A stretch of DNA of 64,000 bases from Litorivita pollutaquae (lineage in GTDB: Bacteria; Pseudomonadota; Alphaproteobacteria; Rhodobacterales; Rhodobacteraceae), in contig NZ_KZ826487.1 in assembly GCF_003205515.1 (NCBI RefSeq), positions 62,001 through 126,000 of the forward strand. The letters are read 5' to 3'. Below the pieces are notes generated by a model. The model was not told the DNA's origin, searched no databases, and worked only from the letters and a program-made list of their open reading frames with translations. Positions 1 to 64,000 of this stretch are shown here, piece after piece. How positions within the stretch are numbered: the stretch's first letter is position 1; the number at the start of each line of letters is the position of its first letter. Made by a program: the position numbers and the translations under genes.

Positions 1-311
1 GGGGTCACATCGCCCAACTGTGTCGCGGCCACATAGCCGACATATCCATCGCGGGCGTTTTGAACGAAGGCCCAGCCGTCCTGCTCCTCAAGGCAAAGCA
101 CCTCTTGGCCGACGAGCAACTGCCGCTCTCGCGCGCCCTCTGGCGCGATCAACAGATCGGCCAGAGGGGCGGTGATTTGGCGTGCCGTTCCAGCGGTGAA
201 ACGCACCCCTTCGATATGCCCGCGCAGCGTTTCAAGCGCGACGCGGCCATTGGCCGGCCACATCCTTGGGTCGGGCTTTTCGCAAAGCGTGTCGCCACGC
301 GGCGTGCTCAT
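1..311 (-). CDS. NlpC/P60-type (C40) peptidase, N-terminal part, cut by window edge
   Basis: Only about 103 N-terminal residues are present, running off the left edge. They start MSTPRGDTLCEKPDPR and contain an SH3-like stretch (LLVGQEVLCLEEQDGWAFV, then a GYVGYV strand), the usual targeting domain in front of an NlpC/P60 cysteine peptidase. The catalytic domain is outside the window, so the peptidase call rests on the SH3-like domain plus neighbourhood: such genes commonly follow an M17 aminopeptidase gene in Rhodobacterales. The start ATG (311..309) overlaps the aminopeptidase stop by 4 nt (ATGA), which indicates translational coupling. It would act on peptidoglycan peptides or recycled muropeptides; that role is inference. 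Confidence 0.7.
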   Translation of the reverse strand, partial: MSTPRGDTLCEKPDPRMWPANGRVALETLRGHIEGVRFTAGTARQITAPLADLLIAPEGARERQLLVGQEVLCLEEQDGWAFVQNARDGYVGYVAATQLGDVT

Positions 312-1723
312 AGGTCCAGCATGTCGGGCAGGGCGGCAAGGATTGCCCGCGCGCCCATGCCGACGCCACCCTTGGGGCGGGCAGGTTTGGCCTTAGGGTT
401 CCAACCATAGATGTCGAAATGGGTGTAGCGCGCGGTATCTCCGGCAAAACGGCGTAGAAACAGCGCGGCGGTGATTGCGCCGCCAAACCCGCCCGACGGC
501 GCATTGTCGAGGTCGGCAATCCCGGGTTCGAGATCGCTTTCATAAGGCGCCCAGAACGGCAAGCGCCAGACCGGATCGGCAACCGCTTGCGCGGCGGCGT
601 CCAAGGCATTTGCAATCTGCGCATCATCGGTGAAATAGGGGGCGAGATCGGGGCCGACGGCCACCCGCGCCGCGCCGGTGAGCGTAGCCATAGAAATCAT
701 CAGATCCGGGGTCTCTTCGGCGCCATAGGTCAGGGCGTCGCCCAATACCAGCCGTCCTTCTGCATCGGTGTTGTTGATCTCGACGCTGAGACCCTTGCGC
801 GAGGCAAGGATATCGCCGGGCCGGAAGGCATTGCCCGCCACCGCATTTTCGACGGCGGGGATGAGCACCCGCAATTGTAGCGGCATCTTTTGCGCCATGA
901 TCATTTGTGCCAGACCCAGCACCGTCGCCGCGCCGCCCATGTCCTTTTTCATCAACCCCATAGAGGCACCGGGTTTGAGGTTCAGCCCGCCGGTGTCAAA
1001 ACACACCCCCTTGCCAACCAAGGTCAGCTTTGGCCCCGCCGTGCCCCAGCGCATATCGATCAGGCGGGGGGCATGTTCGGCGGCGCGGCCCACCGCGTGG
1101 ATCATCGGGAAATTTTTCTCCAACAGGTCCGCGCCGGTGATCACGGTGATATCGGCATCGAACCGTGCGGCGAGCGTGACGCAGGCCGCTTCCAGATCCG
1201 CCGGCCCCATATCGCTGGCCGGTGTGTTGATAAGATCGCGGGTTAAGGCTTCGGCTTCGGCAATCGCCTCGATTCGCGCCGCGTCCAGACCTTCGGGCGC
1301 GACAAGGCTAGCGCCACGGGATTTTTGCGTGGCATAGCGGTCAAACCGATAACCGGCCAAGAGCCATCCCAGCGCCTCATGCTCTAAGGTATCTGAGCAG
1401 CCTTCGGGCAATCCGCCGGTGAGGCGATAGGTGCCTTCGGGCAAAGATTGCGCCGCAGCGGCCAGATGGAACCGCCCGCGTATCCGTGCAGAGGCATCGC
1501 CAAACCCGACCACAGCAAAGATCGGCGTGCCGTTTGCGCCGGGCACCAAAAGCGAAGCGCCGAGCGCGCCGGTGAAACCGCTGGCTTTGACCCACGCCGC
1601 TGCCGCTGTATCAAGCGTCTGGCACCATGCGTCGACGGCCGAACGTTCAATTACATACAGCGGCAAAGCCCCGGCAATATCGGAGGCATCAGTGGCAAAG
1701 CGCATAGCATTGGTGTCGGGCAT
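308..1723 (-). CDS. M17 family leucyl aminopeptidase
   Basis: A cytosolic metallo-aminopeptidase of 471 residues that removes N-terminal residues from peptides. The M17 signature NTDAEGRLVLGDAL is at about 318-331. The metal/catalytic lysine motif GKGVCFDTGG starts near 237 (K238, D243), D261 lies in KKDMGG, and E322 and R324 lie in the signature. ATG 1723 is preferred over an in-frame ATG 54 nt upstream because AAGGA sits about 8 nt before it and the residues between look non-homologous. The gene is the first of a two-gene unit with the NlpC/P60-like gene, which it overlaps by 4 nt. This is the divergent PepB-like alphaproteobacterial branch rather than classical PepA. Confidence 0.95.
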   Translation of the reverse strand: MPDTNAMRFATDASDIAGALPLYVIERSAVDAWCQTLDTAAAAWVKASGFTGALGASLLVPGANGTPIFAVVGFGDASARIRGRFHLAAAAQSLPEGTYRLTGGLPEGCSDTLEHEALGWLLAGYRFDRYATQKSRGASLVAPEGLDAARIEAIAEAEALTRDLINTPASDMGPADLEAACVTLAARFDADITVITGADLLEKNFPMIHAVGRAAEHAPRLIDMRWGTAGPKLTLVGKGVCFDTGGLNLKPGASMGLMKKDMGGAATVLGLAQMIMAQKMPLQLRVLIPAVENAVAGNAFRPGDILASRKGLSVEINNTDAEGRLVLGDALTYGAEETPDLMISMATLTGAARVAVGPDLAPYFTDDAQIANALDAAAQAVADPVWRLPFWAPYESDLEPGIADLDNAPSGGFGGAITAALFLRRFAGDTARYTHFDIYGWNPKAKPARPKGGVGMGARAILAALPDMLDL

Positions 1724-1867
1724 GGTCGGATCCTTGCAAAGGGCGACAGCGGGCTGCCGCGGGGCTCTTTTCCGCAACAGCCTAGCCGCTCTGGCAGCGC
1801 CTGCAAGGGATCAAATCATCCGGCGCGAGGCCCGGCGCGATAGAAACCGCGACACCCTGCCTCAGGA

Positions 1868-2365
1868 TCAGATCGACAAATCCTGTAAATTCCATATCGC
1901 AGTCAGGGATTCTTCACCGATGCGCAACAGCCGCGTTAAGGTTGCGGCCAATGCAGGACCATCGCCATCGTCGATGCAATGGGTCACATCCTTGGCCACC
2001 CGTGCCAGCATATGCATACCAATTTGGTCGGAAATGGCGACAAGGCTGCGCGCGGATTTGCGCATATCCCCCATCATTCCCTGACGATAAAGCCGCTCTG
2101 TATGCGACAGTCGCACGGCCAATTCTTCCATCGCGCGGCAGACCACATCCTCTGCGCCCGCCTGCCCGAGTTGCGCGTAAAGCTCACCCAGACGGTCAGG
2201 ATCGAGCTGCACTTTTTCTTTCTGCGCAAGCATTACTACCTGTTCCAATGTCTTACCCTTCTTAATCACGCCCCCACGGCGCAGGACCAACATCGCCCGT
2301 AGAGGTTCCCAAAACATTGAAAGCGGAGCAAAATATTGCTCGATTTTTTGTTGAATACCCGACAA
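1868..2365 (-). CDS. conserved hypothetical alpha-helical protein
   Basis: A 165-residue soluble protein with no signal peptide or membrane segment and no motif I can assign. It is rich in helix-forming residues (AMEELAVRLSHTERLYRQ; LLRIGEESLTAIWNLQDLSI), which suggests a helical bundle. The full reading frame begins with TTG at 2365. The first ATG is codon 17 (2317) and has no visible ribosome site, so the TTG start is kept tentatively. It lies divergent from the carbonic anhydrase gene. Codon usage matches its neighbours, which supports a real gene; the function is unknown. Confidence 0.7.
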   Translation of the reverse strand: MSGIQQKIEQYFAPLSMFWEPLRAMLVLRRGGVIKKGKTLEQVVMLAQKEKVQLDPDRLGELYAQLGQAGAEDVVCRAMEELAVRLSHTERLYRQGMMGDMRKSARSLVAISDQIGMHMLARVAKDVTHCIDDGDGPALAATLTRLLRIGEESLTAIWNLQDLSI

Positions 2366-2440
2366 CTGCCGCCTATTTGTTTCAACGCTGTACCTTTTGA
2401 TGAGGGTGCGGCTCCCGCAGTTAACCCATGAGGACAGACC

Positions 2441-3085
2441 ATGCCCTTCACCAAACCCCTACCCAGCTATCTTGTTCAACGCTATCACGGTTGGAAAGCC
2501 ACAACATATGACGAGAATAAAAGCTGGTATCGCCGTTTGGCAGATGAAGGGCAGCGCCCGCGTGCCATGGTGATTTCATGTTGCGACAGCCGCGTGCATG
2601 TGACCGCGATTTTCGGGGCGGATCAGGGCGAATTTTTCATCCACCGCAATATCGCCAATCTGGTCCCGCCCTACGAGCCGGACGGTGACCACCACGGCAC
2701 CTCCGCTGCGGTGGAATATGCGGTTACGGCTCTGAAGGTTGCGCATATCGTCGTGCTTGGCCATTCCAATTGCGGCGGCGTGCAGGGATGTATGGATATG
2801 TGCACCGGCCATGCGCCACAACTGGAAGAAAAGACCTCTTTCGTTGGTCGCTGGATGGATATTCTGCGCCCCGGCTATGAGATGGTCAAAGACATCGAAG
2901 ACCCACAGGAACGCGTGCGCGCCTTGGAAAAACGCTCTGTCGTGACGTCGATGGAAAACCTGATGAGCTTCCCCTTCGTCAAAGATGCCGTTGATGCGGG
3001 CGAATTGACCCTGCATGGATTGTGGAACGACATCGGCGAGGGTGGGTTGGAGCAATTCGACGGCACCGAATTTGTCGCGATCTAA
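2441..3085 (+). CDS. beta-class carbonic anhydrase
   Basis: Zinc enzyme of 214 residues interconverting CO2 and bicarbonate in the cytoplasm. The beta-class motif CxDSR appears as CCDSR (C47, D49, R51), with the other zinc ligands H108 and C111 in GHSNCGG. The HRNIANLVPP stretch is also typical. ATG 2441 follows an AGGACAG ribosome site. It is monocistronic: the next gene converges and a strong hairpin terminator lies 10 nt after the stop. Likely roles are supplying bicarbonate for carboxylases or pH balance. No Rubisco or transporter gene is nearby to narrow this down. Confidence 0.96.
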   Translation: MPFTKPLPSYLVQRYHGWKATTYDENKSWYRRLADEGQRPRAMVISCCDSRVHVTAIFGADQGEFFIHRNIANLVPPYEPDGDHHGTSAAVEYAVTALKVAHIVVLGHSNCGGVQGCMDMCTGHAPQLEEKTSFVGRWMDILRPGYEMVKDIEDPQERVRALEKRSVVTSMENLMSFPFVKDAVDAGELTLHGLWNDIGEGGLEQFDGTEFVAI

Positions 3086-3095
3086 AGCGGGGCGG

Positions 3096-3131
3096 CCCGG
3101 TGGTTCCCACCACCGGGTTCGAGGTTTTTAC
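3096..3131 (+). terminator. rho-independent terminator after carbonic anhydrase
   Basis: A 9-bp perfect stem (CCCGGTGGT / ACCACCGGG) with a TCCC loop, followed after a short gap by a run of five T. It sits between two convergent genes. Confidence 0.75.
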
Positions 3132-3148
3132 TCGATAGGTTCTTAGTC

Positions 3149-3805
3149 CTATACAAACGCCGCCGACCCGACGGCCCATCCCAATGTCAGCGGCATTCCT
3201 GATGGCAGGATGTGCTGTAGCGGTGTGCCGCGCGCCGCCTCCAATCCCAAAAGCGCCGTGAACGCGGCAAAATCTTCAAACCAGCGATGGTCTTGCGAAA
3301 AGGATTGCACAATCATTGCCGTGCGGTCGGTTTTGAACCGCTCGGCCTCCAACACAGCTGCCGCCGTTCTATGGAAAAGTTGATATCGCAGCGTCTCGGG
3401 CGGTGGTGAGGCCACCCCCAACAGGGAACAGATGAACCCCAACCGTTCGATTTTGCCTTTGCTGGCACCCGACATCCAGTCGCCAACCGTGGGGCCAAAC
3501 GGCTCGTTGACCTTTGCCTCGACCGCCATGGCGATTGTTGCATCATCGACGCGGGCCAAGGCGAAAACATCGCATTGGCTTGCGCGGCCCCCACCGGGCA
3601 AGGCGACTTTGTGCTCGGGAATGGCAAGCATAAGCTCAACCGAACCGCCCAAAAGCGCATCTATTTCCGGCGGCAGGGCATCGGCGGCTTCCCACGACAG
3701 GGCCGCCGCCATTGCTGAATACCCGCGTTTCCATTGCTTTTCAGGATCGGCGAGAAAGCGTTTCCAATCGGTTGCTCCCGTTGTCGGCACAAGAATATTC
3801 GCCAT
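3149..3805 (-). CDS. DUF6946-like protein with PD-(D/E)xK-style core
   Basis: A 218-residue soluble protein. Residues around 80-105 read SQCDVFALARVDDATIAMAVEAKVNEPFG, shown here only to locate the pattern: an Asp, then a strand, then E-A-K, the spacing seen in PD-(D/E)xK nuclease-fold proteins. I tentatively place it in the DUF6946 group of uncharacterised proteins. ATG 3805 is chosen over an upstream ATG at 3883 because AGGAAA sits 8 nt before it and the upstream part overlaps the preceding gene. The gene lies 50 nt downstream of the MuiA-like gene on the same strand. Nuclease activity is not established for the family as far as I know. Confidence 0.65.
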   Translation of the reverse strand: MANILVPTTGATDWKRFLADPEKQWKRGYSAMAAALSWEAADALPPEIDALLGGSVELMLAIPEHKVALPGGGRASQCDVFALARVDDATIAMAVEAKVNEPFGPTVGDWMSGASKGKIERLGFICSLLGVASPPPETLRYQLFHRTAAAVLEAERFKTDRTAMIVQSFSQDHRWFEDFAAFTALLGLEAARGTPLQHILPSGMPLTLGWAVGSAAFV

Positions 3806-3855
3806 TTCACATTTCCTCGCTGCTGGCTTGGATGGCTCTGAAGCCCATGCCGATT

Positions 3856-5499
3856 CTACCGCAATTCCTTCCCCTCGGGCCATGTGATGACCGTTTCGAG
3901 CTCAAGCTCTTCGCGCGCGCCTGCGGGCAATTCAAACGCCCATGCCATCACGCCGCGTTTTCCGTCCACATCTTCTTCGCTCGGGTTGCGGCTCGCGCGC
4001 CATGTGATGTCGAGGTCTTCTTGCTCGCTATAGGGCACGCGGTCGATGAGCCGCATGTTCCATGTCTCCGCAGTCAGGTTCTGAACGCTCATGCGCAGGC
4101 TCTGTTCCCGGCGGTTGGATTTGCTGATCACGCCGCGATCCCCCTCGGCCTGCTCCAGCACACGGTAATCCAAACGCAATCCTTCGATCGGCCCGAAAGA
4201 CAGCGTGTCCTTCGCGCCCGAGGCGATGATTTCGGTGGACCGGCGTCCGACGAATGTGCCGTCCATATAGAAAGACGCCGACAGGCTGGGCAAGATCAAC
4301 TCGCCGGTGTCATTGGCGAACTGCGCCACAAGGAAGGCGGTATCGTCATAGCGCGGTGCGGCTTGGGCGATCAATGTGGCGTCAGTGACCAATCGGCCCA
4401 TACCGATGCGGACGCTGTCGGCATTATTGGCAAGGCTCACGGGCGCAGGGTATTGATAGGTATAGTTAATCCCGTCAAACCCCATTTGTGCGCGTTCCTC
4501 GACCATGACCGGCGCATCCATCGCAGAGTTGGCAAATCCGGCGATCTCAGCCTGCGCCGGAGCCGCCATGGTTTTGCGCACGGGTTGCAGATCCACCGGA
4601 TCATAAAGGCGCAGAAGTTGGGCATAGACCTCGTTCGGATCGGTTTGACCCGACGGGCGCACCGTCGAGAGCGTCAGGTCAACATCAACCCAATCCTCGC
4701 CGCTGCTTTGGCTAACCACCGCGAACCGGTCCCAAGCAATGCGCGGGCTGTCGCCGCGGGTCAGATGAACATCATAGACCGGCGCCCAATGCATTGCGCC
4801 GGAGGCATAGCGCAAGCTGACCTCGCCTTGCGTGGCAGCATCGGCCGTGATGGTCACCGCCAAAAACGCGCGTGGGCCGGATTCGGTGTCCAACGCGGCC
4901 AATGCCGCCTGCGCCTTGGCCAACGCCTCGCGTAAATCCTCCAACTGAGGCTCAAGCGCCCGCGCCGCCCGCTCGGCATTGATGATAGATTGGCGGGCCG
5001 TGAGGGTCTCTTCGCCAATCATCAGCGACAGCGCGCGCAAATTATCGCTGGGTTGCGGGGCATCGCCTTGGCCCAGTTTGGCCAGAAATTGCAACCGTGC
5101 CGAAGCCGCATCGCGGGCCAGCAAAATATCGGCGCGGGCATCTTCGGCGGCCATCAGATCGGCCTCGGCGGCGTCGACGGCGGCTTGGGCGGCTTTGATG
5201 GCGGTGTTTTCCACGTCATCACGCGGCGGCAGGTAATCCGTGCGCAGCCGCACCGATCCCATTTTTGCGCCCGTCACCGACAGGCGCGGGAAATCATTCA
5301 ATGTTTTCTGTGGCAGGTCCGCAATCAGCAACTCATGCGTGCCGGCGGGCACATCGAAAACCGCCCTGCGTTCAAGCGATCCACCGTCGGGATAAAGCGT
5401 CGCTGCCGCCACGCGGCTGGAGATGACAAACTCGTCTGCCGTCGCCCAAGATGGTGCCGCCACCAGCGCCGCACAGATCACCCAATTCAGTTTTCTCAT
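3856..5499 (-). CDS. DUF4139 (MuiA-like) exported protein
   Basis: A 547-residue protein with a clear Sec signal peptide (MRKLNWVICAALVAAPSWA). An N-terminal DUF4140-like beta domain (SRVAAATLYPDGGSLERRAVF) is followed by a coiled-coil segment rich in Ala and Glu at about residues 95-200. The C-terminal DUF4139-type beta domain carries family-like strings such as YASGAMHWAPVYDVHL and DRVPYSEQEDLDI. The family is named after the Acinetobacter mucoidy inhibitor MuiA; its biochemical role is unknown. ATG 5499 is chosen because upstream in-frame residues are not signal-like and run into the asd terminator region. Confidence 0.9.
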   Translation of the reverse strand: MRKLNWVICAALVAAPSWATADEFVISSRVAAATLYPDGGSLERRAVFDVPAGTHELLIADLPQKTLNDFPRLSVTGAKMGSVRLRTDYLPPRDDVENTAIKAAQAAVDAAEADLMAAEDARADILLARDAASARLQFLAKLGQGDAPQPSDNLRALSLMIGEETLTARQSIINAERAARALEPQLEDLREALAKAQAALAALDTESGPRAFLAVTITADAATQGEVSLRYASGAMHWAPVYDVHLTRGDSPRIAWDRFAVVSQSSGEDWVDVDLTLSTVRPSGQTDPNEVYAQLLRLYDPVDLQPVRKTMAAPAQAEIAGFANSAMDAPVMVEERAQMGFDGINYTYQYPAPVSLANNADSVRIGMGRLVTDATLIAQAAPRYDDTAFLVAQFANDTGELILPSLSASFYMDGTFVGRRSTEIIASGAKDTLSFGPIEGLRLDYRVLEQAEGDRGVISKSNRREQSLRMSVQNLTAETWNMRLIDRVPYSEQEDLDITWRASRNPSEEDVDGKRGVMAWAFELPAGAREELELETVITWPEGKELR

Positions 5500-5557
5500 C
5501 ACGCATGCCTCTTTAAATGTATCGGCGACAAACCTCGCATAGACGTGCCAAAACGCA

Positions 5558-5585
5558 AGAGGGGGCACCCTACGGCACCCCCTCT
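5558..5585 (-). terminator. rho-independent terminator after asd
   Basis: An 8-bp stem AGAGGGGG / CCCCCTCT with a 12-nt loop. Read on the minus strand it is followed by TGCGTTTT. It lies 22 nt past the asd stop and before the MuiA-like gene. Confidence 0.65.
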
Positions 5586-5606
5586 GCATACAGCTATCGG
5601 CGAAAA

Positions 5607-6629
5607 TCAGCCCTTCTTGAGAACCCGCGTTCCCAAGGTCTCGGCGATCTGCACCGCGTTGAGCGCCGCACCCTTGCGCAGGTTGTCCGACACGCACCAC
5701 AGGTTCAAACCGTTGTCGATGGTGCTGTCCTGACGGATACGGCTGATGAAGGTCGCATAATCGCCAACGCATTCCACCGGCGAGACATAACCGCCGTCTT
5801 CGCGTTTATCGATCACCATGATACCGGGCGCCTCACGCAAGATATCGCGCGCCTCATCCTCATCAAGGTGGTCTTCAAACTCGATATTGATCGCTTCGGA
5901 ATGGCCGACAAACACCGGCACCCGCACACATGTCGCGGTGACTTTGATCTTCGGGTCGATGATCTTTTTGGTCTCGACGACCATCTTCCATTCTTCTTTG
6001 GTCGATCCATCTTCCATGAAGACATCGATATGCGGGATCACGTTGAACGCGATCTGCTTGGTGAACTTTTTCGCAGGCTTGTCATCGGTCGGGTTGTAGA
6101 TCGATTTGGTTTGATCCCACAGCTCGTCAATGCCCTCTTTGCCCGATCCGGACACGGATTGATAAGTGCTGACCACGACGCGTTTGATCCGCGCACGGTC
6201 GTGCAAGGGCTTCAATGCCACGACCATCTGCGCGGTTGAGCAATTCGGGTTGGCGATGATGTTCTTTTTGGAATAGCCCAAAACCGCTTCGGGGTTCACT
6301 TCGGGCACCACAAGCGGCACGTCGGGATCATACCGATAAAGCGACGAGTTATCGATCACGACACAACCCGCAGCCGCCGATTTCGGCGCGTAGATTTTTG
6401 TCGCTTCCGACCCGACGGCGAACAATGCGATGTCCCATCCGGTGAAATCGAACGTGTCGAGATCCTTAGTGGTCAACGTCTTGTCGCCAAAGCTCACTTC
6501 CGTGCCCAAAGACTTGCGGCTCGCCAGAACGGCGATCTCGTCCACGGGAAACTGGCGCTCGTCCAGAATATTCAGCATTTCGCGGCCCACGTTTCCGGTG
6601 GCGCCAACGACGACAATTTTATAGCCCAT
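5607..6629 (-). CDS. asd: aspartate-semialdehyde dehydrogenase
   Basis: Converts L-aspartyl-4-phosphate to L-aspartate-4-semialdehyde with NADPH, the branch-point step towards lysine/diaminopimelate, threonine and methionine. The 340-residue length is normal. An N-terminal Rossmann motif GATGNVGREML is followed by the catalytic cysteine C130 in NPNCSTAQM and the STYQSVSGSG motif. ATG 6629 has AAGGAG 9 nt upstream. It appears monocistronic, with a hairpin terminator just downstream. Confidence 0.98.
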   Translation of the reverse strand: MGYKIVVVGATGNVGREMLNILDERQFPVDEIAVLASRKSLGTEVSFGDKTLTTKDLDTFDFTGWDIALFAVGSEATKIYAPKSAAAGCVVIDNSSLYRYDPDVPLVVPEVNPEAVLGYSKKNIIANPNCSTAQMVVALKPLHDRARIKRVVVSTYQSVSGSGKEGIDELWDQTKSIYNPTDDKPAKKFTKQIAFNVIPHIDVFMEDGSTKEEWKMVVETKKIIDPKIKVTATCVRVPVFVGHSEAINIEFEDHLDEDEARDILREAPGIMVIDKREDGGYVSPVECVGDYATFISRIRQDSTIDNGLNLWCVSDNLRKGAALNAVQIAETLGTRVLKKG

Positions 6630-6710
6630 CTAAGAAAACTCCTTATTTTAGAGGCAAGGGCGCACATAACGCAGCCGCGTCATAGAATAAAGGGAATTCT
6701 GCGCGGCGGT

Positions 6711-6746
6711 GCCGACCCCGTGATCGGGGCGGCCCGTCTGTTTTTT
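6711..6746 (+). terminator. rho-independent terminator-like hairpin, plus orientation
   Basis: GCCGACCCCG TGAT CGGGGCGGC forms a nine-pair stem with one bulged A, followed by a run of six T at 6741-6746. Both flanking genes are on the minus strand, so this plus-oriented signal has no annotated gene to end. Confidence 0.5.
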
Positions 6747-6824
6747 GCTTTGCCGAGAGGCCTCGCCGCACGGTCCGATGTGCGCGTTAGGCGCGGCCCG
6801 CGTACGTGGGGTGCGGCCCTTTGG

Positions 6825-7232
6825 TCACCCGCAATACACCCGGGTGATGCGGCCGCTTGCATCATACGTGATGTTTAACCGGTTGGGGCGGTAATCCTTG
6901 GTTACCGGCTGTTTCGGTCCGATCACCCGCACCAGTGGCGCAAGCCCGCCGAAATCGCGCCCGGTGGCGCTTTGCCCGATCAATCCGGCATGAGCTTGGG
7001 CGTCACAGCTTTGATTGGCGGTGGCGCGCGCGGGCGGCGGCGTATCGCCCTTTGCCGGTTGATCGGCGGCCGCTTGCTCCGTGGTCGATTGTGCATCTGT
7101 TGCGGGCTGCGTGTCCGGTTGGCAGCCGCTCAACGCCGCCGTGAGCGTCAAGGCGAGCGCGCAGAGCAACAGGCGGCTCAAGGGACGTTGGAGATAAGCG
7201 GGCCGGATGGCAGAGAACAGTGAAATGGTCAT
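6825..7232 (-). CDS. peptidase inhibitor I78-family lipoprotein
   Basis: A 135-residue exported lipoprotein. The signal peptide ends with lipobox LSGC (Cys at about 37). A Thr/Gln/Pro/Ala-rich linker follows, then an I78-type domain: a cysteine, a short helix ending in GQSA, an RVIGP strand, TKDYRPNRLNI, and a terminal RVYCG. The family resembles small serine-protease inhibitors of the potato-inhibitor fold. The likely role is protecting the periplasm from proteases, by family inference. It is a single gene, with asd downstream on the same strand after about 190 nt. Confidence 0.85.
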   Translation of the reverse strand: MTISLFSAIRPAYLQRPLSRLLLCALALTLTAALSGCQPDTQPATDAQSTTEQAAADQPAKGDTPPPARATANQSCDAQAHAGLIGQSATGRDFGGLAPLVRVIGPKQPVTKDYRPNRLNITYDASGRITRVYCG

Positions 7233-7397
7233 AGGCGTTTCCAGATAATGAGAGGACGTGCAGAAGCGGGGTTTCTCGCGTGCAGTGTGAAGCTAACCCG
7301 CCGTCAGGTGCAAGGAATGCCCGCGCGGCAGTTGAAGTTCGGACGTTAATCGCTCACGGTTCCGGAACGTTGAACCCGTGGTTGGAAGGAATACCAG

Positions 7398-8510
7398 ATG
7401 CGAACAAGAGCCGCCGTTGCGATGGAAGCGGGCAAACCGCTTGAAATTATGGACGTGAATTTGGAAGGACCGCGCGCCGGTGAGGTGTTGGTGGAAATCA
7501 AGGCCACGGGCCTGTGCCACACCGACGAGTTCACCCGTTCCGGTGCCGACCCCGAAGGGATATTCCCCGCCATCTTGGGCCATGAAGGCGCAGGTATTGT
7601 GCTTGAGGTTGGTGCGGGCGTGACATCGTTGCAACCGGGCGATCATGTTATTCCGCTCTATACGCCGGAATGCCGTGAATGCGATTATTGCCTAAACCCG
7701 AAAACCAACCTGTGCCAATCGATTCGCACCACGCAAGGGCAGGGGCTTATGCCCGATGGCACCTCGCGATTCTCGATGCTCGATGGCACGCCGATCTTGC
7801 ACTACATGGGGTGCTCGACTTTTGCCAATCATACGGTTTTGCCCGAAATTGCCTTGGCTAAAGTCCGCAAGGACGCGCCGTTTGACAAAATTTGCTACAT
7901 CGGGTGCGGCGTGACCACCGGCATTGGCGCGGTGATCAACACCGCCAAGGTCGAAATCGGATCGACCGCGATTGTCTTTGGTTTGGGTGGCATTGGATTG
8001 AACGTGATCCAGGGGCTGCGCCTTGCCGGTGCGGATCAAATCGTCGGGGTCGACCTGAACCCTTCCAAGGTCGAGATGGGCAAACGCTTTGGTATGACAG
8101 ATTTCGTCAACCCTGCGGAGGTGACCGGCGATTTGGTTGGGCATCTTGTCGAACTCACCGGCGGCGGCGCGGATTACACATTTGACGCGACCGGCAATGT
8201 CGACGTGATGCGCACGGCATTGGAAAGCGCGCATAAGGGATGGGGCGAAAGCATCATCATCGGCGTCGCCCCTGCGGGCGCGGAAATCTCAACGCGGCCG
8301 TTCCAATTGGTCACCGGACGCAGTTGGCGCGGCACGGCCTTTGGCGGCGCACGCGGGCGCACGGATGTGCCGAAAATCGTTGATTGGTATATGGAGGGAA
8401 AGATCGAGATCGACCCAATGATCACCCACACCATGCCATTGGATGACATCAACAAAGGATTTGATTTGATGCACACAGGCGAAAGCATTCGCGGTGTGGT
8501 GCTCTACTAA
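7398..8510 (+). CDS. S-(hydroxymethyl)glutathione dehydrogenase (class III alcohol dehydrogenase)
   Basis: Oxidises S-hydroxymethylglutathione, the spontaneous adduct of formaldehyde and glutathione, to S-formylglutathione with NAD; many members also reduce nitrosoglutathione. The 370-residue length is normal. Catalytic zinc ligands are C40, H62 and C170, structural zinc cysteines are C92, C95, C98 and C106, and the NAD motif is GLGGIG near 195-200. AAGGAATACCAG precedes ATG 7398. The downstream exported protein starts directly after its stop codon. The partner hydrolase for the next step is encoded at 13302 on the same strand. Confidence 0.97.
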   Translation: MRTRAAVAMEAGKPLEIMDVNLEGPRAGEVLVEIKATGLCHTDEFTRSGADPEGIFPAILGHEGAGIVLEVGAGVTSLQPGDHVIPLYTPECRECDYCLNPKTNLCQSIRTTQGQGLMPDGTSRFSMLDGTPILHYMGCSTFANHTVLPEIALAKVRKDAPFDKICYIGCGVTTGIGAVINTAKVEIGSTAIVFGLGGIGLNVIQGLRLAGADQIVGVDLNPSKVEMGKRFGMTDFVNPAEVTGDLVGHLVELTGGGADYTFDATGNVDVMRTALESAHKGWGESIIIGVAPAGAEISTRPFQLVTGRSWRGTAFGGARGRTDVPKIVDWYMEGKIEIDPMITHTMPLDDINKGFDLMHTGESIRGVVLY

Positions 8511-9050
8511 ATGCTGCGGTGGCCCCGCCCGAACGCGGCGCGCGCTATGGTTTGCGCCATGGTTTTAGCGTCATGCGCTTTGGTGGGCGGGGCCTTCGCC
8601 CAAGACCTGATATCGCCGGCGATCGCCGGATTGCCGGATGGATCGCCGCCGCGTCGCACCGCACCGATGAGTAGTGCCGAAATCGAGGCATTGGCACGGG
8701 CGCCAGCGGTGTTGCGTTTTGCGGTCGGATTTGCGGCCCTTGACCTACCCGTTGCGGAAGTGCCCCGCGTCACATTCGACCGCGCCGGTCCTCGCGGCAT
8801 GGTATATCTGTCCTTGCCCGAACACGTCGCCTCACGGTTCTATGCGTTGACGGCAGGCCACGTCGGCCAAGTGATGGAGGTGCAGTTGTGCGGCATCGTG
8901 CTCAACGCGCCGACAATAATGTCAGCAATCAGTGGTGGACGCGTGCAATTGCTCTTACATACATATGAAGAGGCGCGCATTGCTGTTGAGGTCCTATCGG
9001 GCCGCCAGCCTTGCGCCGCGCTGGGCGGGCTCCCTGCTCTGGCGCAATAG
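8511..9050 (+). CDS. exported protein with SecDF-P1-head-like domain
   Basis: A 179-residue protein with an N-terminal signal peptide (MVCAMVLASCALVGGAFAQ after a short Arg-rich lead). Residues from about 100 to 160 resemble the P1 head subdomain of SecD: a Phe-x-x-Leu-Thr strand, G-x-x-M-x-V, then APTIMSAISGGRVQL. In SecD this domain is periplasmic and binds emerging substrates; here it is free-standing with no membrane channel part. The ATG abuts the stop of the alcohol dehydrogenase with no gap, so it is probably translationally coupled. A start at codon 12 is equally possible. The function is unknown. Confidence 0.75.
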   Translation: MLRWPRPNAARAMVCAMVLASCALVGGAFAQDLISPAIAGLPDGSPPRRTAPMSSAEIEALARAPAVLRFAVGFAALDLPVAEVPRVTFDRAGPRGMVYLSLPEHVASRFYALTAGHVGQVMEVQLCGIVLNAPTIMSAISGGRVQLLLHTYEEARIAVEVLSGRQPCAALGGLPALAQ

Positions 9051-9114
9051 CCTCGCGATATTTGCGCTGCTGCCGGTCATGGGGCCGGGGGCGCGCCGGA
9101 AACGGAATGACTAC

Positions 9115-9840
9115 ATGAACACCAATACAACACAACTTCTCGCCGTTTTGATCGATGCGGATAACGTGCCGGCGAAATACGCCAAGGCGATTTTGAAAGA
9201 GATCACATCTTATGGAGAGCCGGGGCTGCGCCGGGTGTATGGCGATTGGTCGAGCGGCCAATTGCAAGGATGGACGGCGACCAGCCGCGAATTGGGTCTG
9301 GTCCAGCACCAGCAAACCGCAAACACCAAAGGCAAAAACGCATCCGACATCGGGCTTGTGATCGACGCGATGGATATTTTGCACGCCGGTCGGTTTGACG
9401 GTTTCGTGCTGGTCTCCTCCGATAGCGATTTCACCCGCCTCGCCAGCCGCATCCGTGAACAGGGCCTCACCGTGATCGGTATCGGAGAAGCCAAAGCCCC
9501 CGAAGCCCTGCGCAATGTTTGCAACCGTTTCGTGCAGATCGAAAATATCTATGATGAACCGGACACGGCCAACGCACCTCGGGATGCCGCACCGCAGGCC
9601 AAAGGCAAGTTATCCTATGCCTCGGCGCGGCAACTGTTTTTGGATGCGATGGACAAGCTTGACCAAGACGATGAATGGTATTCGCTTGGCCGGATTGGTC
9701 AGCAAATCCAAGCCGACAAGCCCGATTTCGACACGCGGTCCTATGGCAAACGCAAGCTGAGCGATCTGGTGACGGAGCTCAAAATCTTTGAGACGCGGCG
9801 CGGGGCCGGCAATCAGTTGGAACTGCGCCGGTTGGATTGA
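9115..9840 (+). CDS. NYN domain protein with C-terminal OST-HTH/LOTUS-like domain
   Basis: A 241-residue cytosolic protein. Residues 1-145 form an NYN/LabA-type PIN-like nuclease domain: LIDADNVPAKY near the start, GKNASDIGLVIDAMD in the middle, and VLVSSDSDFTRLASRIRE with the acidic residues of the metal site. From about 165 a winged-helix region (ARQLFLDAMDKL; LGRIGQQIQ; YGKRKLSDLV) looks like an OST-HTH/LOTUS RNA-binding domain. Such proteins are inferred RNA-processing factors. ATG 9115 is chosen because upstream in-frame residues read as non-coding. It ends 9 nt from the convergent TetR gene. Confidence 0.9.
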   Translation: MNTNTTQLLAVLIDADNVPAKYAKAILKEITSYGEPGLRRVYGDWSSGQLQGWTATSRELGLVQHQQTANTKGKNASDIGLVIDAMDILHAGRFDGFVLVSSDSDFTRLASRIREQGLTVIGIGEAKAPEALRNVCNRFVQIENIYDEPDTANAPRDAAPQAKGKLSYASARQLFLDAMDKLDQDDEWYSLGRIGQQIQADKPDFDTRSYGKRKLSDLVTELKIFETRRGAGNQLELRRLD

Positions 9841-9849
9841 AGGCGCGGA

Positions 9850-10506
9850 CTACACGCCATAGCGGGCAAAAATCACATCCACCGCTCCCGTCGCCACGCG
9901 GGCAATTTCCTCCTCTGAAAACTCGCGGCTGATCCCGAAGATCAACCGCGGCCAGATATCGGTTTTGCACAGCTCCACAAATTGATCGGAGGCCAATTGA
10001 AGGTCGTCGATCTGCATTGCGCCGCTGTCATTGGCGGCGCGAAAGGCTTCGAGCAAACGATTGCGCGCCATCATCGGCCCGCTGGTATAAAAATCGCGGC
10101 CGAATTCAGGGAAGCGTTCGCTTTCCGCGACACAGAGCCGAAACACGCCCTGTGCGAAATCGCTGATAAAAAACCGGATCATGTGCTGCGCGCCGCTTAA
10201 AAGCACGTCGCGCAGGGTCGCACCCTCTTGCAGCACGTCGAAGCAGGCTTCGGCCTGCCGTTTGCATTCGGTCTTGGCGACTTCGAGAAACAGCAATTTT
10301 TTATCAGGAAAGTAGGCATAGAGCGTTGCTTTGGACACGCCTGCGGCTTTGGCGATATCATCCACGGATGCGCCGTCAAACCCGTCGCTCATAAAGACCT
10401 GACGCGCGCCTTCAACGACTTGATCGAATTTGCGCCCTTTGCGATTCACCGCCTTATTCGGCTTCGATGGTGCGCAGGCGTCGAACTTTCGGCCAGCCAT
10501 ATTCAT
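9850..10506 (-). CDS. TetR/AcrR family transcriptional regulator
   Basis: A 218-residue one-component regulator. The N-terminal helix-turn-helix lies at about 25-72, with GFDGASVDDIAKAAGVSKATLYAYFPDK as the recognisable TetR segment. The C-terminal ligand domain resembles the AcrR type. An excellent AGGAGAGACAA ribosome site precedes ATG 10506. It is divergent from the mbfA-like iron exporter with 92 nt between them, so it probably controls that gene and itself. A CTGCC/GGCAG inverted repeat in the gap is a candidate operator. The ligand is unknown. Confidence 0.93.
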   Translation of the reverse strand: MNMAGRKFDACAPSKPNKAVNRKGRKFDQVVEGARQVFMSDGFDGASVDDIAKAAGVSKATLYAYFPDKKLLFLEVAKTECKRQAEACFDVLQEGATLRDVLLSGAQHMIRFFISDFAQGVFRLCVAESERFPEFGRDFYTSGPMMARNRLLEAFRAANDSGAMQIDDLQLASDQFVELCKTDIWPRLIFGISREFSEEEIARVATGAVDVIFARYGV

Positions 10507-10517
10507 TTGTCTCTCCT

Positions 10518-10544
10518 CTGCCGGTTGAATTATATACGTGGCAG
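10518..10544. promoter_or_regulatory. inverted repeat in TetR/mbfA divergent promoter
   Basis: CTGCC (10518-10522) and GGCAG (10540-10544) flank an AT-rich 17-nt core in the 92-nt gap between the two start codons. The position suits a TetR operator; the assignment is inference. Confidence 0.35.
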
Positions 10545-10598
10545 TCTAGGTTGAGCAAGGAGATCAGAGGCCGGCGCCGTCCGGCGACCGGAGCAAAT

Positions 10599-11573
10599 AT
10601 GAAGTTTCTTACCTCCCGCCGAAGATTTTCCGACCTTTCCGAACAAGAGGTTTTGGCGCTTGCGATTGCGTCCGAAGAAGATGACGCCAGTATCTATCGC
10701 AGTTATGCCCAGCGGTTGCGCGACGAATACCCCGGCACGGCCAAAGTTTTCGAAGGTATGGCGGCGGAAGAGGACAGCCACCGACAGATGTTGATTGATC
10801 TGCATCGCGCCCGGTTTGGCGAGGTGATTCCCTTGATCCGGCGCGAACATGTGGCGGGCTATTATGCGCGGCGTCCGGTGTGGTTGATGGAAAACCTGTC
10901 GCTTGACCGGATTCGCGAAGAAGCCGAAGGCATGGAGCGCGAAGCCGAAAGTTTCTATCGCGCCGCAGCCGAGCGCACCACGGATGCCGCCACCCGCAAA
11001 TTGCTGGGTGATCTTGCCGCCGCCGAAGCGGGCCACCAGGAAGCCGCTGGCACGCTGGAGCGCGCGCATCTGGACACCGACACCAAAGCCGCCGAAGCCC
11101 GATCGGCCCACCGTCAGTTTGTGCTGACATGGGTGCAACCGGGGTTGGCGGGGTTGATGGACGGCTCTGTCTCGACCCTTGCGCCGATTTTTGCGGTGGC
11201 GTTTGCGACGCAAGACACATGGACGACCTTTCTTGTCGGGCTTGCCGCCTCGGTCGGGGCGGGCATTTCCATGGGCTTTACCGAAGCAGCCTCGGATGAC
11301 GGGCAATTGTCGGGCCGCGGATCACCGATCAAACGCGGGATTGCGGCGGGGGTGATGACCACATTGGGCGGACTGGGCCATGCTTTGCCCTATCTCATTC
11401 CCGATTTTTGGACCGCGACGATCACCGCCTTTTTCGTGGTCTTCGTGGAGCTATGGGCCATCGCATGGATCCAGAACAAATATATGGAAACCCCGTTCTT
11501 GCGGGCCGCGTTCCAAGTGGTTCTGGGGGGCGCGTTGGTGTTTGCGGCGGGGGCCTTGATCGGTTCGGGCTAG
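10599..11573 (+). CDS. mbfA: MbfA-type iron exporter (ferritin-like domain plus VIT1/CCC1 domain)
   Basis: A 324-residue membrane-bound ferritin-like protein. The N-terminal half is a four-helix ferritin/erythrin domain with carboxylate and His ligands visible in IASEEDDASIYRSYAQRL, AEEDSHRQ, EGMEREAESFY and EAGHQE. The C-terminal half, from about 175, is a VIT1-like transporter with several membrane helices (LVGLAASVGAGISMGFTEA; AFFVVFVELWAIAW). In Bradyrhizobium and Agrobacterium, MbfA exports iron and protects against iron and peroxide stress. GGAGCAAAT precedes ATG 10599. The divergent TetR gene is unusual, since known mbfA genes answer to Irr. Confidence 0.92.
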   Translation: MKFLTSRRRFSDLSEQEVLALAIASEEDDASIYRSYAQRLRDEYPGTAKVFEGMAAEEDSHRQMLIDLHRARFGEVIPLIRREHVAGYYARRPVWLMENLSLDRIREEAEGMEREAESFYRAAAERTTDAATRKLLGDLAAAEAGHQEAAGTLERAHLDTDTKAAEARSAHRQFVLTWVQPGLAGLMDGSVSTLAPIFAVAFATQDTWTTFLVGLAASVGAGISMGFTEAASDDGQLSGRGSPIKRGIAAGVMTTLGGLGHALPYLIPDFWTATITAFFVVFVELWAIAWIQNKYMETPFLRAAFQVVLGGALVFAAGALIGSG

Positions 11574-11623
11574 GACGCCTTGCGGGTGATTGACCCGCCC
11601 CCGCATCCTGTTACCAAGGGGAT

Positions 11624-12556
11624 ATGATAGATATCTTCCTTAAAACCCTGCCGTTTTTCGCCATCATCGCTTTGGGCTTTGCCGCTGCCAAACGCGGATT
11701 CTTTTCGGAAGAGGCGACGGGATACCTCACCAGGTTTGTATTTTATTTTGCGCTTTCGGCGATGCTGTTCCGTTTTGCCGCGAACCTGAGCTTTGCCGAG
11801 GTGTTCGATTTGCAATTCGTGCTGGCCTATCTGGTGGGCAGTCTGGCCATTTACCTCGTGGCCACCGGCGTCGCCATGGCGCGCGGTGTCGGGGTCGAAA
11901 AGGCCGCCGTCGAAGCGCAATGCGCGGTGATCGGAAATGTGGGTTTTTTGGGCGTGCCGATGTTGGCGCTGCTGTTGGGCGAGGCGGCGGTTGGCCCTGT
12001 GATGATGGTTCTGGCCGTGGATTTGATTGTGTTTGGATCGCTGATTGTTTTGATCATCACCGGCGCGCGCGACGGGCGGATGTCTCCGCGCATTTTGGGG
12101 GCTTTGGGATTGGGTTTGCTTAAAAACCCGATGATCGTATCGATCACCTTGGGTCTGCTGTGGTCGGCGATGGCATGGCCGATCCCTGCGCCGTTGAACG
12201 AATTCGTCGGCATTCTGGGCGGCGCTGCCACCCCCTGTGCGCTTTTTGCGATTGGCGCATCTTTGGCCGGAAAGAACGCCGAACGCTTGACCGTGGCGGG
12301 GTGGCTTAGTTTTTGCAAACTGGCGTTGCATCCGGCGGCGGTGGCCATTACGGCGCTTTTCCTCTTCGAGGTTGACCCCTATGCCAGCGCTGTCATGATC
12401 GCGGCAGCAGCTTTGCCTGTGGCGGGCAATGTCTATATTCTGGCGGCGCATTTCGGCGTCGCGCCACAACGGGTTTCGGCCACGATTCTGATTTCAACGG
12501 TTCTGTCGGTCGTAACGGTGTCGCTGGTGATCGCATGGGTGACGGGGCTGTATTGA
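11624..12556 (+). CDS. AEC family transporter
   Basis: A 310-residue integral membrane protein of the auxin efflux carrier/AEC permease family with about ten hydrophobic segments spread over its length (for example FFAIIALGFAAAKRG at the N-terminus and LALHPAAVAITALFLFEV in the second half). Bacterial members move small organic acids such as malate or malonate; the substrate here cannot be read. AAGGGGAT directly precedes ATG 11624. It is 50 nt after mbfA and 21 nt before the nitroreductase gene, so it may head the downstream operon. Confidence 0.92.
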   Translation: MIDIFLKTLPFFAIIALGFAAAKRGFFSEEATGYLTRFVFYFALSAMLFRFAANLSFAEVFDLQFVLAYLVGSLAIYLVATGVAMARGVGVEKAAVEAQCAVIGNVGFLGVPMLALLLGEAAVGPVMMVLAVDLIVFGSLIVLIITGARDGRMSPRILGALGLGLLKNPMIVSITLGLLWSAMAWPIPAPLNEFVGILGGAATPCALFAIGASLAGKNAERLTVAGWLSFCKLALHPAAVAITALFLFEVDPYASAVMIAAAALPVAGNVYILAAHFGVAPQRVSATILISTVLSVVTVSLVIAWVTGLY

Positions 12557-12577
12557 TGCAAGAAACGAGGCAGGCAG

Positions 12578-13297
12578 ATGTATAAATCCGGTGATGTGCG
12601 CTACAATCCGCTGCCCTTGCCGGACCGCGCCGATATGGATGATGCCGAAATGCGCGAGGCGGCGGCAGACTTTCTTGAGCTGATGAAGACCCGCCATTCG
12701 GTGCGCGAATTCTCAAACCGCCCCGTGGAGGCGGATGTCATCAAGGATGCGATTGCCACTGCCGGCACCGCTCCCTCGGGGGCCAATCACCAACCATGGC
12801 ATTTCGTTGCTATTTCCGACCCCGTGATGAAATCGCGTATTCGCGCCGCTGCCGAGGCGGAGGAAGAGAAGTTTTATGCGGGCGGCGGCGGTGATGAATG
12901 GCTCAAAGCTTTGGAACCCATCGGCACCGGCGCATCCAAGCCGCATCTCGATGTCGCGCCGTGGTTGATCGTGGTGTTCGCGCAGCGTTACGGCACCACC
13001 CATGACGGGCAGCGGTATAAGAATTACTACGTTCCGGAAAGCATCGGCATCGCCACGGGAATGTTGATTACGGCGCTGCATATGGCGGGGCTGTGCAGCC
13101 TGACCCACACGCCCAATCCGATGCGGTTTTTGAATGGTCTATGCGCCAGACCCGAGAGCGAAAAGCCGGTGATGATCCTTGCTGTGGGGCATCCTGCGCA
13201 GGATGCGAGCGTGCCCGCAGTGGCCAAAATCAAAAAACCGACCGACGAGATCATGACGGTCTTTGCGGTCGCAGACGAGACAACGAACAAGGACTAA
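12578..13297 (+). CDS. nitroreductase family protein (iodotyrosine deiodinase-like)
   Basis: A 239-residue FMN flavoprotein. The nitroreductase start TRHSVREFSNRPV is followed by TAPSGANHQPWHFV, the FMN-binding segment typical of the IYD subgroup, and by an RIRAAAEAEEEKFY lid-like helix. IYD-type enzymes reductively dehalogenate aromatic substrates in animals; bacterial members have varied or unknown substrates, so only the fold and cofactor are asserted. GAGG precedes ATG 12578. It is followed after 4 nt by the S-formylglutathione hydrolase gene in what looks like one transcript. Confidence 0.9.
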   Translation: MYKSGDVRYNPLPLPDRADMDDAEMREAAADFLELMKTRHSVREFSNRPVEADVIKDAIATAGTAPSGANHQPWHFVAISDPVMKSRIRAAAEAEEEKFYAGGGGDEWLKALEPIGTGASKPHLDVAPWLIVVFAQRYGTTHDGQRYKNYYVPESIGIATGMLITALHMAGLCSLTHTPNPMRFLNGLCARPESEKPVMILAVGHPAQDASVPAVAKIKKPTDEIMTVFAVADETTNKD

Positions 13298-13301
13298 GCC
13301 A

Positions 13302-14132
13302 ATGGAAACCCTTTCTGAAAACAAATGCTTCGGCGGCACGCAGGGCGTTTATAAACACAGCTCCGAGGCGACCAAAACCGACATGACTTTCGGGCTGTTT
13401 TTGCCTGCCGAGGCTGCCGACGGCCCCGTGCCGGTGTTGTGGTATTTGTCGGGCCTGACCTGCACCCATGAGAACGCCATGGTCAAGGCGGGCGCCCAAG
13501 GATGGGCCGCCGAGCAGGGCATCGCCTTGGTATTTCCTGACACATCGCCGCGCGGCGCGGCGGTCGCGGACGACCCCGGGTATGATTTGGGCCAAGGCGC
13601 GGGGTTCTATGTCAATGCAACCCAAGATCCATGGGCGCCGCATTTCCAGATGTGGGACTACGTGGCCGAAGAATTGCCGCGTCTGATCACTCGCAATTTT
13701 GCCGTGGATGAAGAACGCCAATCGATCACCGGCCATTCGATGGGCGGGCATGGCGCGCTGACCATGGCGATGGGATTGAAAGGCCGGTTCAAATCTGTGT
13801 CGGCCTTTGCGCCGATTGCCAACCCGACTGCGGGGGATTGGGGGCGCAAGCAACTGAACGCCTATCTCGGCCCGGACGAGGCCGCATGGGCGCGCCATGA
13901 TGCAACATTGATGATGGCGCAAAACGGCCTCGATATCCCGCTTTTGGTGGATCAGGGCACGGCGGATGATTTCATTGATCTGCTGATGCCCGAGGCTCTG
14001 TTTGCCGCTGCGGCGCAGGCCCGCGTTGATGGGCACCTGCGGCTTCAAAAAGGATATGATCACAGCTATTTCTTCGTTTCTTCCTTTATGGAAGATCACA
14101 TCGGGTTTCATGCCGAAGCGCTTTACGCATGA
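13302..14132 (+). CDS. fghA: S-formylglutathione hydrolase
   Basis: A serine hydrolase of 276 residues that splits S-formylglutathione to formate and glutathione, the second step of glutathione-dependent formaldehyde oxidation. The nucleophile S146 is in GHSMGGHGA. The oxyanion segment is [11 protein letters not shown]; the Asp and His of the triad are expected in VDQGTADDF and YDHSYFF. The start [12 protein letters not shown] fits the family. The yaiI-like gene overlaps its stop by 4 nt. The dehydrogenase for step one is about 5 kb upstream on the same strand. Confidence 0.97.
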
Positions 14133-14581
14133 GCGCGCTTTATATTGATGCCGACGCCTGTCCGGTCAAATCCGAGGCCGAGCGGGTCGCAACGCGCCAC
14201 GGGATTAAAATGTATTTGGTCGCCAACGGCGGGCTGCGCATGTCGCAAAATCCGATGGTCGAGGTGGTGATCGTGCCGGACGGGCCGGACGTCGCCGATA
14301 TGTGGATCGCAGAGCGTTGCGGTGCCGGCGACGTGGTGGTCACTGGCGACATCCCCTTGGCGGCGAAATGTGTCGAGGCCGGCGCGCGGGTGCTTAAACA
14401 CAATGGCGAAGCGTTGACGGCGGCCAATATCGGCAATGTTTTGGCGACCCGTGATTTGATGGCCGACCTGCGCGCGGCGGACCCGTTTCGCCAAGGCGGC
14501 GGCAAGGCGTTTTCTAAAAGCGACCGCTCGCGGTTTTTGGAAGCTTTGGAGCGCGAATTGCGGGCCGCAAAGGCAAAATGA
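14129..14581 (+). CDS. YaiI/YqxD family protein (DUF188)
   Basis: A 150-residue cytosolic protein with the family hallmarks: [18 protein letters not shown] at the N-terminus, [23 protein letters not shown] in the middle and [20 protein letters not shown] near the end. The fold is PIN/NYN-like with conserved aspartates, which suggests a nuclease, but no activity is established. Its ATG overlaps the fghA stop (ATGA), which indicates coupled translation. The HAD gene follows after 61 nt. Confidence 0.93.
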
Positions 14582-14642
14582 CCGGTCCGGTTTTCCCTGT
14601 GCTGCGTGCGGGGGAGCGGCGGCGGTTTGAGGAGACAAGACA

Positions 14643-15263
14643 ATGACCATCGAGGCCGTGATTTTCGACATCGGCAATGTGCTGATCGAATGGCAACCCG
14701 AACGCTATTATGATGCCAAGATCGGCGAGGCACGCCGCCGCGCGATGTTCGCCGAGGTGGATTTGCACGGGATGAACGACCGTGTGGATATCGGCGGCGA
14801 ATTCACCCAAACCATCTATGAAACGGCTGAAACCTACCCCTCTTGGCGCGACGAAATCCGTATGTGGCATGACGATTGGATCGAATTGGCCACCCCGCCG
14901 ATAGACCATTCCATCCGCCTGATGCGGGCGTTGCAGGCCAAGGGTATGCCGGTCTTTGCCCTGACGAACTTTGGCATCGGAAGCTTTGCTTATGCCGAAA
15001 CCAAATACCCGTTTTTGGGTGAATTTGACCGGCGCTATATCTCGGGCCACATGGGCGTGATCAAACCCGACCCGAAGATCTACGAGATGGTCGAGGCCGA
15101 TTGCGGCATCGCGCCGGAGCGACTTTTGTTTACCGATGACCGCGCCGACAACATTGCGCAGGCCAAGGCGCGCGGTTGGAACGTGCATTTGTTTGAAGAT
15201 CCCCAAGGTTGGGCGGATTGCCTTGTATCCTATGGGCTTTTGACTGCGGAGGACGCGACATGA
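14643..15263 (+). CDS. HAD superfamily phosphatase, YihX-like
   Basis: A 206-residue HAD subfamily IA hydrolase. Motif I is FDIGNVL: the nucleophile Asp is kept, while the usual second Asp is Gly, as in E. coli YihX (alpha-glucose-1-phosphatase). Motif II is in FALTNFG, and motifs III/IV are in GVIKPDPKIYEM and LLFTDDRADNI. The alpha-helical cap lies between about 20 and 85. A sugar-phosphate substrate is plausible but unproven. GGAG lies 10 nt upstream of ATG 14643. Its stop overlaps the start of the ornithine cyclodeaminase-like gene (ATGA). Confidence 0.92.
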   Translation: MTIEAVIFDIGNVLIEWQPERYYDAKIGEARRRAMFAEVDLHGMNDRVDIGGEFTQTIYETAETYPSWRDEIRMWHDDWIELATPPIDHSIRLMRALQAKGMPVFALTNFGIGSFAYAETKYPFLGEFDRRYISGHMGVIKPDPKIYEMVEADCGIAPERLLFTDDRADNIAQAKARGWNVHLFEDPQGWADCLVSYGLLTAEDAT

Positions 15264-16171
15264 CCGGCCCGCGCATTATTCCCTATGCCGCCGAGGCGGC
15301 GCTGGATTGGATTGGTTTGACCCGCGCGCTCGAAAAAGGCCATGCGGCGGGGGCGGCCAAGATCACCGATAGTTTTCTGTATCGCGGCGAGGATACATTG
15401 CTCAACCGTGCCGCATGGATTGACGGGCTTGGCTTGGCGGTGAAAACCGCAACGATCTTTCCGCAAAATGCGCAAGAGAACAAACCCACGGTCAATGGCG
15501 GGCTGTGTCTGTATTCTGATGATGATGGCACGCTGGAGGCCTTGGTTGACTTCCATCTCGTGACCAAATGGAAAACCGCTGGCGATAGTCTTCTGGCGGC
15601 GTTGCGATTGGCCCGACCGGAGAGTGAAAACATCCTCATCCTCGGGGCCGGAACACAGGCCCACGCCCTGCGCGAAGCCTATGGCGCAGGGTTTCCCAAC
15701 GCGCGGTTCACCATTTGGAACCGCACCTATGCCAAGGCCGAAGCGTTTGCCGCAAAGTTCCCCGACACCCGCGCCGTCGCGGATTTGGAACCGGCAGTGC
15801 GCGCCGCCGATATCGTCACCTCGGCCACCATGGCCGCCGACCCCGTGTTGCGCGGCGACTGGCTGCGCGCGGGGCAGCATATCGACCTGATTGGCGCTTT
15901 TCGCCCCGACATGCGCGAGGCAGATGATGCCGCTGTCAAACGTGCCCGCATTTTCGTCGATTTTTACGGATCGGTTATCGACCATATTGGCGAGCTGAAA
16001 ATACCTCTGGATAATCGCGTCATTGCGCGCAAAGATATTGTCGCCGACTTTTACAGCCTTGGCGATTTCACGCGGCTGGATCAAAGCGAGATTACGCTTT
16101 TCAAGAACGGCGGCGGTGCGCATCTGGATTTGATGGTGGCGCGGTATATTGCGAATTGTTGGAAAGGCTGA
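15260..16171 (+). CDS. ornithine cyclodeaminase family protein
   Basis: A 303-residue NAD-dependent protein of the ornithine cyclodeaminase/mu-crystallin family. The catalytic-region lysine is seen in VTKWKTAGDSLLAALRLA and the Rossmann motif in ILILGAGTQAHALREAYG. Members include ornithine cyclodeaminase, alanine dehydrogenase and ketimine reductase, and the substrate cannot be chosen from sequence alone. ATG 15260 overlaps the HAD stop by 4 nt. The alpha/beta hydrolase gene begins within 7 nt of its stop. Confidence 0.93.
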   Translation: MTGPRIIPYAAEAALDWIGLTRALEKGHAAGAAKITDSFLYRGEDTLLNRAAWIDGLGLAVKTATIFPQNAQENKPTVNGGLCLYSDDDGTLEALVDFHLVTKWKTAGDSLLAALRLARPESENILILGAGTQAHALREAYGAGFPNARFTIWNRTYAKAEAFAAKFPDTRAVADLEPAVRAADIVTSATMAADPVLRGDWLRAGQHIDLIGAFRPDMREADDAAVKRARIFVDFYGSVIDHIGELKIPLDNRVIARKDIVADFYSLGDFTRLDQSEITLFKNGGGAHLDLMVARYIANCWKG

Positions 16172-16177
16172 GTGGGT

Positions 16178-17101
16178 ATGTGGGTGTTGTTATGTGTCAT
16201 TGTTGCGCTGGTCTTGTTGCCGGTCGGGATGGAGGCGCGGCACCGCAAAATGGACGCTGCAGCGCGGGCCAACGCCACCGGTGAATTTGCCGAACTCTCA
16301 CAGGGCGTCACCCATTACCAATGGCATGGAACAGCGCGCGGCCCCATCTGCGTATGCATCCACGGGCTGAGCACGCCGAGCTTTGTCTTCGCCACATTGG
16401 CGCAGGGGCTCGGGGCGCTTGGTTTTCGGGTGCTGACCTATGATCTTTACGGACGCGGGCTGTCTGATCGTCCGGGCGGTGTGCAAGATAGTGACTTTTT
16501 CCTGCGCCAGCTTGAGGATCTGTTGGAGGCTCACGGCATCCGCGAAGACATTACGCTGGTTGGCTATTCCATGGGCGGCGCGATTGCTTCGGCATACGCG
16601 GCGAAATCACCCGGCGCGCTGCGGCGTTTGATCCTGCTGGCCCCTGCAGGATTTCACCTGGCGCTTGGCGCTGCGGCGGAACGGCTGCTGTCTCTGCCGG
16701 TTCTGGGGGATTGGGCCTTGGCATTGGCTTTGCCGCTGAGCCTGCGCAAAGATGCGCGTGCCGAAGGGCCAACAAGCACGGTCGAGGGATTGCCACAAGC
16801 ACAGATTGGCGAGTTGCGGTATCGCGGGTATGTGCCGGCGATTATCTCGTCGCTGCACGGTATTCTCGACGAGGATTTCCAAGCGCGCCACGAAGCGATC
16901 AGCCGCACGGATTTGCCTGTTATGGCAATTTGGGGCGAGGCGGATCAAACCATCCCCATGCGCGCCATGGGCACATTGACCAAATGGAACCGCATGGCGC
17001 ATCACACGGTGATCGAAGGTGGGGGCCACGGTATTCCCCATACGCATCCCGACGCGGTTTTGGCCGCGATCCGCGCCGAGGTGCAAGGCGAAAACGGTTA
17101 A
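16178..17101 (+). CDS. membrane-anchored alpha/beta hydrolase
   Basis: A 307-residue hydrolase with an N-terminal hydrophobic anchor (MWVLLCVIVALVLLPVG) followed by an alpha/beta hydrolase domain. The oxyanion segment is ICVCIHGLSTPSF, the nucleophile elbow is GYSMGG, the acid is expected in IWGEADQTIP and the His is in GGGHGIPHTHP. ATG 16178 has AAGG 10 nt upstream; a GTG two codons earlier is the alternative. It closes the plus-strand gene run and faces the MFS gene with only 6 nt between the two stops. Confidence 0.9.
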   Translation: MWVLLCVIVALVLLPVGMEARHRKMDAAARANATGEFAELSQGVTHYQWHGTARGPICVCIHGLSTPSFVFATLAQGLGALGFRVLTYDLYGRGLSDRPGGVQDSDFFLRQLEDLLEAHGIREDITLVGYSMGGAIASAYAAKSPGALRRLILLAPAGFHLALGAAAERLLSLPVLGDWALALALPLSLRKDARAEGPTSTVEGLPQAQIGELRYRGYVPAIISSLHGILDEDFQARHEAISRTDLPVMAIWGEADQTIPMRAMGTLTKWNRMAHHTVIEGGGHGIPHTHPDAVLAAIRAEVQGENG

Positions 17102-17107
17102 TGTCCG

Positions 17108-18349
17108 CTACGCGGCAGGTTGCACCAGCGCCGCGCGATGTTCGCGCACCGGCAAATGCACGATGGCGCTAAAGGCACCAATGCCGACACCGATCCACCA
17201 AACCAACGTGTAATTGCCATAGACATCATAAAGCCGCCCACCGAGCCAAACGCCCATAAAGCTGCCCAATTGGTGCGAGAAAAACACGATTCCGTAAAGC
17301 GTGCCCATATATCGCAACCCGTAGATATGCGCGATCAGCCCAGAGGTCAGCGGCACGGTGGCCAGCCAAAGCGCGCCCATTCCGGCCGAGAAAAGCAATA
17401 CCGAAGCGGGGGTGATCGGCATCAAGATAAACGTCCCCGCCACCAGCGTGCGCAACACATAAATGCCTGACAACAGATATTTTTTTGAATAGCGATTGCC
17501 CAAATACCCCGCCGTCAACGTGCCGACGATATTGGCCAATCCAATCAACGAGATCGCAATCGCACCAAGCGCCGAAGTCGTGGTGATGCCGATGTCATGC
17601 AACACGCCGCCGGGCATGATCGGTCCGCATAATTCGGTGACAAAGGCTGGAAAATGCGCGGTGATGAACCCCAATTGATAGCCGCAGCTAAAGAACCCCA
17701 AAAAGATCAGCGCGAAACTCGGATCGCGCAGCGCGCGGCCCAAAATCGCGCCCATGCTCTCTTCGATCTCGGCTTTTGTCGCTGCGGGCGCGCGCATCAT
17801 CGGCAAGATCATCAATGAGGCAAGGATTGCCGCCGCAAAGACCATGAACACCGATTGCCATGTCATCAGGCTTAGCAAAAATTCTGCCAATGGCGCGCCA
17901 AATACCTGCCCGGCGCTGCCTGCGGCTGTGGCGATGGCCAAAGACATCGATCGGTTCGCATCCGACGAGGCGCGGCCAACCACGGCCAAAATCACCCCAA
18001 AACCGGTGCCCGCGATGCCAAAACCCACCAAAACCTCATAGGCCTGCATGCCCAAAGGCGTGACCGCATAGGACGATAGAACAAGCCCGCCCGCATAGGC
18101 CAAAGCCCCCAAAACTATCGCCAACCGGTCGCCCATTTTTTCCGCGAGCGCTCCGAAAATCGGTTGGCCAAAACCCCACGCAAGGTTCTGTATCGCGATG
18201 GCGAGGGAAAACTCCGCACGGGGCCAATTAAACTCGGCGGCGATCGGAATTTGAAACACCCCGAAACTGGCGCGCACCGCGAAAGAGATCAAAATGATGA
18301 CGCAGCCGGTGATCAAAACCGGTGTGAAAATCGAGGCGCGAGGGGTCAT
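17108..18349 (-). CDS. MFS transporter
   Basis: A 413-residue major facilitator with twelve predicted membrane segments. It starts TPRASIFTPVLITGCVIIL and keeps an internal MFS-type loop after helix 2 (GALAEKMGDRLAI). The sequence style is of the monocarboxylate/oxalate-formate antiporter-like group. The substrate is not evident. ATG 18349 is preferred over ATG 18367 because GGAGAG lies 4 nt ahead of it. It is transcribed divergently from the zapE direction, with a 300-nt gap. Confidence 0.92.
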   Translation of the reverse strand: MTPRASIFTPVLITGCVIILISFAVRASFGVFQIPIAAEFNWPRAEFSLAIAIQNLAWGFGQPIFGALAEKMGDRLAIVLGALAYAGGLVLSSYAVTPLGMQAYEVLVGFGIAGTGFGVILAVVGRASSDANRSMSLAIATAAGSAGQVFGAPLAEFLLSLMTWQSVFMVFAAAILASLMILPMMRAPAATKAEIEESMGAILGRALRDPSFALIFLGFFSCGYQLGFITAHFPAFVTELCGPIMPGGVLHDIGITTTSALGAIAISLIGLANIVGTLTAGYLGNRYSKKYLLSGIYVLRTLVAGTFILMPITPASVLLFSAGMGALWLATVPLTSGLIAHIYGLRYMGTLYGIVFFSHQLGSFMGVWLGGRLYDVYGNYTLVWWIGVGIGAFSAIVHLPVREHRAALVQPAA

Positions 18350-18649
18350 GGGGCTCTCCGATGGCATAGAGGCGGAAATTGCGGCAAATTTGCGGGGCGG
18401 TCAATTGACGGTTTGTGATTGGCAACATCACGATCCGCGTCGATTGAAGGGTGTGATGCGCGACGATTACCGGACACTCGCAGGTTTCTACGGGGGCGAA
18501 AGGGACGTGACATTGGCGGACGCCGTCTGCGGGGCAATCCCGATGGGATTGTTGAACCCGCTGCTTTGTGCGCCGCATCGGCAAACGCCGGCCAATTTTC
18601 GGGCGGGCTGCCTCTACACATCCGCACGCCCGCGCGGTATGTCGTTTTC
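18350..18649. other. 300-nt gap between MFS gene and zapE
   Basis: No assured gene. A plus-strand reading frame of 102 codons (ATG 18348 to TGA 18653) spans the gap and its stop overlaps the zapE ATG by 4 nt. Its last third looks unlike protein, so it is listed only as a candidate under the findings. No clear promoter hexamers or terminator were seen. Confidence 0.4.
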
Positions 18650-19723
18650 ATGAACCTGATGGATAAATATGCGGCCCTGACCGCTGACGGAACGCTCAAA
18701 CCCGATCCCGCCCAAGAAGCGGTATTGGTGGAGCTCGAACGCATCCGCGCGGCGATGGCCGAGCCACAAAAACGCGGGCTGTTTCGCCGGGCGCCCGAGC
18801 CGCCGAAAGGGCTTTACCTTTGGGGCGGGGTCGGACGCGGAAAATCCATGTTGATGGACATGTTTGTCGGGTGCCTCGAGGTGCCCGCCCGCCGCGTGCA
18901 TTTCCATGCGTTCATGCAGGAAATCCACACCGAGATGCATAAGGCGCGCCAGAACGGTGTCGAAGATGCCCTCGCCCCCGTGGCACAAGCCGTGGCGAAA
19001 TCGGTGCGCGTGCTGGCGTTCGATGAAATGCAGATCAGCGATATCACCGATGCGATGATTGTCGGGCGGCTGTTTGAAATGCTCTTCGCCGCCGGTGTGG
19101 TCGTGGTGACGACCTCGAACCGCGTGCCCGACGAGCTTTATAAAGACGGGCTGAACCGGCAATTGTTTTTGCCCTTTATTGATATCCTCAAAGATAAGAT
19201 GAAGGTGCTCGAAATGGTGTCGGCCACCGATTACCGTCAGGATCGCCTTGCCGGGAACCCGGTGTATTTCTCGCCCGTAACACCGCAAACCCGTGCCGAG
19301 ATCGATGCGATTTGGCAAGATCTCACCGGTGGGCGCGCCGATCCTTTGGTGCTCCACGTCAAAGGTCGCGATGTGGATATTCCGGCGTTCCGTTCTGGCA
19401 TCGGGCGGGCCAGCTTTTATGATCTTTGCGGTAAAATGCTTGGTCCGGCGGATTACCTTGCCGTGGCAGAGGCCTGCCGGGTGTTGGTGCTTGAAGATAT
19501 TCCCAGCTTGTCTCGGAGCAACTTCAATGAGGCCAAACGGTTCGTCACCCTGATTGATGCCCTTTACGAAGCGCGGGTGCGGTTGATTGCATCGGCTGCG
19601 GCGGCGCCGGAAATGTTGTATCTCGAAGGCGAGGGTACGTTTGAATTTGAACGCACGGCCAGCCGGTTGCGCGAAATGATGAGCGCCGATTGGGCCAAAG
19701 ACGCGCCCGATGGGGCGGCATAA
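18650..19723 (+). CDS. zapE: cell division protein ZapE (AFG1-like ATPase)
   Basis: A 357-residue P-loop ATPase. Walker A is WGGVGRGKSMLMDMF, Walker B is VLAFDEMQISDITDA, and the sensor segment is VVTTSNRVPDELYKDG. The C-terminal FERTASRLREM string is typical of the ZapE/AFG1 family. In E. coli ZapE associates with the Z-ring and supports division under stress; the mitochondrial homologue handles inner-membrane proteins. ATG 18650 is used; a second Met three codons later is possible, and no strong ribosome site is visible. A strong bidirectional-type terminator follows. Confidence 0.95.
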   Translation: MNLMDKYAALTADGTLKPDPAQEAVLVELERIRAAMAEPQKRGLFRRAPEPPKGLYLWGGVGRGKSMLMDMFVGCLEVPARRVHFHAFMQEIHTEMHKARQNGVEDALAPVAQAVAKSVRVLAFDEMQISDITDAMIVGRLFEMLFAAGVVVVTTSNRVPDELYKDGLNRQLFLPFIDILKDKMKVLEMVSATDYRQDRLAGNPVYFSPVTPQTRAEIDAIWQDLTGGRADPLVLHVKGRDVDIPAFRSGIGRASFYDLCGKMLGPADYLAVAEACRVLVLEDIPSLSRSNFNEAKRFVTLIDALYEARVRLIASAAAAPEMLYLEGEGTFEFERTASRLREMMSADWAKDAPDGAA

Positions 19724-19800
19724 GCAAATCTGTGGCCGATGGGGTGGAGCGCGTTACGCGGATGGGGTTCGGCGCTGCGGTTATATGAACTTGCCACGTG

Positions 19801-19831
19801 AAAACGGGGCCGCGGGAAACGGCCCCGTTTT
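19801..19831. terminator. strong hairpin terminator between zapE and LysM gene
   Basis: A perfect 12-bp stem AAAACGGGGCCG / CGGCCCCGTTTT with a 7-nt loop. The A and T tails make it usable in both directions, between two convergent genes. Confidence 0.85.
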
Positions 19832-19935
19832 CGGGTAAGATCTGGGTGATCTCGGGGTGACCTGCTGTGGCAGGCCGTGTATGACAGAACGCCGCAACCG
19901 GCCTGTGGCGCGGCGGTTCTGCCTTTCGCGCGATA

Positions 19936-20802
19936 TTAGATCGCGGGAATGATCAGAGTTTGACCCGCCTGAATTTTGTCGGGGCTGCTCAGGTTTTCTT
20001 TGTTGGCGGCGAAAATCCATTGATAGGCCGAGGTGGTGCCATAATGTTGGTAGGCAATTGCCGCGAGGCTATCACCATACTTTACCGTATAGGTCACGGA
20101 TTTTTCCAACCTGCGGATGGTGGGGCGCGGGGTCGGGCGCACACCGTCAGAGGTTGCGGCGGCCTTGTCCACAATCGCGGCGATCAGGGTTTTGGTGTCG
20201 ACGCTGCCTTCGGGTGTGACCAGAGATTGCGGCACGGCCACAAGCCCGGCTTCGGCGGCCTCGTTGAGCAAGCTGTCGACGTATTCATCCGGACGGCCTT
20301 CGTTGATTGCCTGAAGGATCAGCGAGTGCAGCAAACCTTGCATTTGTGTGTTGGACTGGGCTTCGACGTGGAATTCGGCCTTGCCAAGTTGGCGGATCGC
20401 CCCGGCAGACATGCCGCGCAAATCGCGAGATCCCGGTGTGTTGGGGTCCGCATCGGCGAGCTGTGTGGCCAAGCCCAAACCGTCGAGAACATCCCCGGCC
20501 AGGGCGCTGTTTTGCTCGGTGTCGATACCGACGGATGTCAATTCACGCAACGAGTTTTGATCCGCATCGTCGTCAGTGACAATATTGGGCTTGCTGAACA
20601 CCACCTTCTGGGGCGCCGGGGCAGACGCAGCCGCCATTGTTGGCGCCGGATCAGCCGCCGCAACTGCGGTCGCGCTGAGCGCGGTCAGATCGCTGCTGGC
20701 ACGCGTGGTGACCGCCGAAGGGTTTGTGGTGGCAAATTCCACAAGAAAAACGCCCGCCGCAGCCAAGGCCAAGGTGCTGGTGATCATCGTTATTCTATAC
20801 AT
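19936..20802 (-). CDS. exported LysM-domain protein
   Basis: A 288-residue protein with an N-terminal membrane anchor/signal (MITSTLALAAAGVFLVEFAT). A long Ala/Pro/Asp-rich region follows, then a single C-terminal LysM domain at about 240-288 (YTVKYGDSLAAIAYQHYG ... IQAGQTLIIP) for peptidoglycan binding. There is no catalytic domain, so a structural or targeting role is inferred. ATG 20802 is chosen for its GAGGAAG ribosome site 5-10 nt upstream. The rhodanese gene is upstream on the same strand after 46 nt. Confidence 0.9.
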   Translation of the reverse strand: MYRITMITSTLALAAAGVFLVEFATTNPSAVTTRASSDLTALSATAVAAADPAPTMAAASAPAPQKVVFSKPNIVTDDDADQNSLRELTSVGIDTEQNSALAGDVLDGLGLATQLADADPNTPGSRDLRGMSAGAIRQLGKAEFHVEAQSNTQMQGLLHSLILQAINEGRPDEYVDSLLNEAAEAGLVAVPQSLVTPEGSVDTKTLIAAIVDKAAATSDGVRPTPRPTIRRLEKSVTYTVKYGDSLAAIAYQHYGTTSAYQWIFAANKENLSSPDKIQAGQTLIIPAI

Positions 20803-20848
20803 CGAACTTCCTCTCAAAATATACTCAAAGGCGCCCAGATACGCGGGG

Positions 20849-21583
20849 TTACGGTTTCACGGTGCTCAGGCCAAGCGAGTGCCAGACCTGCATGCCGCCG
20901 CGATAATACTTAATCTTTTCGGCGGGATAGCCGACCTTGCGCAGGGCGCGCACCGCCATCGGTGCTTGCAGGCACCACGGGCCGTTGCAAAAGAGAACCA
21001 AATGCCGCGCCGCCGAAAAATCCCAAGTGTCGCCCTGTTTCAGGCCGCCAAGCGCGGCGACGATATCGTCGCGGAACGGGTTGCTGTCTTCGAGGGTGGT
21101 AAAGGGCACATTGACCGCGCCGGGGATGGTGCCTTGTTCAAACCAACCGGGCAGGCGCGTGTCGATCAAATGCCCCTCGTTCTTCGCGGCCATGGTTTCC
21201 AGGAAATCCATCACTTCCAATTCACCAATGGTTTCGACGTCCCGGGTGGCGCTCATCGGGGTGATGCAAAAGGGCGGGCAGGCGCGCGATGTCTTGGCAA
21301 ATTCGCCGGTCAGCGTGTTGCTCTCGTCCTGAATGCGGGCGACGGTATAACTGTTGCCGTTGATCGCAAAACTGCGATCATGGGCATCCACGGTCAGCCG
21401 CACCGATTGGGCGCTGGCGGTGGTCGGCAATCCAATGGCGGTGAAGAGGGCAAGCGTCGCTGCAAACATCCCTCGGGCGATCCGTGTATTGCGATTGGCA
21501 GAGGGCCGAGCCGCACCGTAACGCGCCGTGCGCAGGCCAATATCCTGCCGATCAAATCCAACAATGCACGTAAACCAACTCAT
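20849..21583 (-). CDS. exported rhodanese-like protein
   Basis: A 244-residue protein. A signal-like hydrophobic segment (MFAATLALFTAIGLPTTASAQ) begins at codon 39, preceded by a basic lead. The rhodanese domain at about 110-240 carries HLIDTRLPGWFEQGTIPGAVNVPF and the active-site loop with Cys in VLFCNGPWC. Rhodaneses transfer sulfane sulfur; in the periplasm the substrate is unknown. The start at 21583 has a GGGGGAAAAGG ribosome site, but a start at codon 39 would give a more normal signal peptide. It is probably co-transcribed with the LysM gene. Confidence 0.87.
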   Translation of the reverse strand: MSWFTCIVGFDRQDIGLRTARYGAARPSANRNTRIARGMFAATLALFTAIGLPTTASAQSVRLTVDAHDRSFAINGNSYTVARIQDESNTLTGEFAKTSRACPPFCITPMSATRDVETIGELEVMDFLETMAAKNEGHLIDTRLPGWFEQGTIPGAVNVPFTTLEDSNPFRDDIVAALGGLKQGDTWDFSAARHLVLFCNGPWCLQAPMAVRALRKVGYPAEKIKYYRGGMQVWHSLGLSTVKP

Positions 21584-21788
21584 GCCTTTTCCCCCATAAT
21601 GACACCGGCTCCCGTGGTGTGGCAGGCCGGAGCGATATCCTAAATACTTTTACAAGATATAGGCGAGTGGCGGCAAAACGGTCAACATGCAGTGGCCCCT
21701 CCGATATATAGGAGGTGTCACTTTTCTGGGGATAACTTACGTTTCATTGAGGTTATCAAGAGGTTAATAAATCCTTAAAAACGGGCAG

Positions 21789-23102
21789 TCAGCCGTTCTC
21801 GCGTAGCACGGCACCGGCCAAATAGAGCGATCCACAGATCAAAATCCGCGCATCGGGGCGAATCTGTGCGACCGATTCTACCGCAGAACGGGAATCGGTC
21901 GCGACCTGCGCGGCGATGCCGGCGCGGGTGGCGATGGCGGCGGTCTCCTCGGCACTGAGGGTCGCAGGCGCATCGGGGATCGGCACTGCGGTGAGAGAGG
22001 CCACATGCGGCGCGAGTGGCGACATATATCCAAGCACATCCTTGCTGTTGAGCATGCCGCAGATCACATGCGTTTCGCGTGGCGGCAGGGATGCCAGATG
22101 CGCGGCAATCGCCTGACCTGCGGCCGGATTGTGCCCCCCGTCAAGCCAGATTTCAGCCTTTGGCGCGGCATCCATCAGCGGCCCGCTGCGCAGCCGTTGC
22201 ATCCGTGCGGGCCAATAGACATCGCGCATCGCGCTCTCGGCGATGGTCTCAAATGGCGTCTGCGTGTCCTGCGGTGCGAGATGGCGCAACGCGGCCAAGG
22301 CCGCACCGGCGTTCTGGATTTGATGCGCGCCGGGCAGGGCAGGCAAAGGCAAATCCAACAATCCGCGTTCGTCTTGATAGACCAGCCGCCCGCGTTCCTC
22401 CCAGCTATGCCAATGTTGCCCGTGCGCGATCAGCGGTGCGCCAAGACGCGCGGCGCTGGCCTCGATCACCTCCATCGCCTCATCGGGTTGCGGGCCGACC
22501 ACACAGGGCACTCCGCGTTTGATGATACCGGCCTTTTCACCGGCAATCTGTGCCAAGGTGGTGCCAAGATATTGTTCATGGTCGATCGAAATCGGCGTGA
22601 TCACTGTCAGGGCGGGGGCGTCAACCACATTGGTCGAATCCACCCGCCCGCCAAGCCCGACCTCAAGCAAGGTGAAATCCGCAGAACTGCGGGCAAAAGC
22701 CAGGAGCGCGGCGCAGGTGGTGATTTCGAAAAACGTGATTGCAGCGCCGCCATTGGCCGCATCGCATTCATCCAAAAGCGCGGTCAATTCGGATTCGGAA
22801 ATTAGATTCCCTGCCAGCCGGATACGTTCATGGAACCGCGCCAGATGCGGGCTGGTATAGGCATGAACGCGCAGGCCCGCGGCCTCCAATCCGGCGCGGA
22901 TCATGGCTTGGGTGGAGCCTTTACCATTGGTGCCTGCGATATGGATCACCGGCGGCAGGTCGCGTTCTGGGTGGCCCAATGCCGCCAACAGCCGCCACAT
23001 CCGGTCCAGCGCCAAATCCATCACCTTGGGATGCAGGGTCATCATCCGCTCAAGAATGGCATCGGACGTCGCGTTGGCGGGCTGGGCAGAAGCGTCGGTC
23101 AT
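21789..23102 (-). CDS. folC: bifunctional folylpolyglutamate synthase / dihydrofolate synthase
   Basis: A 437-residue Mur-ligase-type ATPase that adds glutamate to dihydropteroate and folates. The P-loop is in HIAGTNGKGSTQAMI, the folate loop is in YTSPHLARFHERIR, DHEQYLGTTLAQIAGEKAGI is the second signature, and LDGGHNPAAG lies in the C-terminal domain. Length and start are normal. It is 189 nt downstream of accD on the same strand, the usual accD-folC arrangement of alphaproteobacteria and other bacteria, and is probably part of the same operon. Confidence 0.97.
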   Translation of the reverse strand: MTDASAQPANATSDAILERMMTLHPKVMDLALDRMWRLLAALGHPERDLPPVIHIAGTNGKGSTQAMIRAGLEAAGLRVHAYTSPHLARFHERIRLAGNLISESELTALLDECDAANGGAAITFFEITTCAALLAFARSSADFTLLEVGLGGRVDSTNVVDAPALTVITPISIDHEQYLGTTLAQIAGEKAGIIKRGVPCVVGPQPDEAMEVIEASAARLGAPLIAHGQHWHSWEERGRLVYQDERGLLDLPLPALPGAHQIQNAGAALAALRHLAPQDTQTPFETIAESAMRDVYWPARMQRLRSGPLMDAAPKAEIWLDGGHNPAAGQAIAAHLASLPPRETHVICGMLNSKDVLGYMSPLAPHVASLTAVPIPDAPATLSAEETAAIATRAGIAAQVATDSRSAVESVAQIRPDARILICGSLYLAGAVLRENG

Positions 23103-23291
23103 GGGGCATCCGTTTTAACGGCCCGAAGGCATGGGGTAAGGCATAGGAGAAGGCGTGGCAAATGAAAGCGCAAAGGAAAACGAGACAAGCTGTGACGGCC
23201 GGCTTGCGGCCACCCGATGCACCCGCCGCCTGATGCAGGGTGTTGCCGTGACACCCTTAGAAAGCGGGCCGGGGTAAACCGTGCCCGGCGG

Positions 23292-24308
23292 CTACTTGCC
23301 AGATTTACCGGTCTGTGTGCTCTCTTTTGCACCTGCGGGCGCCTCGGCGGGTTTGTCCGATGAAGGGGCGGCCTGCGCGGCGCCACCCTCCGCTTCGGCT
23401 TCACTCTCTTCCTCGGCACTGCGTGCTTCGGGTGCGGGCAGAACACCGGAAATTGCGGGCGGCATCCCCATCAGCATACGCAAGATCGTGACCAATTCCG
23501 CCTTCATCTCAGTGCGTTTGGTGACGCGGTCGAGCATCCCGTGGTCGAGCAGGTATTCTGCCCGCTGGAAGCCTTCGGGCAGGGTTTCGCCAATGGTTTG
23601 TTCGATCACGCGCGGACCGGCAAAACAGATCAACGCATTGGGTTCGGCGATATGCACATCCCCGAGCATCGCATAGGATGCGGTGACGCCGCCGGTGGTC
23701 GGATGGGTCAGGACCACAATATAAGGCAGCCCCGCTTCCTTGAGCATCTGCACGGCCACGGTGGTGCGCGGCATTTGCATGAGAGACAAAATGCCCTCCT
23801 GCATCCGTGCGCCACCAGCCGCAGAAAACAACACCAAGGGCCGCTTGAGTTTGATGGCTTCTTCGGCGGCAGCAATGATTGCATTGCCGACGTACATGCC
23901 CATCGAGCCGCCCATGAACGAGAAATCCTGCGCAATGGCGATGATTGGCGTTTGGCTGATCTCGCCCGCCCCGATCAGCATGGCTTCATGCTCGCCGGTG
24001 GATTTTTGCGCGGCTTTCATCCGGTCGGGATATTTCTTTTGGTCGCGGAAATGCAATGGATCGGTGATCGGATCCGGCACGGCGATTTCGGCAAATACCC
24101 CGCCATCAAACAATGCCTGAAACCGCGCACGCGGGGTAATATGCATGTGGTGGCCGCAATTGGTGCAGACGTTCAGATTTTCCGTCAATTCGCGGTGAAA
24201 CAGCATAGTGCCGCATTCGTCGCATTTGCTCCACAGGTTGTCGGGCACTTCGCGGCGTGAAAAGATCGAGTTGATCCGCGGGCGGACGTAGTTGGTAATC
24301 CAGTTCAT
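23292..24308 (-). CDS. accD: acetyl-CoA carboxylase carboxyltransferase subunit beta
   Basis: Beta subunit of the carboxyltransferase that, with AccA, makes malonyl-CoA for fatty acid synthesis. 338 residues. The N-terminal zinc ribbon uses C29, C32, C48 and C51. The crotonase-like core includes [13 protein letters not shown] and [20 protein letters not shown]. After about residue 290 there is an unusual acidic and Ala/Pro-rich tail not needed for the fold. ATG 24308 is chosen by homology ([12 protein letters not shown]); an upstream in-frame Met lacks support. Confidence 0.97.
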
Positions 24309-24446
24309 GCCAAAAGCACCCCATAATTCATCTGCGCCACCTTGCTCGCGTAGGTCAGCAAGGTAAATTCTCCTGATCCAGATAAGCTCTGGCTGTGCGA
24401 ATTGCAAACGGGGAAGCAGCGAGAAACTGCCTCGCCGCCGCGTCCT

Positions 24447-25427
24447 TTAACGGCGCAGCGCCGCCCGCGCCACGCCCCACATCAGCACAGTCATGAAAAC
24501 TTCGACCGTCAAAGCCGGCGAAAGCACCCAATCCGCCCCCGGAAGCGCACCGCCCGTGCCGTCGGCGCCGAGGTTCACACTTTCGAATATCATCAGGGCC
24601 AATCCCGAATCCGGTGCACCCAATTCTCCAAAAAACAAGAACGCATAGGCGTTATTGGCCATGTGAAAGCCGATGGCCGCGCCCAATGTGCCGGTGCGCG
24701 CCGTCAAATCCGAAGCGGCCAGCCCAAAGAAAAACGCCCAGATCACATATTGTATATTGCCCACGAGATCAGCGCCGCTGCTCCAATGGGCAATAGCAAA
24801 CAGGATGTTGGGTATGATCATCCACGCCCATGCCGACGGCATCCGCGCCGCAATCTGACTTTGGACGTAGCCGCGATAGAGCAACTCTTCCGCTCCGGTT
24901 TGCAACATCAACCCTGCCAAAGAGAGCGGCAAAAGCGGTAACCACCATGCCCATCGGACCGCTTCAAGCGTGTCAAAACTCCAATAGGGTGGCAAACATT
25001 CAACTGCGAGAAACAACAGCAAAAGCGCGGCGAATACCCGCGTGCCCTGCCGCAGTGCCACGCGCACCGGGCCGATGAAACTGTGTGCACTGCGCCCTTG
25101 TAGCCACCGCGCCACCCAAATGGTCCACAGGGCAAGCGCGCCAAAACTGGCAAACTGCAAGAGCAGCCCGGGCGCAGTATTGCCCATAAAGAAAGCATCG
25201 CCCAAAGCCGGTGCTAGACGTGCCAGGCCTTCTTCCAGAGCCGAGAGGGTCAGAAGATAAAGCGCTTCGATCACGAAGACGCCCAAAATCAGCCGGTCCA
25301 GTTGCGGCCGGGGCAACGCCGGAACAACCAATGGCCAATAGGGCCTGTAACGCCGCCATTTAGGTGTGTCGTCAGCCGATGGGATATCCAAGGGTTGCCA
25401 TGGATCGGGCGGCGGAGTGTCGTTCAC
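24447..25427 (-). CDS. CPBP family intramembrane metalloprotease (second of tandem pair)
   Basis: A 326-residue membrane protein with about eight hydrophobic segments. The CPBP/Abi motif 1 EExxxR appears as GAEELLYRGYVQSQ, and the second His-containing motifs as FAIAHWSSG and IGFHMANN. The family includes CAAX-type prenyl proteases and bacteriocin-immunity proteins; the substrate is unknown. A GTG start at 25427 overlaps the upstream gene stop (GTGA), which suggests coupled translation; a TTG five codons earlier is possible. It is a paralogue of the gene directly upstream. Confidence 0.9.
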   Translation of the reverse strand: MNDTPPPDPWQPLDIPSADDTPKWRRYRPYWPLVVPALPRPQLDRLILGVFVIEALYLLTLSALEEGLARLAPALGDAFFMGNTAPGLLLQFASFGALALWTIWVARWLQGRSAHSFIGPVRVALRQGTRVFAALLLLFLAVECLPPYWSFDTLEAVRWAWWLPLLPLSLAGLMLQTGAEELLYRGYVQSQIAARMPSAWAWMIIPNILFAIAHWSSGADLVGNIQYVIWAFFFGLAASDLTARTGTLGAAIGFHMANNAYAFLFFGELGAPDSGLALMIFESVNLGADGTGGALPGADWVLSPALTVEVFMTVLMWGVARAALRR

Positions 25428-26353
25428 CGTCCGAGGCCCCAACGCGCCGCGCGCCAGGCCAAGACAATCACCCCGAGTTCAAGCACCATCATCGGCCAAA
25501 GCGCCGCCGTGTCGCTTAGCGCCATAGGGATCAGGTAAAGCGACAGGTCAGACAGATTGTCCTCCATCGAGGCATAAAGCAGGCCGGAGTTATGGGTGAA
25601 ATGCAGGGCAATCGCAGGGCCGAGCGATCCGCTGCGCGCAGTCAAATCCGCCGCAATCAACCCGAATGCTGCGGCCCAAATCACCATCAACACCGCGCTG
25701 GGACCCGCTGCGCTGCTGTAGTGAAGGGCGCCAAACCCGAGCGAAGGCAATACCATCCACACCCACCGCGATTTGAACCGAGCGGCGAGCTGGCTTTGCA
25801 GATAACCGCGAAAGGCAATTTCTTCGGCGCTGACCTGCACCAGTATCGCCAGCAAGGCAAAGGGCAACATCCGCGCCCATGTGGACAAATCCAGTGCACT
25901 GCGAACGGGCGTCAAATCCTCGGGCATCGGCAGCAGGATGAACAGGGCATAAATCGGCAGGACACAGAGAAAAACCCGTGTGCCTTGCGCCGCCGCGCCC
26001 TTGCCAAGCAAACTGCGCAGAGTGCGCCGATGCAAAAGGCCCGCCGCCGCAATCACGCCAAGGGACAGAAACCCGAAAGAAAACAGCATCGCAAGCATGC
26101 CACGGGCCGCGCGCACGACGTTTTCGGTCTCGAAAAGACCCAGTTTCGCCAACCCCGTCACCCAGATGATACCGCCCACCACCGCCGTGGCGATCGTAAG
26201 CATCACCCCGAGCACCAGCCGCCAAATCTGTGCGCGTTCGGCAGCAGGGCGGCTCATGATAGCCTGCGGTTCATAGGGAGGGAGAAAACGCATGTTGCGC
26301 TTTTCCCTGTCTTGGGGCGTAGGGCCTTCGGGGTGATCGGAAAACTCGGTCAT
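25424..26353 (-). CDS. CPBP family intramembrane metalloprotease (first of tandem pair)
   Basis: A 309-residue membrane protein with a soluble basic N-terminus and about eight hydrophobic segments. EExxxR appears as VSAEEIAFRGYLQSQL, and the later His motifs as FGALHYSSAAG and IALHFTHNSG. It aligns in layout with the next gene (same DLTARSGSLGPAI / DLTARTGTLGAAI segment), so the two arose by duplication or act as a pair. The start at 26353 is the first Met. No linked substrate or immunity gene is seen. Confidence 0.92.
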   Translation of the reverse strand: MTEFSDHPEGPTPQDREKRNMRFLPPYEPQAIMSRPAAERAQIWRLVLGVMLTIATAVVGGIIWVTGLAKLGLFETENVVRAARGMLAMLFSFGFLSLGVIAAAGLLHRRTLRSLLGKGAAAQGTRVFLCVLPIYALFILLPMPEDLTPVRSALDLSTWARMLPFALLAILVQVSAEEIAFRGYLQSQLAARFKSRWVWMVLPSLGFGALHYSSAAGPSAVLMVIWAAAFGLIAADLTARSGSLGPAIALHFTHNSGLLYASMEDNLSDLSLYLIPMALSDTAALWPMMVLELGVIVLAWRAARWGLGR

Positions 26354-26621
26354 GTCCCATAGCTAGACAATGCACCCGATGCCCGCAATGCCGCGCCGCG
26401 TCGCGGCCGTGAAAAACAGCAAGGTCGAGTCAGGCGCGAAGCGGCGTGCTGCGCCGCCAAGCGTGCCGCCTCACGTCATATCGCGTCATCCGCTTTGCTT
26501 TTTCGTCCCTTCAGTTTTTGACATGTATCGTCTCCGGAGATTCCTGATTGCGGCGGCGGGCCCGTCTTTGATATTTGCGCGCTGCGGGTAATGCGTGTTT
26601 TTGCCTTTGGGGAAGGGTGGT
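26354..26621. other. 268-nt gap between CPBP gene and ubiX
   Basis: No assured gene. A 22-codon frame beginning at 26523 (MYRLRRFLIAAAG...) looks like a short basic-hydrophobic peptide, but it has no ribosome site I trust. No terminator hairpin with a T-run was seen. Confidence 0.4.
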
Positions 26622-27182
26622 TTACCCCGTCCATGCCGTCGCCACCGGCGGCGCGATCCGCAACAGATCCACGGCCCGCGCTGCGATCTGCTCGATCACC
26701 TCATCCAAGTTCTGCGGGTGAAGGTAAAACGCGGGCACCGGCGGGAATACAATCGCGCCCATTTCCGTCACCGCAACCATATTGCGCAAATGAGCAAGCG
26801 TCAGCGGCGCTTCGCGGGTCAGCAAGATCAACGGCCGCCGCTCTTTGAGCTGCACCGATGCGGCGCGGGTCAACAGATTGTCGTCAAGCCCATGGGCAAT
26901 CGCCGCGAGGCTGCGCATCGAGCAAGGGGCGATGATCATCCCCGCCACCGGCGCCGATCCCGATGCAATTGTGGCACCAATATCGGGCGGTGGATGCACC
27001 CGATCCGCCAGCGCCGTCAGCGCCGCCTCGGCCCCGGCGCCACATTCCGCCGCTAGGGTCCGCTTGGCTGCGGGCGAGATCACCAGATCAAGTGCTCGTC
27101 CGAGCGTACGAAGGTGGCGCGCCACCGCCAGCGATAGCGCCGCACCCGAGGCACCGGATACACCGAGAATGACGCGGCTCAT
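26622..27182 (-). CDS. ubiX: UbiX-type flavin prenyltransferase
   Basis: A 186-residue enzyme that prenylates FMN to make the cofactor of UbiD decarboxylases. Family marks are VILGVSGASGAALS at the N-terminus, IIAPCSMRSLAAIAHG in the middle, and RPLILLTREAPLTLAHLRNM followed by GAIVFPPVPAFY. ATG 27182 overlaps the ubiD stop (ATGA), so cofactor synthase and decarboxylase are translated together. Together with ubiD it serves the decarboxylation step of ubiquinone synthesis. Confidence 0.96.
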   Translation of the reverse strand: MSRVILGVSGASGAALSLAVARHLRTLGRALDLVISPAAKRTLAAECGAGAEAALTALADRVHPPPDIGATIASGSAPVAGMIIAPCSMRSLAAIAHGLDDNLLTRAASVQLKERRPLILLTREAPLTLAHLRNMVAVTEMGAIVFPPVPAFYLHPQNLDEVIEQIAARAVDLLRIAPPVATAWTG

Positions 27183-28699
27183 TGCACCACCTGTCTGCGG
27201 GCTAATAAATCGGCGGCAAAGGCCGCATCCTCGGGTGCGGTCTGCATCACTTCGCCCCATGCGCGCGTGGTTTCTGCACCGATCTTATTGGTGGCATCAA
27301 TGCCGATTTTTCCGGCCAAACCTGCGTCAGGCGAGGCGAAATCAAGATAATCCATCGGTGTCCTTTCCAAAATCATCACGTCTCGGGCGGGGTCCATCCG
27401 CGTTGCCAATGCCCATGCCACGTCATCCCAATTGCGCGGGTCGATATCCGCATCCACAACGATGATCATTTTGGTGTAGCTGAATTGCGGCAACATACCC
27501 CAAAGCGCCATCATCACGCGGCGCGCCTGACCGGGATACCGTTTGTCGATCGCGATCACCGCCATCCGGTAGGAACAGGCCGCAGGCGGCAACCACAGGT
27601 CGCGTATCTCGGGAATTTGCCCGCGAATAACCGGCAAAGTCAGCCGGTTAAAGACCTCGCCGATGATCGCCGGTTCATCGGGCGGACGGCCGGTATAGGT
27701 CGAAAGATACAGCGGATCGGCGCGGCTGGTCAGGGCGCTGACTGTCATCACCGGAAAGGGCTCTGCGGCGTTGTAATATCCCGTGTGATCGCCGAACGGA
27801 CCTTCCGGTGCGGTCTCGGCGGGATCTACCCATCCTTCGATCACCATCTCGGCATCGGCGGGCACCATGAGCGGTACGGTTTTGGCGGGGGTTAATCGGG
27901 GCCGCGCGCCAGAAAAAACTCCGGCAAATCCGATCTCCGACACCGTTTCCGGCAAAGGCAGCGCCGCCGAAAGCACCGTGGCGGGGTCTGCGCCCAAGAC
28001 AATCGCCACTGGCATCGCGGCACCGGCCTGTTGCCATGTGCGGTGATGCGCCGCGCCGCCGCGGTGGGCAAGCCAGCGCAGGATGATCCGGTCTCGCCCG
28101 ATCACCTGTGCGCGGTAAATACCGGCGTTGTAGCGCGCGGCGACCTCGGGTTTGCTGCCGTGCGGGCGGGTCAACACCACTGGCCATGTGATCAAAGGCC
28201 CGCCGTCACCGGGCCAATGGGTTTGAATCGGCAGGGTGGAGAGATCGACCTTTTCGATCACCTTTTGTTGCACCGGCGCGGAGTTCACCAATTTGGGGCG
28301 GGTGGCCATCGCGGCCTTGAGCATCGGCCAGCGTGACAGCGCATCGCGCATTCCCTCCGGCGGCGAGGGCGCCCGCAGAGCCGCCAGAAATGCGCCCAGA
28401 TCATCCAGACCTTCGGGTGCAACCCCAAGCCCTGCAGCCACCCGTTCTGTCGTTCCGAATAAATTTGTCACCACCGGGATCTGTGCCCGGCTGCCGCTGT
28501 CCAATAGCGGATGGTCAAAGCGCAAAACCGGGCCGCCACGCTCCAGAACCGCGCGGTGCACCGCCGTCATCTGATGGCGCACCGAGACCGGATCGGAAAG
28601 CGCGGTCAATTGCCCCGTAGCGGCATTCCATTGCAAAAATGCCCGCAGGGTCGGAAAGGGGGGAAGGGTGCGAATTGGGACTCTCCTTTTGGGTTGCAC
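27179..28699 (-). CDS. ubiD: UbiD family 4-hydroxy-3-polyprenylbenzoate decarboxylase
   Basis: A prenyl-FMN decarboxylase of up to 506 residues that removes the ring carboxylate of the ubiquinone precursor. Family strings include YNAGIYRAQVIGRDRIILRW, AMPVAIVLGADPA, EGPFGDHTGYY and IGIDATNKIGAETTR. The longest frame starts at GTG 28699 with an in-frame stop just upstream. However, a near-perfect AAAAGGAGAG ribosome site lies inside the frame and points to codon 9 (ATT, 28675), so the true start is uncertain. It is divergent from ubiT, with an FNR-type box between. Confidence 0.95.
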   Translation of the reverse strand: MQPKRRVPIRTLPPFPTLRAFLQWNAATGQLTALSDPVSVRHQMTAVHRAVLERGGPVLRFDHPLLDSGSRAQIPVVTNLFGTTERVAAGLGVAPEGLDDLGAFLAALRAPSPPEGMRDALSRWPMLKAAMATRPKLVNSAPVQQKVIEKVDLSTLPIQTHWPGDGGPLITWPVVLTRPHGSKPEVAARYNAGIYRAQVIGRDRIILRWLAHRGGAAHHRTWQQAGAAMPVAIVLGADPATVLSAALPLPETVSEIGFAGVFSGARPRLTPAKTVPLMVPADAEMVIEGWVDPAETAPEGPFGDHTGYYNAAEPFPVMTVSALTSRADPLYLSTYTGRPPDEPAIIGEVFNRLTLPVIRGQIPEIRDLWLPPAACSYRMAVIAIDKRYPGQARRVMMALWGMLPQFSYTKMIIVVDADIDPRNWDDVAWALATRMDPARDVMILERTPMDYLDFASPDAGLAGKIGIDATNKIGAETTRAWGEVMQTAPEDAAFAADLLARRQVVQ

Positions 28700-28730
28700 A
28701 TCGCCCTATCATCGCTGCGTTCCGGCAAAT

Positions 28731-28744
28731 TTGACCGTCGTCAA
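28731..28744. promoter_or_regulatory. FNR/FixK-type box in ubiD-ubiT divergent promoter
   Basis: TTGACCGTCGTCAA is a perfect palindromic TTGA-N6-TCAA site fitting the FnrL/FixK consensus TTGAY-N4-RTCAA. Its centre lies 38 nt from the ubiD GTG and about 155 nt from the ubiT ATG. It could serve either direction. Confidence 0.75.
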
Positions 28745-28892
28745 GATTTCCCGCCGCTGCCGCGTTAGGACAAACCGGCGCTGGTGCCGGTGATGGCCTC
28801 GCGTCGCCCGGGTGCCGATTCTGCGCGCTCTGGACGCAAAATCTGTGCAAACCCCGCGCGAATTGCGCGCAAGACCGGAGCGTGCCGCCCTG

Positions 28893-29435
28893 ATGTCAGA
28901 GTTTTCGGTGCATGTGCCGGTATTTCCACAGCTTCCTGCCTTGGCATTGCGCTGTGCGCCGGTGGCCCCGATGTCCATGGCGCTGGGCGGCTTTGTGGCG
29001 CGTCTGGCACAGCGGCACGCAGGGTTGTTTCGCAGACTTGGGGCTTATGGGCGGTCACGCTTCGTAATTGACCCGACGGATTTGCCGGTTTCGCTGGCGC
29101 TGGAGCCGCGTGGCGGTTGTCCACGGGTACAGGTGTCGCGCGGCCCATTGCACGGCGATGCGCGCATCGCGGGGCCATTGGCGGCGCTGCTTGGGATGGT
29201 GCATGGCGCCTATGATGGCGATGCGTTGTTCTTTTCACGGGATCTGGTGATCGAGGGAGATACCGCCGCTGTTCTGGCCCTGCGCAATGCGATCGATGAT
29301 GCCGAATTGGACTTGTGCGCCGAAGCCCAAAGCATGGCCGGCCCCTTTGCCGATGCGGTCAAACGTGTGGTTGCCCTTGCCGAAACGCGCACCGGTGTCG
29401 CCCTGTCCCGCCGTGAGGAGAATGAAGAATGGTGA
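28893..29435 (+). CDS. ubiT: UbiT, SCP2-domain accessory factor of O2-independent ubiquinone synthesis
   Basis: A 180-residue protein with an SCP2 sterol/lipid-carrier fold. It starts MSEFSVHVPVFPQLPA; the lipid domain runs through VSRGPLHGDARIAGPLAALLGMVHG and DALFFSRDLVIEGDTAAVLALRNAID, the last being strongly UbiT-like. In E. coli UbiT binds quinone intermediates and is needed only for anaerobic ubiquinone formation. The symbol rests on this domain plus direct linkage to ubiU and ubiV. A GTG start at 28812 is possible. Its stop overlaps the ubiU start region. Confidence 0.88.
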   Translation: MSEFSVHVPVFPQLPALALRCAPVAPMSMALGGFVARLAQRHAGLFRRLGAYGRSRFVIDPTDLPVSLALEPRGGCPRVQVSRGPLHGDARIAGPLAALLGMVHGAYDGDALFFSRDLVIEGDTAAVLALRNAIDDAELDLCAEAQSMAGPFADAVKRVVALAETRTGVALSRREENEEW

Positions 29436-30412
29436 TGGAAATCGTTTGCCCCGCGGGCACACCCGCGTCGCTGCGCGCCGCCGTAAAAGCCGGGGCGCAT
29501 ACGGTTTATTGCGGTTATGCCGATGAAACCAATGCCCGCAATTTTCCGGGGTTGAACTTTGATCGAGCGGAAATGCGTGCGGGCATCGCTTTTGCCCATG
29601 CGCATGGCGCAAAGGTGTTGGTGGCGATCAACACCTTTGCGCGTGCGGGGGCAGAGCCCTTGTGGCACCGGGCCATTGCGGATGCTGCAACCGCCGGGGC
29701 CGATGCGGTTATACTGGCCGATCTGGGGCTATTGGCTCATGCCGCCGCGCATCACCCGACTTTGCGCCGCCATCTGTCGGTGCAGGCCGCCGCCGCCAAT
29801 GCCGATGTGATCAATTTCTACGCCGCTACCTTTGGCGTGCGCCGTGTGGTTTTGCCACGCGTGCTGTCGGTGCCGGAAATCGCCGCAATCAATGCCGAGG
29901 TCGAGGTCGAAACCGAGGTCTTCGTCTTTGGCGGGCTTTGCGTCATGGCCGAAGGGCGCTGTTCTTTGTCCTCATATGCGACAGGGCAATCCCCGAACAT
30001 GCAAGGGGTTTGCTCCCCCGCGAGCCATGTGGATTACCATGAGGACAACGGTGTTCTTTCGGCCAAATTGGGCGGCTATACCATCCACCGCGCTGCTGCC
30101 GGAGAACCCGCGCCCTATCCGACCCTGTGCAAAGGATGCTTCACAACTGAGGGCGCGTCCGGCCATCTGTTCGAAGATCCGGTGAGTCTCAATGCTGAAA
30201 CCTTAATCCCGCAACTGGCCAAGGCGGGCGTGCATGCTCTCAAGATCGAGGGGCGGCAACGTTCGCGGGCCTATGTGGCGCAGGTGGTGCGCAATTTCCG
30301 CGCCGCCGTCGATGCACAGGCGGCAGGCAAACCGATGCCCGAAGGCATGTTGGCCCGTCTCACCGAAGGACAGGCCGCCACGGCGGGCGCTTACAAGAAA
30401 ACCTGGAGATAG
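29429..30412 (+). CDS. ubiU: UbiU, [4Fe-4S] U32-family protein of O2-independent ubiquinone hydroxylation
   Basis: A 327-residue U32 peptidase-family protein that with UbiV performs the oxygen-independent hydroxylations of the ubiquinone ring, using prephenate as oxygen donor in E. coli. Four cluster cysteines are present at C171, C178, C195 and C234, with exactly the spacing of E. coli UbiU (7, 17, 39). The start MEIVCPAGTPASLRAAV is typical. AGGAG lies 8 nt before ATG 29429, which overlaps the ubiT end by 7 nt. ubiV follows after 3 nt. Confidence 0.95.
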   Translation: MVMEIVCPAGTPASLRAAVKAGAHTVYCGYADETNARNFPGLNFDRAEMRAGIAFAHAHGAKVLVAINTFARAGAEPLWHRAIADAATAGADAVILADLGLLAHAAAHHPTLRRHLSVQAAAANADVINFYAATFGVRRVVLPRVLSVPEIAAINAEVEVETEVFVFGGLCVMAEGRCSLSSYATGQSPNMQGVCSPASHVDYHEDNGVLSAKLGGYTIHRAAAGEPAPYPTLCKGCFTTEGASGHLFEDPVSLNAETLIPQLAKAGVHALKIEGRQRSRAYVAQVVRNFRAAVDAQAAGKPMPEGMLARLTEGQAATAGAYKKTWR

Positions 30413-30415
30413 GCG

Positions 30416-31315
30416 ATGCAATTGACCGTTGGAGCGAACCAGTTCTTTTGGAGCCCCGAGGATTGGGGTTCCAGCTACACGGCTTTGGCGGCTGCGCCGG
30501 TGGACCGCGTGGTTTTGGGCGAATTGGTCTGTTCAAAACGTTTGCCATTTTATCAAGACCGCATACCTGCGGCGATCGAGACGCTTTCGGCGGCGGGCAA
30601 GGCGGTGTCGGTGACCTCATTGGCGTTGATCACCTTGAAGCGTGAACGCAAGCTTGGCGCCGAATTGGTTGGAACTGGGGTCGATATCGAGATCAACGAT
30701 CTATCTATGTTGGCCTATCTGCCTGAAGGGACGTCGTTTTCTATCGGCCCGCTGGTTAATGTCTATAATGAGGGCAGTTTTGCATGGCTGGCCGCACGGG
30801 GCGCGCGCAGCATCTGTTTGCCGCCGGAACTGCCGATTGACGCGGTGCGCATTCTGGCGCAACTGGGCCGCCGCCTAGGTGTTGCGGTCGAGGTTTGGGG
30901 CCACGGGCGCGTGCCCTTGGCGATCTCGGGGCGGTGTTACCACGCGCGGCGCCAGGGGCGCAGCAAGGATAATTGTCAATTCGCCTGCGAAAACGATCCG
31001 GACGGTTTGGATGTTACGACTCTGGAGGGGCAGGATTTTCTTGCTATGAACGGCGTGCAAACCCTGTCGGCCAGCTTTGCCTGCGTCGATCATCAGATCG
31101 AGGTGTTGCAAGAGGCGGGGGTGACGGGGCTGCGATTGTCGCCGCATACCGGAGATTTCACGGCCGTCTGCGCGCAGTATCGCGCCCGTATCGACGGCCA
31201 CGTTGCGCGTGGTGCCGTGGCCGACGCTCTCTTGGCCGCCTATCCGGACCGGCACCTCAGTGACGGGTTCTTGACCGGCGCACGCGGCGCAGATTGGTCC
31301 GGCCCCTTGCCGTAG
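30416..31315 (+). CDS. ubiV: UbiV, [4Fe-4S] U32-family partner of UbiU
   Basis: A 299-residue U32-family protein forming the heterodimer with UbiU. The cluster cysteines are C39, C174, C187 and C191. The E. coli order and spacing (one early Cys, then x12 and x3 gaps) is kept in GRCYHARRQGRSKDNCQFAC. It starts MQLTVGANQFFWSPEDW as expected. The gene is 3 nt downstream of ubiU, so ubiTUV is one operon. A possible terminator hairpin lies about 130 nt downstream. Confidence 0.95.
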   Translation: MQLTVGANQFFWSPEDWGSSYTALAAAPVDRVVLGELVCSKRLPFYQDRIPAAIETLSAAGKAVSVTSLALITLKRERKLGAELVGTGVDIEINDLSMLAYLPEGTSFSIGPLVNVYNEGSFAWLAARGARSICLPPELPIDAVRILAQLGRRLGVAVEVWGHGRVPLAISGRCYHARRQGRSKDNCQFACENDPDGLDVTTLEGQDFLAMNGVQTLSASFACVDHQIEVLQEAGVTGLRLSPHTGDFTAVCAQYRARIDGHVARGAVADALLAAYPDRHLSDGFLTGARGADWSGPLP

Positions 31316-31448
31316 GCGGGTCTGCGGTGCTGATCTGCGGTTGGTTTGATCCTGTCTGATCCGTTGGATTTGGGGCTGAACCTTAAGGCATGACATGGCA
31401 CGATATATTCCATTCAGTGCTCTGGTTAATCTCGAGGATATGATCCTG

Positions 31449-31484
31449 CGGGCAGTCTACGGGTCCTGCCCGATATCCATTTTT
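31449..31484 (+). terminator. possible rho-independent terminator of ubiTUV
   Basis: The stem CGGGCAG / CTGCCCG (7 bp) has a 10-nt loop and is followed after 7 nt by five T. The distance to the T-run is longer than ideal. Confidence 0.4.
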
Positions 31485-31747
31485 CGACCACGATGTGGGT
31501 GAGATACGGGCGGCGCATGGGCATTGGGTGACGATAGCGACAGTGCGTTGGGGGGGCGAAATTTACTCCGGAGGCGCGATACCTTTGACCAGCGGAGACC
31601 CTGACGCGGTCCGCAAGGGCAGGCTGGGGAAACATTGGCGCGGCTTGATGCCTGCCGGTGCGATCTGTGGCGTGCTGTTTGGTGGCACCGCTTGCGGGCG
31701 GGTGTCATTGGCCCCTGACAGATTTCACACCGCTTTGCTTGCGCCGT

Positions 31748-31761
31748 TTGATTTTGATCAA
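31748..31761. promoter_or_regulatory. FNR-type box upstream of Crp/Fnr regulator
   Basis: TTGATTTTGATCAA matches the FNR consensus TTGAT-N4-ATCAA at every defined position. It is centred 114 nt before the regulator start codon, consistent with control by FnrL or by the regulator itself. Confidence 0.8.
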
Positions 31762-31868
31762 GACGCAGCGACGGGTTTTGGTCTTTGTCTGGGCAGATCC
31801 ACCGTGGGACCGGCCCGTCAGGACAAGCCCGTCCCCATCATGCGGTGTATGCCCTGCCGGAGACCCCG

Positions 31869-32597
31869 ATGACCCAAGAACCCCACCCGTGCGGCAAATG
31901 CAGCTTTTTCCAACGCAGCCTGTGGCGTCCGGTTGCCGGTGGCGCGCGTGCGACCCTGACGCGAAGTTTCACCCGCCGCGAGGTCGAAACCGGCGGCGTG
32001 GTGTTCCATCAAGGTGCCCCCAGCGATGGCGTTTATTGTATCTCCAAAGGCTTGATTGCCATACGCAGCTTTGCGCCCGATGGCAGTTCAAGTCTGTTGC
32101 GCCTCGCCTATCCGGGGGAATTGATCGGCTATCGGGCCTTTATGACCGGGCGGGACCATCGGACCGAAGCACAGGCAGTGTTGCCCTCGCGGGTGTGCAT
32201 CGTGGCGCAGCGCGATGCCAAGCAGGTGGTACAAGCCTGCCCCGAGGTTCTGGCCCGTTTGGGTCTGCGCTGTGCCGACGAATTGGATCGCTGCCACGAC
32301 CGCATTCACGACGCGGCGCGGGTTTCGAACAAGGCGCGGTTGGCGCAGGTGTTGGACCGGTTGATGGCGGCGCATGGCGCAGCAACGGGCGGCGCAATAA
32401 GCGACCAACAAGGCGACGCGGATCGGATCACATGGCGGATGCGCCTGCCGATCTCGCGTCAGGATCTGGCCGATATATTGGGGGTTCAGCCTGAAACATT
32501 ATCGCGGCTGATGACGCGGTTGGAACAAGACGGAGCAATGCGCGCTTCTGGACGCTGGATTGAAATGCCGTTTTCACCGCAAAAGCGGGCGGTTTGA
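31869..32597 (+). CDS. Crp/Fnr family regulator with FNR-type DNA reading helix
   Basis: A 242-residue regulator with an N-terminal cyclic-nucleotide-binding-like fold and a C-terminal winged helix (SRQDLADILGVQPETLSRLM). The recognition helix keeps E209, S212 and R213, the residues that let FNR read TTGAT half-sites. Cysteines C8 and C11 (CGKC) and C110 fit three of the four FNR cluster ligands. The third N-terminal Cys is absent. ATG 31869 has GGAGACC just upstream. Its position behind ubiTUV and its own FNR box suggest an oxygen- or redox-linked regulator of this locus. Confidence 0.9.
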   Translation: MTQEPHPCGKCSFFQRSLWRPVAGGARATLTRSFTRREVETGGVVFHQGAPSDGVYCISKGLIAIRSFAPDGSSSLLRLAYPGELIGYRAFMTGRDHRTEAQAVLPSRVCIVAQRDAKQVVQACPEVLARLGLRCADELDRCHDRIHDAARVSNKARLAQVLDRLMAAHGAATGGAISDQQGDADRITWRMRLPISRQDLADILGVQPETLSRLMTRLEQDGAMRASGRWIEMPFSPQKRAV

Positions 32598-33137
32598 CAT
32601 ATGCCGCAGGGCGGGGCGTGCGGGAAGACTTGCCGATTGGGTTTCCGGTGACATTTTGCCTGTGGCGTGCGCGGTGCAAGAGATTGTTTAGACATGTTTC
32701 AAACCGCACGCGGTCTGTCTCTACCGGGGGCAGCGCTCATTTGCACCATGAGCTGGGCACGCATGGTGGGCTTTGGTGCCGCCGGAACCGGCGCCGGTGT
32801 GCGGATCTGACCGTTCCCCAAGGCGTTCGCCCCGTGCGCAACTCCGATGCCGCGAGGGTCGCCGCGCAGGGTGTCGATGGGCCGTTCGAAGATTTGGTCA
32901 AACAAAGGCGTGGGAGAAGACATACAGGCCGAGAGACCCATGAACCTCATGGCGAATTTTCGCCCGAAAAGCGCAATCCACCGAACGCATGGTATCGCCG
33001 GCGAATGTCGGATATTAACGTCGCGCGCAGGCCCACGGGCGCAGGGATCGAACGCAAGGTCAAAGACGAAGATTGGCCTGCCAAAGGTCCGGCGGCGACA
33101 CCGCCGTATTATTGAATATACCGAAGGAGAGAAGAAC
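32598..33137. other. 540-nt gap between regulator and SDR gene
   Basis: No gene I can support. Overlapping frames exist on both strands, including a minus-strand one ending near 32699, but their residues show no family pattern. A short dyad around ACATGT at 32692-32697 with nearby GTTT and AAAC is imperfect. The promoter of the downstream pair presumably lies here. Confidence 0.45.
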
Positions 33138-33899
33138 ATGAAAATCGAAGGACAAGCCGCAATTGTGACGGGCGGTGCCTCTGGATTGGGCGGAGCCACT
33201 GTTGACCGGCTGGCCGCTGCGGGTGCCAAAGTGGCGATTTTTGATTTGAATGAAGAGCTGGGCCAAGCCAAGGCAAAAGCCTGTGGCGGCGCGTTTTTCA
33301 AGGTCAATGTCACCGACGAGAGCGAAGTCGAAGCTGCCATTGCTGAAGCCGAAGGCCTGCATGGCAAGGCGCGGATTTTGGTGAACTGCGCAGGTATCGG
33401 GCCACCCGCCAAAGTGATCGACCGCGACGGCAACGCAATTCCGTTGAGTGGTTTTACCGGCATCGTCAATGTGAACCTCTTTGGCACCTTTAACATGCTG
33501 TCGAAATTTGCCGCCGCACTGCACCGCGCCGATCCGATCGGTGAAGAGCGTGGGGTGATCATCAACACCGCATCGGTCGCGGCCTTTGACGGGCAAATCG
33601 GCCAAGCGGCCTATGCGGCCTCTAAGGGTGGTATTGTTGGTATGACCTTGCCGGTCGCCCGTGAATTTGCCCGTTATGGCATCCGTGTGATGACCATTGC
33701 CCCGGGTCTGTTCTTGACCCCCCTGTTGGCCAGCCTGCCGCAAGAGGCACAAGACAGCCTTGGCGCGCAGGTGCCTTTCCCTTCGCGCCTTGGCGATCCG
33801 GACGAATATGCCCGTATGGTGGCGGCGATCGTCGACAACGCCATGCTCAACGGTGAAACCATCCGCTTGGACGGCGCGATCCGCATGGCGCCGAAGTGA
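33138..33899 (+). CDS. SDR family 3-hydroxyacyl-CoA dehydrogenase (HSD10-like)
   Basis: A 253-residue NAD-dependent short-chain dehydrogenase. Cofactor motif TGGASGLGGAT, NCAGIG, and catalytic Ser/Tyr/Lys in INTASVAAFDG and YAASKGG are present. The C-terminal part (TIAPGLFLTPLLASLP, VPFPSRLGDPDEYA, IRLDGAIRM) is that of HSD17B10, the type II 3-hydroxyacyl-CoA dehydrogenase of beta-oxidation and isoleucine breakdown. AGGAGA lies 8 nt before ATG 33138. The acyl-CoA dehydrogenase gene overlaps its stop (GTGA), forming a two-enzyme unit. Confidence 0.95.
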   Translation: MKIEGQAAIVTGGASGLGGATVDRLAAAGAKVAIFDLNEELGQAKAKACGGAFFKVNVTDESEVEAAIAEAEGLHGKARILVNCAGIGPPAKVIDRDGNAIPLSGFTGIVNVNLFGTFNMLSKFAAALHRADPIGEERGVIINTASVAAFDGQIGQAAYAASKGGIVGMTLPVAREFARYGIRVMTIAPGLFLTPLLASLPQEAQDSLGAQVPFPSRLGDPDEYARMVAAIVDNAMLNGETIRLDGAIRMAPK

Positions 33900-35089
33900 A
33901 CGCCCTGTTGGAAACCGTTGGCATTTCGGAACGCGCGCTGGAGATCAGCGCGCGTGTCGAACAATTCGTGCGCGAGAGTGTTGCGCCCTATGAGGGAGAT
34001 CCGCGTTGCGGCGCGCACGGGCCATCGGATGAATTAGCGATGGAGCTCAAGGCATTGGCCCGCAAGGCCGGTGTTTTGACACCGCATATTTTGCCTGATG
34101 GCAGCCATTTGTCCCACCGCGAAACTGCGGCGGTCTTGATCCGTGCGGGCTTGTCGCCGCTTGGGCCGATTGCATGCAATGTTGCCGCGCCGGACGAAGG
34201 CAACATGTATTTGCTGGGCAAGGTCGGCGCGCCGGAGATCCGCGAACGCTTCCTTGCTCCGTTGGTGAAGGGCGAGAAACGCTCTGCGTTTTTCATGACC
34301 GAGCCGGCCGAGGATGGCGGCGCGGGGTCGGACCCGATGATGATGCAAACCACCTGTAAAATGGATGGCAATCATTGGGTGATCAACGGGCGCAAGACCT
34401 ATATCACCGGCGCTGATGGTGCGGGCGTCGGGATCATTATGGCGAAATCCGATGATGGCGCATGCATGTTCCTTGTCGACTTACCCGATCCCGCGATCCG
34501 GATTGAGCGTGTGATGGATACCATCGACAGCTCGATGCCCGGCGGTCACGCGGTTGTCAGTATCGACAATCTGCGCGTGCCTGCCGATCAGATGCTCGGC
34601 GAAAGCGGCGAGGGTTTTCGATACGCTCAAGCGCGCCTTGCGCCGGCGCGGTTGACCCATTGTATGCGTTGGCTTGGTGCCTGCGTGCGCGCCAATGAGA
34701 TTGCCACCGATTATGCCAACCGCCGTATGGCTTTTGGCAAACCTTTGGTCGATCACGAAGGCGTTGGGTTCATGTTGGCCGAAAACCTCATTGACCTGAA
34801 ACAGGCTGAGTTGATGATTTATTGGTGCGCCGATGTGCTCGACACCGGGGCAGTTGGCACCACCGAAAGTTCGATGGCGAAAGTCGCGGTCAGCGAAGCC
34901 TTGATGCGGATTGCCGATCGCTGTGTGCAATGTATGGGCGGCCAAGGGGTGACGACCGACACCATTGTCGAACAGGTCTTCCGCGAGGTCCGCGCGTTTC
35001 GCATCTATGACGGTCCGACCGAGGTGCACAAATGGTCCTTGGCCAAAAAGGTCAAACGCGATTGGAAAAAGGTGCAAGATCAGGCGTGA
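33896..35089 (+). CDS. acyl-CoA dehydrogenase family protein
   Basis: A 397-residue FAD enzyme of the acyl-CoA dehydrogenase superfamily. The FAD/substrate segment is FFMTEPAEDGGAGSDP, HWVINGRKTYITGAD follows, RRMAFGKPLVDHEGV lies in the C-terminal helical domain, and CMGGQGVTTDTIVEQVFRE with FRIYDGPTEVHKWSLAKK closes it. It is closest in style to the ACAD10/11-like group. The GTG start overlaps the SDR stop by 4 nt, so the two probably serve one acyl-CoA pathway; the chain specificity is not readable. Confidence 0.94.
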   Translation: MNALLETVGISERALEISARVEQFVRESVAPYEGDPRCGAHGPSDELAMELKALARKAGVLTPHILPDGSHLSHRETAAVLIRAGLSPLGPIACNVAAPDEGNMYLLGKVGAPEIRERFLAPLVKGEKRSAFFMTEPAEDGGAGSDPMMMQTTCKMDGNHWVINGRKTYITGADGAGVGIIMAKSDDGACMFLVDLPDPAIRIERVMDTIDSSMPGGHAVVSIDNLRVPADQMLGESGEGFRYAQARLAPARLTHCMRWLGACVRANEIATDYANRRMAFGKPLVDHEGVGFMLAENLIDLKQAELMIYWCADVLDTGAVGTTESSMAKVAVSEALMRIADRCVQCMGGQGVTTDTIVEQVFREVRAFRIYDGPTEVHKWSLAKKVKRDWKKVQDQA

Positions 35090-35593
35090 TGTTGCAAGCC
35101 ATAGCACCAAAGGTGCCAAGGCAAACCACAAGGCCATAGGCGCCGCCGCGTGAAGGGGCGCCTATGGCGCGGGGGTGGTAGTGGCTGCCGGATCGGTGGA
35201 GCCCTCGCTCGAGCGCCCTCGGCACGACTGTAAGGCGGGTCGCGCATATTTCGCTTTGGGCTATGTGGTATGCGGACCGAAATGATCCGCGCGCTGAACG
35301 GGCAGGCGGGAGCGGGCAGGCGTTTTAAACCCAAAGGTGGGTGCATTGGTCTTGTAGTGATCTTGCGTTGCACCTGATGAAAATGTCCGGTTCGCCATGT
35401 CGCGTACCGCCTCTTTGGGGGCATCGATACACCCTGCGCACCGCTTAACCCGCCAAGGGGAACAGGGCGAAAGGCCTACAAACCGGGTTCGGGTGCGGGC
35501 GCAATCCGCTTGTGTAGGCGGGATGCGTGATTTATTCGTCTGACAACGCAAAATCTTCGGCGCTCTTGACCTGCGCCGCAACGGGAGGCCGAC
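35090..35593. other. 504-nt gap upstream of ilvD
   Basis: It holds a perfect 12-bp inverted repeat at 35133-35168 just after the acyl-CoA dehydrogenase stop. No tRNA, small gene or clear leader peptide was found in the rest. GGAGG 5 nt before the ilvD ATG is its ribosome site. Confidence 0.5.
35133..35168. terminator. perfect 12-bp inverted repeat, possible terminator without T-run
   Basis: GCCATAGGCGCC / GGCGCCTATGGC with a 12-nt loop, 43 nt after the acyl-CoA dehydrogenase stop. No T-tract follows, so it may be a terminator of another kind or a protein site. Confidence 0.4.
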
Positions 35594-37321
35594 ATGACCC
35601 AGTTCGACAAAACCAAATTGCCCAGCCGCCACGTCACCGAAGGACCAGAGCGCGCGCCGCACCGCTCTTACCTTTATGCGATGGGCCTGTCGGATACGGA
35701 AATTCACCAACCTCTCGTCGGGGTCGCCACCTGTTGGAACGAAGCCGCGCCGTGCAACATTTCGTTGAACCGCCAAGCGCAAGCCGTGAAAATGGGCGTC
35801 AAAGCAGCCGCGGGCACGCCGCGTGAATTCACCACCATCACCGTCACCGACGGCATCGCCATGGGCCACGAGGGCATGCGGTCCTCGCTCGCCTCGCGCG
35901 AAGCCATTGCGGATACCGTGGAATTGACCATGCGCGGCCATTGCTATGACGCGATTGTTGGCCTCGCGGGGTGTGACAAATCCTTGCCCGGCATGATGAT
36001 GGCGATGGTGCGCCTCAACACGCCGTCGGTCTTTATCTATGGCGGTTCGATCCTTCCGGGCCGTTTGAACGGCAAAGACGTGGTCGTTCAGGATGTGTTC
36101 GAGGCCGTGGGCCAGCACCAAGCGGGCAATATGTCCGACGCCGAGCTTGACGTTCTTGAACGCGTGGCGTGCCCCTCGGCGGGCGCATGTGGCGGGCAAT
36201 ATACCGCCAACACCATGGCCTGTGTCTCCGAAGCCATCGGCCTTGCGTTGATGAATTCCTCCGGCATGCCCGCGCCCTATGAGAGTCGCGACCAATATGG
36301 CGAGGCCTCCGGCGCCGCCGTGATGAATTTGATCGCGAAGAACATTCGCGCCCGTGATATCGTCACGAAAGAAGCCTTGATCAACGCCGCGCGGGTTGTC
36401 GCCTGCACCGGTGGCTCGACCAACGCCGGTTTGCACCTTCCGGCCATTGCCCATGAAGCGGGTATCGATTTCGACCTCTTCGACGTCTGCGATATTTTCC
36501 GCGACACGCCTTATTTCGTGAACCTGAAACCGGGCGGTGAATATGTCGCCAAGGATCTGTTCGACGCGGGCGGCGTGCCTGTTGTCCTCAAGGAATTGGA
36601 CAAAGCCGGCTTGATCTACCGCGATTGCATCACGGCATCGGGCGAATCCATCGGTGACGAGATCGACAAAATCACCCGCGAAATCGACGGCAAGGTGATC
36701 CATTCGGTCGCCGCGCCCCTGTCGAAAACCGGCGGCGTTGTCGGCCTCAAAGGCAATTTGGCCCCCGAAGGCGCGATCGTCAAAGTCGCAGGTATGGAGG
36801 CGCAACACCAACGGTTCGTCGGCCCCGCGCGCGTATTTGAATGCGAAGAAGACGCTTTTGAAGCCGTGCAAAAACGCGAATACAAAGAGGGCGAAGTCCT
36901 CGTTATCCGCAACGAGGGGCCCGCAGGCGGTCCCGGCATGCGCGAAATGCTCGCCACCACGGCGGCGCTTTCGGGGCAGGGCATGGGCAAGAAAGTCGCG
37001 CTCATCACCGATGGCCGCTTTTCTGGCGCCACACGCGGGTTCTGTGTCGGTCACGTTGGCCCCGAAGCCGCGCATTGCGGCCCGATTGCATTGATCAAGG
37101 ACGGTGACACCATCACTTTGGATGCGGTCAAGGGCGACATCAGCGTTGATTTGACGGATGAGGAATTGGAAGCGCGCAAAGCCGATTGGAAAGGCCCGCG
37201 CGAGACGATTTATACCTCGGGCGCGTTGCAAAAATATGCGGCTTTGGTGGGCTCGACCCGTTTGGGTGCGGTCACCCATCCCGGAGCCAAGGCCGAGCGC
37301 CACATCTATATGGATCTCTAA
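35594..37321 (+). CDS. ilvD: dihydroxy-acid dehydratase
   Basis: An iron-sulfur enzyme of 575 residues that dehydrates 2,3-dihydroxy-acids in valine and isoleucine synthesis. Cluster cysteines are C47 ([11 protein letters not shown]), C127 (LAGCDKS) and C199 ([15 protein letters not shown]), the pattern of the IlvD/Edd family. The C-terminal [19 protein letters not shown] is the second family signature. ATG 35594 follows GGAGGCCGAC. It is a single gene, with a terminator-like hairpin downstream that overlaps the start of the next reading frame. Confidence 0.98.
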
Positions 37322-37373
37322 GTCAAGAATGCGCCAGACGACGGGGTATTGGGTCCCGCCTCTTTTGCCGATT

Positions 37374-38312
37374 GTGAAAAGGCGCCCCGCATGTCGCGGG
37401 CGCCTTCTTCGCGTTATGGCGCTTGCGGCGACCCTGCCTTTGGCCGGTTGTATTTCGCCGATCACCGGCGGCACGGCACAGTTCGCCCAAAGCGGGGGCG
37501 ACGATCAGAACCCACAACCCCGCAAAGCTCTGCGCCGGACGAGTATGGTTCGCGGTGCCGTGATCGTCCAAGGACCGCGCGGTTATTGTATCGACGCCGA
37601 AAGCCTGACCTCGGGCGGGGTCTCTGGTGGATTTGCGTTGTTGGCATCCTGTGAAAGCCTGCTCGGGAAACCTGCCGATGCTCCTGTTGAGCCGGCTATT
37701 ATGACGGTGACGGTTTTGCCGTTTTCCCCCCGTCCGATCCAGCCGCGCGCGCATGAAATGGCCAAGGCGTTGGCGCCGCATCATGTGTTGGACCAGATCA
37801 ACGGAGACGGGTTGACCATCGTGCATCTGGCCACCGGCGGCACCGAAATTGCCGATGGAGTCGATCCGAAACACTGGCGTGGAGCGATGTTGATCAATGG
37901 TCATATGATCGGCCTCGCGGTCTATGCGCCCAAAGGCAGCGCGTTGTCGGATGCGGCAGGATTGGAGGTCCTGATCGGGCTGGCCGAAGTGCTGCGCGAA
38001 GCCAGCCCGGTCAGGGCTGCCAAGATCATGCCAGATACCGCCCGTGCCGCGAAAAACTCGCAAAACTCTGGCCTGAACCCGACCAGCCCTCAGGACGCGG
38101 ATCAACAACACCCCGGTCTGAGGATCGCCGGCGCAGAAACGGCCGGGGTCTCGGATGCGCCCCAGAGCCCCCCGAGAACCACCGCCAACGGCATATTGCG
38201 CCCGCCGCGCATGCCGGCCGCTCTATATGCGGCGCCCGCCCCGACCGGTACAGCCACCACACAACCTCGCGGAAAACGGATCAAAAAGCTGTTTCCGCGT
38301 TTGTTTCGATGA
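37374..38312 (+). CDS. hypothetical lipoprotein
   Basis: About 312 residues with a lipoprotein signal: basic lead KRRPACRGRLLR, hydrophobic ALAATLPLAGC with lipobox LAGC. The mature part has no domain I recognise; a central segment (VQGPRGYCIDAESL; MTVTVLPFSPRP) is conserved-looking. The C-terminal third is Pro/Ala/Thr-rich, ending in basic GKRIKKLFPRLFR. The start is uncertain: GTG 37374 gives the best signal peptide, with ATG 37329 and ATG 37416 as alternatives; none has a clear ribosome site. The function is unknown. Confidence 0.7.
   Translation: MKRRPACRGRLLRVMALAATLPLAGCISPITGGTAQFAQSGGDDQNPQPRKALRRTSMVRGAVIVQGPRGYCIDAESLTSGGVSGGFALLASCESLLGKPADAPVEPAIMTVTVLPFSPRPIQPRAHEMAKALAPHHVLDQINGDGLTIVHLATGGTEIADGVDPKHWRGAMLINGHMIGLAVYAPKGSALSDAAGLEVLIGLAEVLREASPVRAAKIMPDTARAAKNSQNSGLNPTSPQDADQQHPGLRIAGAETAGVSDAPQSPPRTTANGILRPPRMPAALYAAPAPTGTATTQPRGKRIKKLFPRLFR
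37379..37406 (+). terminator. hairpin terminator candidate downstream of ilvD
   Basis: AAGGCGCCC / GGGCGCCTT, a perfect 9-bp stem with a 10-nt loop, followed by CTTC only. It lies 58 nt after the ilvD stop and inside the probable signal-peptide coding part of the next gene. Confidence 0.5.
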
Positions 38313-38446
38313 CCGACTATCGGTAATACGGAAACGGTAGGTAGGATTCCCGAAACAATATGCGGGTATGCCGGAACACCAATGGCGCGCCGTTGGAGAA
38401 TTTGCGCAGTCATCCCTGTCGGGCCGGCACAATAAGGCATGAGACA

Positions 38447-39259
38447 ATGAGCAAGAACAAGGACCGCAGCGATCCCAAAAACGCGCTTGATGCCGACGGG
38501 CTATCTTTGTTCGACAGGCTGGCGCATCGCCGTGTTCTACGCCGTTGGGCGCGGTTCGCGGAACATGCCGACACCGCGCCGTTGCATCGTTTGCGCGCCC
38601 AACGCGCCCGGGCCCGCGTGCTGAAAATCCACCTTGATAAACTGATCCATGTGGCCGAAAGCCGGTTGGCCCTGCCGATGATCGGTTCGAGTGCCTTTCA
38701 AAAACCTCATGATGCGGATTGGTCGTGGCGACCGGAGCTTTGGCGCGGCCCGCTGGCAACGCCGGGGATGTCGTCGGTTGCAAGCAAATCCATGCTCGGC
38801 GACGAGGTGACGTTGTTTCATGACTGTGCCCTGTCGGAATTGACCCTGCGCCAGATGCGCAACCGCCGCGAAGAAGACCTCGCGCCTTTTGGATTGCGCA
38901 TGGATGTTTTCAATTTCGATGGCTCGTTCCTGTCGCTGGTGGTGGATCTGCCCGAGAGCGCGACCACCGGATTGCAAAAACGCCATCTGGTGCGGCTTGA
39001 CCTGATCGTGGAGATGGAAAAACCGCTCGAGATTTTTGCGCGGCTCAATATAAAAAACGGTCCGAACACCGAACAATTGGTGCGCGAAATTGAAGTTGTG
39101 GACAAACATGCCACGGTCGAATTTGATCTCGCCTATTCCCATTTGAACGAGAAGCGGATTGAGCGGGCCTGGCTTGATCTGATTTTTGAAGGGCCGGAAA
39201 TGAATCAGGTCGTGTTGCGCGATGTGACTTTCTCGCGTCGCCCGCGTGCCGAACTTTGA
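38447..39259 (+). CDS. conserved hypothetical protein, DUF6478-like
   Basis: A 270-residue protein without signal peptide. The basic helical N-terminus (LAHRRVLRRWARFAEHADTAPLHRLRAQRARAR) and the RLALPMIGS segment recall the DUF6478 proteins of Rhodobacterales. A C-terminal beta-rich part follows (HATVEFDLAYSHLNEKRIERAW, VLRDVTFSRRPRAEL). AAGG lies 9 nt before ATG 38447. The small gene at 39324 follows on the same strand after 64 nt. The family assignment is from memory of sequence style; the role is unknown. Confidence 0.78.
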   Translation: MSKNKDRSDPKNALDADGLSLFDRLAHRRVLRRWARFAEHADTAPLHRLRAQRARARVLKIHLDKLIHVAESRLALPMIGSSAFQKPHDADWSWRPELWRGPLATPGMSSVASKSMLGDEVTLFHDCALSELTLRQMRNRREEDLAPFGLRMDVFNFDGSFLSLVVDLPESATTGLQKRHLVRLDLIVEMEKPLEIFARLNIKNGPNTEQLVREIEVVDKHATVEFDLAYSHLNEKRIERAWLDLIFEGPEMNQVVLRDVTFSRRPRAEL

Positions 39260-39323
39260 TCCTCTTCGCGCCCGTAATGCCTGTGTTTGATATCTGTCCC
39301 GATGTCCGTAAAGGAGCCATGAG

Positions 39324-39701
39324 ATGACCCAGCTGACTTTGACCAAAACCCGCCTGTTTGAGGGCAAATGGGAAGGCATCGTGACCACATCGGGGGGCGA
39401 AAACCATCAACCCAAAATCGAGGTCACCCACTTGGGTGAGGCTCTGCCCGGCATTGAGGTCACCGAGGACCGCGATAAGGGCGAATGGCAACTCGTCATT
39501 CCGGTTCCGGTGACATCCATTGGCGAGGGCGCGCATGTCTTTCTGATCCAGGACAGCGAGACGGGGGAAACACTGGAAAGCTTTTCGGTCATCGCGGGCG
39601 AAGCCATTGCCGACGATATGCGCGCCGAAGTCGAACTTCTGCGCGAAGAACTTGATATGCTCAAACGCGCCTTTCGGCGGCACTGCCTCGAGACGATGTA
39701 A
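39324..39701 (+). CDS. small conserved hypothetical protein
   Basis: A 125-residue soluble acidic protein. The first two thirds look like a beta domain (LFEGKWEGIVTTSGG, EWQLVIPVPVTSIGEGAHVFLI), and the end is a helix likely to form a coiled coil (MRAEVELLREELDMLKRAF). ATG 39324 is preceded by AAGGAGCCATGAG, a good ribosome site. It follows the DUF6478-like gene and may be its partner. No known domain is recognised. Confidence 0.8.
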   Translation: MTQLTLTKTRLFEGKWEGIVTTSGGENHQPKIEVTHLGEALPGIEVTEDRDKGEWQLVIPVPVTSIGEGAHVFLIQDSETGETLESFSVIAGEAIADDMRAEVELLREELDMLKRAFRRHCLETM

Positions 39702-39794
39702 GCGGCTCGCCCGCTGTTATGGGCGGTGTGCAAGTCGCGTCTCGGCAGGCTCCTTTCTGTCACGGCTGGTATAGGGAGGCGTGGCGCCGCGCCG

Positions 39795-39914
39795 ATGAAA
39801 CACCTGTTTCCACGTTTCCGTGCGATCAACGATCTGTGGCGAAATCCCGATATTGTCCGCAATACGCCCCAGTTGCGCCCCATTCCGCTGTCATACACCT
39901 CCGCAATGAATTGA
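39795..39914 (+). CDS. possible 39-residue small protein
   Basis: ATG 39795 to TGA 39914 encodes MKHLFPRFRAINDLWRNPDI and onwards, ending PLSYTSAMN. The composition is protein-like and it ends 19 nt before the LysR start, but there is no strong ribosome site, and codon evidence is thin at this size. Confidence 0.3.
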   Translation: MKHLFPRFRAINDLWRNPDIVRNTPQLRPIPLSYTSAMN

Positions 39915-39933
39915 AATGCAGAGGTGCCGGTTA

Positions 39934-40839
39934 ATGGATCGTTTGACGGAAATGGAAGCCTTCGCCACGGTGGTGGACCAAGGCGGCTTCACAGATGCCG
40001 CAAAAAAGATGGGGATTTCAAAATCCGCCGTCTCGAAACATGTCTCGTCGCTTGAAGCGCGCCTTGGGGCGCGTTTGTTAAACCGCACAACACGGCGCGT
40101 CTCGCCAACCGAAATAGGTTTGGCCTATTATGACCGCGCCCGCCGGGTTCTCAATGATGCCGGTGAGGCCGATGCGCTGGTGTCCTCGATGCAAAGCGAT
40201 CCCTCGGGTCTTTTGCGCATCTCGGTGGCGACGGATTTCGGCGTCAATCATCTTTCGCCGGTGTTGGGCGAATTTTTGGGTGATTTCCCAGATATCACCG
40301 TCAATATGGTGCTCAACAACCGCTATGTTGAACTGATCTCCGAAGGTTTCGATATGGCGATCCGTATTGGCGAGCTTGAAGACAGCACCCTGCGGGCCCG
40401 CAAGTTGACCGAAACCACCAAACGTATGGTTGCCAGTCCCGAGTATTTGGCGCGCCATGGCCGTCCGCTCAAGATTGATGATCTGAACGAGCACAAATTG
40501 CTGCATTACTCCAACCAATCGGCGGGCAATGTGTGGAAACTGACCGCCCCGTCCGGTGAGAAACGCCAAGTGCGCACCTCTGGCGGGCTGAGCGTCAATG
40601 ACGGGCAATCGCTGCTCAATGCGGCGATTTCCGGACTTGGCATCGCGTATTTGCCGAGCTTCCTTTACGCGGATGCGCTCGCTAAGGGCCTTGTCGAAGA
40701 TGCGATGCCGGATCTGCCGGTCGAGACCCAAGGCATTTATGCCGTCTATCCTCCGGGGCGCTTCACACAGCCCAAGGTCCGCGCCTTTATCGATTTTCTG
40801 GTCCATGCCTTTGCCGAAAAAGGCCCGGTCGATTGGTAG
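39934..40839 (+). CDS. LysR family transcriptional regulator
   Basis: A 301-residue LysR-type regulator. The winged helix-turn-helix at 1-60 contains FATVVDQGGFTDAAKKMGISKSAVSKHVSSLE and RLLNRTTRRVSPTEIG, followed by the periplasmic-binding-like effector domain. GAGG lies 9 nt before ATG 39934. It has no divergent partner; the upstream genes run in the same direction and the downstream OmpA-type gene converges, so its target cannot be inferred from position. A strong terminator ends the gene. Confidence 0.94.
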   Translation: MDRLTEMEAFATVVDQGGFTDAAKKMGISKSAVSKHVSSLEARLGARLLNRTTRRVSPTEIGLAYYDRARRVLNDAGEADALVSSMQSDPSGLLRISVATDFGVNHLSPVLGEFLGDFPDITVNMVLNNRYVELISEGFDMAIRIGELEDSTLRARKLTETTKRMVASPEYLARHGRPLKIDDLNEHKLLHYSNQSAGNVWKLTAPSGEKRQVRTSGGLSVNDGQSLLNAAISGLGIAYLPSFLYADALAKGLVEDAMPDLPVETQGIYAVYPPGRFTQPKVRAFIDFLVHAFAEKGPVDW

Positions 40840-40886
40840 CCCCATTTCTCGAGTTTTCCCCCCGGCGGCCTTAATGGCCGACCTAT

Positions 40887-40916
40887 GCCCGGCATTTGAT
40901 GCCGGGCTTTTTTTTT
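40887..40916 (+). terminator. rho-independent terminator after LysR gene
   Basis: GCCCGGCA / TGCCGGGC (8 bp) with a 5-nt loop and nine T directly following: a textbook intrinsic terminator. Confidence 0.92.
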
Positions 40917-40951
40917 GGGGGGGGGCGCTTGCTTGCTACGGCAGGGCGGGG

Positions 40952-42043
40952 TTATTCCGCGTTGAGCAACACCGCTTCGACGCGGCGATTGGCCTCGCGC
41001 CCGGCCGCGGTGAGATTGGCGTTGCGCGGGGATAGATAGCCCACGCCTTCGCCGTCCAATTGCCTGCGGGGTACGCCATAGGCGGCAACCAACCGCTCCA
41101 CAACAGATGCCGCGCGGCGCTTGGATAATCCGATGTTGGTTTCCAGACCGCCGACACTATCGGTATGGCCAACCAAGGCGACGCGCAGAGTGGCATCGCC
41201 AAGCAGAAGGTCCGCCAATGCGGCGAGGGAGGCGAACGGGCCGGGGCCCAATGTCGCCGAGCCTGTCCCGAAACTGAGATCATCCAAAACCACATGACCG
41301 GCGTTGCGCAGCGCTTCGGGCAGGGTTTCGGTCTCTTGCAGTGCCGGGCCTTGACCTGCGGGCCGTGCGGCAGGTCCATCCAGGGCCACAGGAGGCACGC
41401 CCGCCTTAGCCGCCTGTGCCGCAGGGCTCCCGATCGGAGCGATCTGCACCATGTGGACATAGCCGGAGGCACCGGCACGGCTGACCAGCAACAGGATGGT
41501 CTCCTCTCCTTCGGAGGGGCGGACTTTGGGCCGTTGTGTTGCAGTCGCAGTCGCCGCAGCCGTACCGGCTTGCTCTTGCTCCGGTTTCGCCGGTTGTGGC
41601 GATGCGGGCGCTTGTGACCGGATCGGGCGGCGATAGGCGGCGTAACGATAGTCGAACAGATCGACAAACATATCCGGCGCGGCGATCACATCCATCGCAA
41701 AGCGAAAATCGTATCCGCCGCAGCGCTCTGCCGCGCAGCGGTGCAGCGCAGTGAAGCCTTCGGCCTCCAATTGCGCGGCCAGCGGCGCCATCAATTGCAA
41801 GGTTTCAAGCCCGTCCGAGCGCACCCGCCACGACGTGCGGCTGACGCGGCCTTCGGCGCGGTCCATCGGAATCCCCGAACTGGATTGGTTGCCGGTTGGA
41901 TAGGCATAGCTCGCCGGGGCGGCGGTCTCGTGATGGGTTTGCTGGGCATTGCTTGGCAGCGACAACTCAAACGCCGCCGCCCCCTGCACCGTGCAGAGGG
42001 CGAGCGTGCATAACGTTACTGTGTATCCAAGCAACACCCGCAA
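40952..42043 (-). CDS. OmpA family outer-membrane/periplasmic protein
   Basis: About 363 residues: signal peptide (LLGYTVTLCTLALCTVQGAAA), an unassigned N-terminal region with two Cys (CAAERCGG), a Pro/Ala/Gln linker, and a C-terminal OmpA-like peptidoglycan-binding domain (LSFGTGSATL; LVGHTDSVGG; LSKRRAASVVERL; GVGYLSPRN). The domain tethers the envelope to peptidoglycan. TTG 42043 is chosen because AAAGGACGG sits about 8 nt upstream, right after the stop of the preceding gene. ATG 42088 is an alternative that would overlap that gene. Confidence 0.85.
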   Translation of the reverse strand: MRVLLGYTVTLCTLALCTVQGAAAFELSLPSNAQQTHHETAAPASYAYPTGNQSSSGIPMDRAEGRVSRTSWRVRSDGLETLQLMAPLAAQLEAEGFTALHRCAAERCGGYDFRFAMDVIAAPDMFVDLFDYRYAAYRRPIRSQAPASPQPAKPEQEQAGTAAATATATQRPKVRPSEGEETILLLVSRAGASGYVHMVQIAPIGSPAAQAAKAGVPPVALDGPAARPAGQGPALQETETLPEALRNAGHVVLDDLSFGTGSATLGPGPFASLAALADLLLGDATLRVALVGHTDSVGGLETNIGLSKRRAASVVERLVAAYGVPRRQLDGEGVGYLSPRNANLTAAGREANRRVEAVLLNAE

Positions 42044-42059
42044 CGTTAAACCGTCCTTT

Positions 42060-42626
42060 TTAGCGCGATTGCGCGTGATAGGCGTCATTGGGGTGCATCG
42101 CCGTGGCCGAGGCGACGCGGTTCGACATGTTGAAAAATGCTGCCACATTGGAAATGTCCCAAATGTCGCGATCTGTGAAACCCACATCACGCAATGCCTG
42201 ACGGTGGGGCTCTTCGATTGTGGCGCTGGCCTCGGTGATTTGCACGGCGAAATCGAGCATCGCCCGTTGACGCGCATCCAGATCCGCCACGCGGTAGTTC
42301 ATCATCAATTTCTCGCTCAACATCGGGTCGCCGGACAATTGCCGCACCGCCGCACCATGTGCCGTCAGGCAATAGAAACATTTGTTTATCGACGACACCA
42401 CGACCGCGATCATCTCGCGCTCCAGCTTGCTCAGCCCGCTGTCGGCCAGCATCAGATCGTTATAAAGACCGGTGAAGGCGTTGAGTTTGTCGATGTCAAA
42501 GGCATGCGCCTGCAAAACATTCGGCACCATTCCGAGCTTTTCATTGCAAATATCGAAATATTTTTGCGTCGCGGCGGGCAGCGGATCGACCATCGGCAGG
42601 TCGAGTGCGGTCGGGTTTTGGGTCAT
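42060..42626 (-). CDS. AhpD-like / carboxymuconolactone decarboxylase-fold peroxidase-related protein
   Basis: A 188-residue all-helical protein of the peroxidase-related branch of the CMD/AhpD family. The redox motif CxxC followed by His is present in INKCFYCLTAHGAAVR. The remainder (YRVADLDARQRAMLDFAVQIT; ISNVAAFFNMSNRVA) fits the family. AhpD-type proteins reduce partner peroxidases through this Cys pair; the partner here is unknown. The GNAT gene lies directly upstream with 1 nt between them, so they share a transcript with the CinA-like gene. Confidence 0.93.
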   Translation of the reverse strand: MTQNPTALDLPMVDPLPAATQKYFDICNEKLGMVPNVLQAHAFDIDKLNAFTGLYNDLMLADSGLSKLEREMIAVVVSSINKCFYCLTAHGAAVRQLSGDPMLSEKLMMNYRVADLDARQRAMLDFAVQITEASATIEEPHRQALRDVGFTDRDIWDISNVAAFFNMSNRVASATAMHPNDAYHAQSR

Positions 42627-42627
42627 G

Positions 42628-43380
42628 TTATTTTCCTCCCTGAAAAATGCGGTAGTGGTAGTTTTCAGTAACCGACATGCCGAGCGAAGAATAGAGCCGG
42701 TTGGCGGCGGTGTTGTCTTTTACGCAGAGCAAAGTCATCTCCGTCGCGCCCTGTTCTTGCGCCCAAAGCGCGGCGCGGCGCATGGCATAGCGCCCCCATC
42801 CTTTGCGGCGTTGTTCGGGCAGAACCTCCATCGCATGCAGCATGGCAATATCATTATGAACCGCGACATAGCCGGTGCCGGCGGGATAGTCTTTCATCCG
42901 GCCAAAGAGCGATGTTTTGGGCGTGGTGGCGCGCTCCATAATGGCCATGCGCGCGGGGCCAATGCCGCCTGCGGCCCAAATATCGCGTTGGATCGCCAAT
43001 GGCTCCCAGATGCAAAAGGTCGATACCGTTGGCGGTGTCTCGCCGGTCAATGCGGCAACCGGCGCGGCATAAAGAGACACCGGATCGATGAGGCCATATC
43101 CGCGCGCGGCCAATGTCTCATCAAGTGCGGCATCGGTGCCCTCTGCGCCGCCACGGATCATAAAGAGGGGCGCTTGCCCCATGTCGGTTTGGGCCGCTTC
43201 GACGGCCTCTATATCGGTGGGGGCGAATGATGTGTCGCGCAAGGATGCCGCAGACACACGTTTGCCCCCTGTGGCCCCCGTCGCATCGCGCCCGTCGCGC
43301 ACCAAAAAGGGCCCGACCTCTTGCGTTTCGGCGGCGGGCCAAGTGGCGTCGATTGCATCAAAGTAGCGTTGAGAAGTCAT
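42628..43380 (-). CDS. GNAT family N-acetyltransferase
   Basis: A 250-residue acyltransferase. The GNAT fold occupies the C-terminal half: MLHAMEVLPEQRRKGWGRYAMRRAALWA contains the acetyl-CoA loop RRKGWG, and NTAANRLYSSLGM the final motif. The N-terminal 120 residues form a second, degenerate GNAT-like or unrelated domain. The substrate is unknown. ATG 43380 overlaps the upstream CinA-like stop by 4 nt. Confidence 0.9.
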   Translation of the reverse strand: MTSQRYFDAIDATWPAAETQEVGPFLVRDGRDATGATGGKRVSAASLRDTSFAPTDIEAVEAAQTDMGQAPLFMIRGGAEGTDAALDETLAARGYGLIDPVSLYAAPVAALTGETPPTVSTFCIWEPLAIQRDIWAAGGIGPARMAIMERATTPKTSLFGRMKDYPAGTGYVAVHNDIAMLHAMEVLPEQRRKGWGRYAMRRAALWAQEQGATEMTLLCVKDNTAANRLYSSLGMSVTENYHYRIFQGGK

Positions 43381-44102
43381 GTGGGAAAGGCCTCGTTCAA
43401 TTCGATTATTGCGGCGTCAATACGCGCACCATCATGGCCGCGGATCACGATATTCGCGCCAAAAACGCCATCTTTGACGTAGGGGTAGGAGCCGATCGAC
43501 AGATCGGAATATTTCTCTGCCAAATCCGACAACGGCCCCGCGATTTCGCCCTCGCCGCGCTCAATCCGCAGACTTTGGCTCAAAAGCGGCGCGCCGCCTG
43601 TCAGGGTGGGCAGCACGCTGGCGACCATCGCCTCGAACACCGCAGGAACCCCCGCCATGACATGCACGTTTTCGATCGTGAACCCTGGCGCGATGCTGAC
43701 CGGATTGTCGATCAAACCGGCCCCGTCGGGGATGCGTGCCATGCGCAGGCGCGCTTCGTTGATCTGTCCGCCGCTGCGTTTGTAATGGGCCTCCAAAAGC
43801 GCGCGAGCGTCATCGCGCACCGATATGGGCGTGTCAAAGGCGGCGGCCACGGCTTCGGCGGTGATATCGTCATGGGTCGGCCCAATGCCGCCCGAGGTGA
43901 AGACATTGTCATAGGCGGCGCTGAGCGCGCGCACCGCCGCGACGATTGCGGCGTGGTCATCGGACACCACCCGCACTTCGCGCAGGTCAATACCGGCGCG
44001 GGTCAATGCGCCGGCCAGATGGTGCATGTTTGAATCGCGCGTGCGCCCGGACAGGATCTCATCCCCGATCACAAGCATCGCAGCACTGGGGTTTTCGGGC
44101 AT
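43377..44102 (-). CDS. CinA-like molybdopterin-binding domain protein
   Basis: A 241-residue protein equal to the N-terminal (MoaB/MogA-like, COG1058) half of CinA: AMLVIGDEILSGRTRDSN, VFTSGGIGPTHDDITAEAVA and MAGVPAVFEAM are diagnostic. The C-terminal nicotinamide-nucleotide amidase domain of full CinA is absent, as in many stand-alone homologues; the stand-alone form may hydrolyse ADP-ribose-type compounds. AAGGAG lies 8 nt before ATG 44102. It is divergent from sfsA, 46 nt away. Confidence 0.93.
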   Translation of the reverse strand: MPENPSAAMLVIGDEILSGRTRDSNMHHLAGALTRAGIDLREVRVVSDDHAAIVAAVRALSAAYDNVFTSGGIGPTHDDITAEAVAAAFDTPISVRDDARALLEAHYKRSGGQINEARLRMARIPDGAGLIDNPVSIAPGFTIENVHVMAGVPAVFEAMVASVLPTLTGGAPLLSQSLRIERGEGEIAGPLSDLAEKYSDLSIGSYPYVKDGVFGANIVIRGHDGARIDAAIIELNEAFPT

Positions 44103-44148
44103 CGTCACTCTCCTTGAAACCTATTTGCTACAGGTATAGGCCCGCCCC

Positions 44149-44871
44149 ATGCGCTTTCAAACCCCTCTTGAACCGGCCGTGCTCATCCGTCGCTATAAAC
44201 GGTTTCTGGCCGATATCCGTTTGGCGGATGGAACCGAGGCCGTGGCGCATTGTGCCAATCCGGGATCGATGATGGGATTGGCGCAAGAGGGCATGCGCAT
44301 TTGGGTCGAGCGCAACGACGATCCGAAGAAAAAGCTGCGCTATGGGTGGCGGTTGGTCGAACATGACAGCGGAGATTTCACCGGCGTCGATACATCGGTG
44401 CCCAACCGCGCGCTGCGCGAAGCTTTGTGCGCGGGGCAGGTGGCGGAATTTGCAGATTTCGATGAGGTTCTACCAGAGCAAAAATATGGCGCGAACAGCC
44501 GGATTGATTTTCTGCTGCGCAAGGCGGGCGCGCCGGATCTGTATCTCGAAGTGAAATCTGTGACGCTGAGCCGCCAAGCGGGGCTGGCGGAATTTCCCGA
44601 TAGCGTCACCAAGCGCGGCGCCAAGCACCTTGAAGAGTTGATCGAAATGCGCCGCCAAGGGCACCGCGCCGCGATGCTCTATCTGGTGCAACGTACCGAT
44701 TGCGCGCGCACCGCCTTGGCCGCCGATATCGACCTCGCCTATGCCGCCGCCTATGCGCGCGCCCGCAACGCAGGGGTCGAAGCCTATGCCTACGCCTGTA
44801 GCATCACCCCCGAAGAGATCACGCTTGGCGCGGCTTTGCCGCCACCGCCGGTCGCGTCATCTTTGCCGTGA
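44149..44871 (+). CDS. sfsA: SfsA family DNA/RNA nuclease
   Basis: A 240-residue protein of the SfsA family, originally linked to sugar fermentation stimulation in E. coli. An N-terminal OB-like part is followed by a PD-(D/E)xK-type nuclease core with Asp in NSRIDFLL and E-x-K in DLYLEVKSVTL, then the conserved FPDSVTKRGAKHLEELI. It starts MRFQTPLEPAVLIRRYKRFLAD. It is followed after 106 nt by map on the same strand. Confidence 0.96.
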   Translation: MRFQTPLEPAVLIRRYKRFLADIRLADGTEAVAHCANPGSMMGLAQEGMRIWVERNDDPKKKLRYGWRLVEHDSGDFTGVDTSVPNRALREALCAGQVAEFADFDEVLPEQKYGANSRIDFLLRKAGAPDLYLEVKSVTLSRQAGLAEFPDSVTKRGAKHLEELIEMRRQGHRAAMLYLVQRTDCARTALAADIDLAYAAAYARARNAGVEAYAYACSITPEEITLGAALPPPPVASSLP

Positions 44872-44977
44872 AACTTGAACAAATGTCGCTGCCTCTGGTC
44901 CTTGGAGGCAAACCGTCCTAAATAGAGGCGAAATCCGGCGCGATCGGGCGCCCCCATCCATATCCGAGCGAGGCACC

Positions 44978-45787
44978 ATGGGCGAAGATCATCGCGGCCG
45001 TATGACCAAAGACGGCATCCGTATCCACGAAGAGGCAGATTTTGCCGGCATGCATGCGGCGGGAAACTTGGCGGCAACAATCCTTGATGAGATCGCAGAG
45101 CACGTCTTTCCGGGGCAGACCACGGCTGAAATCGACCGTTTGATCGAAGAAAAGGTCAACGCAGCAGGGGCGAAATCGGCCACCATCGGTTATCGCGGTT
45201 ATAAACACGCTTCGTGTATTTCGGTGAACCATGTGGTGTGTCACGGAATTCCCAGCGAAAAGACACTTAAAGACGGTGACATTCTCAACATCGACGTGAC
45301 GGTGATTGTCGATGGATGGTATGGGGACACCAGCCGGATGTATGTTGCGGGCAAACTTGGCCGCAAGGCCGAGCGACTCATTGAGGTCACGCATGATGCG
45401 TTGATGCGCGGCATTGACGTGGTCCGCCCCGGCGCGACATTTGGCGATATCGGCCATGCGATCCAAAGCTTTGTCGAAAGCCGCCGTATGTCTGTGGTGC
45501 GTGATTTTTGTGGTCACGGGCTTGGGCGCGTGTTTCATTCTCCGCCCAATGTGTTGCACTATGGGCGTCCGGGCACAGAGGCTGTTCTGGAAGAAGGGAT
45601 GTTTTTTACCATCGAGCCGATGGTGAATTTGGGCCGCCCCGAAACCAAAGTGCTTGCCGATGATTGGACTGCCGTGACGCGCGATAAATCGTTGACGGCG
45701 CAGTTCGAGCATTCGATCGGAGTAACCGCCGACGGGTTCGAGATTTTCACCCTATCCCCCGCCGGTACCTTTCACCCAACCTACTAA
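44978..45787 (+). CDS. map: type I methionine aminopeptidase
   Basis: Removes the initiator methionine from new proteins. 269 residues. The metal ligands are seen as Asp in LNIDVTVIVDGWYGDTSRM, His in FCGHGLGRVFHSPP, Glu in MFFTIEPM and Glu in QFEHSIGVT; the substrate His is in VVCHGIP. GAGGCACC precedes ATG 44978, and a Met at codon 9 is an alternative start. The sfsA-map order is common in alphaproteobacteria. Confidence 0.97.
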   Translation: MGEDHRGRMTKDGIRIHEEADFAGMHAAGNLAATILDEIAEHVFPGQTTAEIDRLIEEKVNAAGAKSATIGYRGYKHASCISVNHVVCHGIPSEKTLKDGDILNIDVTVIVDGWYGDTSRMYVAGKLGRKAERLIEVTHDALMRGIDVVRPGATFGDIGHAIQSFVESRRMSVVRDFCGHGLGRVFHSPPNVLHYGRPGTEAVLEEGMFFTIEPMVNLGRPETKVLADDWTAVTRDKSLTAQFEHSIGVTADGFEIFTLSPAGTFHPTY

Positions 45788-46084
45788 GTAACCAAAGCAC
45801 TGAATAAATTACCAAAGCACTGGTGAACCACCCACATAGGGATACACTGCAGTAATTACGATTTCGTGACGATCGTGGGCAGGGGAAAGCAATCCCCGAA
45901 TTCCCCATTTGCATCCTTTCTGGCGCGTTTTGTGTTTTTTATCAGTTGGTTAAATGTGGTGCGGTGGCGGGTTGGCTCTTGAATGCGGCTTGCGCTTCGG
46001 TAATACCCTTCCCATCTTGATCCTGCTGCACTGCCGCATGGCACCTGCCGCGTTTCCAATCGGGTAGCACAAGGAGGCCAATCT
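45788..46084. other. 297-nt gap upstream of the TRAP solute-binding gene
   Basis: It begins with a 12-nt direct repeat at 45791-45822 and ends with a perfect AAGGAGG ribosome site 7 nt before the dctP-type start. No gene is seen inside. Confidence 0.5.
45791..45822. repeat. 12-nt direct repeat, period 20
   Basis: ACCAAAGCACTG occurs at 45791-45802 and again at 45811-45822. The 20-nt period is close to two helical turns, which suits a tandem regulator site, though chance is not excluded. Confidence 0.5.
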
Positions 46085-47131
46085 ATGAGCTTTATGAAAT
46101 CCGCAGCCCTCGCCGCCGTTCTCGGCCTGACCGCCACCGCGTCCGTCGCGCAAGAGGTCACGCTTCGCTTCCAACATTTCGTTTCGCCCAACTCCGCGAA
46201 CCCGAAATACTTCATCGAACCATGGGCGAAGAAAGTCGAAGCCGACAGCAATGGCCGGATTAAGGTCCAGGTCGTGCCCTTTATGCAGTTGGGAGGCAAA
46301 GCGCCCGAGCAATATGACTATGTCGCCGATGGTGTGATTGACGGTGGTTGGGTGATCCCCGGATATCAACCGGGACGTTTTCCCGAAGCCGAAGCCATGG
46401 AAATGCCTTTTATGACCACCAAGAACGCCGAGGAAGCTTCGATCGCGGCGTGGGAGTTCACGCAAAAGCACCTTGCCGATGATTTCGCCGATGTGCATTT
46501 GATTGCCGCCCATATGCACGGGCCGGGAATCGTGCACAAACGCGCGGAAGAGATCAAAACCGTCGAAGATTTTGACGGTCTGAAGCTGCGCGGCCCGTCG
46601 CGCGCGGCGACGATGCTTTTGAACAAATTGGGCGCAACGCCGATTGGCATGCCGGTGCCCGCTTTTCCCGAAGCTTTGTCCAAAGGTGTGGTTGATGGCG
46701 GTGTGATCACTTGGGAAATGGCGCCTTCGCTAAAGCTTGATGATCTGGCTGACAGCCATACCGATGTCGCCGGCGACAAAGCCTTCTACAACCTCTTTTT
46801 CATCTGGGCGATGAACAAGGACGTTTATGAAGGGTTGCCCGACGATCTGCGGGCTGTAATCGATGCCAATTCCGGCGCGGCGACATCGGCTTGGGCCGGG
46901 CGTGCACATGACTTGGGCGACAGGGATGGCCGCGCCGTCATGGAAGCCGCAGGCAACACGCTCGCCACGATTAGTGTGGAGGAAACGGCGCGGATTCAAG
47001 CTTTGGGCGATGAGGTTGTGGCCGACTGGATTGAAGAGGCCAATAAGGCCGGTCTCGATGGTCAATTGCTGATCGACGATGCCCGCGCCCTGGTCGCCAA
47101 ATCCGCAGGCACCGCGCGTCCGCTGGAATAA
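46085..47131 (+). CDS. TRAP transporter solute-binding protein (DctP family)
   Basis: A 348-residue periplasmic protein with signal peptide MSFMKSAALAAVLGLTATASVAQ. The DctP/TAXI-type fold is recognised from VTLRFQHFVSPNSANPKYF, the KVQVVPFMQLGGKAPEQ loop, LKLRGPSRAATMLLNKLGATPIGMP (with the ligand-carboxylate Arg) and the EALSKGVVDGGVITWEM segment. It would capture a carboxylate for a TRAP permease. No DctQ or DctM gene is adjacent, so it stands alone. AAGGAGG gives it a very strong ribosome site. Confidence 0.95.
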   Translation: MSFMKSAALAAVLGLTATASVAQEVTLRFQHFVSPNSANPKYFIEPWAKKVEADSNGRIKVQVVPFMQLGGKAPEQYDYVADGVIDGGWVIPGYQPGRFPEAEAMEMPFMTTKNAEEASIAAWEFTQKHLADDFADVHLIAAHMHGPGIVHKRAEEIKTVEDFDGLKLRGPSRAATMLLNKLGATPIGMPVPAFPEALSKGVVDGGVITWEMAPSLKLDDLADSHTDVAGDKAFYNLFFIWAMNKDVYEGLPDDLRAVIDANSGAATSAWAGRAHDLGDRDGRAVMEAAGNTLATISVEETARIQALGDEVVADWIEEANKAGLDGQLLIDDARALVAKSAGTARPLE

Positions 47132-47150
47132 TAGCATGACCAACTGCATT

Positions 47151-47179
47151 AAAGGCCGTCCCATATGGGGCGGCCTTTT
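47151..47179. terminator. hairpin terminator between TRAP gene and rsmD
   Basis: AAAGGCCG / CGGCCTTT with further inner pairing around CCATATGG, ending in four T. It is located between convergent genes. Confidence 0.8.
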
Positions 47180-47255
47180 GTGTTCGAGGGGGTCGTAAAT
47201 GCGGGGAAAGGATGCGCTGCCGGAGGGCGGGCATCCGCCGAAGCGGCAAGGTGAT

Positions 47256-47816
47256 TTAGGCTTTCTCCAAGAGTGAAATCACCGTGCCGCCGTATTTGCG
47301 CGCATCCAACACCTGCCATCCGGCGGGCGGGGTGATTGCCGCGCTTTCTTCCCAGACGATAAGCGCCTGATCGTCGATCCATCCGCCCGCCAATGCGGCT
47401 TTGAGCGCGGCTTCGCCCATTTGTTTGCCGTAGGGCGGGTCAAGAAACACCAAATCGAAGGGTGCACCCTCATGTGCGGGCAATTTGCGCGCATCGCGGC
47501 GGAAAATCTGGCAGGCGGTCTTGGCCTCGCACAGCGCGATATTCTGGGTCAGTATTTTTTGTGCCACGCGCCCGTCCTCGATGAAACACACGGCATCCGC
47601 CCCACGTGACAGCGCCTCAAGTCCGAGCGCGCCGGTGCCGGCAAATATGTCCAGCACCCGCGCCCCGCCCAAAGGGTCGCCGAAACGCCCGCCGCCTAAA
47701 ACATTGAACAGGCTCTCGCGCACGCGGTCTGTGGTCGGACGCAAATGCGCGCCCGCATCGCCCTTACCAACCGAGGCCAAAGCGCGGCCTTTGAATGCGC
47801 CGGCGATGATCCTCAT
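47256..47816 (-). CDS. rsmD: 16S rRNA (guanine(966)-N(2))-methyltransferase
   Basis: A 186-residue SAM-dependent methyltransferase modifying G966 of 16S rRNA in the small subunit. It starts MRIIAGAFKGRAL; LRPTTDRVRESLFNVL is the RsmD-specific segment, the SAM motif is VLDIFAGTGALGLEALSRGA, and the catalytic DPPY is at 126-129. ATG 47816 overlaps the stop of the flavoprotein gene upstream (ATGA). Confidence 0.97.
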   Translation of the reverse strand: MRIIAGAFKGRALASVGKGDAGAHLRPTTDRVRESLFNVLGGGRFGDPLGGARVLDIFAGTGALGLEALSRGADAVCFIEDGRVAQKILTQNIALCEAKTACQIFRRDARKLPAHEGAPFDLVFLDPPYGKQMGEAALKAALAGGWIDDQALIVWEESAAITPPAGWQVLDARKYGGTVISLLEKA

Positions 47817-49024
47817 CTCAGCAGGCTCTTGAGATCGGTGTCGGGGTCGTCGATCAAGGCCGGATCGGGGGATTTCCCACCGTCTATCAATCGTTTCCCC
47901 ACCATATAGGCGCGTGGATCATTGGCCGCATCGACGGCCAGCAATGTCGCGCCACGGTAATACCAAAAGGACATTGCGCCGTCTTTGTCGCCCGTCCGCG
48001 TGATGATCCGGTCATAGCCGCTGTTCAATCCTGCGATTTGTAATTTGACGTCATATTGGTCGGACCAGAACCACGGCTGCGGCACATAGGGTTTATGCGC
48101 CCCCATGATATTTTCAGCCACGCATTCGGCCATATCAATCGCGTTGGGCACGGATTCGAGCCGCAGCATCCCGCCCTCATGTGGGAAGCTGGCGCAATCG
48201 CCTGCGGCCCAAATTGACGGGTCTGATGTCTGGCCAAATTCATTGACCTTGATGCCGTTTTCGACAGTCACCCCCGCCGCTTCGGCGAGTCCGGCGCGGG
48301 GCCGGATGCCGACACCCACCACGGCAAAATCCACCTCCAGATGGCTGCCGTCGCTCAGGTCAGCGCCGCTGACATGGCCCGTGCCCGTCAGCCGGAGCAG
48401 GCCGGTGCCTTCACGAATATCAACGCCATGCGCGGCGTGAAGCGCGCGGAAATAAGCGGAGGTTTCGGGGCTGGCGACACGTTGCAAAATGCGTTCGGCC
48501 ATTTCAACCAGAACCACATGCAAACCGCGTTTGGCCGCGACGGCGGCGGCTTCCAATCCGATATATCCGCCCCCGACAATCAGCACCCGTTTCCCCGCCA
48601 CAAAATAGGGGGCCATTGCATCCACATCATGCAGATCGCGCACGGTGAAGACCCCGTCCAAATCACCGCCAATGGCGCGGGGCAGGCGGATCGGCTCTGA
48701 TCCGGTGGTCAGGGCCAATTGGTCATACCCAAGCGTTTCCCCCGTAGCGAGCGTCAGAAGTTTATCCTGCGGCAGGATCGCCGCGACCTCGGCTCCCTTG
48801 CGCAGGGTGATATTTTGCTCGGCGTAAAAACTCTCGGGGCGCAGGAACAGGCGCGCGCGCTCCATTTCGCCAAGCAGGTATTTCTTTGACAAAGGCGGGC
48901 GTTGATAGGGCGGGGCATTCTCGCCGCCGATCAATGTGATCGCGCCCTCAAACCCCAATCCGCGCAGCTTTGCGGTCAATGAGGCCCCGGCTTGGCCCGC
49001 TCCGATCACGACAATATGGCTCAT
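47813..49024 (-). CDS. FAD-dependent ferredoxin reductase-like oxidoreductase
   Basis: A 403-residue flavoprotein of the putidaredoxin/rhodocoxin reductase type. FAD Rossmann motif IVVIGAGQAGASLTAKLR, APPYQRPPLSKKYLLGE, NAD motif VLIVGGGYIGLEAAAVA, and FAD motif SIWAAGDCASFP are present. The C-terminal reductase domain carries the WFWSDQYDVKLQIAG hallmark. It would pass electrons from NAD(P)H to a [2Fe-2S] ferredoxin; no ferredoxin, P450 or Rieske oxygenase gene is adjacent. It overlaps rsmD by 4 nt. Confidence 0.95.
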   Translation of the reverse strand: MSHIVVIGAGQAGASLTAKLRGLGFEGAITLIGGENAPPYQRPPLSKKYLLGEMERARLFLRPESFYAEQNITLRKGAEVAAILPQDKLLTLATGETLGYDQLALTTGSEPIRLPRAIGGDLDGVFTVRDLHDVDAMAPYFVAGKRVLIVGGGYIGLEAAAVAAKRGLHVVLVEMAERILQRVASPETSAYFRALHAAHGVDIREGTGLLRLTGTGHVSGADLSDGSHLEVDFAVVGVGIRPRAGLAEAAGVTVENGIKVNEFGQTSDPSIWAAGDCASFPHEGGMLRLESVPNAIDMAECVAENIMGAHKPYVPQPWFWSDQYDVKLQIAGLNSGYDRIITRTGDKDGAMSFWYYRGATLLAVDAANDPRAYMVGKRLIDGGKSPDPALIDDPDTDLKSLLR

Positions 49025-49120
49025 CGCGCCCGTCCTTTCACAAGTTTCCTATGGCCCGCGTAGGGCGCGCGCCTGTATGCTGTTCCAGACGTATCACAAT
49101 GACAGACAGGATAAAGACGA

Positions 49121-49609
49121 ATGACACTCAAGGTTGGAGACAAATTGCCCGAGGCGACGCTTGTTGGCATGGGGCCAAAGGGGCCCGCGCCCGTAGCATT
49201 GAGCGACAAGCTCAACGGGCGCAAGGTGGTGATCTTTGCCGTGCCCGGCGCGTTTACCAGCGTATGCAGCACCGCCCATGTGCCGAGCTTTATCCGCACC
49301 AAGGGCGATTTTGACGCCAAAGGCGTTGATGAAATTATCTGCGTCTCGGTCAACGATCCCTTTGTGATGGACGCATGGGGCGAGAGCACCGGTGCGACAG
49401 CGGCGGGGCTGACCATGCTTGGTGATCCGCAAAGCGAGTTCACCAAAGCCATCGGTATGGATTTCACCGCCCCCCCCGCAGGGCTGATCGCGCGCTCCAA
49501 ACGCTACGCGATGCTGGTCGAGGATGGCGTTGTTTCGGTCTTCAACGCGGAAGAAAACCCCGGCATGTGCGAAGTCTCTGCCGGTGAAGGATTGCTGGCC
49601 GAGATTTAA
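49121..49609 (+). CDS. peroxiredoxin (Prx5-like)
   Basis: A 162-residue cytosolic thiol peroxidase of the Prx5 group. The active-site loop PGAFTSVCSTAHVPSF holds the peroxidatic Cys C49 with the preceding Thr. IICVSVNDPFVMDAWG and LGDPQSEFTKAIGMDF are family segments. A further Cys near the C-terminus (MCEVSAGEG) could act in recycling. AAGACGA precedes ATG 49121. It is a single gene with its own terminator. Confidence 0.96.
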   Translation: MTLKVGDKLPEATLVGMGPKGPAPVALSDKLNGRKVVIFAVPGAFTSVCSTAHVPSFIRTKGDFDAKGVDEIICVSVNDPFVMDAWGESTGATAAGLTMLGDPQSEFTKAIGMDFTAPPAGLIARSKRYAMLVEDGVVSVFNAEENPGMCEVSAGEGLLAEI

Positions 49610-49919
49610 GGCGCGTCGCCTTGCGGGATGCAGTATCCCGCGATGTTGCACTACGGCATAAAAGGGCGCTCCGGATCGGGGCGCCCTTTGTATAAATGGT
49701 TTTTTGCCTTGGGACCGCGATATGCGGCCTGCCGGTTTGGGGCGCGGCTGATGACTTGCGGCACGGCCAATCGGCCCATCCGGCCAAGGCGCGATGCAAA
49801 GCCCGCAGGCAGATGAAGAGCCGCAGGCACGGTGCCCGTTGCGGTAGAGGGAACTATGCCGGCAGGCGGTTTGCCCCATGCGGTGCACGGCGCGTGTCAT
49901 GCGGCAAACCGCGCAGCCG
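49610..49919. other. 310-nt gap between peroxiredoxin and mscS-type gene
   Basis: It holds a terminator hairpin at 49661-49689. The remaining 230 nt show no gene, tRNA or clear regulatory element. Confidence 0.5.
49661..49689. terminator. hairpin terminator after peroxiredoxin
   Basis: AAAGGGCGC / GCGCCCTTT, 9 bp with an 11-nt loop; the A/T flanks allow use from both convergent genes. Confidence 0.8.
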
Positions 49920-50780
49920 TTATTCTGAGCTCTGCGTGACCTGATACATGGTCCGTGTCGGGAACGGAATGTCGATGCCGCCTTCGTCAAAGGCCTCTTT
50001 GATCGCCCGGGTCATATCGGCGCGGAAGGCGAAATAATCGCTCGATGCGCACCAGACGCGCACCAGAAAATCAACCGAACTGTCGCCCAAATTGGTGACC
50101 TGAATAAATGGTTCGGGGTCGCTCATAGCACGTGGATCGGACAGGATCGTGGCGCGGATGATGTCATCGGCGTTCTTCAAATTCGCGCCGTATCCAACAC
50201 CAAATGTCCATTCGGCGCGCCGCGTGTTATTGGAGGAATAGTTGCTGATCACATTGCCCCAAACTTCTGAATTGGGAATGATCACCTGCGCATTGCTGAG
50301 GTCCGCCAGTTCGGTAAAGTTTAAAGAGATGTCTTTGACGGTGCCGGTTTGGCCTGCGACTTCGACAAAATCTCCGATTTTAATCGGGCGAAACAGGATG
50401 ATCATCACCCCTGCGGCGACGTTCGAAAGCGTCCCTTGCAGCGCCAGCCCAATCGCCAGCCCGGCCGCACCGATAACGGCCACAATCGAGGTGGTTTGAA
50501 TCCCGAAGGTATTGAGAACAAACAAAACCGCAAAGGCGAGGATGGTATATCGGGCAATGTTTCCGAGGAAGTTGAACAGCGTGCTGTCGAGGCGGGCATA
50601 GGCCTCGCCCATGCGCACCAACCGCCGCCGCGCCCATCCGGCGACGATAAATCCGAGCAGTAAGATCAGCAGTGCCGAGACCACCGACCCCAAAGCCGAG
50701 GCGAGGAATTCCAGCGTCAAAACATCAGAAATTGAGGTGCCGTTATAAATGTCGGTGTGGAGGAGTTCTGTCAAAGTCAT
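49920..50780 (-). CDS. small-conductance mechanosensitive channel (MscS family)
   Basis: A 286-residue inner-membrane channel that opens on membrane tension during hypo-osmotic shock. There are three N-terminal hydrophobic helices, the third being the pore helix with Ala/Gly packing ([23 protein letters not shown]). [12 protein letters not shown] begins the beta domain, and the C-terminal alpha/beta vestibule ends at MYQVTQ. The size is that of minimal E. coli-type MscS. Its start overlaps the phhB stop by 4 nt. Confidence 0.95.
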
Positions 50781-51073
50781 TGTGCCAGTTGGTCCATTTT
50801 TCGTGCCAGTTTTGCATCCAAGGGTGTCAATCCACCTGCGTCATGGGTGGTCAGCGTGACGCTGACACGGTTGTAGATATTGCTCCATTCAGGATGGTGA
50901 TCCCATTTTTCCGCCCAAAGAGCCGCACGGGTCATAAAGGCAAAGGCCTGTGTGAAGTCCTCGAAGGTGAAGGTTTTGGAAAGGGCATCGCGGGTTTCCT
51001 CGACACACCATCCGGTCGCTTTCAACGGCTCCAGAAGCGGGCCTCGGCCGGTATCGCTTAGGCGTTCGGTCAT
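50777..51073 (-). CDS. phhB: 4a-hydroxytetrahydrobiopterin dehydratase
   Basis: A 98-residue pterin-4a-carbinolamine dehydratase (DCoH/PhhB) that regenerates dihydropterin after aromatic amino acid hydroxylation. The active-site His pair and fold signature are in [17 protein letters not shown], followed by the [12 protein letters not shown] strand. No phenylalanine hydroxylase gene is in the window. It overlaps both its upstream neighbour and the MscS gene by 4 nt. Confidence 0.95.
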
Positions 51074-52257
51074 TGGGGATCCTCGTCAGAATTGGATTTT
51101 CGGAATGGACCATAGTCGGTCAGAACGTCGATGTCTTGGTCTATGGCGCGGGTTTCTGCCGTGAGGAACTCGCTTACGGCGCGGGCAAAGCCGGCATCAG
51201 CAATCCAATGCAACGAATGGGTTTTTGCCGGAAGATAGCCACGCGCCAATTTGTGTTCGCCCTGCGCCCCCGCTTCGACGCGGGACAAACCCTGTTGGAT
51301 CGCGAAATCTATCGCGCGGTAGTAGCAAAGTTCGAAATGCAAGCACGGGTGATCCTCTAAGCAGCCCCAGTATCTTCCAAACAACGCGTCAGAGCCAATA
51401 AAGTTCAATGCGCCGGCAATGTATTTGCCGTCCCGTTCGGCCAGCACCAATAAAATATCGTCTCTCAAGCTCTCTTGTGCGCAATCAAAAAAGCTGCGGG
51501 TCAGGTAAGGCGTGCCCCATTTGCGCGCTCCGGTGTCTTGATAAAACGCCCAGAACGCATCCCAATGTTCCGGCTCGATTTGATCGCCGGTGAGCATATG
51601 GATCTGCCCGCCGAAGGTGGCGGCTTGCGCGCGCTCCTTGCGGATGTTCTTACGTTTGCGCGAGGACAGGGACGCAAGGAAGTCGTCGAAATCGGCGTAG
51701 CCGTCATTCGTCCAATGAAATTGTTGGCTGGCCCGGGGCATCAAGCCCATCGCACGGCCTGCGGCCGCTTCGTCTTCGGTGCAAAACGTGATGTGTAGCG
51801 ATGAAATGTTATTGGTCGCGGCCAATTCTACCGCCCCCTGGACCAAGGCGCTTTGACCTTGAATCTCGTGCCCCTTACGGGTCAGCAGCCGACGCCCGGA
51901 GACGGGTGTAAACGGCACGGCAATTTGCAATTTCGGATAATATTGCCCACCGGCGCGCGCATAGGCTTCGGCCCATCCGTGGTCGAAAATATATTCGCCT
52001 TGACTGTGGGATTTGGCATAGAGCGGTGCGACCGCGATGATGGCACCCTCTTGCCGCGCCAGCAGATAATGCGGTTCCCATCCGGTGCCACGCCCGACCG
52101 ATCCGCTGTCTTCGAGGGCCTTGAGAAAGCGGTAGGTGGTGAAGGGATCGGCAGGTCGTCCGGCCATATCATCGGCACAGGCGCAGGCATCCCAATCGCT
52201 CTGCCCGATGGCAGATATATGGCTCACCGCTTCGATTTCGATCGCTGTTTCGCTCAT
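51070..52257 (-). CDS. FemAB-like / GNAT-fold acyltransferase (DUF482 family)
   Basis: A 395-residue protein of the COG3146 group, which has two GNAT-like domains related to FemAB peptidoglycan aminoacyl transferases. Typical segments are [25 protein letters not shown]-type (only the first residues named here), [17 protein letters not shown], and [16 protein letters not shown]. The exact substrate is unknown. ATG 52257 is chosen over 52299, which would extend towards the neighbouring gene without homology-like residues. The phhB start overlaps its stop. Confidence 0.9.
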
Positions 52258-52324
52258 ATACCTATCTTCGTGCCTTGGGGCCGCGCGGCCTATCTCCAAT
52301 TATTTGGGTCTACAGAGGCCGGAT

Positions 52325-53107
52325 TCAAGCGGGGATTTCAGCCGCATAGCCCTCGAAAGTGATATTTTGCGCAATGCGCCGTGCGCGGGTTTCTTGAGCA
52401 CGGGAACGGATCGTCCAACACAAGACCCCCGCACCGCGTGTTTTGAGGTCCGCCACACGAGCGCGGGAGAGGTCTTCAGCTTGGTGGCTGATAAAGCTGG
52501 CGCCCGCCGCATCATAATCTGGAATGGCGCGCAGGCGCGCGCGCTTGGCCGCATTCAACATCGGCCAATCCTCCGCCGCATAGTCACAAGTGGTGATTCC
52601 GCGCGGCACATCGGGTGCCAGAGCGGCCATTTGAATGACCGAATGTGGATTAAAGGACATCACCGCGACCGGGCCGCGATATCCGGTAAGCGCCATGGCC
52701 ACCGCCTGTTCCAATCGGCCGATGTTGGCGCCCAAGCCGCCGTCTTGATCTTTGATCTCGATGAGCAATGCGGCGCGCCCCGCGACAATGTCGAGAACGT
52801 CGGACAGCTGCGGCATGCCTCTGCCATCGCCGGCTTTGAGCGGAATGGTTTCAAGCGCGGCTGCGGTTTGCGCGTTGACGGCGCCTTTGCCTTCGGTCAA
52901 TCGGTCGAGGGCATAATCATGAAACACCATGGCAGCGCCGTCTCGCGACAATTGCACGTCGATCTCGATACCATATCCGGCCTCAACAGCGGCGCGGATT
53001 GCGGCGCGGGAATTTTCCGGCCGGGCCTGTGCCAGATCCCAATAGGCCCGATGGGCCAGCGGGGCGCGCAAGAATGCGTCCGGCAGGGCGGGGGCGTTGG
53101 TGCTCAT
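52325..53107 (-). CDS. glycerophosphodiester phosphodiesterase
   Basis: A 260-residue cytosolic GDPD TIM-barrel enzyme hydrolysing glycerophosphodiesters to glycerol-3-phosphate and an alcohol. The catalytic His/Arg are in LAHRAYWDL, PENSRAAI follows, the metal Glu-x-Asp is in GIEIDVQLSRDGAAMVFHDYAL (partly quoted), and the downstream Glu is in ALLIEIKDQ. The GDPD HRG motif reads HRA here. Its start overlaps the RidA gene stop by 4 nt. Confidence 0.93.
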   Translation of the reverse strand: MSTNAPALPDAFLRAPLAHRAYWDLAQARPENSRAAIRAAVEAGYGIEIDVQLSRDGAAMVFHDYALDRLTEGKGAVNAQTAAALETIPLKAGDGRGMPQLSDVLDIVAGRAALLIEIKDQDGGLGANIGRLEQAVAMALTGYRGPVAVMSFNPHSVIQMAALAPDVPRGITTCDYAAEDWPMLNAAKRARLRAIPDYDAAGASFISHQAEDLSRARVADLKTRGAGVLCWTIRSRAQETRARRIAQNITFEGYAAEIPA

Positions 53108-53568
53108 TTGATTTGGAAAATGGCTTCGATTTCGACCGCAACGCCCAAGGGCAACGACGCCGCAGACACCGCCGAACGCGCGTGCCGTCCCGCGTCGCCA
53201 AGCGCCGCCACCATGAAATCCGATGCGCCGTTGATCACCTGTGGTTGCTGGGTAAAGTCTGCGGTGGAGTTGACAAACCCCACCAGTTTGACCAAGCGCA
53301 CCAGCCGCGATAGATCCCCGCCGCAGGCTGCTTTGGCCTGTGCCAGCAGTGAGATCGCACAGGTTTGTGCCGCTGCCGCTCCATCCTCGACCGTCAGATC
53401 AGCGCCGAGTTTTCCAGTGATCAACCCGTCGGGGCCGTTTGATATTTGCCCCGAGACATGCACCAAATCACCGACCTGCACGAAGGGAATGTAGTTGGCG
53501 GCAGGGGCGGGGGCATCGGGCAAGGTGATGCCCATATCGGCAAGGCGGGTTTCGATTTGGGGGCTCAT
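53104..53568 (-). CDS. RidA family protein (enamine/imine deaminase type)
   Basis: A 154-residue YjgF/RidA-family protein. VQVGDLVHVSGQISNGPDG lies in the N-terminal part, LVRLVKLVGFVNST in the middle, and a GRHARSAVSAASLPLGVAVEIEA-type end where the catalytic Arg is expected (ARSAV). RidA hydrolyses reactive enamines from PLP enzymes; longer members like this one may differ. ATG 53568 has GGAG 7 nt upstream. Confidence 0.93.
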   Translation of the reverse strand: MSPQIETRLADMGITLPDAPAPAANYIPFVQVGDLVHVSGQISNGPDGLITGKLGADLTVEDGAAAAQTCAISLLAQAKAACGGDLSRLVRLVKLVGFVNSTADFTQQPQVINGASDFMVAALGDAGRHARSAVSAASLPLGVAVEIEAIFQIK

Positions 53569-53711
53569 GGCGCATCTCCATTGCAGGGCATTTGAGGCGT
53601 TCGCGGCCAAGCTAACGCGCGGATCGCGGGTTGCACAGAGACAAATGATCGATCCGGCACGGGAAACGGGCGGCCGATTGGATCGCGTCGCCCGGTTTTG
53701 TTCCGTGCGGT

Positions 53712-55127
53712 TTATTCGCGGAAGGCCTTGGTGAAGTAATCCGTGAACGGTTTGACCAGATAGGCGATCGGGGTGCGATCCGCCGTGCGGATAAAGGCTT
53801 CCACGGGCATGCCGGGGATCAAGGGCGACCCGGCTGGCAACTTGGCCTGCTCACCTTCTGAAATCACGATTTCCGCACGGTAATAGGATTGGCGCGTGGC
53901 GTCATCTTGGAAGGCATCGGCGGAAATGTGCACCACCCGCCCCATGAGTTCCGGCGTGGTGCGTTGATCAAGCGCCGATATCCGCAATGTCACGTCCTGA
54001 CCGACGAAAATCTGGTCGATATGAATGGGCTCGATCTGGGCCTGCACCACCAACGGACGGTCCTGCGGCACGATATACATCAGCGGATCGGCGGCGCGGA
54101 TCACCGAGCGTTCGGCAAAAACAGTGAGCCCGTAAACCACGCCGGACACCGGCGATGTGATGTCCAGTCGCGACAGCTGTTCCATCAAGGCCCGGCGTTG
54201 CTCCGCCAATTCCAATTCGCGATATTGCAGATCGCGCAGGCGGGTGATCGCCTCTTCGCGGCGCTGGCTGCCGAGCTTGAGGATCTCCAAATCAATCTCG
54301 GTCACGCGGCCCTCTGCTTGCGCTTTTTGGGCTGCGAGATCGCCGACAGAACCCAAAAGCCGCGCTTCTTCACGTTGCAATCCCAGCACCCGCGCCGATT
54401 GCGCAAGCCCGCGATCCAATAAGGATTTTTGGCTGGCAAGCTCTTCGCCGATCAACGCCAATTGCCGCTGTAGCGCATCGCTTTGCGCGGTGAGCCCGTC
54501 GATCTGGTTACCGATCTGGCTGCGCCGCTTTTGCAGTTGTTCTCGCGCTTGCTCTTCCGTCTTCGACCGTGCCTCCAACAGGCGCATTTGCCCGGAAACA
54601 AGGCCGGCAACGTTGCTGTTGGCTTGGCCTGCGCGGATCAAAAGCGGATCAAAAACGGCGGATTTGGTGCCGTCACGCTCGGCCTCAAGCCGGCCGCGCC
54701 GCGCCATCAATTCGTAAAGCTGCCCTTCGGTGATCGCCAATTGCGACCGCAATCGCGTGTCGTCAAGCCGCAGCAGAATCGTGCCGGCGCTGACGGTTTC
54801 GCCTTCCTTGACCAGAACCGCATCAACCACGCCGCCATCGGGGTGCTGGACGATCTGCCGGTTCTGATCGACCTCGATTCGCCCGCCTGCGATGATCGCG
54901 CCGGAAATCTGCGTGAAGGTCGCCCATGTGCCAAATCCCAACAGCAGCACGGCCAAGGTGATGATCCCCGCCATCAAAGGCACCCGCGCCGACCAGTTCG
55001 GCACATCATCTGCCGCCTTTGCTCCGCCATTGCCAAGCAACAGGGGCGCGGCGGATTGCGCCGCAGGCTTTGTCGCTGCGCTGCGCGGCTTGGGGGCAGG
55101 GCGCTGGCCCGGTTTCGCAGCGGTCAT
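53712..55127 (-). CDS. type I secretion membrane-fusion protein (HlyD/PrtE family)
   Basis: The 471-residue adaptor of a type I secretion system. A cytosolic Ala/Pro-rich N-terminus precedes a membrane helix (IITLAVLLLGFGTWATF), a lipoyl-like strand pair, and a long coiled coil (about 150-330, rich in Q/E/L/R: REQLQKRRSQIGNQIDGL). The beta-barrel C-terminus has RISALDQRTTPELMG and IPGMPVEAFIRT. It bridges the ABC exporter and a TolC-type outer-membrane channel. It overlaps the ABC gene stop by 4 nt. Confidence 0.96.
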   Translation of the reverse strand: MTAAKPGQRPAPKPRSAATKPAAQSAAPLLLGNGGAKAADDVPNWSARVPLMAGIITLAVLLLGFGTWATFTQISGAIIAGGRIEVDQNRQIVQHPDGGVVDAVLVKEGETVSAGTILLRLDDTRLRSQLAITEGQLYELMARRGRLEAERDGTKSAVFDPLLIRAGQANSNVAGLVSGQMRLLEARSKTEEQAREQLQKRRSQIGNQIDGLTAQSDALQRQLALIGEELASQKSLLDRGLAQSARVLGLQREEARLLGSVGDLAAQKAQAEGRVTEIDLEILKLGSQRREEAITRLRDLQYRELELAEQRRALMEQLSRLDITSPVSGVVYGLTVFAERSVIRAADPLMYIVPQDRPLVVQAQIEPIHIDQIFVGQDVTLRISALDQRTTPELMGRVVHISADAFQDDATRQSYYRAEIVISEGEQAKLPAGSPLIPGMPVEAFIRTADRTPIAYLVKPFTDYFTKAFRE

Positions 55128-56860
55128 CGCACGCCTCCGGGGGTGGTATTGGAACGAATTTGTTTGTGGTTTTGCACCACCTCGCGGAGCACATCCTCTT
55201 TGGGGCCATAGGCCACCCGCGCACCGTTCTCCAACATGAGCAGCATATCGCATTCCTGAATGGCGGATGGCCGGTGCGCCATGATCAAGACCGAGCGGCC
55301 TTCGGATTTCATCTGCCGGATGGCGCGGTTCAAGGCTTGGCTGCCCTCATTGTCGAGGTTCGAGTTCGGCTCGTCGAGCACCAGGATCACCGGATCGCCA
55401 TACATCGCCCGCGCAAGGCCAAGCCGTTGGATTTGTCCTCCCGACAGGCGCCCTGACGTGGCGCTCATCTGCGTGTCATACCCATGTGGCAGCTTCAAAA
55501 TCATCGCATGCGCATCGGCTTTCTTTGCCGCTTCGACGACCTTTGCGGGATCTGGGTTCATCGACAGTTTTCCAATGTTTTCGGCAATGGTGCCGTCGAA
55601 CAATTGCACCCGCTGTGGCAAGTATCCGATGTATTGGCCCAACATGGAGGGGCCGTAGTTGTCCAAGGACGCGCCATCGAGGCGGATTTTCCCCGCTGCC
55701 GGACGCCAGACGCCGGTCAAGGCCCGCGCCAGGGACGATTTCCCCGCCCCCGACGGGCCGATCACCCCGACGGCTTGCCCCGGTTGCACCGTAAAGCTCA
55801 CCATGCGCAGCGCGGCTTGCGCCTCGCCGGGGGGGACGATGGTCGCTTGCTGCACTTCCAAAAGCGCCTGCGGCTGCGGCAATGGCGTGCGCGGTGCGCT
55901 GGGGGGCACTTCGCCCAAAAGCTCCGAAAGGTTCTCCCAACCTTTCACGGCGCGTTGCACCACCGCCCATTGCCCGATGGCCAATTCGATAGGCGCCAAG
56001 GCCCGCCCCATCAGGATCGAACCGGCGATCATCGCGCCGGGGCTCAATTCGTTCTGCAGCACCAGATAGGCCCCGAGACCCAGCATCGCCGATTGCAAAA
56101 ACAGCCGGAAGGATTTGGTCGTAGAGGAGAACAGCCCGCCCAGATCGGCGGCATGGACCTGTTCCTTCAACGAGTTTGCGCGCAGCACTTGCCAGCGGTC
56201 GAATGCAGCATCGCGCATCCCCATGGCTTGCACCATTTCGGCCTCGTTGCGCATCTGCTCCGATACGGCTTCGGAATGCACATTCGCCATGGCGGCGCGG
56301 CCTTGCGGTTGCCGTGTGGTGATTTGGTTGGCCACGGTGAGGGCGATCAACACCAGCCCCCCCGCTAATGCCAATAACCCGAGCCAAGGGTGGAAAATCG
56401 CAATGGCGATTAAAAAGAACGGCGTCCAAGGAATATCGAAAAGCGCCATCAAGGCTGGCGAGGTCATTAGCCGTTGCACCGATTCCAGATCACGCAATCC
56501 CGTGGTGCTGGTGTCATCAGGGCGCAGGGCAGATTTGGCCAGAACCGCTTCGAACACCCGCCGGTCGAGCCGCGATTGAAATTGTGCGCCGACCCGCCCC
56601 ATGATGCGCCCGCGGACAAAATCCAAAACCCCCATCACCGTGTAGAGGAACAGCACCAGAACCGAGAGCGCCACCAAGGTCGCCACCGAACGGCTCCCAA
56701 GCACGCGGTCGTAAACTTGCAACATATAAAGCGGGCCGGTCAGCATCAGTACATTGGCGAAAAAGCTGAAAATTCCGACGGCCCAATAGAGTTTGCGACT
56801 CTCGCGGCGGGTTTTGCGTAACTCGTGCCGCCCGGCTTCCAGCTGTTTTTTGGTGACCAT
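55124..56860 (-). CDS. type I secretion ABC transporter permease/ATPase (PrtD family)
   Basis: The 578-residue inner-membrane half-transporter of a type I secretion system. About six membrane helices fill 25-310, then an ATPase with Walker A GPSGAGKSSLARAL, Q-loop YLPQRVQLFDGT, signature LSGGQ, Walker B VILVLDEPNSNLD and H-loop MAHRP. PrtD-type exporters move RTX proteins with a C-terminal signal. Neither an RTX substrate nor a TolC-type gene lies in the window. It is divergent from mlaA over a 200-nt gap. Confidence 0.96.
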   Translation of the reverse strand: MVTKKQLEAGRHELRKTRRESRKLYWAVGIFSFFANVLMLTGPLYMLQVYDRVLGSRSVATLVALSVLVLFLYTVMGVLDFVRGRIMGRVGAQFQSRLDRRVFEAVLAKSALRPDDTSTTGLRDLESVQRLMTSPALMALFDIPWTPFFLIAIAIFHPWLGLLALAGGLVLIALTVANQITTRQPQGRAAMANVHSEAVSEQMRNEAEMVQAMGMRDAAFDRWQVLRANSLKEQVHAADLGGLFSSTTKSFRLFLQSAMLGLGAYLVLQNELSPGAMIAGSILMGRALAPIELAIGQWAVVQRAVKGWENLSELLGEVPPSAPRTPLPQPQALLEVQQATIVPPGEAQAALRMVSFTVQPGQAVGVIGPSGAGKSSLARALTGVWRPAAGKIRLDGASLDNYGPSMLGQYIGYLPQRVQLFDGTIAENIGKLSMNPDPAKVVEAAKKADAHAMILKLPHGYDTQMSATSGRLSGGQIQRLGLARAMYGDPVILVLDEPNSNLDNEGSQALNRAIRQMKSEGRSVLIMAHRPSAIQECDMLLMLENGARVAYGPKEDVLREVVQNHKQIRSNTTPGGVR

Positions 56861-56921
56861 GAGCGTCTTTTCGCCTTGTTAGGACCGTGATCTGACAACT
56901 CGATTTTGATCGTTTGTCCGG

Positions 56922-56959
56922 CAGTTTAAAACAGAAACTGTCTTATAGGTGGTTTCTGT
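56922..56959. promoter_or_regulatory. nested inverted repeats in T1SS/mlaA divergent promoter
   Basis: ACAGAAAC (56931-56938) pairs with GTTTCTGT (56952-56959), 8 bp with a 13-nt spacer. The overlapping CAGTTT (56922-56927) pairs with AAACTG (56935-56940). The spacer contains a TTATAG hexamer resembling a -10 element. A regulator site is inferred. Confidence 0.4.
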
Positions 56960-57060
56960 CGCCAATTGGCCACATTGTGGCGATGACGCGGGCGCAAAGG
57001 GTGGGCATTGGCTGCCGATCATCTAGATAGGAACATAAGCTCAATAGCGCGGAAACTCCA

Positions 57061-57888
57061 TTGCCTTATTCTTCTCTGCGGATGCTGTTGCGTCCTGTCC
57101 GCACTGCCTCGTTTTTCGCCGGCCTGATCGCACTGGCTGCCTGCTCAACGCCGGATCCGGCGCGGATGTCCGATGGTGTGTGGGATCCTGACGAGGCGGC
57201 GAACCGCCGGGTGCATGCGTTTAACAAAAAACTGGACCGCGCCGTTCTGGCCCCGGCCGGGAAGGGCTACGTGACCATTGTGCCTGCGCCTGTGGTCCAC
57301 GGTGTCTCGAATTTTTCCGACAACCTGTCGTTGCCCGGCACGGTGGTGAACAATCTGCTGCAACTTGATTTGGGCGGTGCGTTGACGAATACCGCGCGGT
57401 TTGCCTTTAACACGGTGGTTGGCGTTGGCGGGGTGTTTGATCCGGCGGGGTTGATCGGCCTGCATGAAAAAGACACCGATTTCGGCCAGACGCTGGCGGT
57501 TTGGGGCGCCCCCGAAGGCAGCTATCTTGAATTGCCGGTGCTTGGCCCTTCGACCCAGCGCGCCGCGACCGGCAAGGTGGTCGATCTGGTCACCAATCCG
57601 CTGTCTTATGCCTTACCTGATCCCGAGAAATATTACGGCACCGGCGCCTCGGTCCTGTCTAAGTTGGGCGATCGCGGTAATTATGGCGATGCTTTGGATG
57701 ATCTGTATTACAATAGCGCCGATAGCTATGCCGCCGCGCGCTCGGTTTACATGCAAAACCGTCGCTTTAACGTCGGGGCGGCAGACGGGGGATATGATGA
57801 TCCCTATGCCGATCCCTATGGAAGTTCGGACAATGACCCCTATATTGCGGATCAACTTGATCCCTATGAGGCCCTAAGCAATGAGTAA
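57061..57888 (+). CDS. mlaA: MlaA family lipoprotein (VacJ)
   Basis: A 275-residue outer-membrane lipoprotein that removes phospholipids from the outer leaflet for return to the inner membrane. The lipoprotein signal ends LIALAAC. NRRVHAFNKKLDRAVLAPAGKGY is the family start, FSDNLSLPGTVVNNLLQLDL and GVGGVFDPAGLIGLHEK the core, and FGQTLAVWGAPEGSYLELPVLGPS the final signature. The start is TTG 57061 with GGAAA upstream; ATG 57082 is possible. The C-terminus carries an unusual Asp-Pro-Tyr-rich tail. mlaC overlaps its end by 8 nt. Confidence 0.95.
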   Translation: MPYSSLRMLLRPVRTASFFAGLIALAACSTPDPARMSDGVWDPDEAANRRVHAFNKKLDRAVLAPAGKGYVTIVPAPVVHGVSNFSDNLSLPGTVVNNLLQLDLGGALTNTARFAFNTVVGVGGVFDPAGLIGLHEKDTDFGQTLAVWGAPEGSYLELPVLGPSTQRAATGKVVDLVTNPLSYALPDPEKYYGTGASVLSKLGDRGNYGDALDDLYYNSADSYAAARSVYMQNRRFNVGAADGGYDDPYADPYGSSDNDPYIADQLDPYEALSNE

Positions 57889-58489
57889 GTTTTCCCGCCG
57901 CATGTTTGCCCAAACCGCTTTTGCGGCGCTTGGCATGACGGCCTTTGCCGCGCCGCAAGCCGCGTGGGCTTTGAATGATGCACAGGCCAAAGCCTTGGTC
58001 GATAAAACTGTGGCCGAAATCAACCGTGTGATCTCTTCGGGGCAATCGCTTGGTCGTATGATTTCGGATTTCGAGCGGATTTTCACCCGCTACGCGGATG
58101 TCAATATCATCGCCCGTTCGACCCTCGGCCCGGATAGCCGCCGCGCAAGCGCGTCGCAGATGCGTGCGTTTACCACCGCATTTCGCGGCTATGTTGCGCG
58201 CAAATATGGCAAACGGTTCAACGAATTTGTCGGCGGTGTCATCACCGTGCAAGGCGTGCGCAAGGTAAAGAGCTATCACGAGGTGGTCACCATGGTGAAG
58301 CTCAAAGGCGAGGCGCCTTTCGATGTGAAATTCCTCGTGTCGGATAAATCCGGTAAGGATCTGTTCTTTGATATGATCATCGAGGGGATCAGTTTGCGCC
58401 TGACCGAACGAACCGAAATCGGTTCGATGCTGGACCGCCGCAGAGGCGATATCGACGGCCTGATCGAAGATCTGAAAAAGTCCGGTTGA
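57881..58489 (+). CDS. mlaC: MlaC/Ttg2D family phospholipid-binding protein
   Basis: A 202-residue periplasmic lipid shuttle between MlaA and the inner-membrane Mla complex. The N-terminus has a twin-arginine-like signal (SRRMFAQTAFAALG, ending AWA). The mature domain shows FERIFTRYADVNIIARSTLG, FVGGVITVQGVRKVKSYHEV and the DMIIEGISLRLTERTEIGSML-type end typical of the family. It is cotranscribed with mlaA. MlaDEF genes are not in the window. A terminator follows. Confidence 0.94.
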   Translation: MSKFSRRMFAQTAFAALGMTAFAAPQAAWALNDAQAKALVDKTVAEINRVISSGQSLGRMISDFERIFTRYADVNIIARSTLGPDSRRASASQMRAFTTAFRGYVARKYGKRFNEFVGGVITVQGVRKVKSYHEVVTMVKLKGEAPFDVKFLVSDKSGKDLFFDMIIEGISLRLTERTEIGSMLDRRRGDIDGLIEDLKKSG

Positions 58490-58522
58490 CCCGCAAACGC
58501 GAAAGATACCATTTTGTTCTGG

Positions 58523-58553
58523 ACGGCCCCGCCATATTGGCGCGGGCCGTTTT
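58523..58553 (+). terminator. rho-independent terminator after mlaC
   Basis: ACGGCCC / GGGCCGT with further imperfect inner pairing, followed by TTTC; located between convergent genes. Confidence 0.7.
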
Positions 58554-58605
58554 CGGTTCTGGTTTCGGTTCTGCGGCAGCGGGCGATGCCGGCTTTACGG
58601 TCGCT

Positions 58606-60801
58606 CTAGTTGATGCCCAAAATATCGCCCAACAGCCGCTCGATGGCATTGCGCGGCCGTTGCTTTTGCGCATTTGCGGGTGCGAGCTGGCGTTGCTCTG
58701 CGCGCGGGGCAGGGCGCAGCATCGGTAATGGGCGCACTTCGGTGCCCTCATGTACGCGGATCATCGTTTCGTGCCAGATTTCCGCAGGCAGGCCCGCGCC
58801 CGTCACACCGGTCAATGGTGTGTTGTCGTCATAGCCCATCCAGACGCCGGTGACATAATCGGCGGTGAAGCCAAGGAACCACGCATCACGTGCGGCCTGC
58901 GTGGTGCCGGTTTTGCCCGCCGCCTCGCGCCCCTCAAGACGGGCGCGCCGTCCGGTGCCGTTCTCGATCACGTTATGCATCATATAGGTCAACTCGCGCG
59001 CCGCATCTTCGCGGATTACCCGCTCGCCGATACCGGTGCCGTCATTGTTCATCAAGGCTTCGGTTTCGCCCTGAAGCCGCAGTTCGATCAATCCGTAGGG
59101 CGTGACCGACGACCCACCGTTGAGGATACCGGCATAGGCGCCGGCCATTTCGATCAATGTGCTTTCTGATGCGCCGAGCGCCAAAGCCGGCCCTGCGGCC
59201 AGATCACTTTCGATTCCGAAATCGGAGGCCACCTTGCGCACCATATCAAGCCCGACGCTTTGCGCCACTTTCACTGCCGGAATGTTGAGCGAATTGCGCA
59301 GCGCTTCGGTCAGCGTCACCGTGCCGTGGAACTTTTTGTCGTAGTTCTGCGGCGACCATGGCCCCGAACCGGGAATGTTGATCGTCAGCGGGGTATCATC
59401 GACCAGATCATCGTGGTGATAGCCAAGCTCCAAAGCCGTGGCATAGACAAAGGGTTTGAAGGCCGATCCGGTTTGGCGCAAAGCCTGCGTTGCACGGTTG
59501 AAGGCGCCGGACACTTTGGTTTTGCGCCCGCCAACCATGGCACGCACCGCGCCATCGGCGCTCATCACCACAATCGCGGTCTGGGCTTTTGATCCTTCGC
59601 GCACCTTGTTTTCGAAGACATATTTCATCGCGTCTTCGGCGGCTTGTTGCAGGCGCTGATCCATTGTTGTGTGAATAACCACATCTTCGGTGGTGTTGCG
59701 GGTCAAAAACTCCGGACCCGTGGACATCATCCAATCGGCGAAGTATCCGCCTGCCTTGGCCTCTGCCGCTTCGGAGAGCTCGGCCGGGTTGTCGCGCGCA
59801 TTCTGCGCCGCATTGTCGGACAGATACCCCTGTTCATGCATCAATCCGATGATCAATGCGCCGCGCTCTTGGCTGCGCTCGAGGTTGTTGGTCGGTGCAA
59901 ACCGGGTTGGGGCTTTGAGCAAACCGGCGAGCATGGCGGATTCTGCGGGGGTGACCTCGGCGGCGGATTTGCCGAAATAGCGTTGGCTGGCCGCTTCGAA
60001 CCCACGTGCCCCCGCGCCAAGGAAAGCGCGATTCATATAGATGGTGAGGATCTCGTCCTTGGAGTATTTCACCTCCATCGCCAAAGCATAGGTCGCCTCT
60101 TTGATCTTGCGCCAGAGCGATCCCTGGCGGCAATCATTTTCGTATTCGGTTTCGCTTTTCCAATCCTCGGGCACATAGGGCGTGCCCATGCACAAGAGCT
60201 TCGCGGTTTGCTGCGTGATGGTCGAACCGCCGTTGCCCGACAACGGCCCGCGCCCTGCGCTCAGGTTGATCCGCACCGCAGAGGCAATACCACGTGGCGA
60301 GACGCCGAAATGTTTGTAGAACCGCTTGTCCTCGGTCGCGATGATGGCGTTGCGCAGATGTGGAGAGACGGTTTGCGCGGTGACCACCCCGCCGAATTGG
60401 TCGCCGCGCCAGGCGAAGACATTGCCCTCGCGGTCAAGCAGTGTCACCGATCCGCGCGCGCGGCCATCAAGCAGGGCAGAGACTTCCGGTAGGGTCGAGG
60501 CAAAATAGCCGACGCCGAGCGCCAGAATAAGCGCTGTCACCGTGCCGACACGCCACCCGATCCCCCAAATAATACGCAGCACAAACCGTAGCAGTCCGAT
60601 AAATGCACCCACGATAGGTCCACGCTTGCGCGCTGGGCGCCGGGGGGAACGGGCCGGTTTTGCCTTGGCTCTCGTGATTTTACTTTTGGCCTTGGATGCC
60701 GCCTTGGCGGTTTTGCCCGACTTGGCCTTGGGTTTGGCTTTGGACTTGGAATAGCGTTTGTCCGCCACCAAGGGTGTGCGACGACGACCTGAATCACTCA
60801 T
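58606..60801 (-). CDS. class A penicillin-binding protein (PBP1A/1B-type transglycosylase-transpeptidase)
   Basis: A 731-residue bifunctional peptidoglycan synthase. The cytosolic N-terminus of about 60 residues is Lys/Ala/Arg-rich and one membrane helix lies at 65-102. The GT51 glycosyltransferase has catalytic E157 in ATEDKRFYKHFG and GGSTITQQTAKLL. The transpeptidase has S446-x-x-K449 (TGSAFKPF), SLN at 504-506 and KTG at 630-632. It polymerises and cross-links glycan strands. It is the first gene of a minus-strand unit, divergent from glnK. Confidence 0.96.
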   Translation of the reverse strand: MSDSGRRRTPLVADKRYSKSKAKPKAKSGKTAKAASKAKSKITRAKAKPARSPRRPARKRGPIVGAFIGLLRFVLRIIWGIGWRVGTVTALILALGVGYFASTLPEVSALLDGRARGSVTLLDREGNVFAWRGDQFGGVVTAQTVSPHLRNAIIATEDKRFYKHFGVSPRGIASAVRINLSAGRGPLSGNGGSTITQQTAKLLCMGTPYVPEDWKSETEYENDCRQGSLWRKIKEATYALAMEVKYSKDEILTIYMNRAFLGAGARGFEAASQRYFGKSAAEVTPAESAMLAGLLKAPTRFAPTNNLERSQERGALIIGLMHEQGYLSDNAAQNARDNPAELSEAAEAKAGGYFADWMMSTGPEFLTRNTTEDVVIHTTMDQRLQQAAEDAMKYVFENKVREGSKAQTAIVVMSADGAVRAMVGGRKTKVSGAFNRATQALRQTGSAFKPFVYATALELGYHHDDLVDDTPLTINIPGSGPWSPQNYDKKFHGTVTLTEALRNSLNIPAVKVAQSVGLDMVRKVASDFGIESDLAAGPALALGASESTLIEMAGAYAGILNGGSSVTPYGLIELRLQGETEALMNNDGTGIGERVIREDAARELTYMMHNVIENGTGRRARLEGREAAGKTGTTQAARDAWFLGFTADYVTGVWMGYDDNTPLTGVTGAGLPAEIWHETMIRVHEGTEVRPLPMLRPAPRAEQRQLAPANAQKQRPRNAIERLLGDILGIN

Positions 60802-60885
60802 GTATTGCCCTGCTCGGCTTCATTGTTTGCCACACAATACAGCGAAACACGCCGGATGTTGAGCCAAAGCCCATGCGGTTTGCGT

Positions 60886-60891
60886 TATAAT
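60886..60891 (+). promoter_or_regulatory. possible -10 element for glnK-amt
   Basis: An exact TATAAT, 170 nt before the glnK start. No -35 hexamer with 16-18 nt spacing is evident (TTGAGC lies 21 nt upstream), so an activator-dependent promoter is possible. Confidence 0.3.
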
Positions 60892-60982
60892 TTTGCGCAA
60901 TAATTAGGCATGGTTTCGAAATCGCACAACAATTAATCAGATGAGGTGGGTTTTGCGCCGATTTGACCCCGCTCTGACTTCC

Positions 60983-61006
60983 CCCGTTCTCGGATACGGG
61001 TTTTTT
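60983..61006 (+). terminator. terminator-like hairpin in glnK leader
   Basis: CCCGT / ACGGG (5 bp, 8-nt loop) followed by six T, enclosed by an outer 7-bp pair CCCGCTC (60968-60974) / GAGCGGG (61009-61015). It lies 55 nt before the glnK start and could attenuate transcription. Confidence 0.45.
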
Positions 61007-61060
61007 CTGAGCGGGCAAAATCGCGGTGCATGCTGCGCAAAGTAACTGAAGGGGACCAAG

Positions 61061-61399
61061 GTGAAACTGATTATTGCAACAATCAAACCGTTCAAGCTTG
61101 AGGAGGTCCGCGAGGCGCTGACCGAAATCGGCGTGCGCGGAATGATGGTAACCGAGATCAAGGGCTTCGGCTCGCAATCTGGCCACACTGAAATTTATCG
61201 CGGTGCAGAATATGCCGTGAACTTCGTGCCGAAAGTGAAGCTCGAAATCGTCGTGAGCGCCGCAATGGTCGATCAGGTCGTAGACACCATCACCACCACC
61301 GCCAAGACCGGTAAAATCGGCGACGGTAAGATTTTTGTTCTGGACGTCGGCCAAGCCGTGCGTGTGCGCACCGGCGAGACGAACGGGGACGCGCTTTAA
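61061..61399 (+). CDS. glnK: P-II family nitrogen regulatory protein GlnK
   Basis: A 112-residue trimeric signalling protein sensing 2-oxoglutarate, ATP/ADP and glutamine (through uridylylation). The start [20 protein letters not shown], the T-loop with Tyr51 in [10 protein letters not shown] and the [20 protein letters not shown] end are canonical. In the GlnK role it blocks the adjacent ammonium channel when nitrogen is ample. amt follows after 26 nt, the standard glnK-amtB operon. AAGGGGACCAAG precedes a GTG at 61060, but ATG-AAA at 61061 gives the normal start. Confidence 0.96.
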
Positions 61400-61425
61400 T
61401 CGGCGCCGAGGGAAAGGAAAGACTT

Positions 61426-62763
61426 ATGAAAACTCTCACTAAATTTGGGCTCGCAGCGACGTTGATCGCGTTGCCCAGCCTTGGCCTTGCACAGGACGGC
61501 CCGACACCGGGCGTCAACGCATCGACCGACACCGTATTCATCCTGAACTCCTTGCTGTTCCTTGTTGGCGGCTTTCTGGTGTTTTGGATGGCGGCGGGTT
61601 TTGCCATGCTCGAAGCGGGCCTTGTGCGTTCAAAAAACGTTACAATGCAGTTGATGAAGAACGTCGCGCTGTTCTCGCTCGCGGCGATCTTTTACTACCT
61701 TATCGGCTATAATCTGATGTACCCGCTGGGCACTTGGTCGGTTGACGGCATGCTTTCGGGCGTTTGGGGCCCTGGTGTTCTTGAAGCCGTTGGCGTGACC
61801 GCCGAGACGGCGGATGATTATTCCTACGCCTCTACCGGTTCGGATTTCTTCTTCCAGTTGATGTTCTGTGCCACGACGGCATCGATCGTTTCGGGCACCT
61901 TGGCCGAACGCATCAAACTGTGGCCTTTCCTGATCTTCACGATCGTTCTGACAGCCGTGATCTACCCGCTGCAAGCGTCGTGGAAATGGGGCGGCGGTTT
62001 TCTTGACCAAGCCGGTTTCCTTGATTTCGCGGGCTCCACTGTTGTGCACTCGGTGGGTGGCTGGGCCGCTTTGACCGGCGCACTGATCCTTGGTCCGCGT
62101 ATCGGCAAATACTCCAAAGAAGGCCGCGTGATCCCGATCCCCGGTTCGAACCTGACCCTTGCAACTTTGGGTACGTTCATCTTGTGGCTCGGTTGGTTCG
62201 GTTTCAATGGCGGCTCGCAGCTGGCCATGGGCACCGTGGGTGATGTCGGCGACGTAAGCCGGATCTTTGCCAACACCAACACTGCGGCAGCTGGCGGAGC
62301 GATTGCAGCCCTGATCCTGACGCAGATCCTCTACAAGAAGCCTGACTTGACCATGGTTCTCAACGGCGCATTGGCCGGCCTCGTGTCGATCACCGCCGAA
62401 CCGCTGACCCCGTCCTTGGGTGCGGCAACTTTGATCGGCGCTGCCGGCGGTGTGATCATCGTCTTTGCGGTTCCTTTCCTCGACAAGCTGAAAATCGATG
62501 ACGTTGTCGGTGCCATTCCGGTTCACCTGATCTGCGGCATCTGGGGCACCATCGCGGTTGTCTTCACCAATGGTGATGCGTCGCTCGGCACCCAGCTTTA
62601 TTCGATCGTTGTGGTTGGTATCTTCACCATCGTCGCATCCGGTTTGACCTGGTTCATCCTCAAGGCTGTGATGGGTCTGCGGGTGTCCGAAGAAGACGAG
62701 ATCAATGGTCTCGACCTCGCGGAACTTGGGATGGAAGCCTACCCAGAATTCTCCAAAGGCTGA
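61426..62763 (+). CDS. amtB: ammonium transporter
   Basis: A 445-residue trimeric ammonium channel. A cleavable N-terminal signal (LAATLIALPSLGLAQ) precedes eleven membrane helices: FWMAAGFAMLEAGLVRSKN, FFQLMFCATTASIVSGTLAER, DFAGSTVVHSVGGWAALTGAL with the first pore His, and PVHLICGIWGTIAVVF with the second. The C-terminal tail (GLRVSEEDEINGLDLAELG) is the GlnK-contact region. It lies downstream of glnK with a strong terminator after it. Confidence 0.97.
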   Translation: MKTLTKFGLAATLIALPSLGLAQDGPTPGVNASTDTVFILNSLLFLVGGFLVFWMAAGFAMLEAGLVRSKNVTMQLMKNVALFSLAAIFYYLIGYNLMYPLGTWSVDGMLSGVWGPGVLEAVGVTAETADDYSYASTGSDFFFQLMFCATTASIVSGTLAERIKLWPFLIFTIVLTAVIYPLQASWKWGGGFLDQAGFLDFAGSTVVHSVGGWAALTGALILGPRIGKYSKEGRVIPIPGSNLTLATLGTFILWLGWFGFNGGSQLAMGTVGDVGDVSRIFANTNTAAAGGAIAALILTQILYKKPDLTMVLNGALAGLVSITAEPLTPSLGAATLIGAAGGVIIVFAVPFLDKLKIDDVVGAIPVHLICGIWGTIAVVFTNGDASLGTQLYSIVVVGIFTIVASGLTWFILKAVMGLRVSEEDEINGLDLAELGMEAYPEFSKG

Positions 62764-62794
62764 TTATCTCCTTCCAATCAGCTGACAGAGTACT

Positions 62795-62823
62795 TCCCGG
62801 GCGTTCGCGCCCGGGATTTTTTG
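62795..62823 (+). terminator. rho-independent terminator after amtB
   Basis: TCCCGGGCG / CGCCCGGGA, a perfect 9-bp stem with a TTCG tetraloop and six T: a textbook intrinsic terminator. Confidence 0.93.
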
Positions 62824-62966
62824 TTTTGGGGTCTGTTTTGTGTTGGCCTAGAGGGTCGCGGGGCACAGGGCTTGCGCTGCACGCCCGCCCGCGTTTGGGC
62901 CGCGATGGTCGGCTCTACCATGCCTTTCACCGGCCAAGAGACCGACAAAGAGCGGGCTGATTGTCG

Positions 62967-63878
62967 CTATTCTGCGATGGTCAAAGCTTCGCGGCATTTG
63001 GCCACCATGAATTCGGTAAAAAGCTGCACCTTTGGGTCGCGCAACTTGCGGCTGGGCGTCAGGCAGGCCAGCTGCGCGGGCAGGGGCGGTGTGGCGGCGG
63101 CGACTTCGACCAACGCGCCACTGGCCAAATGCTCCGCTACCTCGAAACGTGGTTTCATCACGACCCCCGATCCGGCCAAAGCCCATCCGGTCAGCACATC
63201 GCCATCATCACTTTCCAACGGGCCGGTGACAGCATAGGCCCGCGCGCCGGTTTTGGTTTGCAGGCTCCAGCGGAATTCGCGTGCTCCTGGAAACCGCAGG
63301 TTCAAACAATCATGCTTGTCCGCGATCAACGCATCGCCATCTTCGGGCATCCCCCGCGCGGCAATATAGGACGGCGCGGCACAGAGCAGCCGTTCGCAAT
63401 CGGCGATCACGCGGATTTTCAAATCGCTGTCCTCCAGCGGCCCCAAATGAAACGCTAAATCCAACCCTTCGCCCATTACATCTACGATCCGGTCCGACAA
63501 TCGCAGACGAATGTCGATCTCGGGGTAGAGCATTTTGAACGCCGGCACCGCAGGCGCAATCAAACGCCGCCCGATTCCCAAAGGGGCGGCGACAAACAGC
63601 GTGCCGCGCGGGCTTTGACTGGCCTGCATGACCTTGGCCTCGGCGGCGTCAATGGCATCCAGAATCGCGCAGGCCCCGTCGTAAAACAGCCGCCCGTGCT
63701 CTGTCGGGCTGAGCGACCGCGTGGTGCGGTTGAACAGGCGCACGCCCAGATGTTTTTCCAACTCGCCAATGCGCGCCGACGCCACGGCGGGCGAGGTGCG
63801 TTGATCGCGGGCCGCCGCGCTCATACTGCCCAACTCATAGACACGGACAAACATTTTGACGTTATTCACATAGGCCAT
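62967..63878 (-). CDS. LysR family transcriptional regulator
   Basis: A 303-residue LysR-type regulator. N-terminal winged helix (FVRVYELGSMSAAARDQRTSPAVASARIGELE; RLFNRTTRSLSPTEHG; quoted in parts) and a substrate-binding-like effector domain follow the DsdC/PtxR-style group. ATG 63878 has AAGG 9 nt upstream; a TTG two codons earlier is less likely. It is divergent from the gene that starts at 63982, which is therefore its probable target. Confidence 0.94.
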   Translation of the reverse strand: MAYVNNVKMFVRVYELGSMSAAARDQRTSPAVASARIGELEKHLGVRLFNRTTRSLSPTEHGRLFYDGACAILDAIDAAEAKVMQASQSPRGTLFVAAPLGIGRRLIAPAVPAFKMLYPEIDIRLRLSDRIVDVMGEGLDLAFHLGPLEDSDLKIRVIADCERLLCAAPSYIAARGMPEDGDALIADKHDCLNLRFPGAREFRWSLQTKTGARAYAVTGPLESDDGDVLTGWALAGSGVVMKPRFEVAEHLASGALVEVAAATPPLPAQLACLTPSRKLRDPKVQLFTEFMVAKCREALTIAE

Positions 63879-63981
63879 TTTCAATGCCTTCTTGAAACTG
63901 CTGGTGGTATTTGCAGGATTAACAAAAAGCTGCCCGATGCGATAGCCTTGGCAGAACCGGGACCAATAGGAGAGATGCGCG

Positions 63982-64000
63982 ATGTATGATCTGGCAGCGA
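63982..64000 (+). CDS. start of a gene cut by the window end
   Basis: ATG 63982 reads MYDLAA to the edge. AGGAGA lies 8 nt upstream and the gene is divergent from a LysR regulator, both of which support a real start. The product cannot be identified from six residues. Confidence 0.5.

Follow-up and report, generated by a model that had tools for sequence, protein, structure and literature searches.

The divergent ubiquinone biosynthesis genes of the marine bacterium Litorivita pollutaquae raise the question of whether the decarboxylase and the oxygen-independent hydroxylase of this pathway are switched on together at low oxygen and, if so, by which protein. In the window (the whole stretch of 64,000 nucleotides analyzed here), ubiX and ubiD diverge from ubiT, ubiU and ubiV, and a gene for a Crp/Fnr family regulator follows ubiV, a gene set and order that had been given correctly in a preliminary description of the same DNA. 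The locus contains the following features:

26622-27182, minus strand: ubiX, flavin prenyltransferase (NCBIfam NF004685, 221.4 bits, cut-off 188)
27179-28675, minus strand: ubiD, 3-polyprenyl-4-hydroxybenzoate decarboxylase (TIGR00148, 455 bits, cut-off 244.85)
28703-28708, minus strand: predicted ubiD -10 element, TAGGGC
28731-28744: central FNR/FnrL-type box TTGACCGTCGTCAA, an exact TTGA-N6-TCAA match, predicted from conservation and promoter geometry to serve both operons
28766-28771, plus strand: predicted ubiT -10 element, TAGGAC
28893-29435, plus strand: ubiT, SCP2-type accessory factor of anaerobic ubiquinone synthesis (NF047962, 72.7 bits, cut-off 46.9)
29429-30412, plus strand: ubiU, U32 family Fe-S hydroxylase subunit (NF047963, 501.8 bits, cut-off 440)
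30416-31315, plus strand: ubiV, U32 family Fe-S hydroxylase subunit (NF047965, 323 bits, cut-off 275)
31748-31761: second FNR-type box TTGATTTTGATCAA, an exact match upstream of the regulator gene
31869-32597, plus strand: Crp/Fnr family regulator of an unnamed subfamily, not FnrL, with conserved C8, C11, C57 and C110 and recognition residues E209, S212 and R213

The identities of these genes, as well as the box, promoter geometry, conservation and co-occurrence described below, were computed in this analysis. The subfamily cut-offs of the UbiX/UbiD decarboxylase pair (NF004685, TIGR00421, TIGR00148) are all passed, with ubiX also matching TIGR00421 (188.7 bits, cut-off 108.9) and Pfam Flavoprotein. 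The ubiD product, which is the sole UbiD of the genome at E<=0.001, contains the UbiD N-terminal, middle and C-terminal domains and does not reach the E. coli-type UbiD equivalog PRK10922 (517.7 vs. a cut-off of 788 bits). UbiT, UbiU and UbiV all pass the NCBIfam equivalog cut-offs, and the [4Fe-4S] cysteine patterns described in PMC6747719 are present in both U32 proteins, namely CX6CX16CX38C in UbiU and C39 plus CX12CX3C in UbiV.

The perfect TTGA-N6-TCAA box that the preliminary description placed in the common promoter region, and the box that it assigned to the Crp/Fnr gene, were both found. The central box occupies position -41.5 relative to each of two -10 elements that mirror one another (class II geometry), so that one site should drive both operons, with predicted transcription starts at ~28696 for ubiD and ~28779 for ubiT. 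Relative to the box center, TA is found at -12/-11 in 63 of 68 cases on the ubiD side and in 61 of 68 on the ubiT side (in all 68 if a shift of one base is allowed, the window itself being one base off the commonest spacing), compared with an average TA frequency of 1-1.5% outside these positions. The number of boxes is not informative: no exact match other than TTGACCGTCGTCAA and TTGATTTTGATCAA occurs in the window, 1.05 are expected in a shuffled window and 31 of 100 shuffles contain at least two. A count of this size can arise by chance and was dropped as evidence.

Unlike the number of boxes, the position of the first one is conserved beyond chance. A survey of 80 loci from relatives yielded 73 usable divergent ubiD-ubiT gaps, 67 of which contain the exact box, the other six having one mismatch (five gaps) or two (one gap); of 14366 control stretches of 145 bp taken from these loci, 82 (0.6%) contain the exact box. 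In the genome survey, the box is exact at 24 of 26 UbiV-linked ubiD genes (a set that includes L177, the same contig as L078) and at none of the five ubiD genes from genomes lacking UbiV. Conservation extends to divergent relatives with the regulator (27 of 28) and to those without it in the compared flank (40 of 45; 33 of 37 when at least 9 kb downstream was compared). The family of the adjacent regulator is present in 17 of 86 UbiV genomes and in 18 genomes in all (family survey, n=395).

The gene on the minus-strand side has an unusual start. In the window, ubiD probably starts with ATT (28675-28673), behind AAGGAG, and an in-frame GTG lies eight codons upstream (28699-28697). ATT, ATC or GTT occupies the ubiD start position in 40 of 73 readable relatives; in the genome survey, the ubiD start codon could be read in 25 of 26 cases, the search motif restricting the first residue to I, V, M, L or T.

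The best explanation for the whole, to which we assign a probability of about 0.85, is that the ubi island represents a divergon of Rhodobacteraceae for ubiquinone synthesis at low oxygen, switched by FnrL. The genome has its own true FnrL (L083; NF045989, 464.3 bits, cut-off 300). We infer that, as oxygen falls, this protein, encoded elsewhere in the genome, would bind the central box and turn on ubiD-ubiX and ubiT-ubiU-ubiV together. FnrL binding and activation, along with mutant phenotypes, have been established by others in relatives. The R. sphaeroides FnrL ChIP-chip site TTGATgtagGTCAA is assigned to both RSP0466-4 and RSP0467-8 (ubiD), each marked + (PMC2908626), an FnrL site at ubiD has been reported in two Rhodobacter species (PMC4634722), and R. 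capsulatus ubiD-X and ubiU-V knock-outs show anaerobic-only growth defects (PMC10626278). Joint low-oxygen activation by an Fnr family protein, as the preliminary description had proposed, is therefore well supported by the conserved box, the class II promoters, the Rhodobacter FnrL data and the R. capsulatus mutants. Some published data point the other way: in R. capsulatus, ubiD is listed as not differentially expressed by FnrL (PMC4634722), shows no more than an approximately twofold increase under photosynthetic growth (PMC5643017) and is reported to be expressed and to function in the presence of oxygen as well (PMC10626278), and RSP0465 and RSP0466 have been placed by phylogenetic profile in the predicted DNR rather than FNR core regulon (PMC2908626). 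Among the three molybdopterin enzymes of the draft genome, no nitrate or DMSO reductase was found above the model cut-off.

The core arrangement is already known, because the R. sphaeroides data give one FnrL-bound TTGA-N6-TCAA site for ubiD and the opposing RSP0466-4 operon (PMC2908626), and the five-gene unit that had been singled out as noteworthy is not new. As in the Rhodobacter divergon, the ubiD and ubiT operons here flank one FNR box in a genome that has a true FnrL. The difference lies in the annotation: in the R. sphaeroides partner operon, RSP0466 was described in 2010 as a putative lipid carrier and RSP0465 as a U32 peptidase, and the available text of that study neither recognizes them as ubiquinone genes nor mentions a Crp/Fnr gene after ubiV (PMC2908626). 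Our reading joins this FnrL regulon with the work of 2019-2023 that uncovered UbiN and the O2-independent pathway to ubiquinone. In R. capsulatus, ubiD and ubiX likewise form an operon, and UbiD-X and UbiU-V are needed only without O2; that organism has UbiN (PMC10626278), whereas only a UbiN candidate is found here. In E. coli, UbiT, UbiU and UbiV are also encoded by a divergent pair controlled through Fnr boxes at low O2, but two Fnr sites lie in the interval separating ubiU from ubiT, and UbiD and UbiX serve both pathways (PMC10470549, PMC6747719). A single central bidirectional FnrL/Dnr box, 41.5 and 39.5 bp from the starts, has been described for nirS/nosR2 and hemA3/dnrE of Dinoroseobacter shibae, where FnrL also turns on other Crp/Fnr genes, forming a cascade; unlike the ubi island, these are denitrification genes, and Fe-S cysteines are said to be present only in FnrL among the four regulators (PMC5398030).

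Under this FnrL-switched reading, UbiX would make the prenyl-FMN cofactor for UbiD, UbiD would decarboxylate the prenylated ring, and hydroxylation of the ring without O2 would fall to UbiU-UbiV together with UbiT. With oxygen, a UbiN-type enzyme would decarboxylate and hydroxylate in one step, so the O2-independent route would be the only one to require UbiD-UbiX. The genome encodes two UbiH/UbiL-type monooxygenases and a salicylate-hydroxylase-like protein, a candidate UbiN on the grounds of similarity and ubiquity: at E<=1e-60, 142 of 150 genomes contain relatives of it, with identities from 36% upward, although the low-identity matches may be other monooxygenases. Of 395 family genomes, 50 encode UbiD; UbiV accompanies it in 44, and the other six have 51-54% homologs (five) or a fragment (one). 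Among UbiD proteins that are full-length and at least 65% identical, 44 of 44 thus come from genomes with UbiV, which fits an anaerobic-only decarboxylase beside the near-universal UbiN candidate and supports the view that Rhodobacteraceae have one decarboxylase for aerobic and another for anaerobic conditions. Participation of UbiD-UbiX in aromatic acid degradation instead of ubiquinone synthesis is extremely improbable: other aromatic decarboxylases do belong to the UbiD family, and the VdcB and VdcC models give sub-threshold matches, but the strict co-occurrence with UbiV and the common box argue against such a role, as does the anaerobic accumulation of the ubiquinone precursor DHB in the R. 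capsulatus ubiD-X mutant (PMC10626278).

In 40 UbiV genomes, UbiV is less than 50% identical, and 39 of these lack UbiD at E<=1e-60. A comparison of 23 ubiTUV neighborhoods from UbiD-less genomes, made coarse by antisense ORFs in GC-rich DNA, recognized no decarboxylase; the common ORF clusters were read as ubiTUV, NnrS, DUF2478 and an Rrf2-type regulator (the last identified by eye).

The Crp/Fnr protein downstream of ubiV is not FnrL (56.7 bits vs. the cut-off of 300), and its cysteine set differs: C8, C11 and C110 align with cysteines of the genome's FnrL, but the third N-terminal Cys of FnrL is replaced by an invariant Trp19, and an additional invariant Cys57 aligns with a Ser of FnrL. The family therefore has a conserved but displaced cysteine set. 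The E-SR recognition residues, as in FnrL/FNR, are invariant in 33 regulator relatives, which predicts the same type of box for this protein, and an exact box lies upstream of the regulator in 20 of the 33, a weaker conservation than that of the central box. No consistent -10 element was found at class II spacing from these boxes. The fold model (mean pLDDT 87.4) has matches headed by CRP, and the best PDB sequence match is DNR (3dkw, E 4.2e-13). CrpK is reported to lack N-terminal cysteines (PMC4263372), and the main text of the RedB paper never uses the word cysteine (PMC9603854).

We regard this protein as an accessory regulator, which may recognize boxes of the type that FnrL reads; any role in ubi control is putative. 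The preliminary description went further and called it dedicated. A main ubi activator that binds both boxes and regulates itself is quite unlikely, even though the retained recognition residues and its own box are in line with it, UbiV is present in 17 of 18 regulator genomes vs. 86 of 395 overall (p ~2e-11, with kinship ignored and a profile built from ubiV-linked members), no more than 5 kb separates the regulator from ubiV in 12 of 17, and the DNR assignment of RSP0465 and RSP0466 makes a DNR-like regulator not far-fetched. The dedicated reading is weakened because a separate FnrL is present, the neighbor is not FnrL and the central box is kept without it; furthermore, 69 of 86 UbiV genomes have no regulator match at E<=1e-40, UbiD is absent from 6 of the 17 genomes with both regulator and UbiV, and R. 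sphaeroides ubiD uses FnrL and also CrpK (PMC2908626, PMC4263372). A tentative alternative, still short of likely, is that the regulator serves other neighbors (p450-alkB, NnrS, DUF2478) and is close to ubiV through a common low-oxygen gene neighborhood. The alkB and p450 genes are in the flank of 18 of 33 regulator relatives vs. 1 of 47 others (flank lengths differ); in L132 the regulator, away from ubi, is still divergent from p450-alkB, and in L131 it lies a few kb from this pair in a different orientation. However, the pair is not near the regulator in the other 15 relatives, nor in the window, three loci (L002, L026, L030) with 60-71% identical regulators have the exact box without alkB-p450, and 0 of 21 boxes show a consistent -10 element toward the p450 side.

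A broader reading that we hold rather doubtful would make this a new Crp/Fnr subfamily sensing O2, NO or redox state via a metal or Fe-S site on the displaced C8, C11, C57 and C110, reading the box of FnrL as a second, differently tuned low-oxygen ubi input in some Rhodobacteraceae, with ubiD translation separately throttled by the ATT start.

A link of p450-alkB to the regulator in this genome was considered and rejected, the best AlkB homolog being encoded on another contig. There, it is flanked by MutY-like and DNA-methyltransferase-like ORFs (labels assigned by eye).

The island is a well-conserved, already recognized FnrL-type ubiquinone divergon with an uncharacterized Crp/Fnr neighbor, and its points of interest are the family of this regulator, the rule that ties UbiD to UbiV, and the start codon of ubiD. 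The gene order and divergent layout given in the preliminary description are borne out, and the gene names are backed by curated models:

26622-27182, minus strand, ubiX
27179-28675, minus strand, ubiD
28731-28744, central box, TTGA-N6-TCAA
28893-29435, plus strand, ubiT
29429-30412, plus strand, ubiU
30416-31315, plus strand, ubiV
31748-31761, second box
31869-32597, plus strand, Crp/Fnr gene

UbiT, UbiU and UbiV exceed the equivalog cut-offs of these models and UbiX and UbiD the subfamily cut-offs; UbiD scores below the cut-off of the E. coli-type equivalog and is the single UbiD-type match in the genome at E<=0.001. The cysteine patterns for [4Fe-4S] clusters (from an excerpt of PMC6747719) are kept in UbiU and UbiV.

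With 1.05 exact TTGA-N6-TCAA sites expected and two present, the number of sites in the window proves little by itself; it is the position of the central box that is informative. Among the best 80 of 90 UbiV relatives from named genomes, which are near relatives by construction and include several from one genus, the divergent ubiD-ubiT gap could be used in 73 (of the seven excluded, six are not divergent or incomplete and one has odd coordinates). The central box is exact in 67 of these 73 gaps, i.e., is kept with the ubi genes as expected from the earlier proposal, with one mismatch in five gaps and two mismatches in one; the exact box occurs in 82 of 14366 control stretches from the same loci. 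In the survey, 26 of the 44 UbiV-linked ubiD genes were covered (L177, taken as the same contig as L078, is counted twice overall), with the box exact at 24, one mismatch at one and two mismatches at one, and it was found at none of the five ubiD genes of UbiV-less genomes.

In a box-centered stack of the window and 67 relatives (n = 68), with the box center set at -41.5, TA stands exactly at -12/-11 in 61 sequences on the ubiT side and 63 on the ubiD side, and within one base in all 68 on either side; elsewhere in the stack, TA averages 1-1.5%, with a maximum of 13%. In the window, the ubiD side matches this spacing exactly and the ubiT side is off by one base. Class II FNR promoters have their site at -41.5. 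Given the TA at -12/-11 on both flanks, a single central site is predicted to drive both operons. Excerpts of PMC5398030 call -41.5 near optimal and describe nirS/nosR2 of Dinoroseobacter shibae, where one central site likewise serves two operons.

A true FnrL is encoded in the genome, adjoining an ORF labeled by eye as HemN-like. For Rhodobacter sphaeroides, excerpts of PMC2908626 give one FnrL ChIP-chip site for RSP0466-4 and RSP0467-8 (ubiD), both marked +, propose direct activation of RSP0467-8, annotate RSP0465 and RSP0466 as a U32 peptidase and a putative lipid carrier, respectively, and, in a comparative step, assign both genes to the DNR core regulon. In R. capsulatus, an FnrL site is given at ubiD, without a change in expression in the excerpt of PMC4634722, and in R. 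sphaeroides mutated in fnrL, CrpK increases the level of ubiD transcripts (PMC4263372, in excerpt). The divergent arrangement and its control are therefore already in print, and what this analysis adds is the conservation, the promoter geometry and the tie to UbiTUV function.

The Crp/Fnr neighbor scores 56.7 bits against the FnrL model (cut-off 300); its closest solved relative by sequence is DNR, and CRP heads the list of its fold matches. The recognition residues E209, S212 and R213 are invariant in 33 sequences of the regulator family, as are C8, C11, C57 and C110, and the four cysteines are kept in 18 of 18 survey members (alignment read by eye). Aligned with the FnrL of the same genome, C8, C11 and C110 fall on cysteines, Trp19 takes the place of the third N-terminal cysteine of FnrL, and C57 lies opposite a serine. 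Our guess from the fold family is that C57 and C110 would be near each other in space. At E<=1e-40 the regulator family is present in 18 of 395 family genomes, 17 of which encode UbiV (the one without is the weakest match), within 5 kb of ubiV in 12 of 17, a link that is partly built in because the profile was made from ubiV-linked members. The dedicated regulator proposed earlier is not sustained by the remaining counts: no match was found at E<=1e-40 in 69 of 86 UbiV genomes, and the central box is exact in 40 of 45 divergent relatives without the regulator in the flank covered versus 27 of 28 with it (73 in all). In a class-wide sample, the family is present in 4 of 289 genomes at E<=1e-35, our own counted. 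Upstream of the regulator gene, an exact box is present in 20 of 33 relatives, without a consistent -10 element: of 21 sequences, five have TA at -12/-11 on the regulator side and none on the other. Given the sporadic occurrence, the box kept without the regulator and the lack of a consistent -10 element, the neighbor is classed as an accessory that accompanies low-oxygen genes sporadically, and not as a proven ubi regulator.

The genes alkB and p450 are also present in 18 of the 33 loci with the regulator. A recurrent set of genes separates ubiV from the regulator in L003, L034, L042, L053, L058, L077 and other relatives: DUF2478, NnrS and, on the opposite strand, a p450-alkB pair. More distant members of the cysteine-bearing subfamily are found in L152 (genome G366), L153 (G035) and L133; in G035, the gene is a few kb from an ORF labeled by eye as [NiFe]-hydrogenase-like.

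In R. capsulatus, aerobic decarboxylation and hydroxylation are carried out by UbiN, and knocking out ubiD-X or ubiU-V causes failure only in the absence of O2 (PMC10626278, in excerpt). UbiD is present at E<=1e-60 in 50 of 395 family genomes, 44 of them with UbiV and UbiD identity of at least 65% throughout; the six without UbiV have five homologs at 51-54% identity and one fragment. Where UbiV identity is at least 50%, UbiD is present in 43 of 46 genomes, and below 50%, in 1 of 40 (E<=1e-60); the sampled genomes are related by descent, so p-values are only indicative. The UbiN candidate of our genome, L119 (G000:C2:348400-349644), is a salicylate-hydroxylase-like monooxygenase adjoining an ORF labeled by eye as exonuclease-III-like. 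It has matches at E<=1e-60 in 142 of 150 Rhodobacteraceae genomes, at 36-67% identity besides itself, the weaker of which may be other enzymes. Judging from this co-occurrence and the near-ubiquitous UbiN candidate, UbiD tracks the O2-independent route and not ubiquinone synthesis generally.

In the UbiV type below 50% identity (L155-L174, L134-L136), 39 of 40 family genomes lack UbiD at E<=1e-60, and no anaerobic decarboxylase adjoining ubiTUV was recognized in 23 loci. Two genomes of one genus, G049 and G375, have no UbiV and a UbiD homolog at 51-53% identity. Since G049 also lacks a UbiN candidate at E<=1e-60 (G375 is outside that sample), UbiD may have an aerobic role there. The genome studied here encodes three molybdopterin enzymes: NuoG, formate dehydrogenase and a formate-dehydrogenase/nitrate-reductase-like protein under all cut-offs. 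It may be life under micro-oxic conditions, not nitrate respiration, that the O2-independent route serves.

Behind a Shine-Dalgarno sequence, ubiD of the window probably starts with ATT (28673-28675, minus strand). Starts were read by a motif with Arg as codon 2 and Leu/Met-Arg around codon 10; they were readable in 73 of 77 relatives with ubiD, four being unreadable. With the window included (n = 74), codon 1 is ATT in 28, GTG in 20, ATC in 10, ATG in 9, TTG in 4 and GTT in 3. In 40 of the 73 relatives, the probable start is ATT, ATC or GTT. Conservation begins at this codon (Pro5 72/74, Leu14 73/74, Trp16 72/74; Arg2 is set by the motif) and is at most 46% at each of the ten preceding codons. 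ATT makes up 26% of internal Ile ATT+ATC codons versus 28 of 38 at codon 1. A permissive pattern places a Shine-Dalgarno-like stretch before 40 of 40 ATT/ATC/GTT starts and 31 of 33 canonical ones.

An in-frame upstream alternative start is available to 22 of the 40 non-canonical genes, within 20 codons in 20 of these (in the window, an in-frame GTG 8 codons upstream). The other 18 have no in-frame ATG, GTG or TTG on the upstream side before a stop is reached, and no Shine-Dalgarno sequence was found at their first downstream alternatives. Among homologous control starts, ubiV is canonical in 78 of 78, ubiT in 47 of 48 readable and ubiU in 70 of 78, with ATT, ATC or GTT in none of the other eight; ubiX and the regulator were left out, their first residues being too poorly aligned. 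At the same position, 25 readable survey ubiD genes have ATG (17), ATC (4), ATT (3) or TTG (1), which marks this position as the start. Among the papers listed by a literature search, none contained both ubiD and AUU. The non-canonical start is a possible translational throttle; in Streptomyces, sigR is reported to have an odd start that is repressed by IF3 (PMC5472188).
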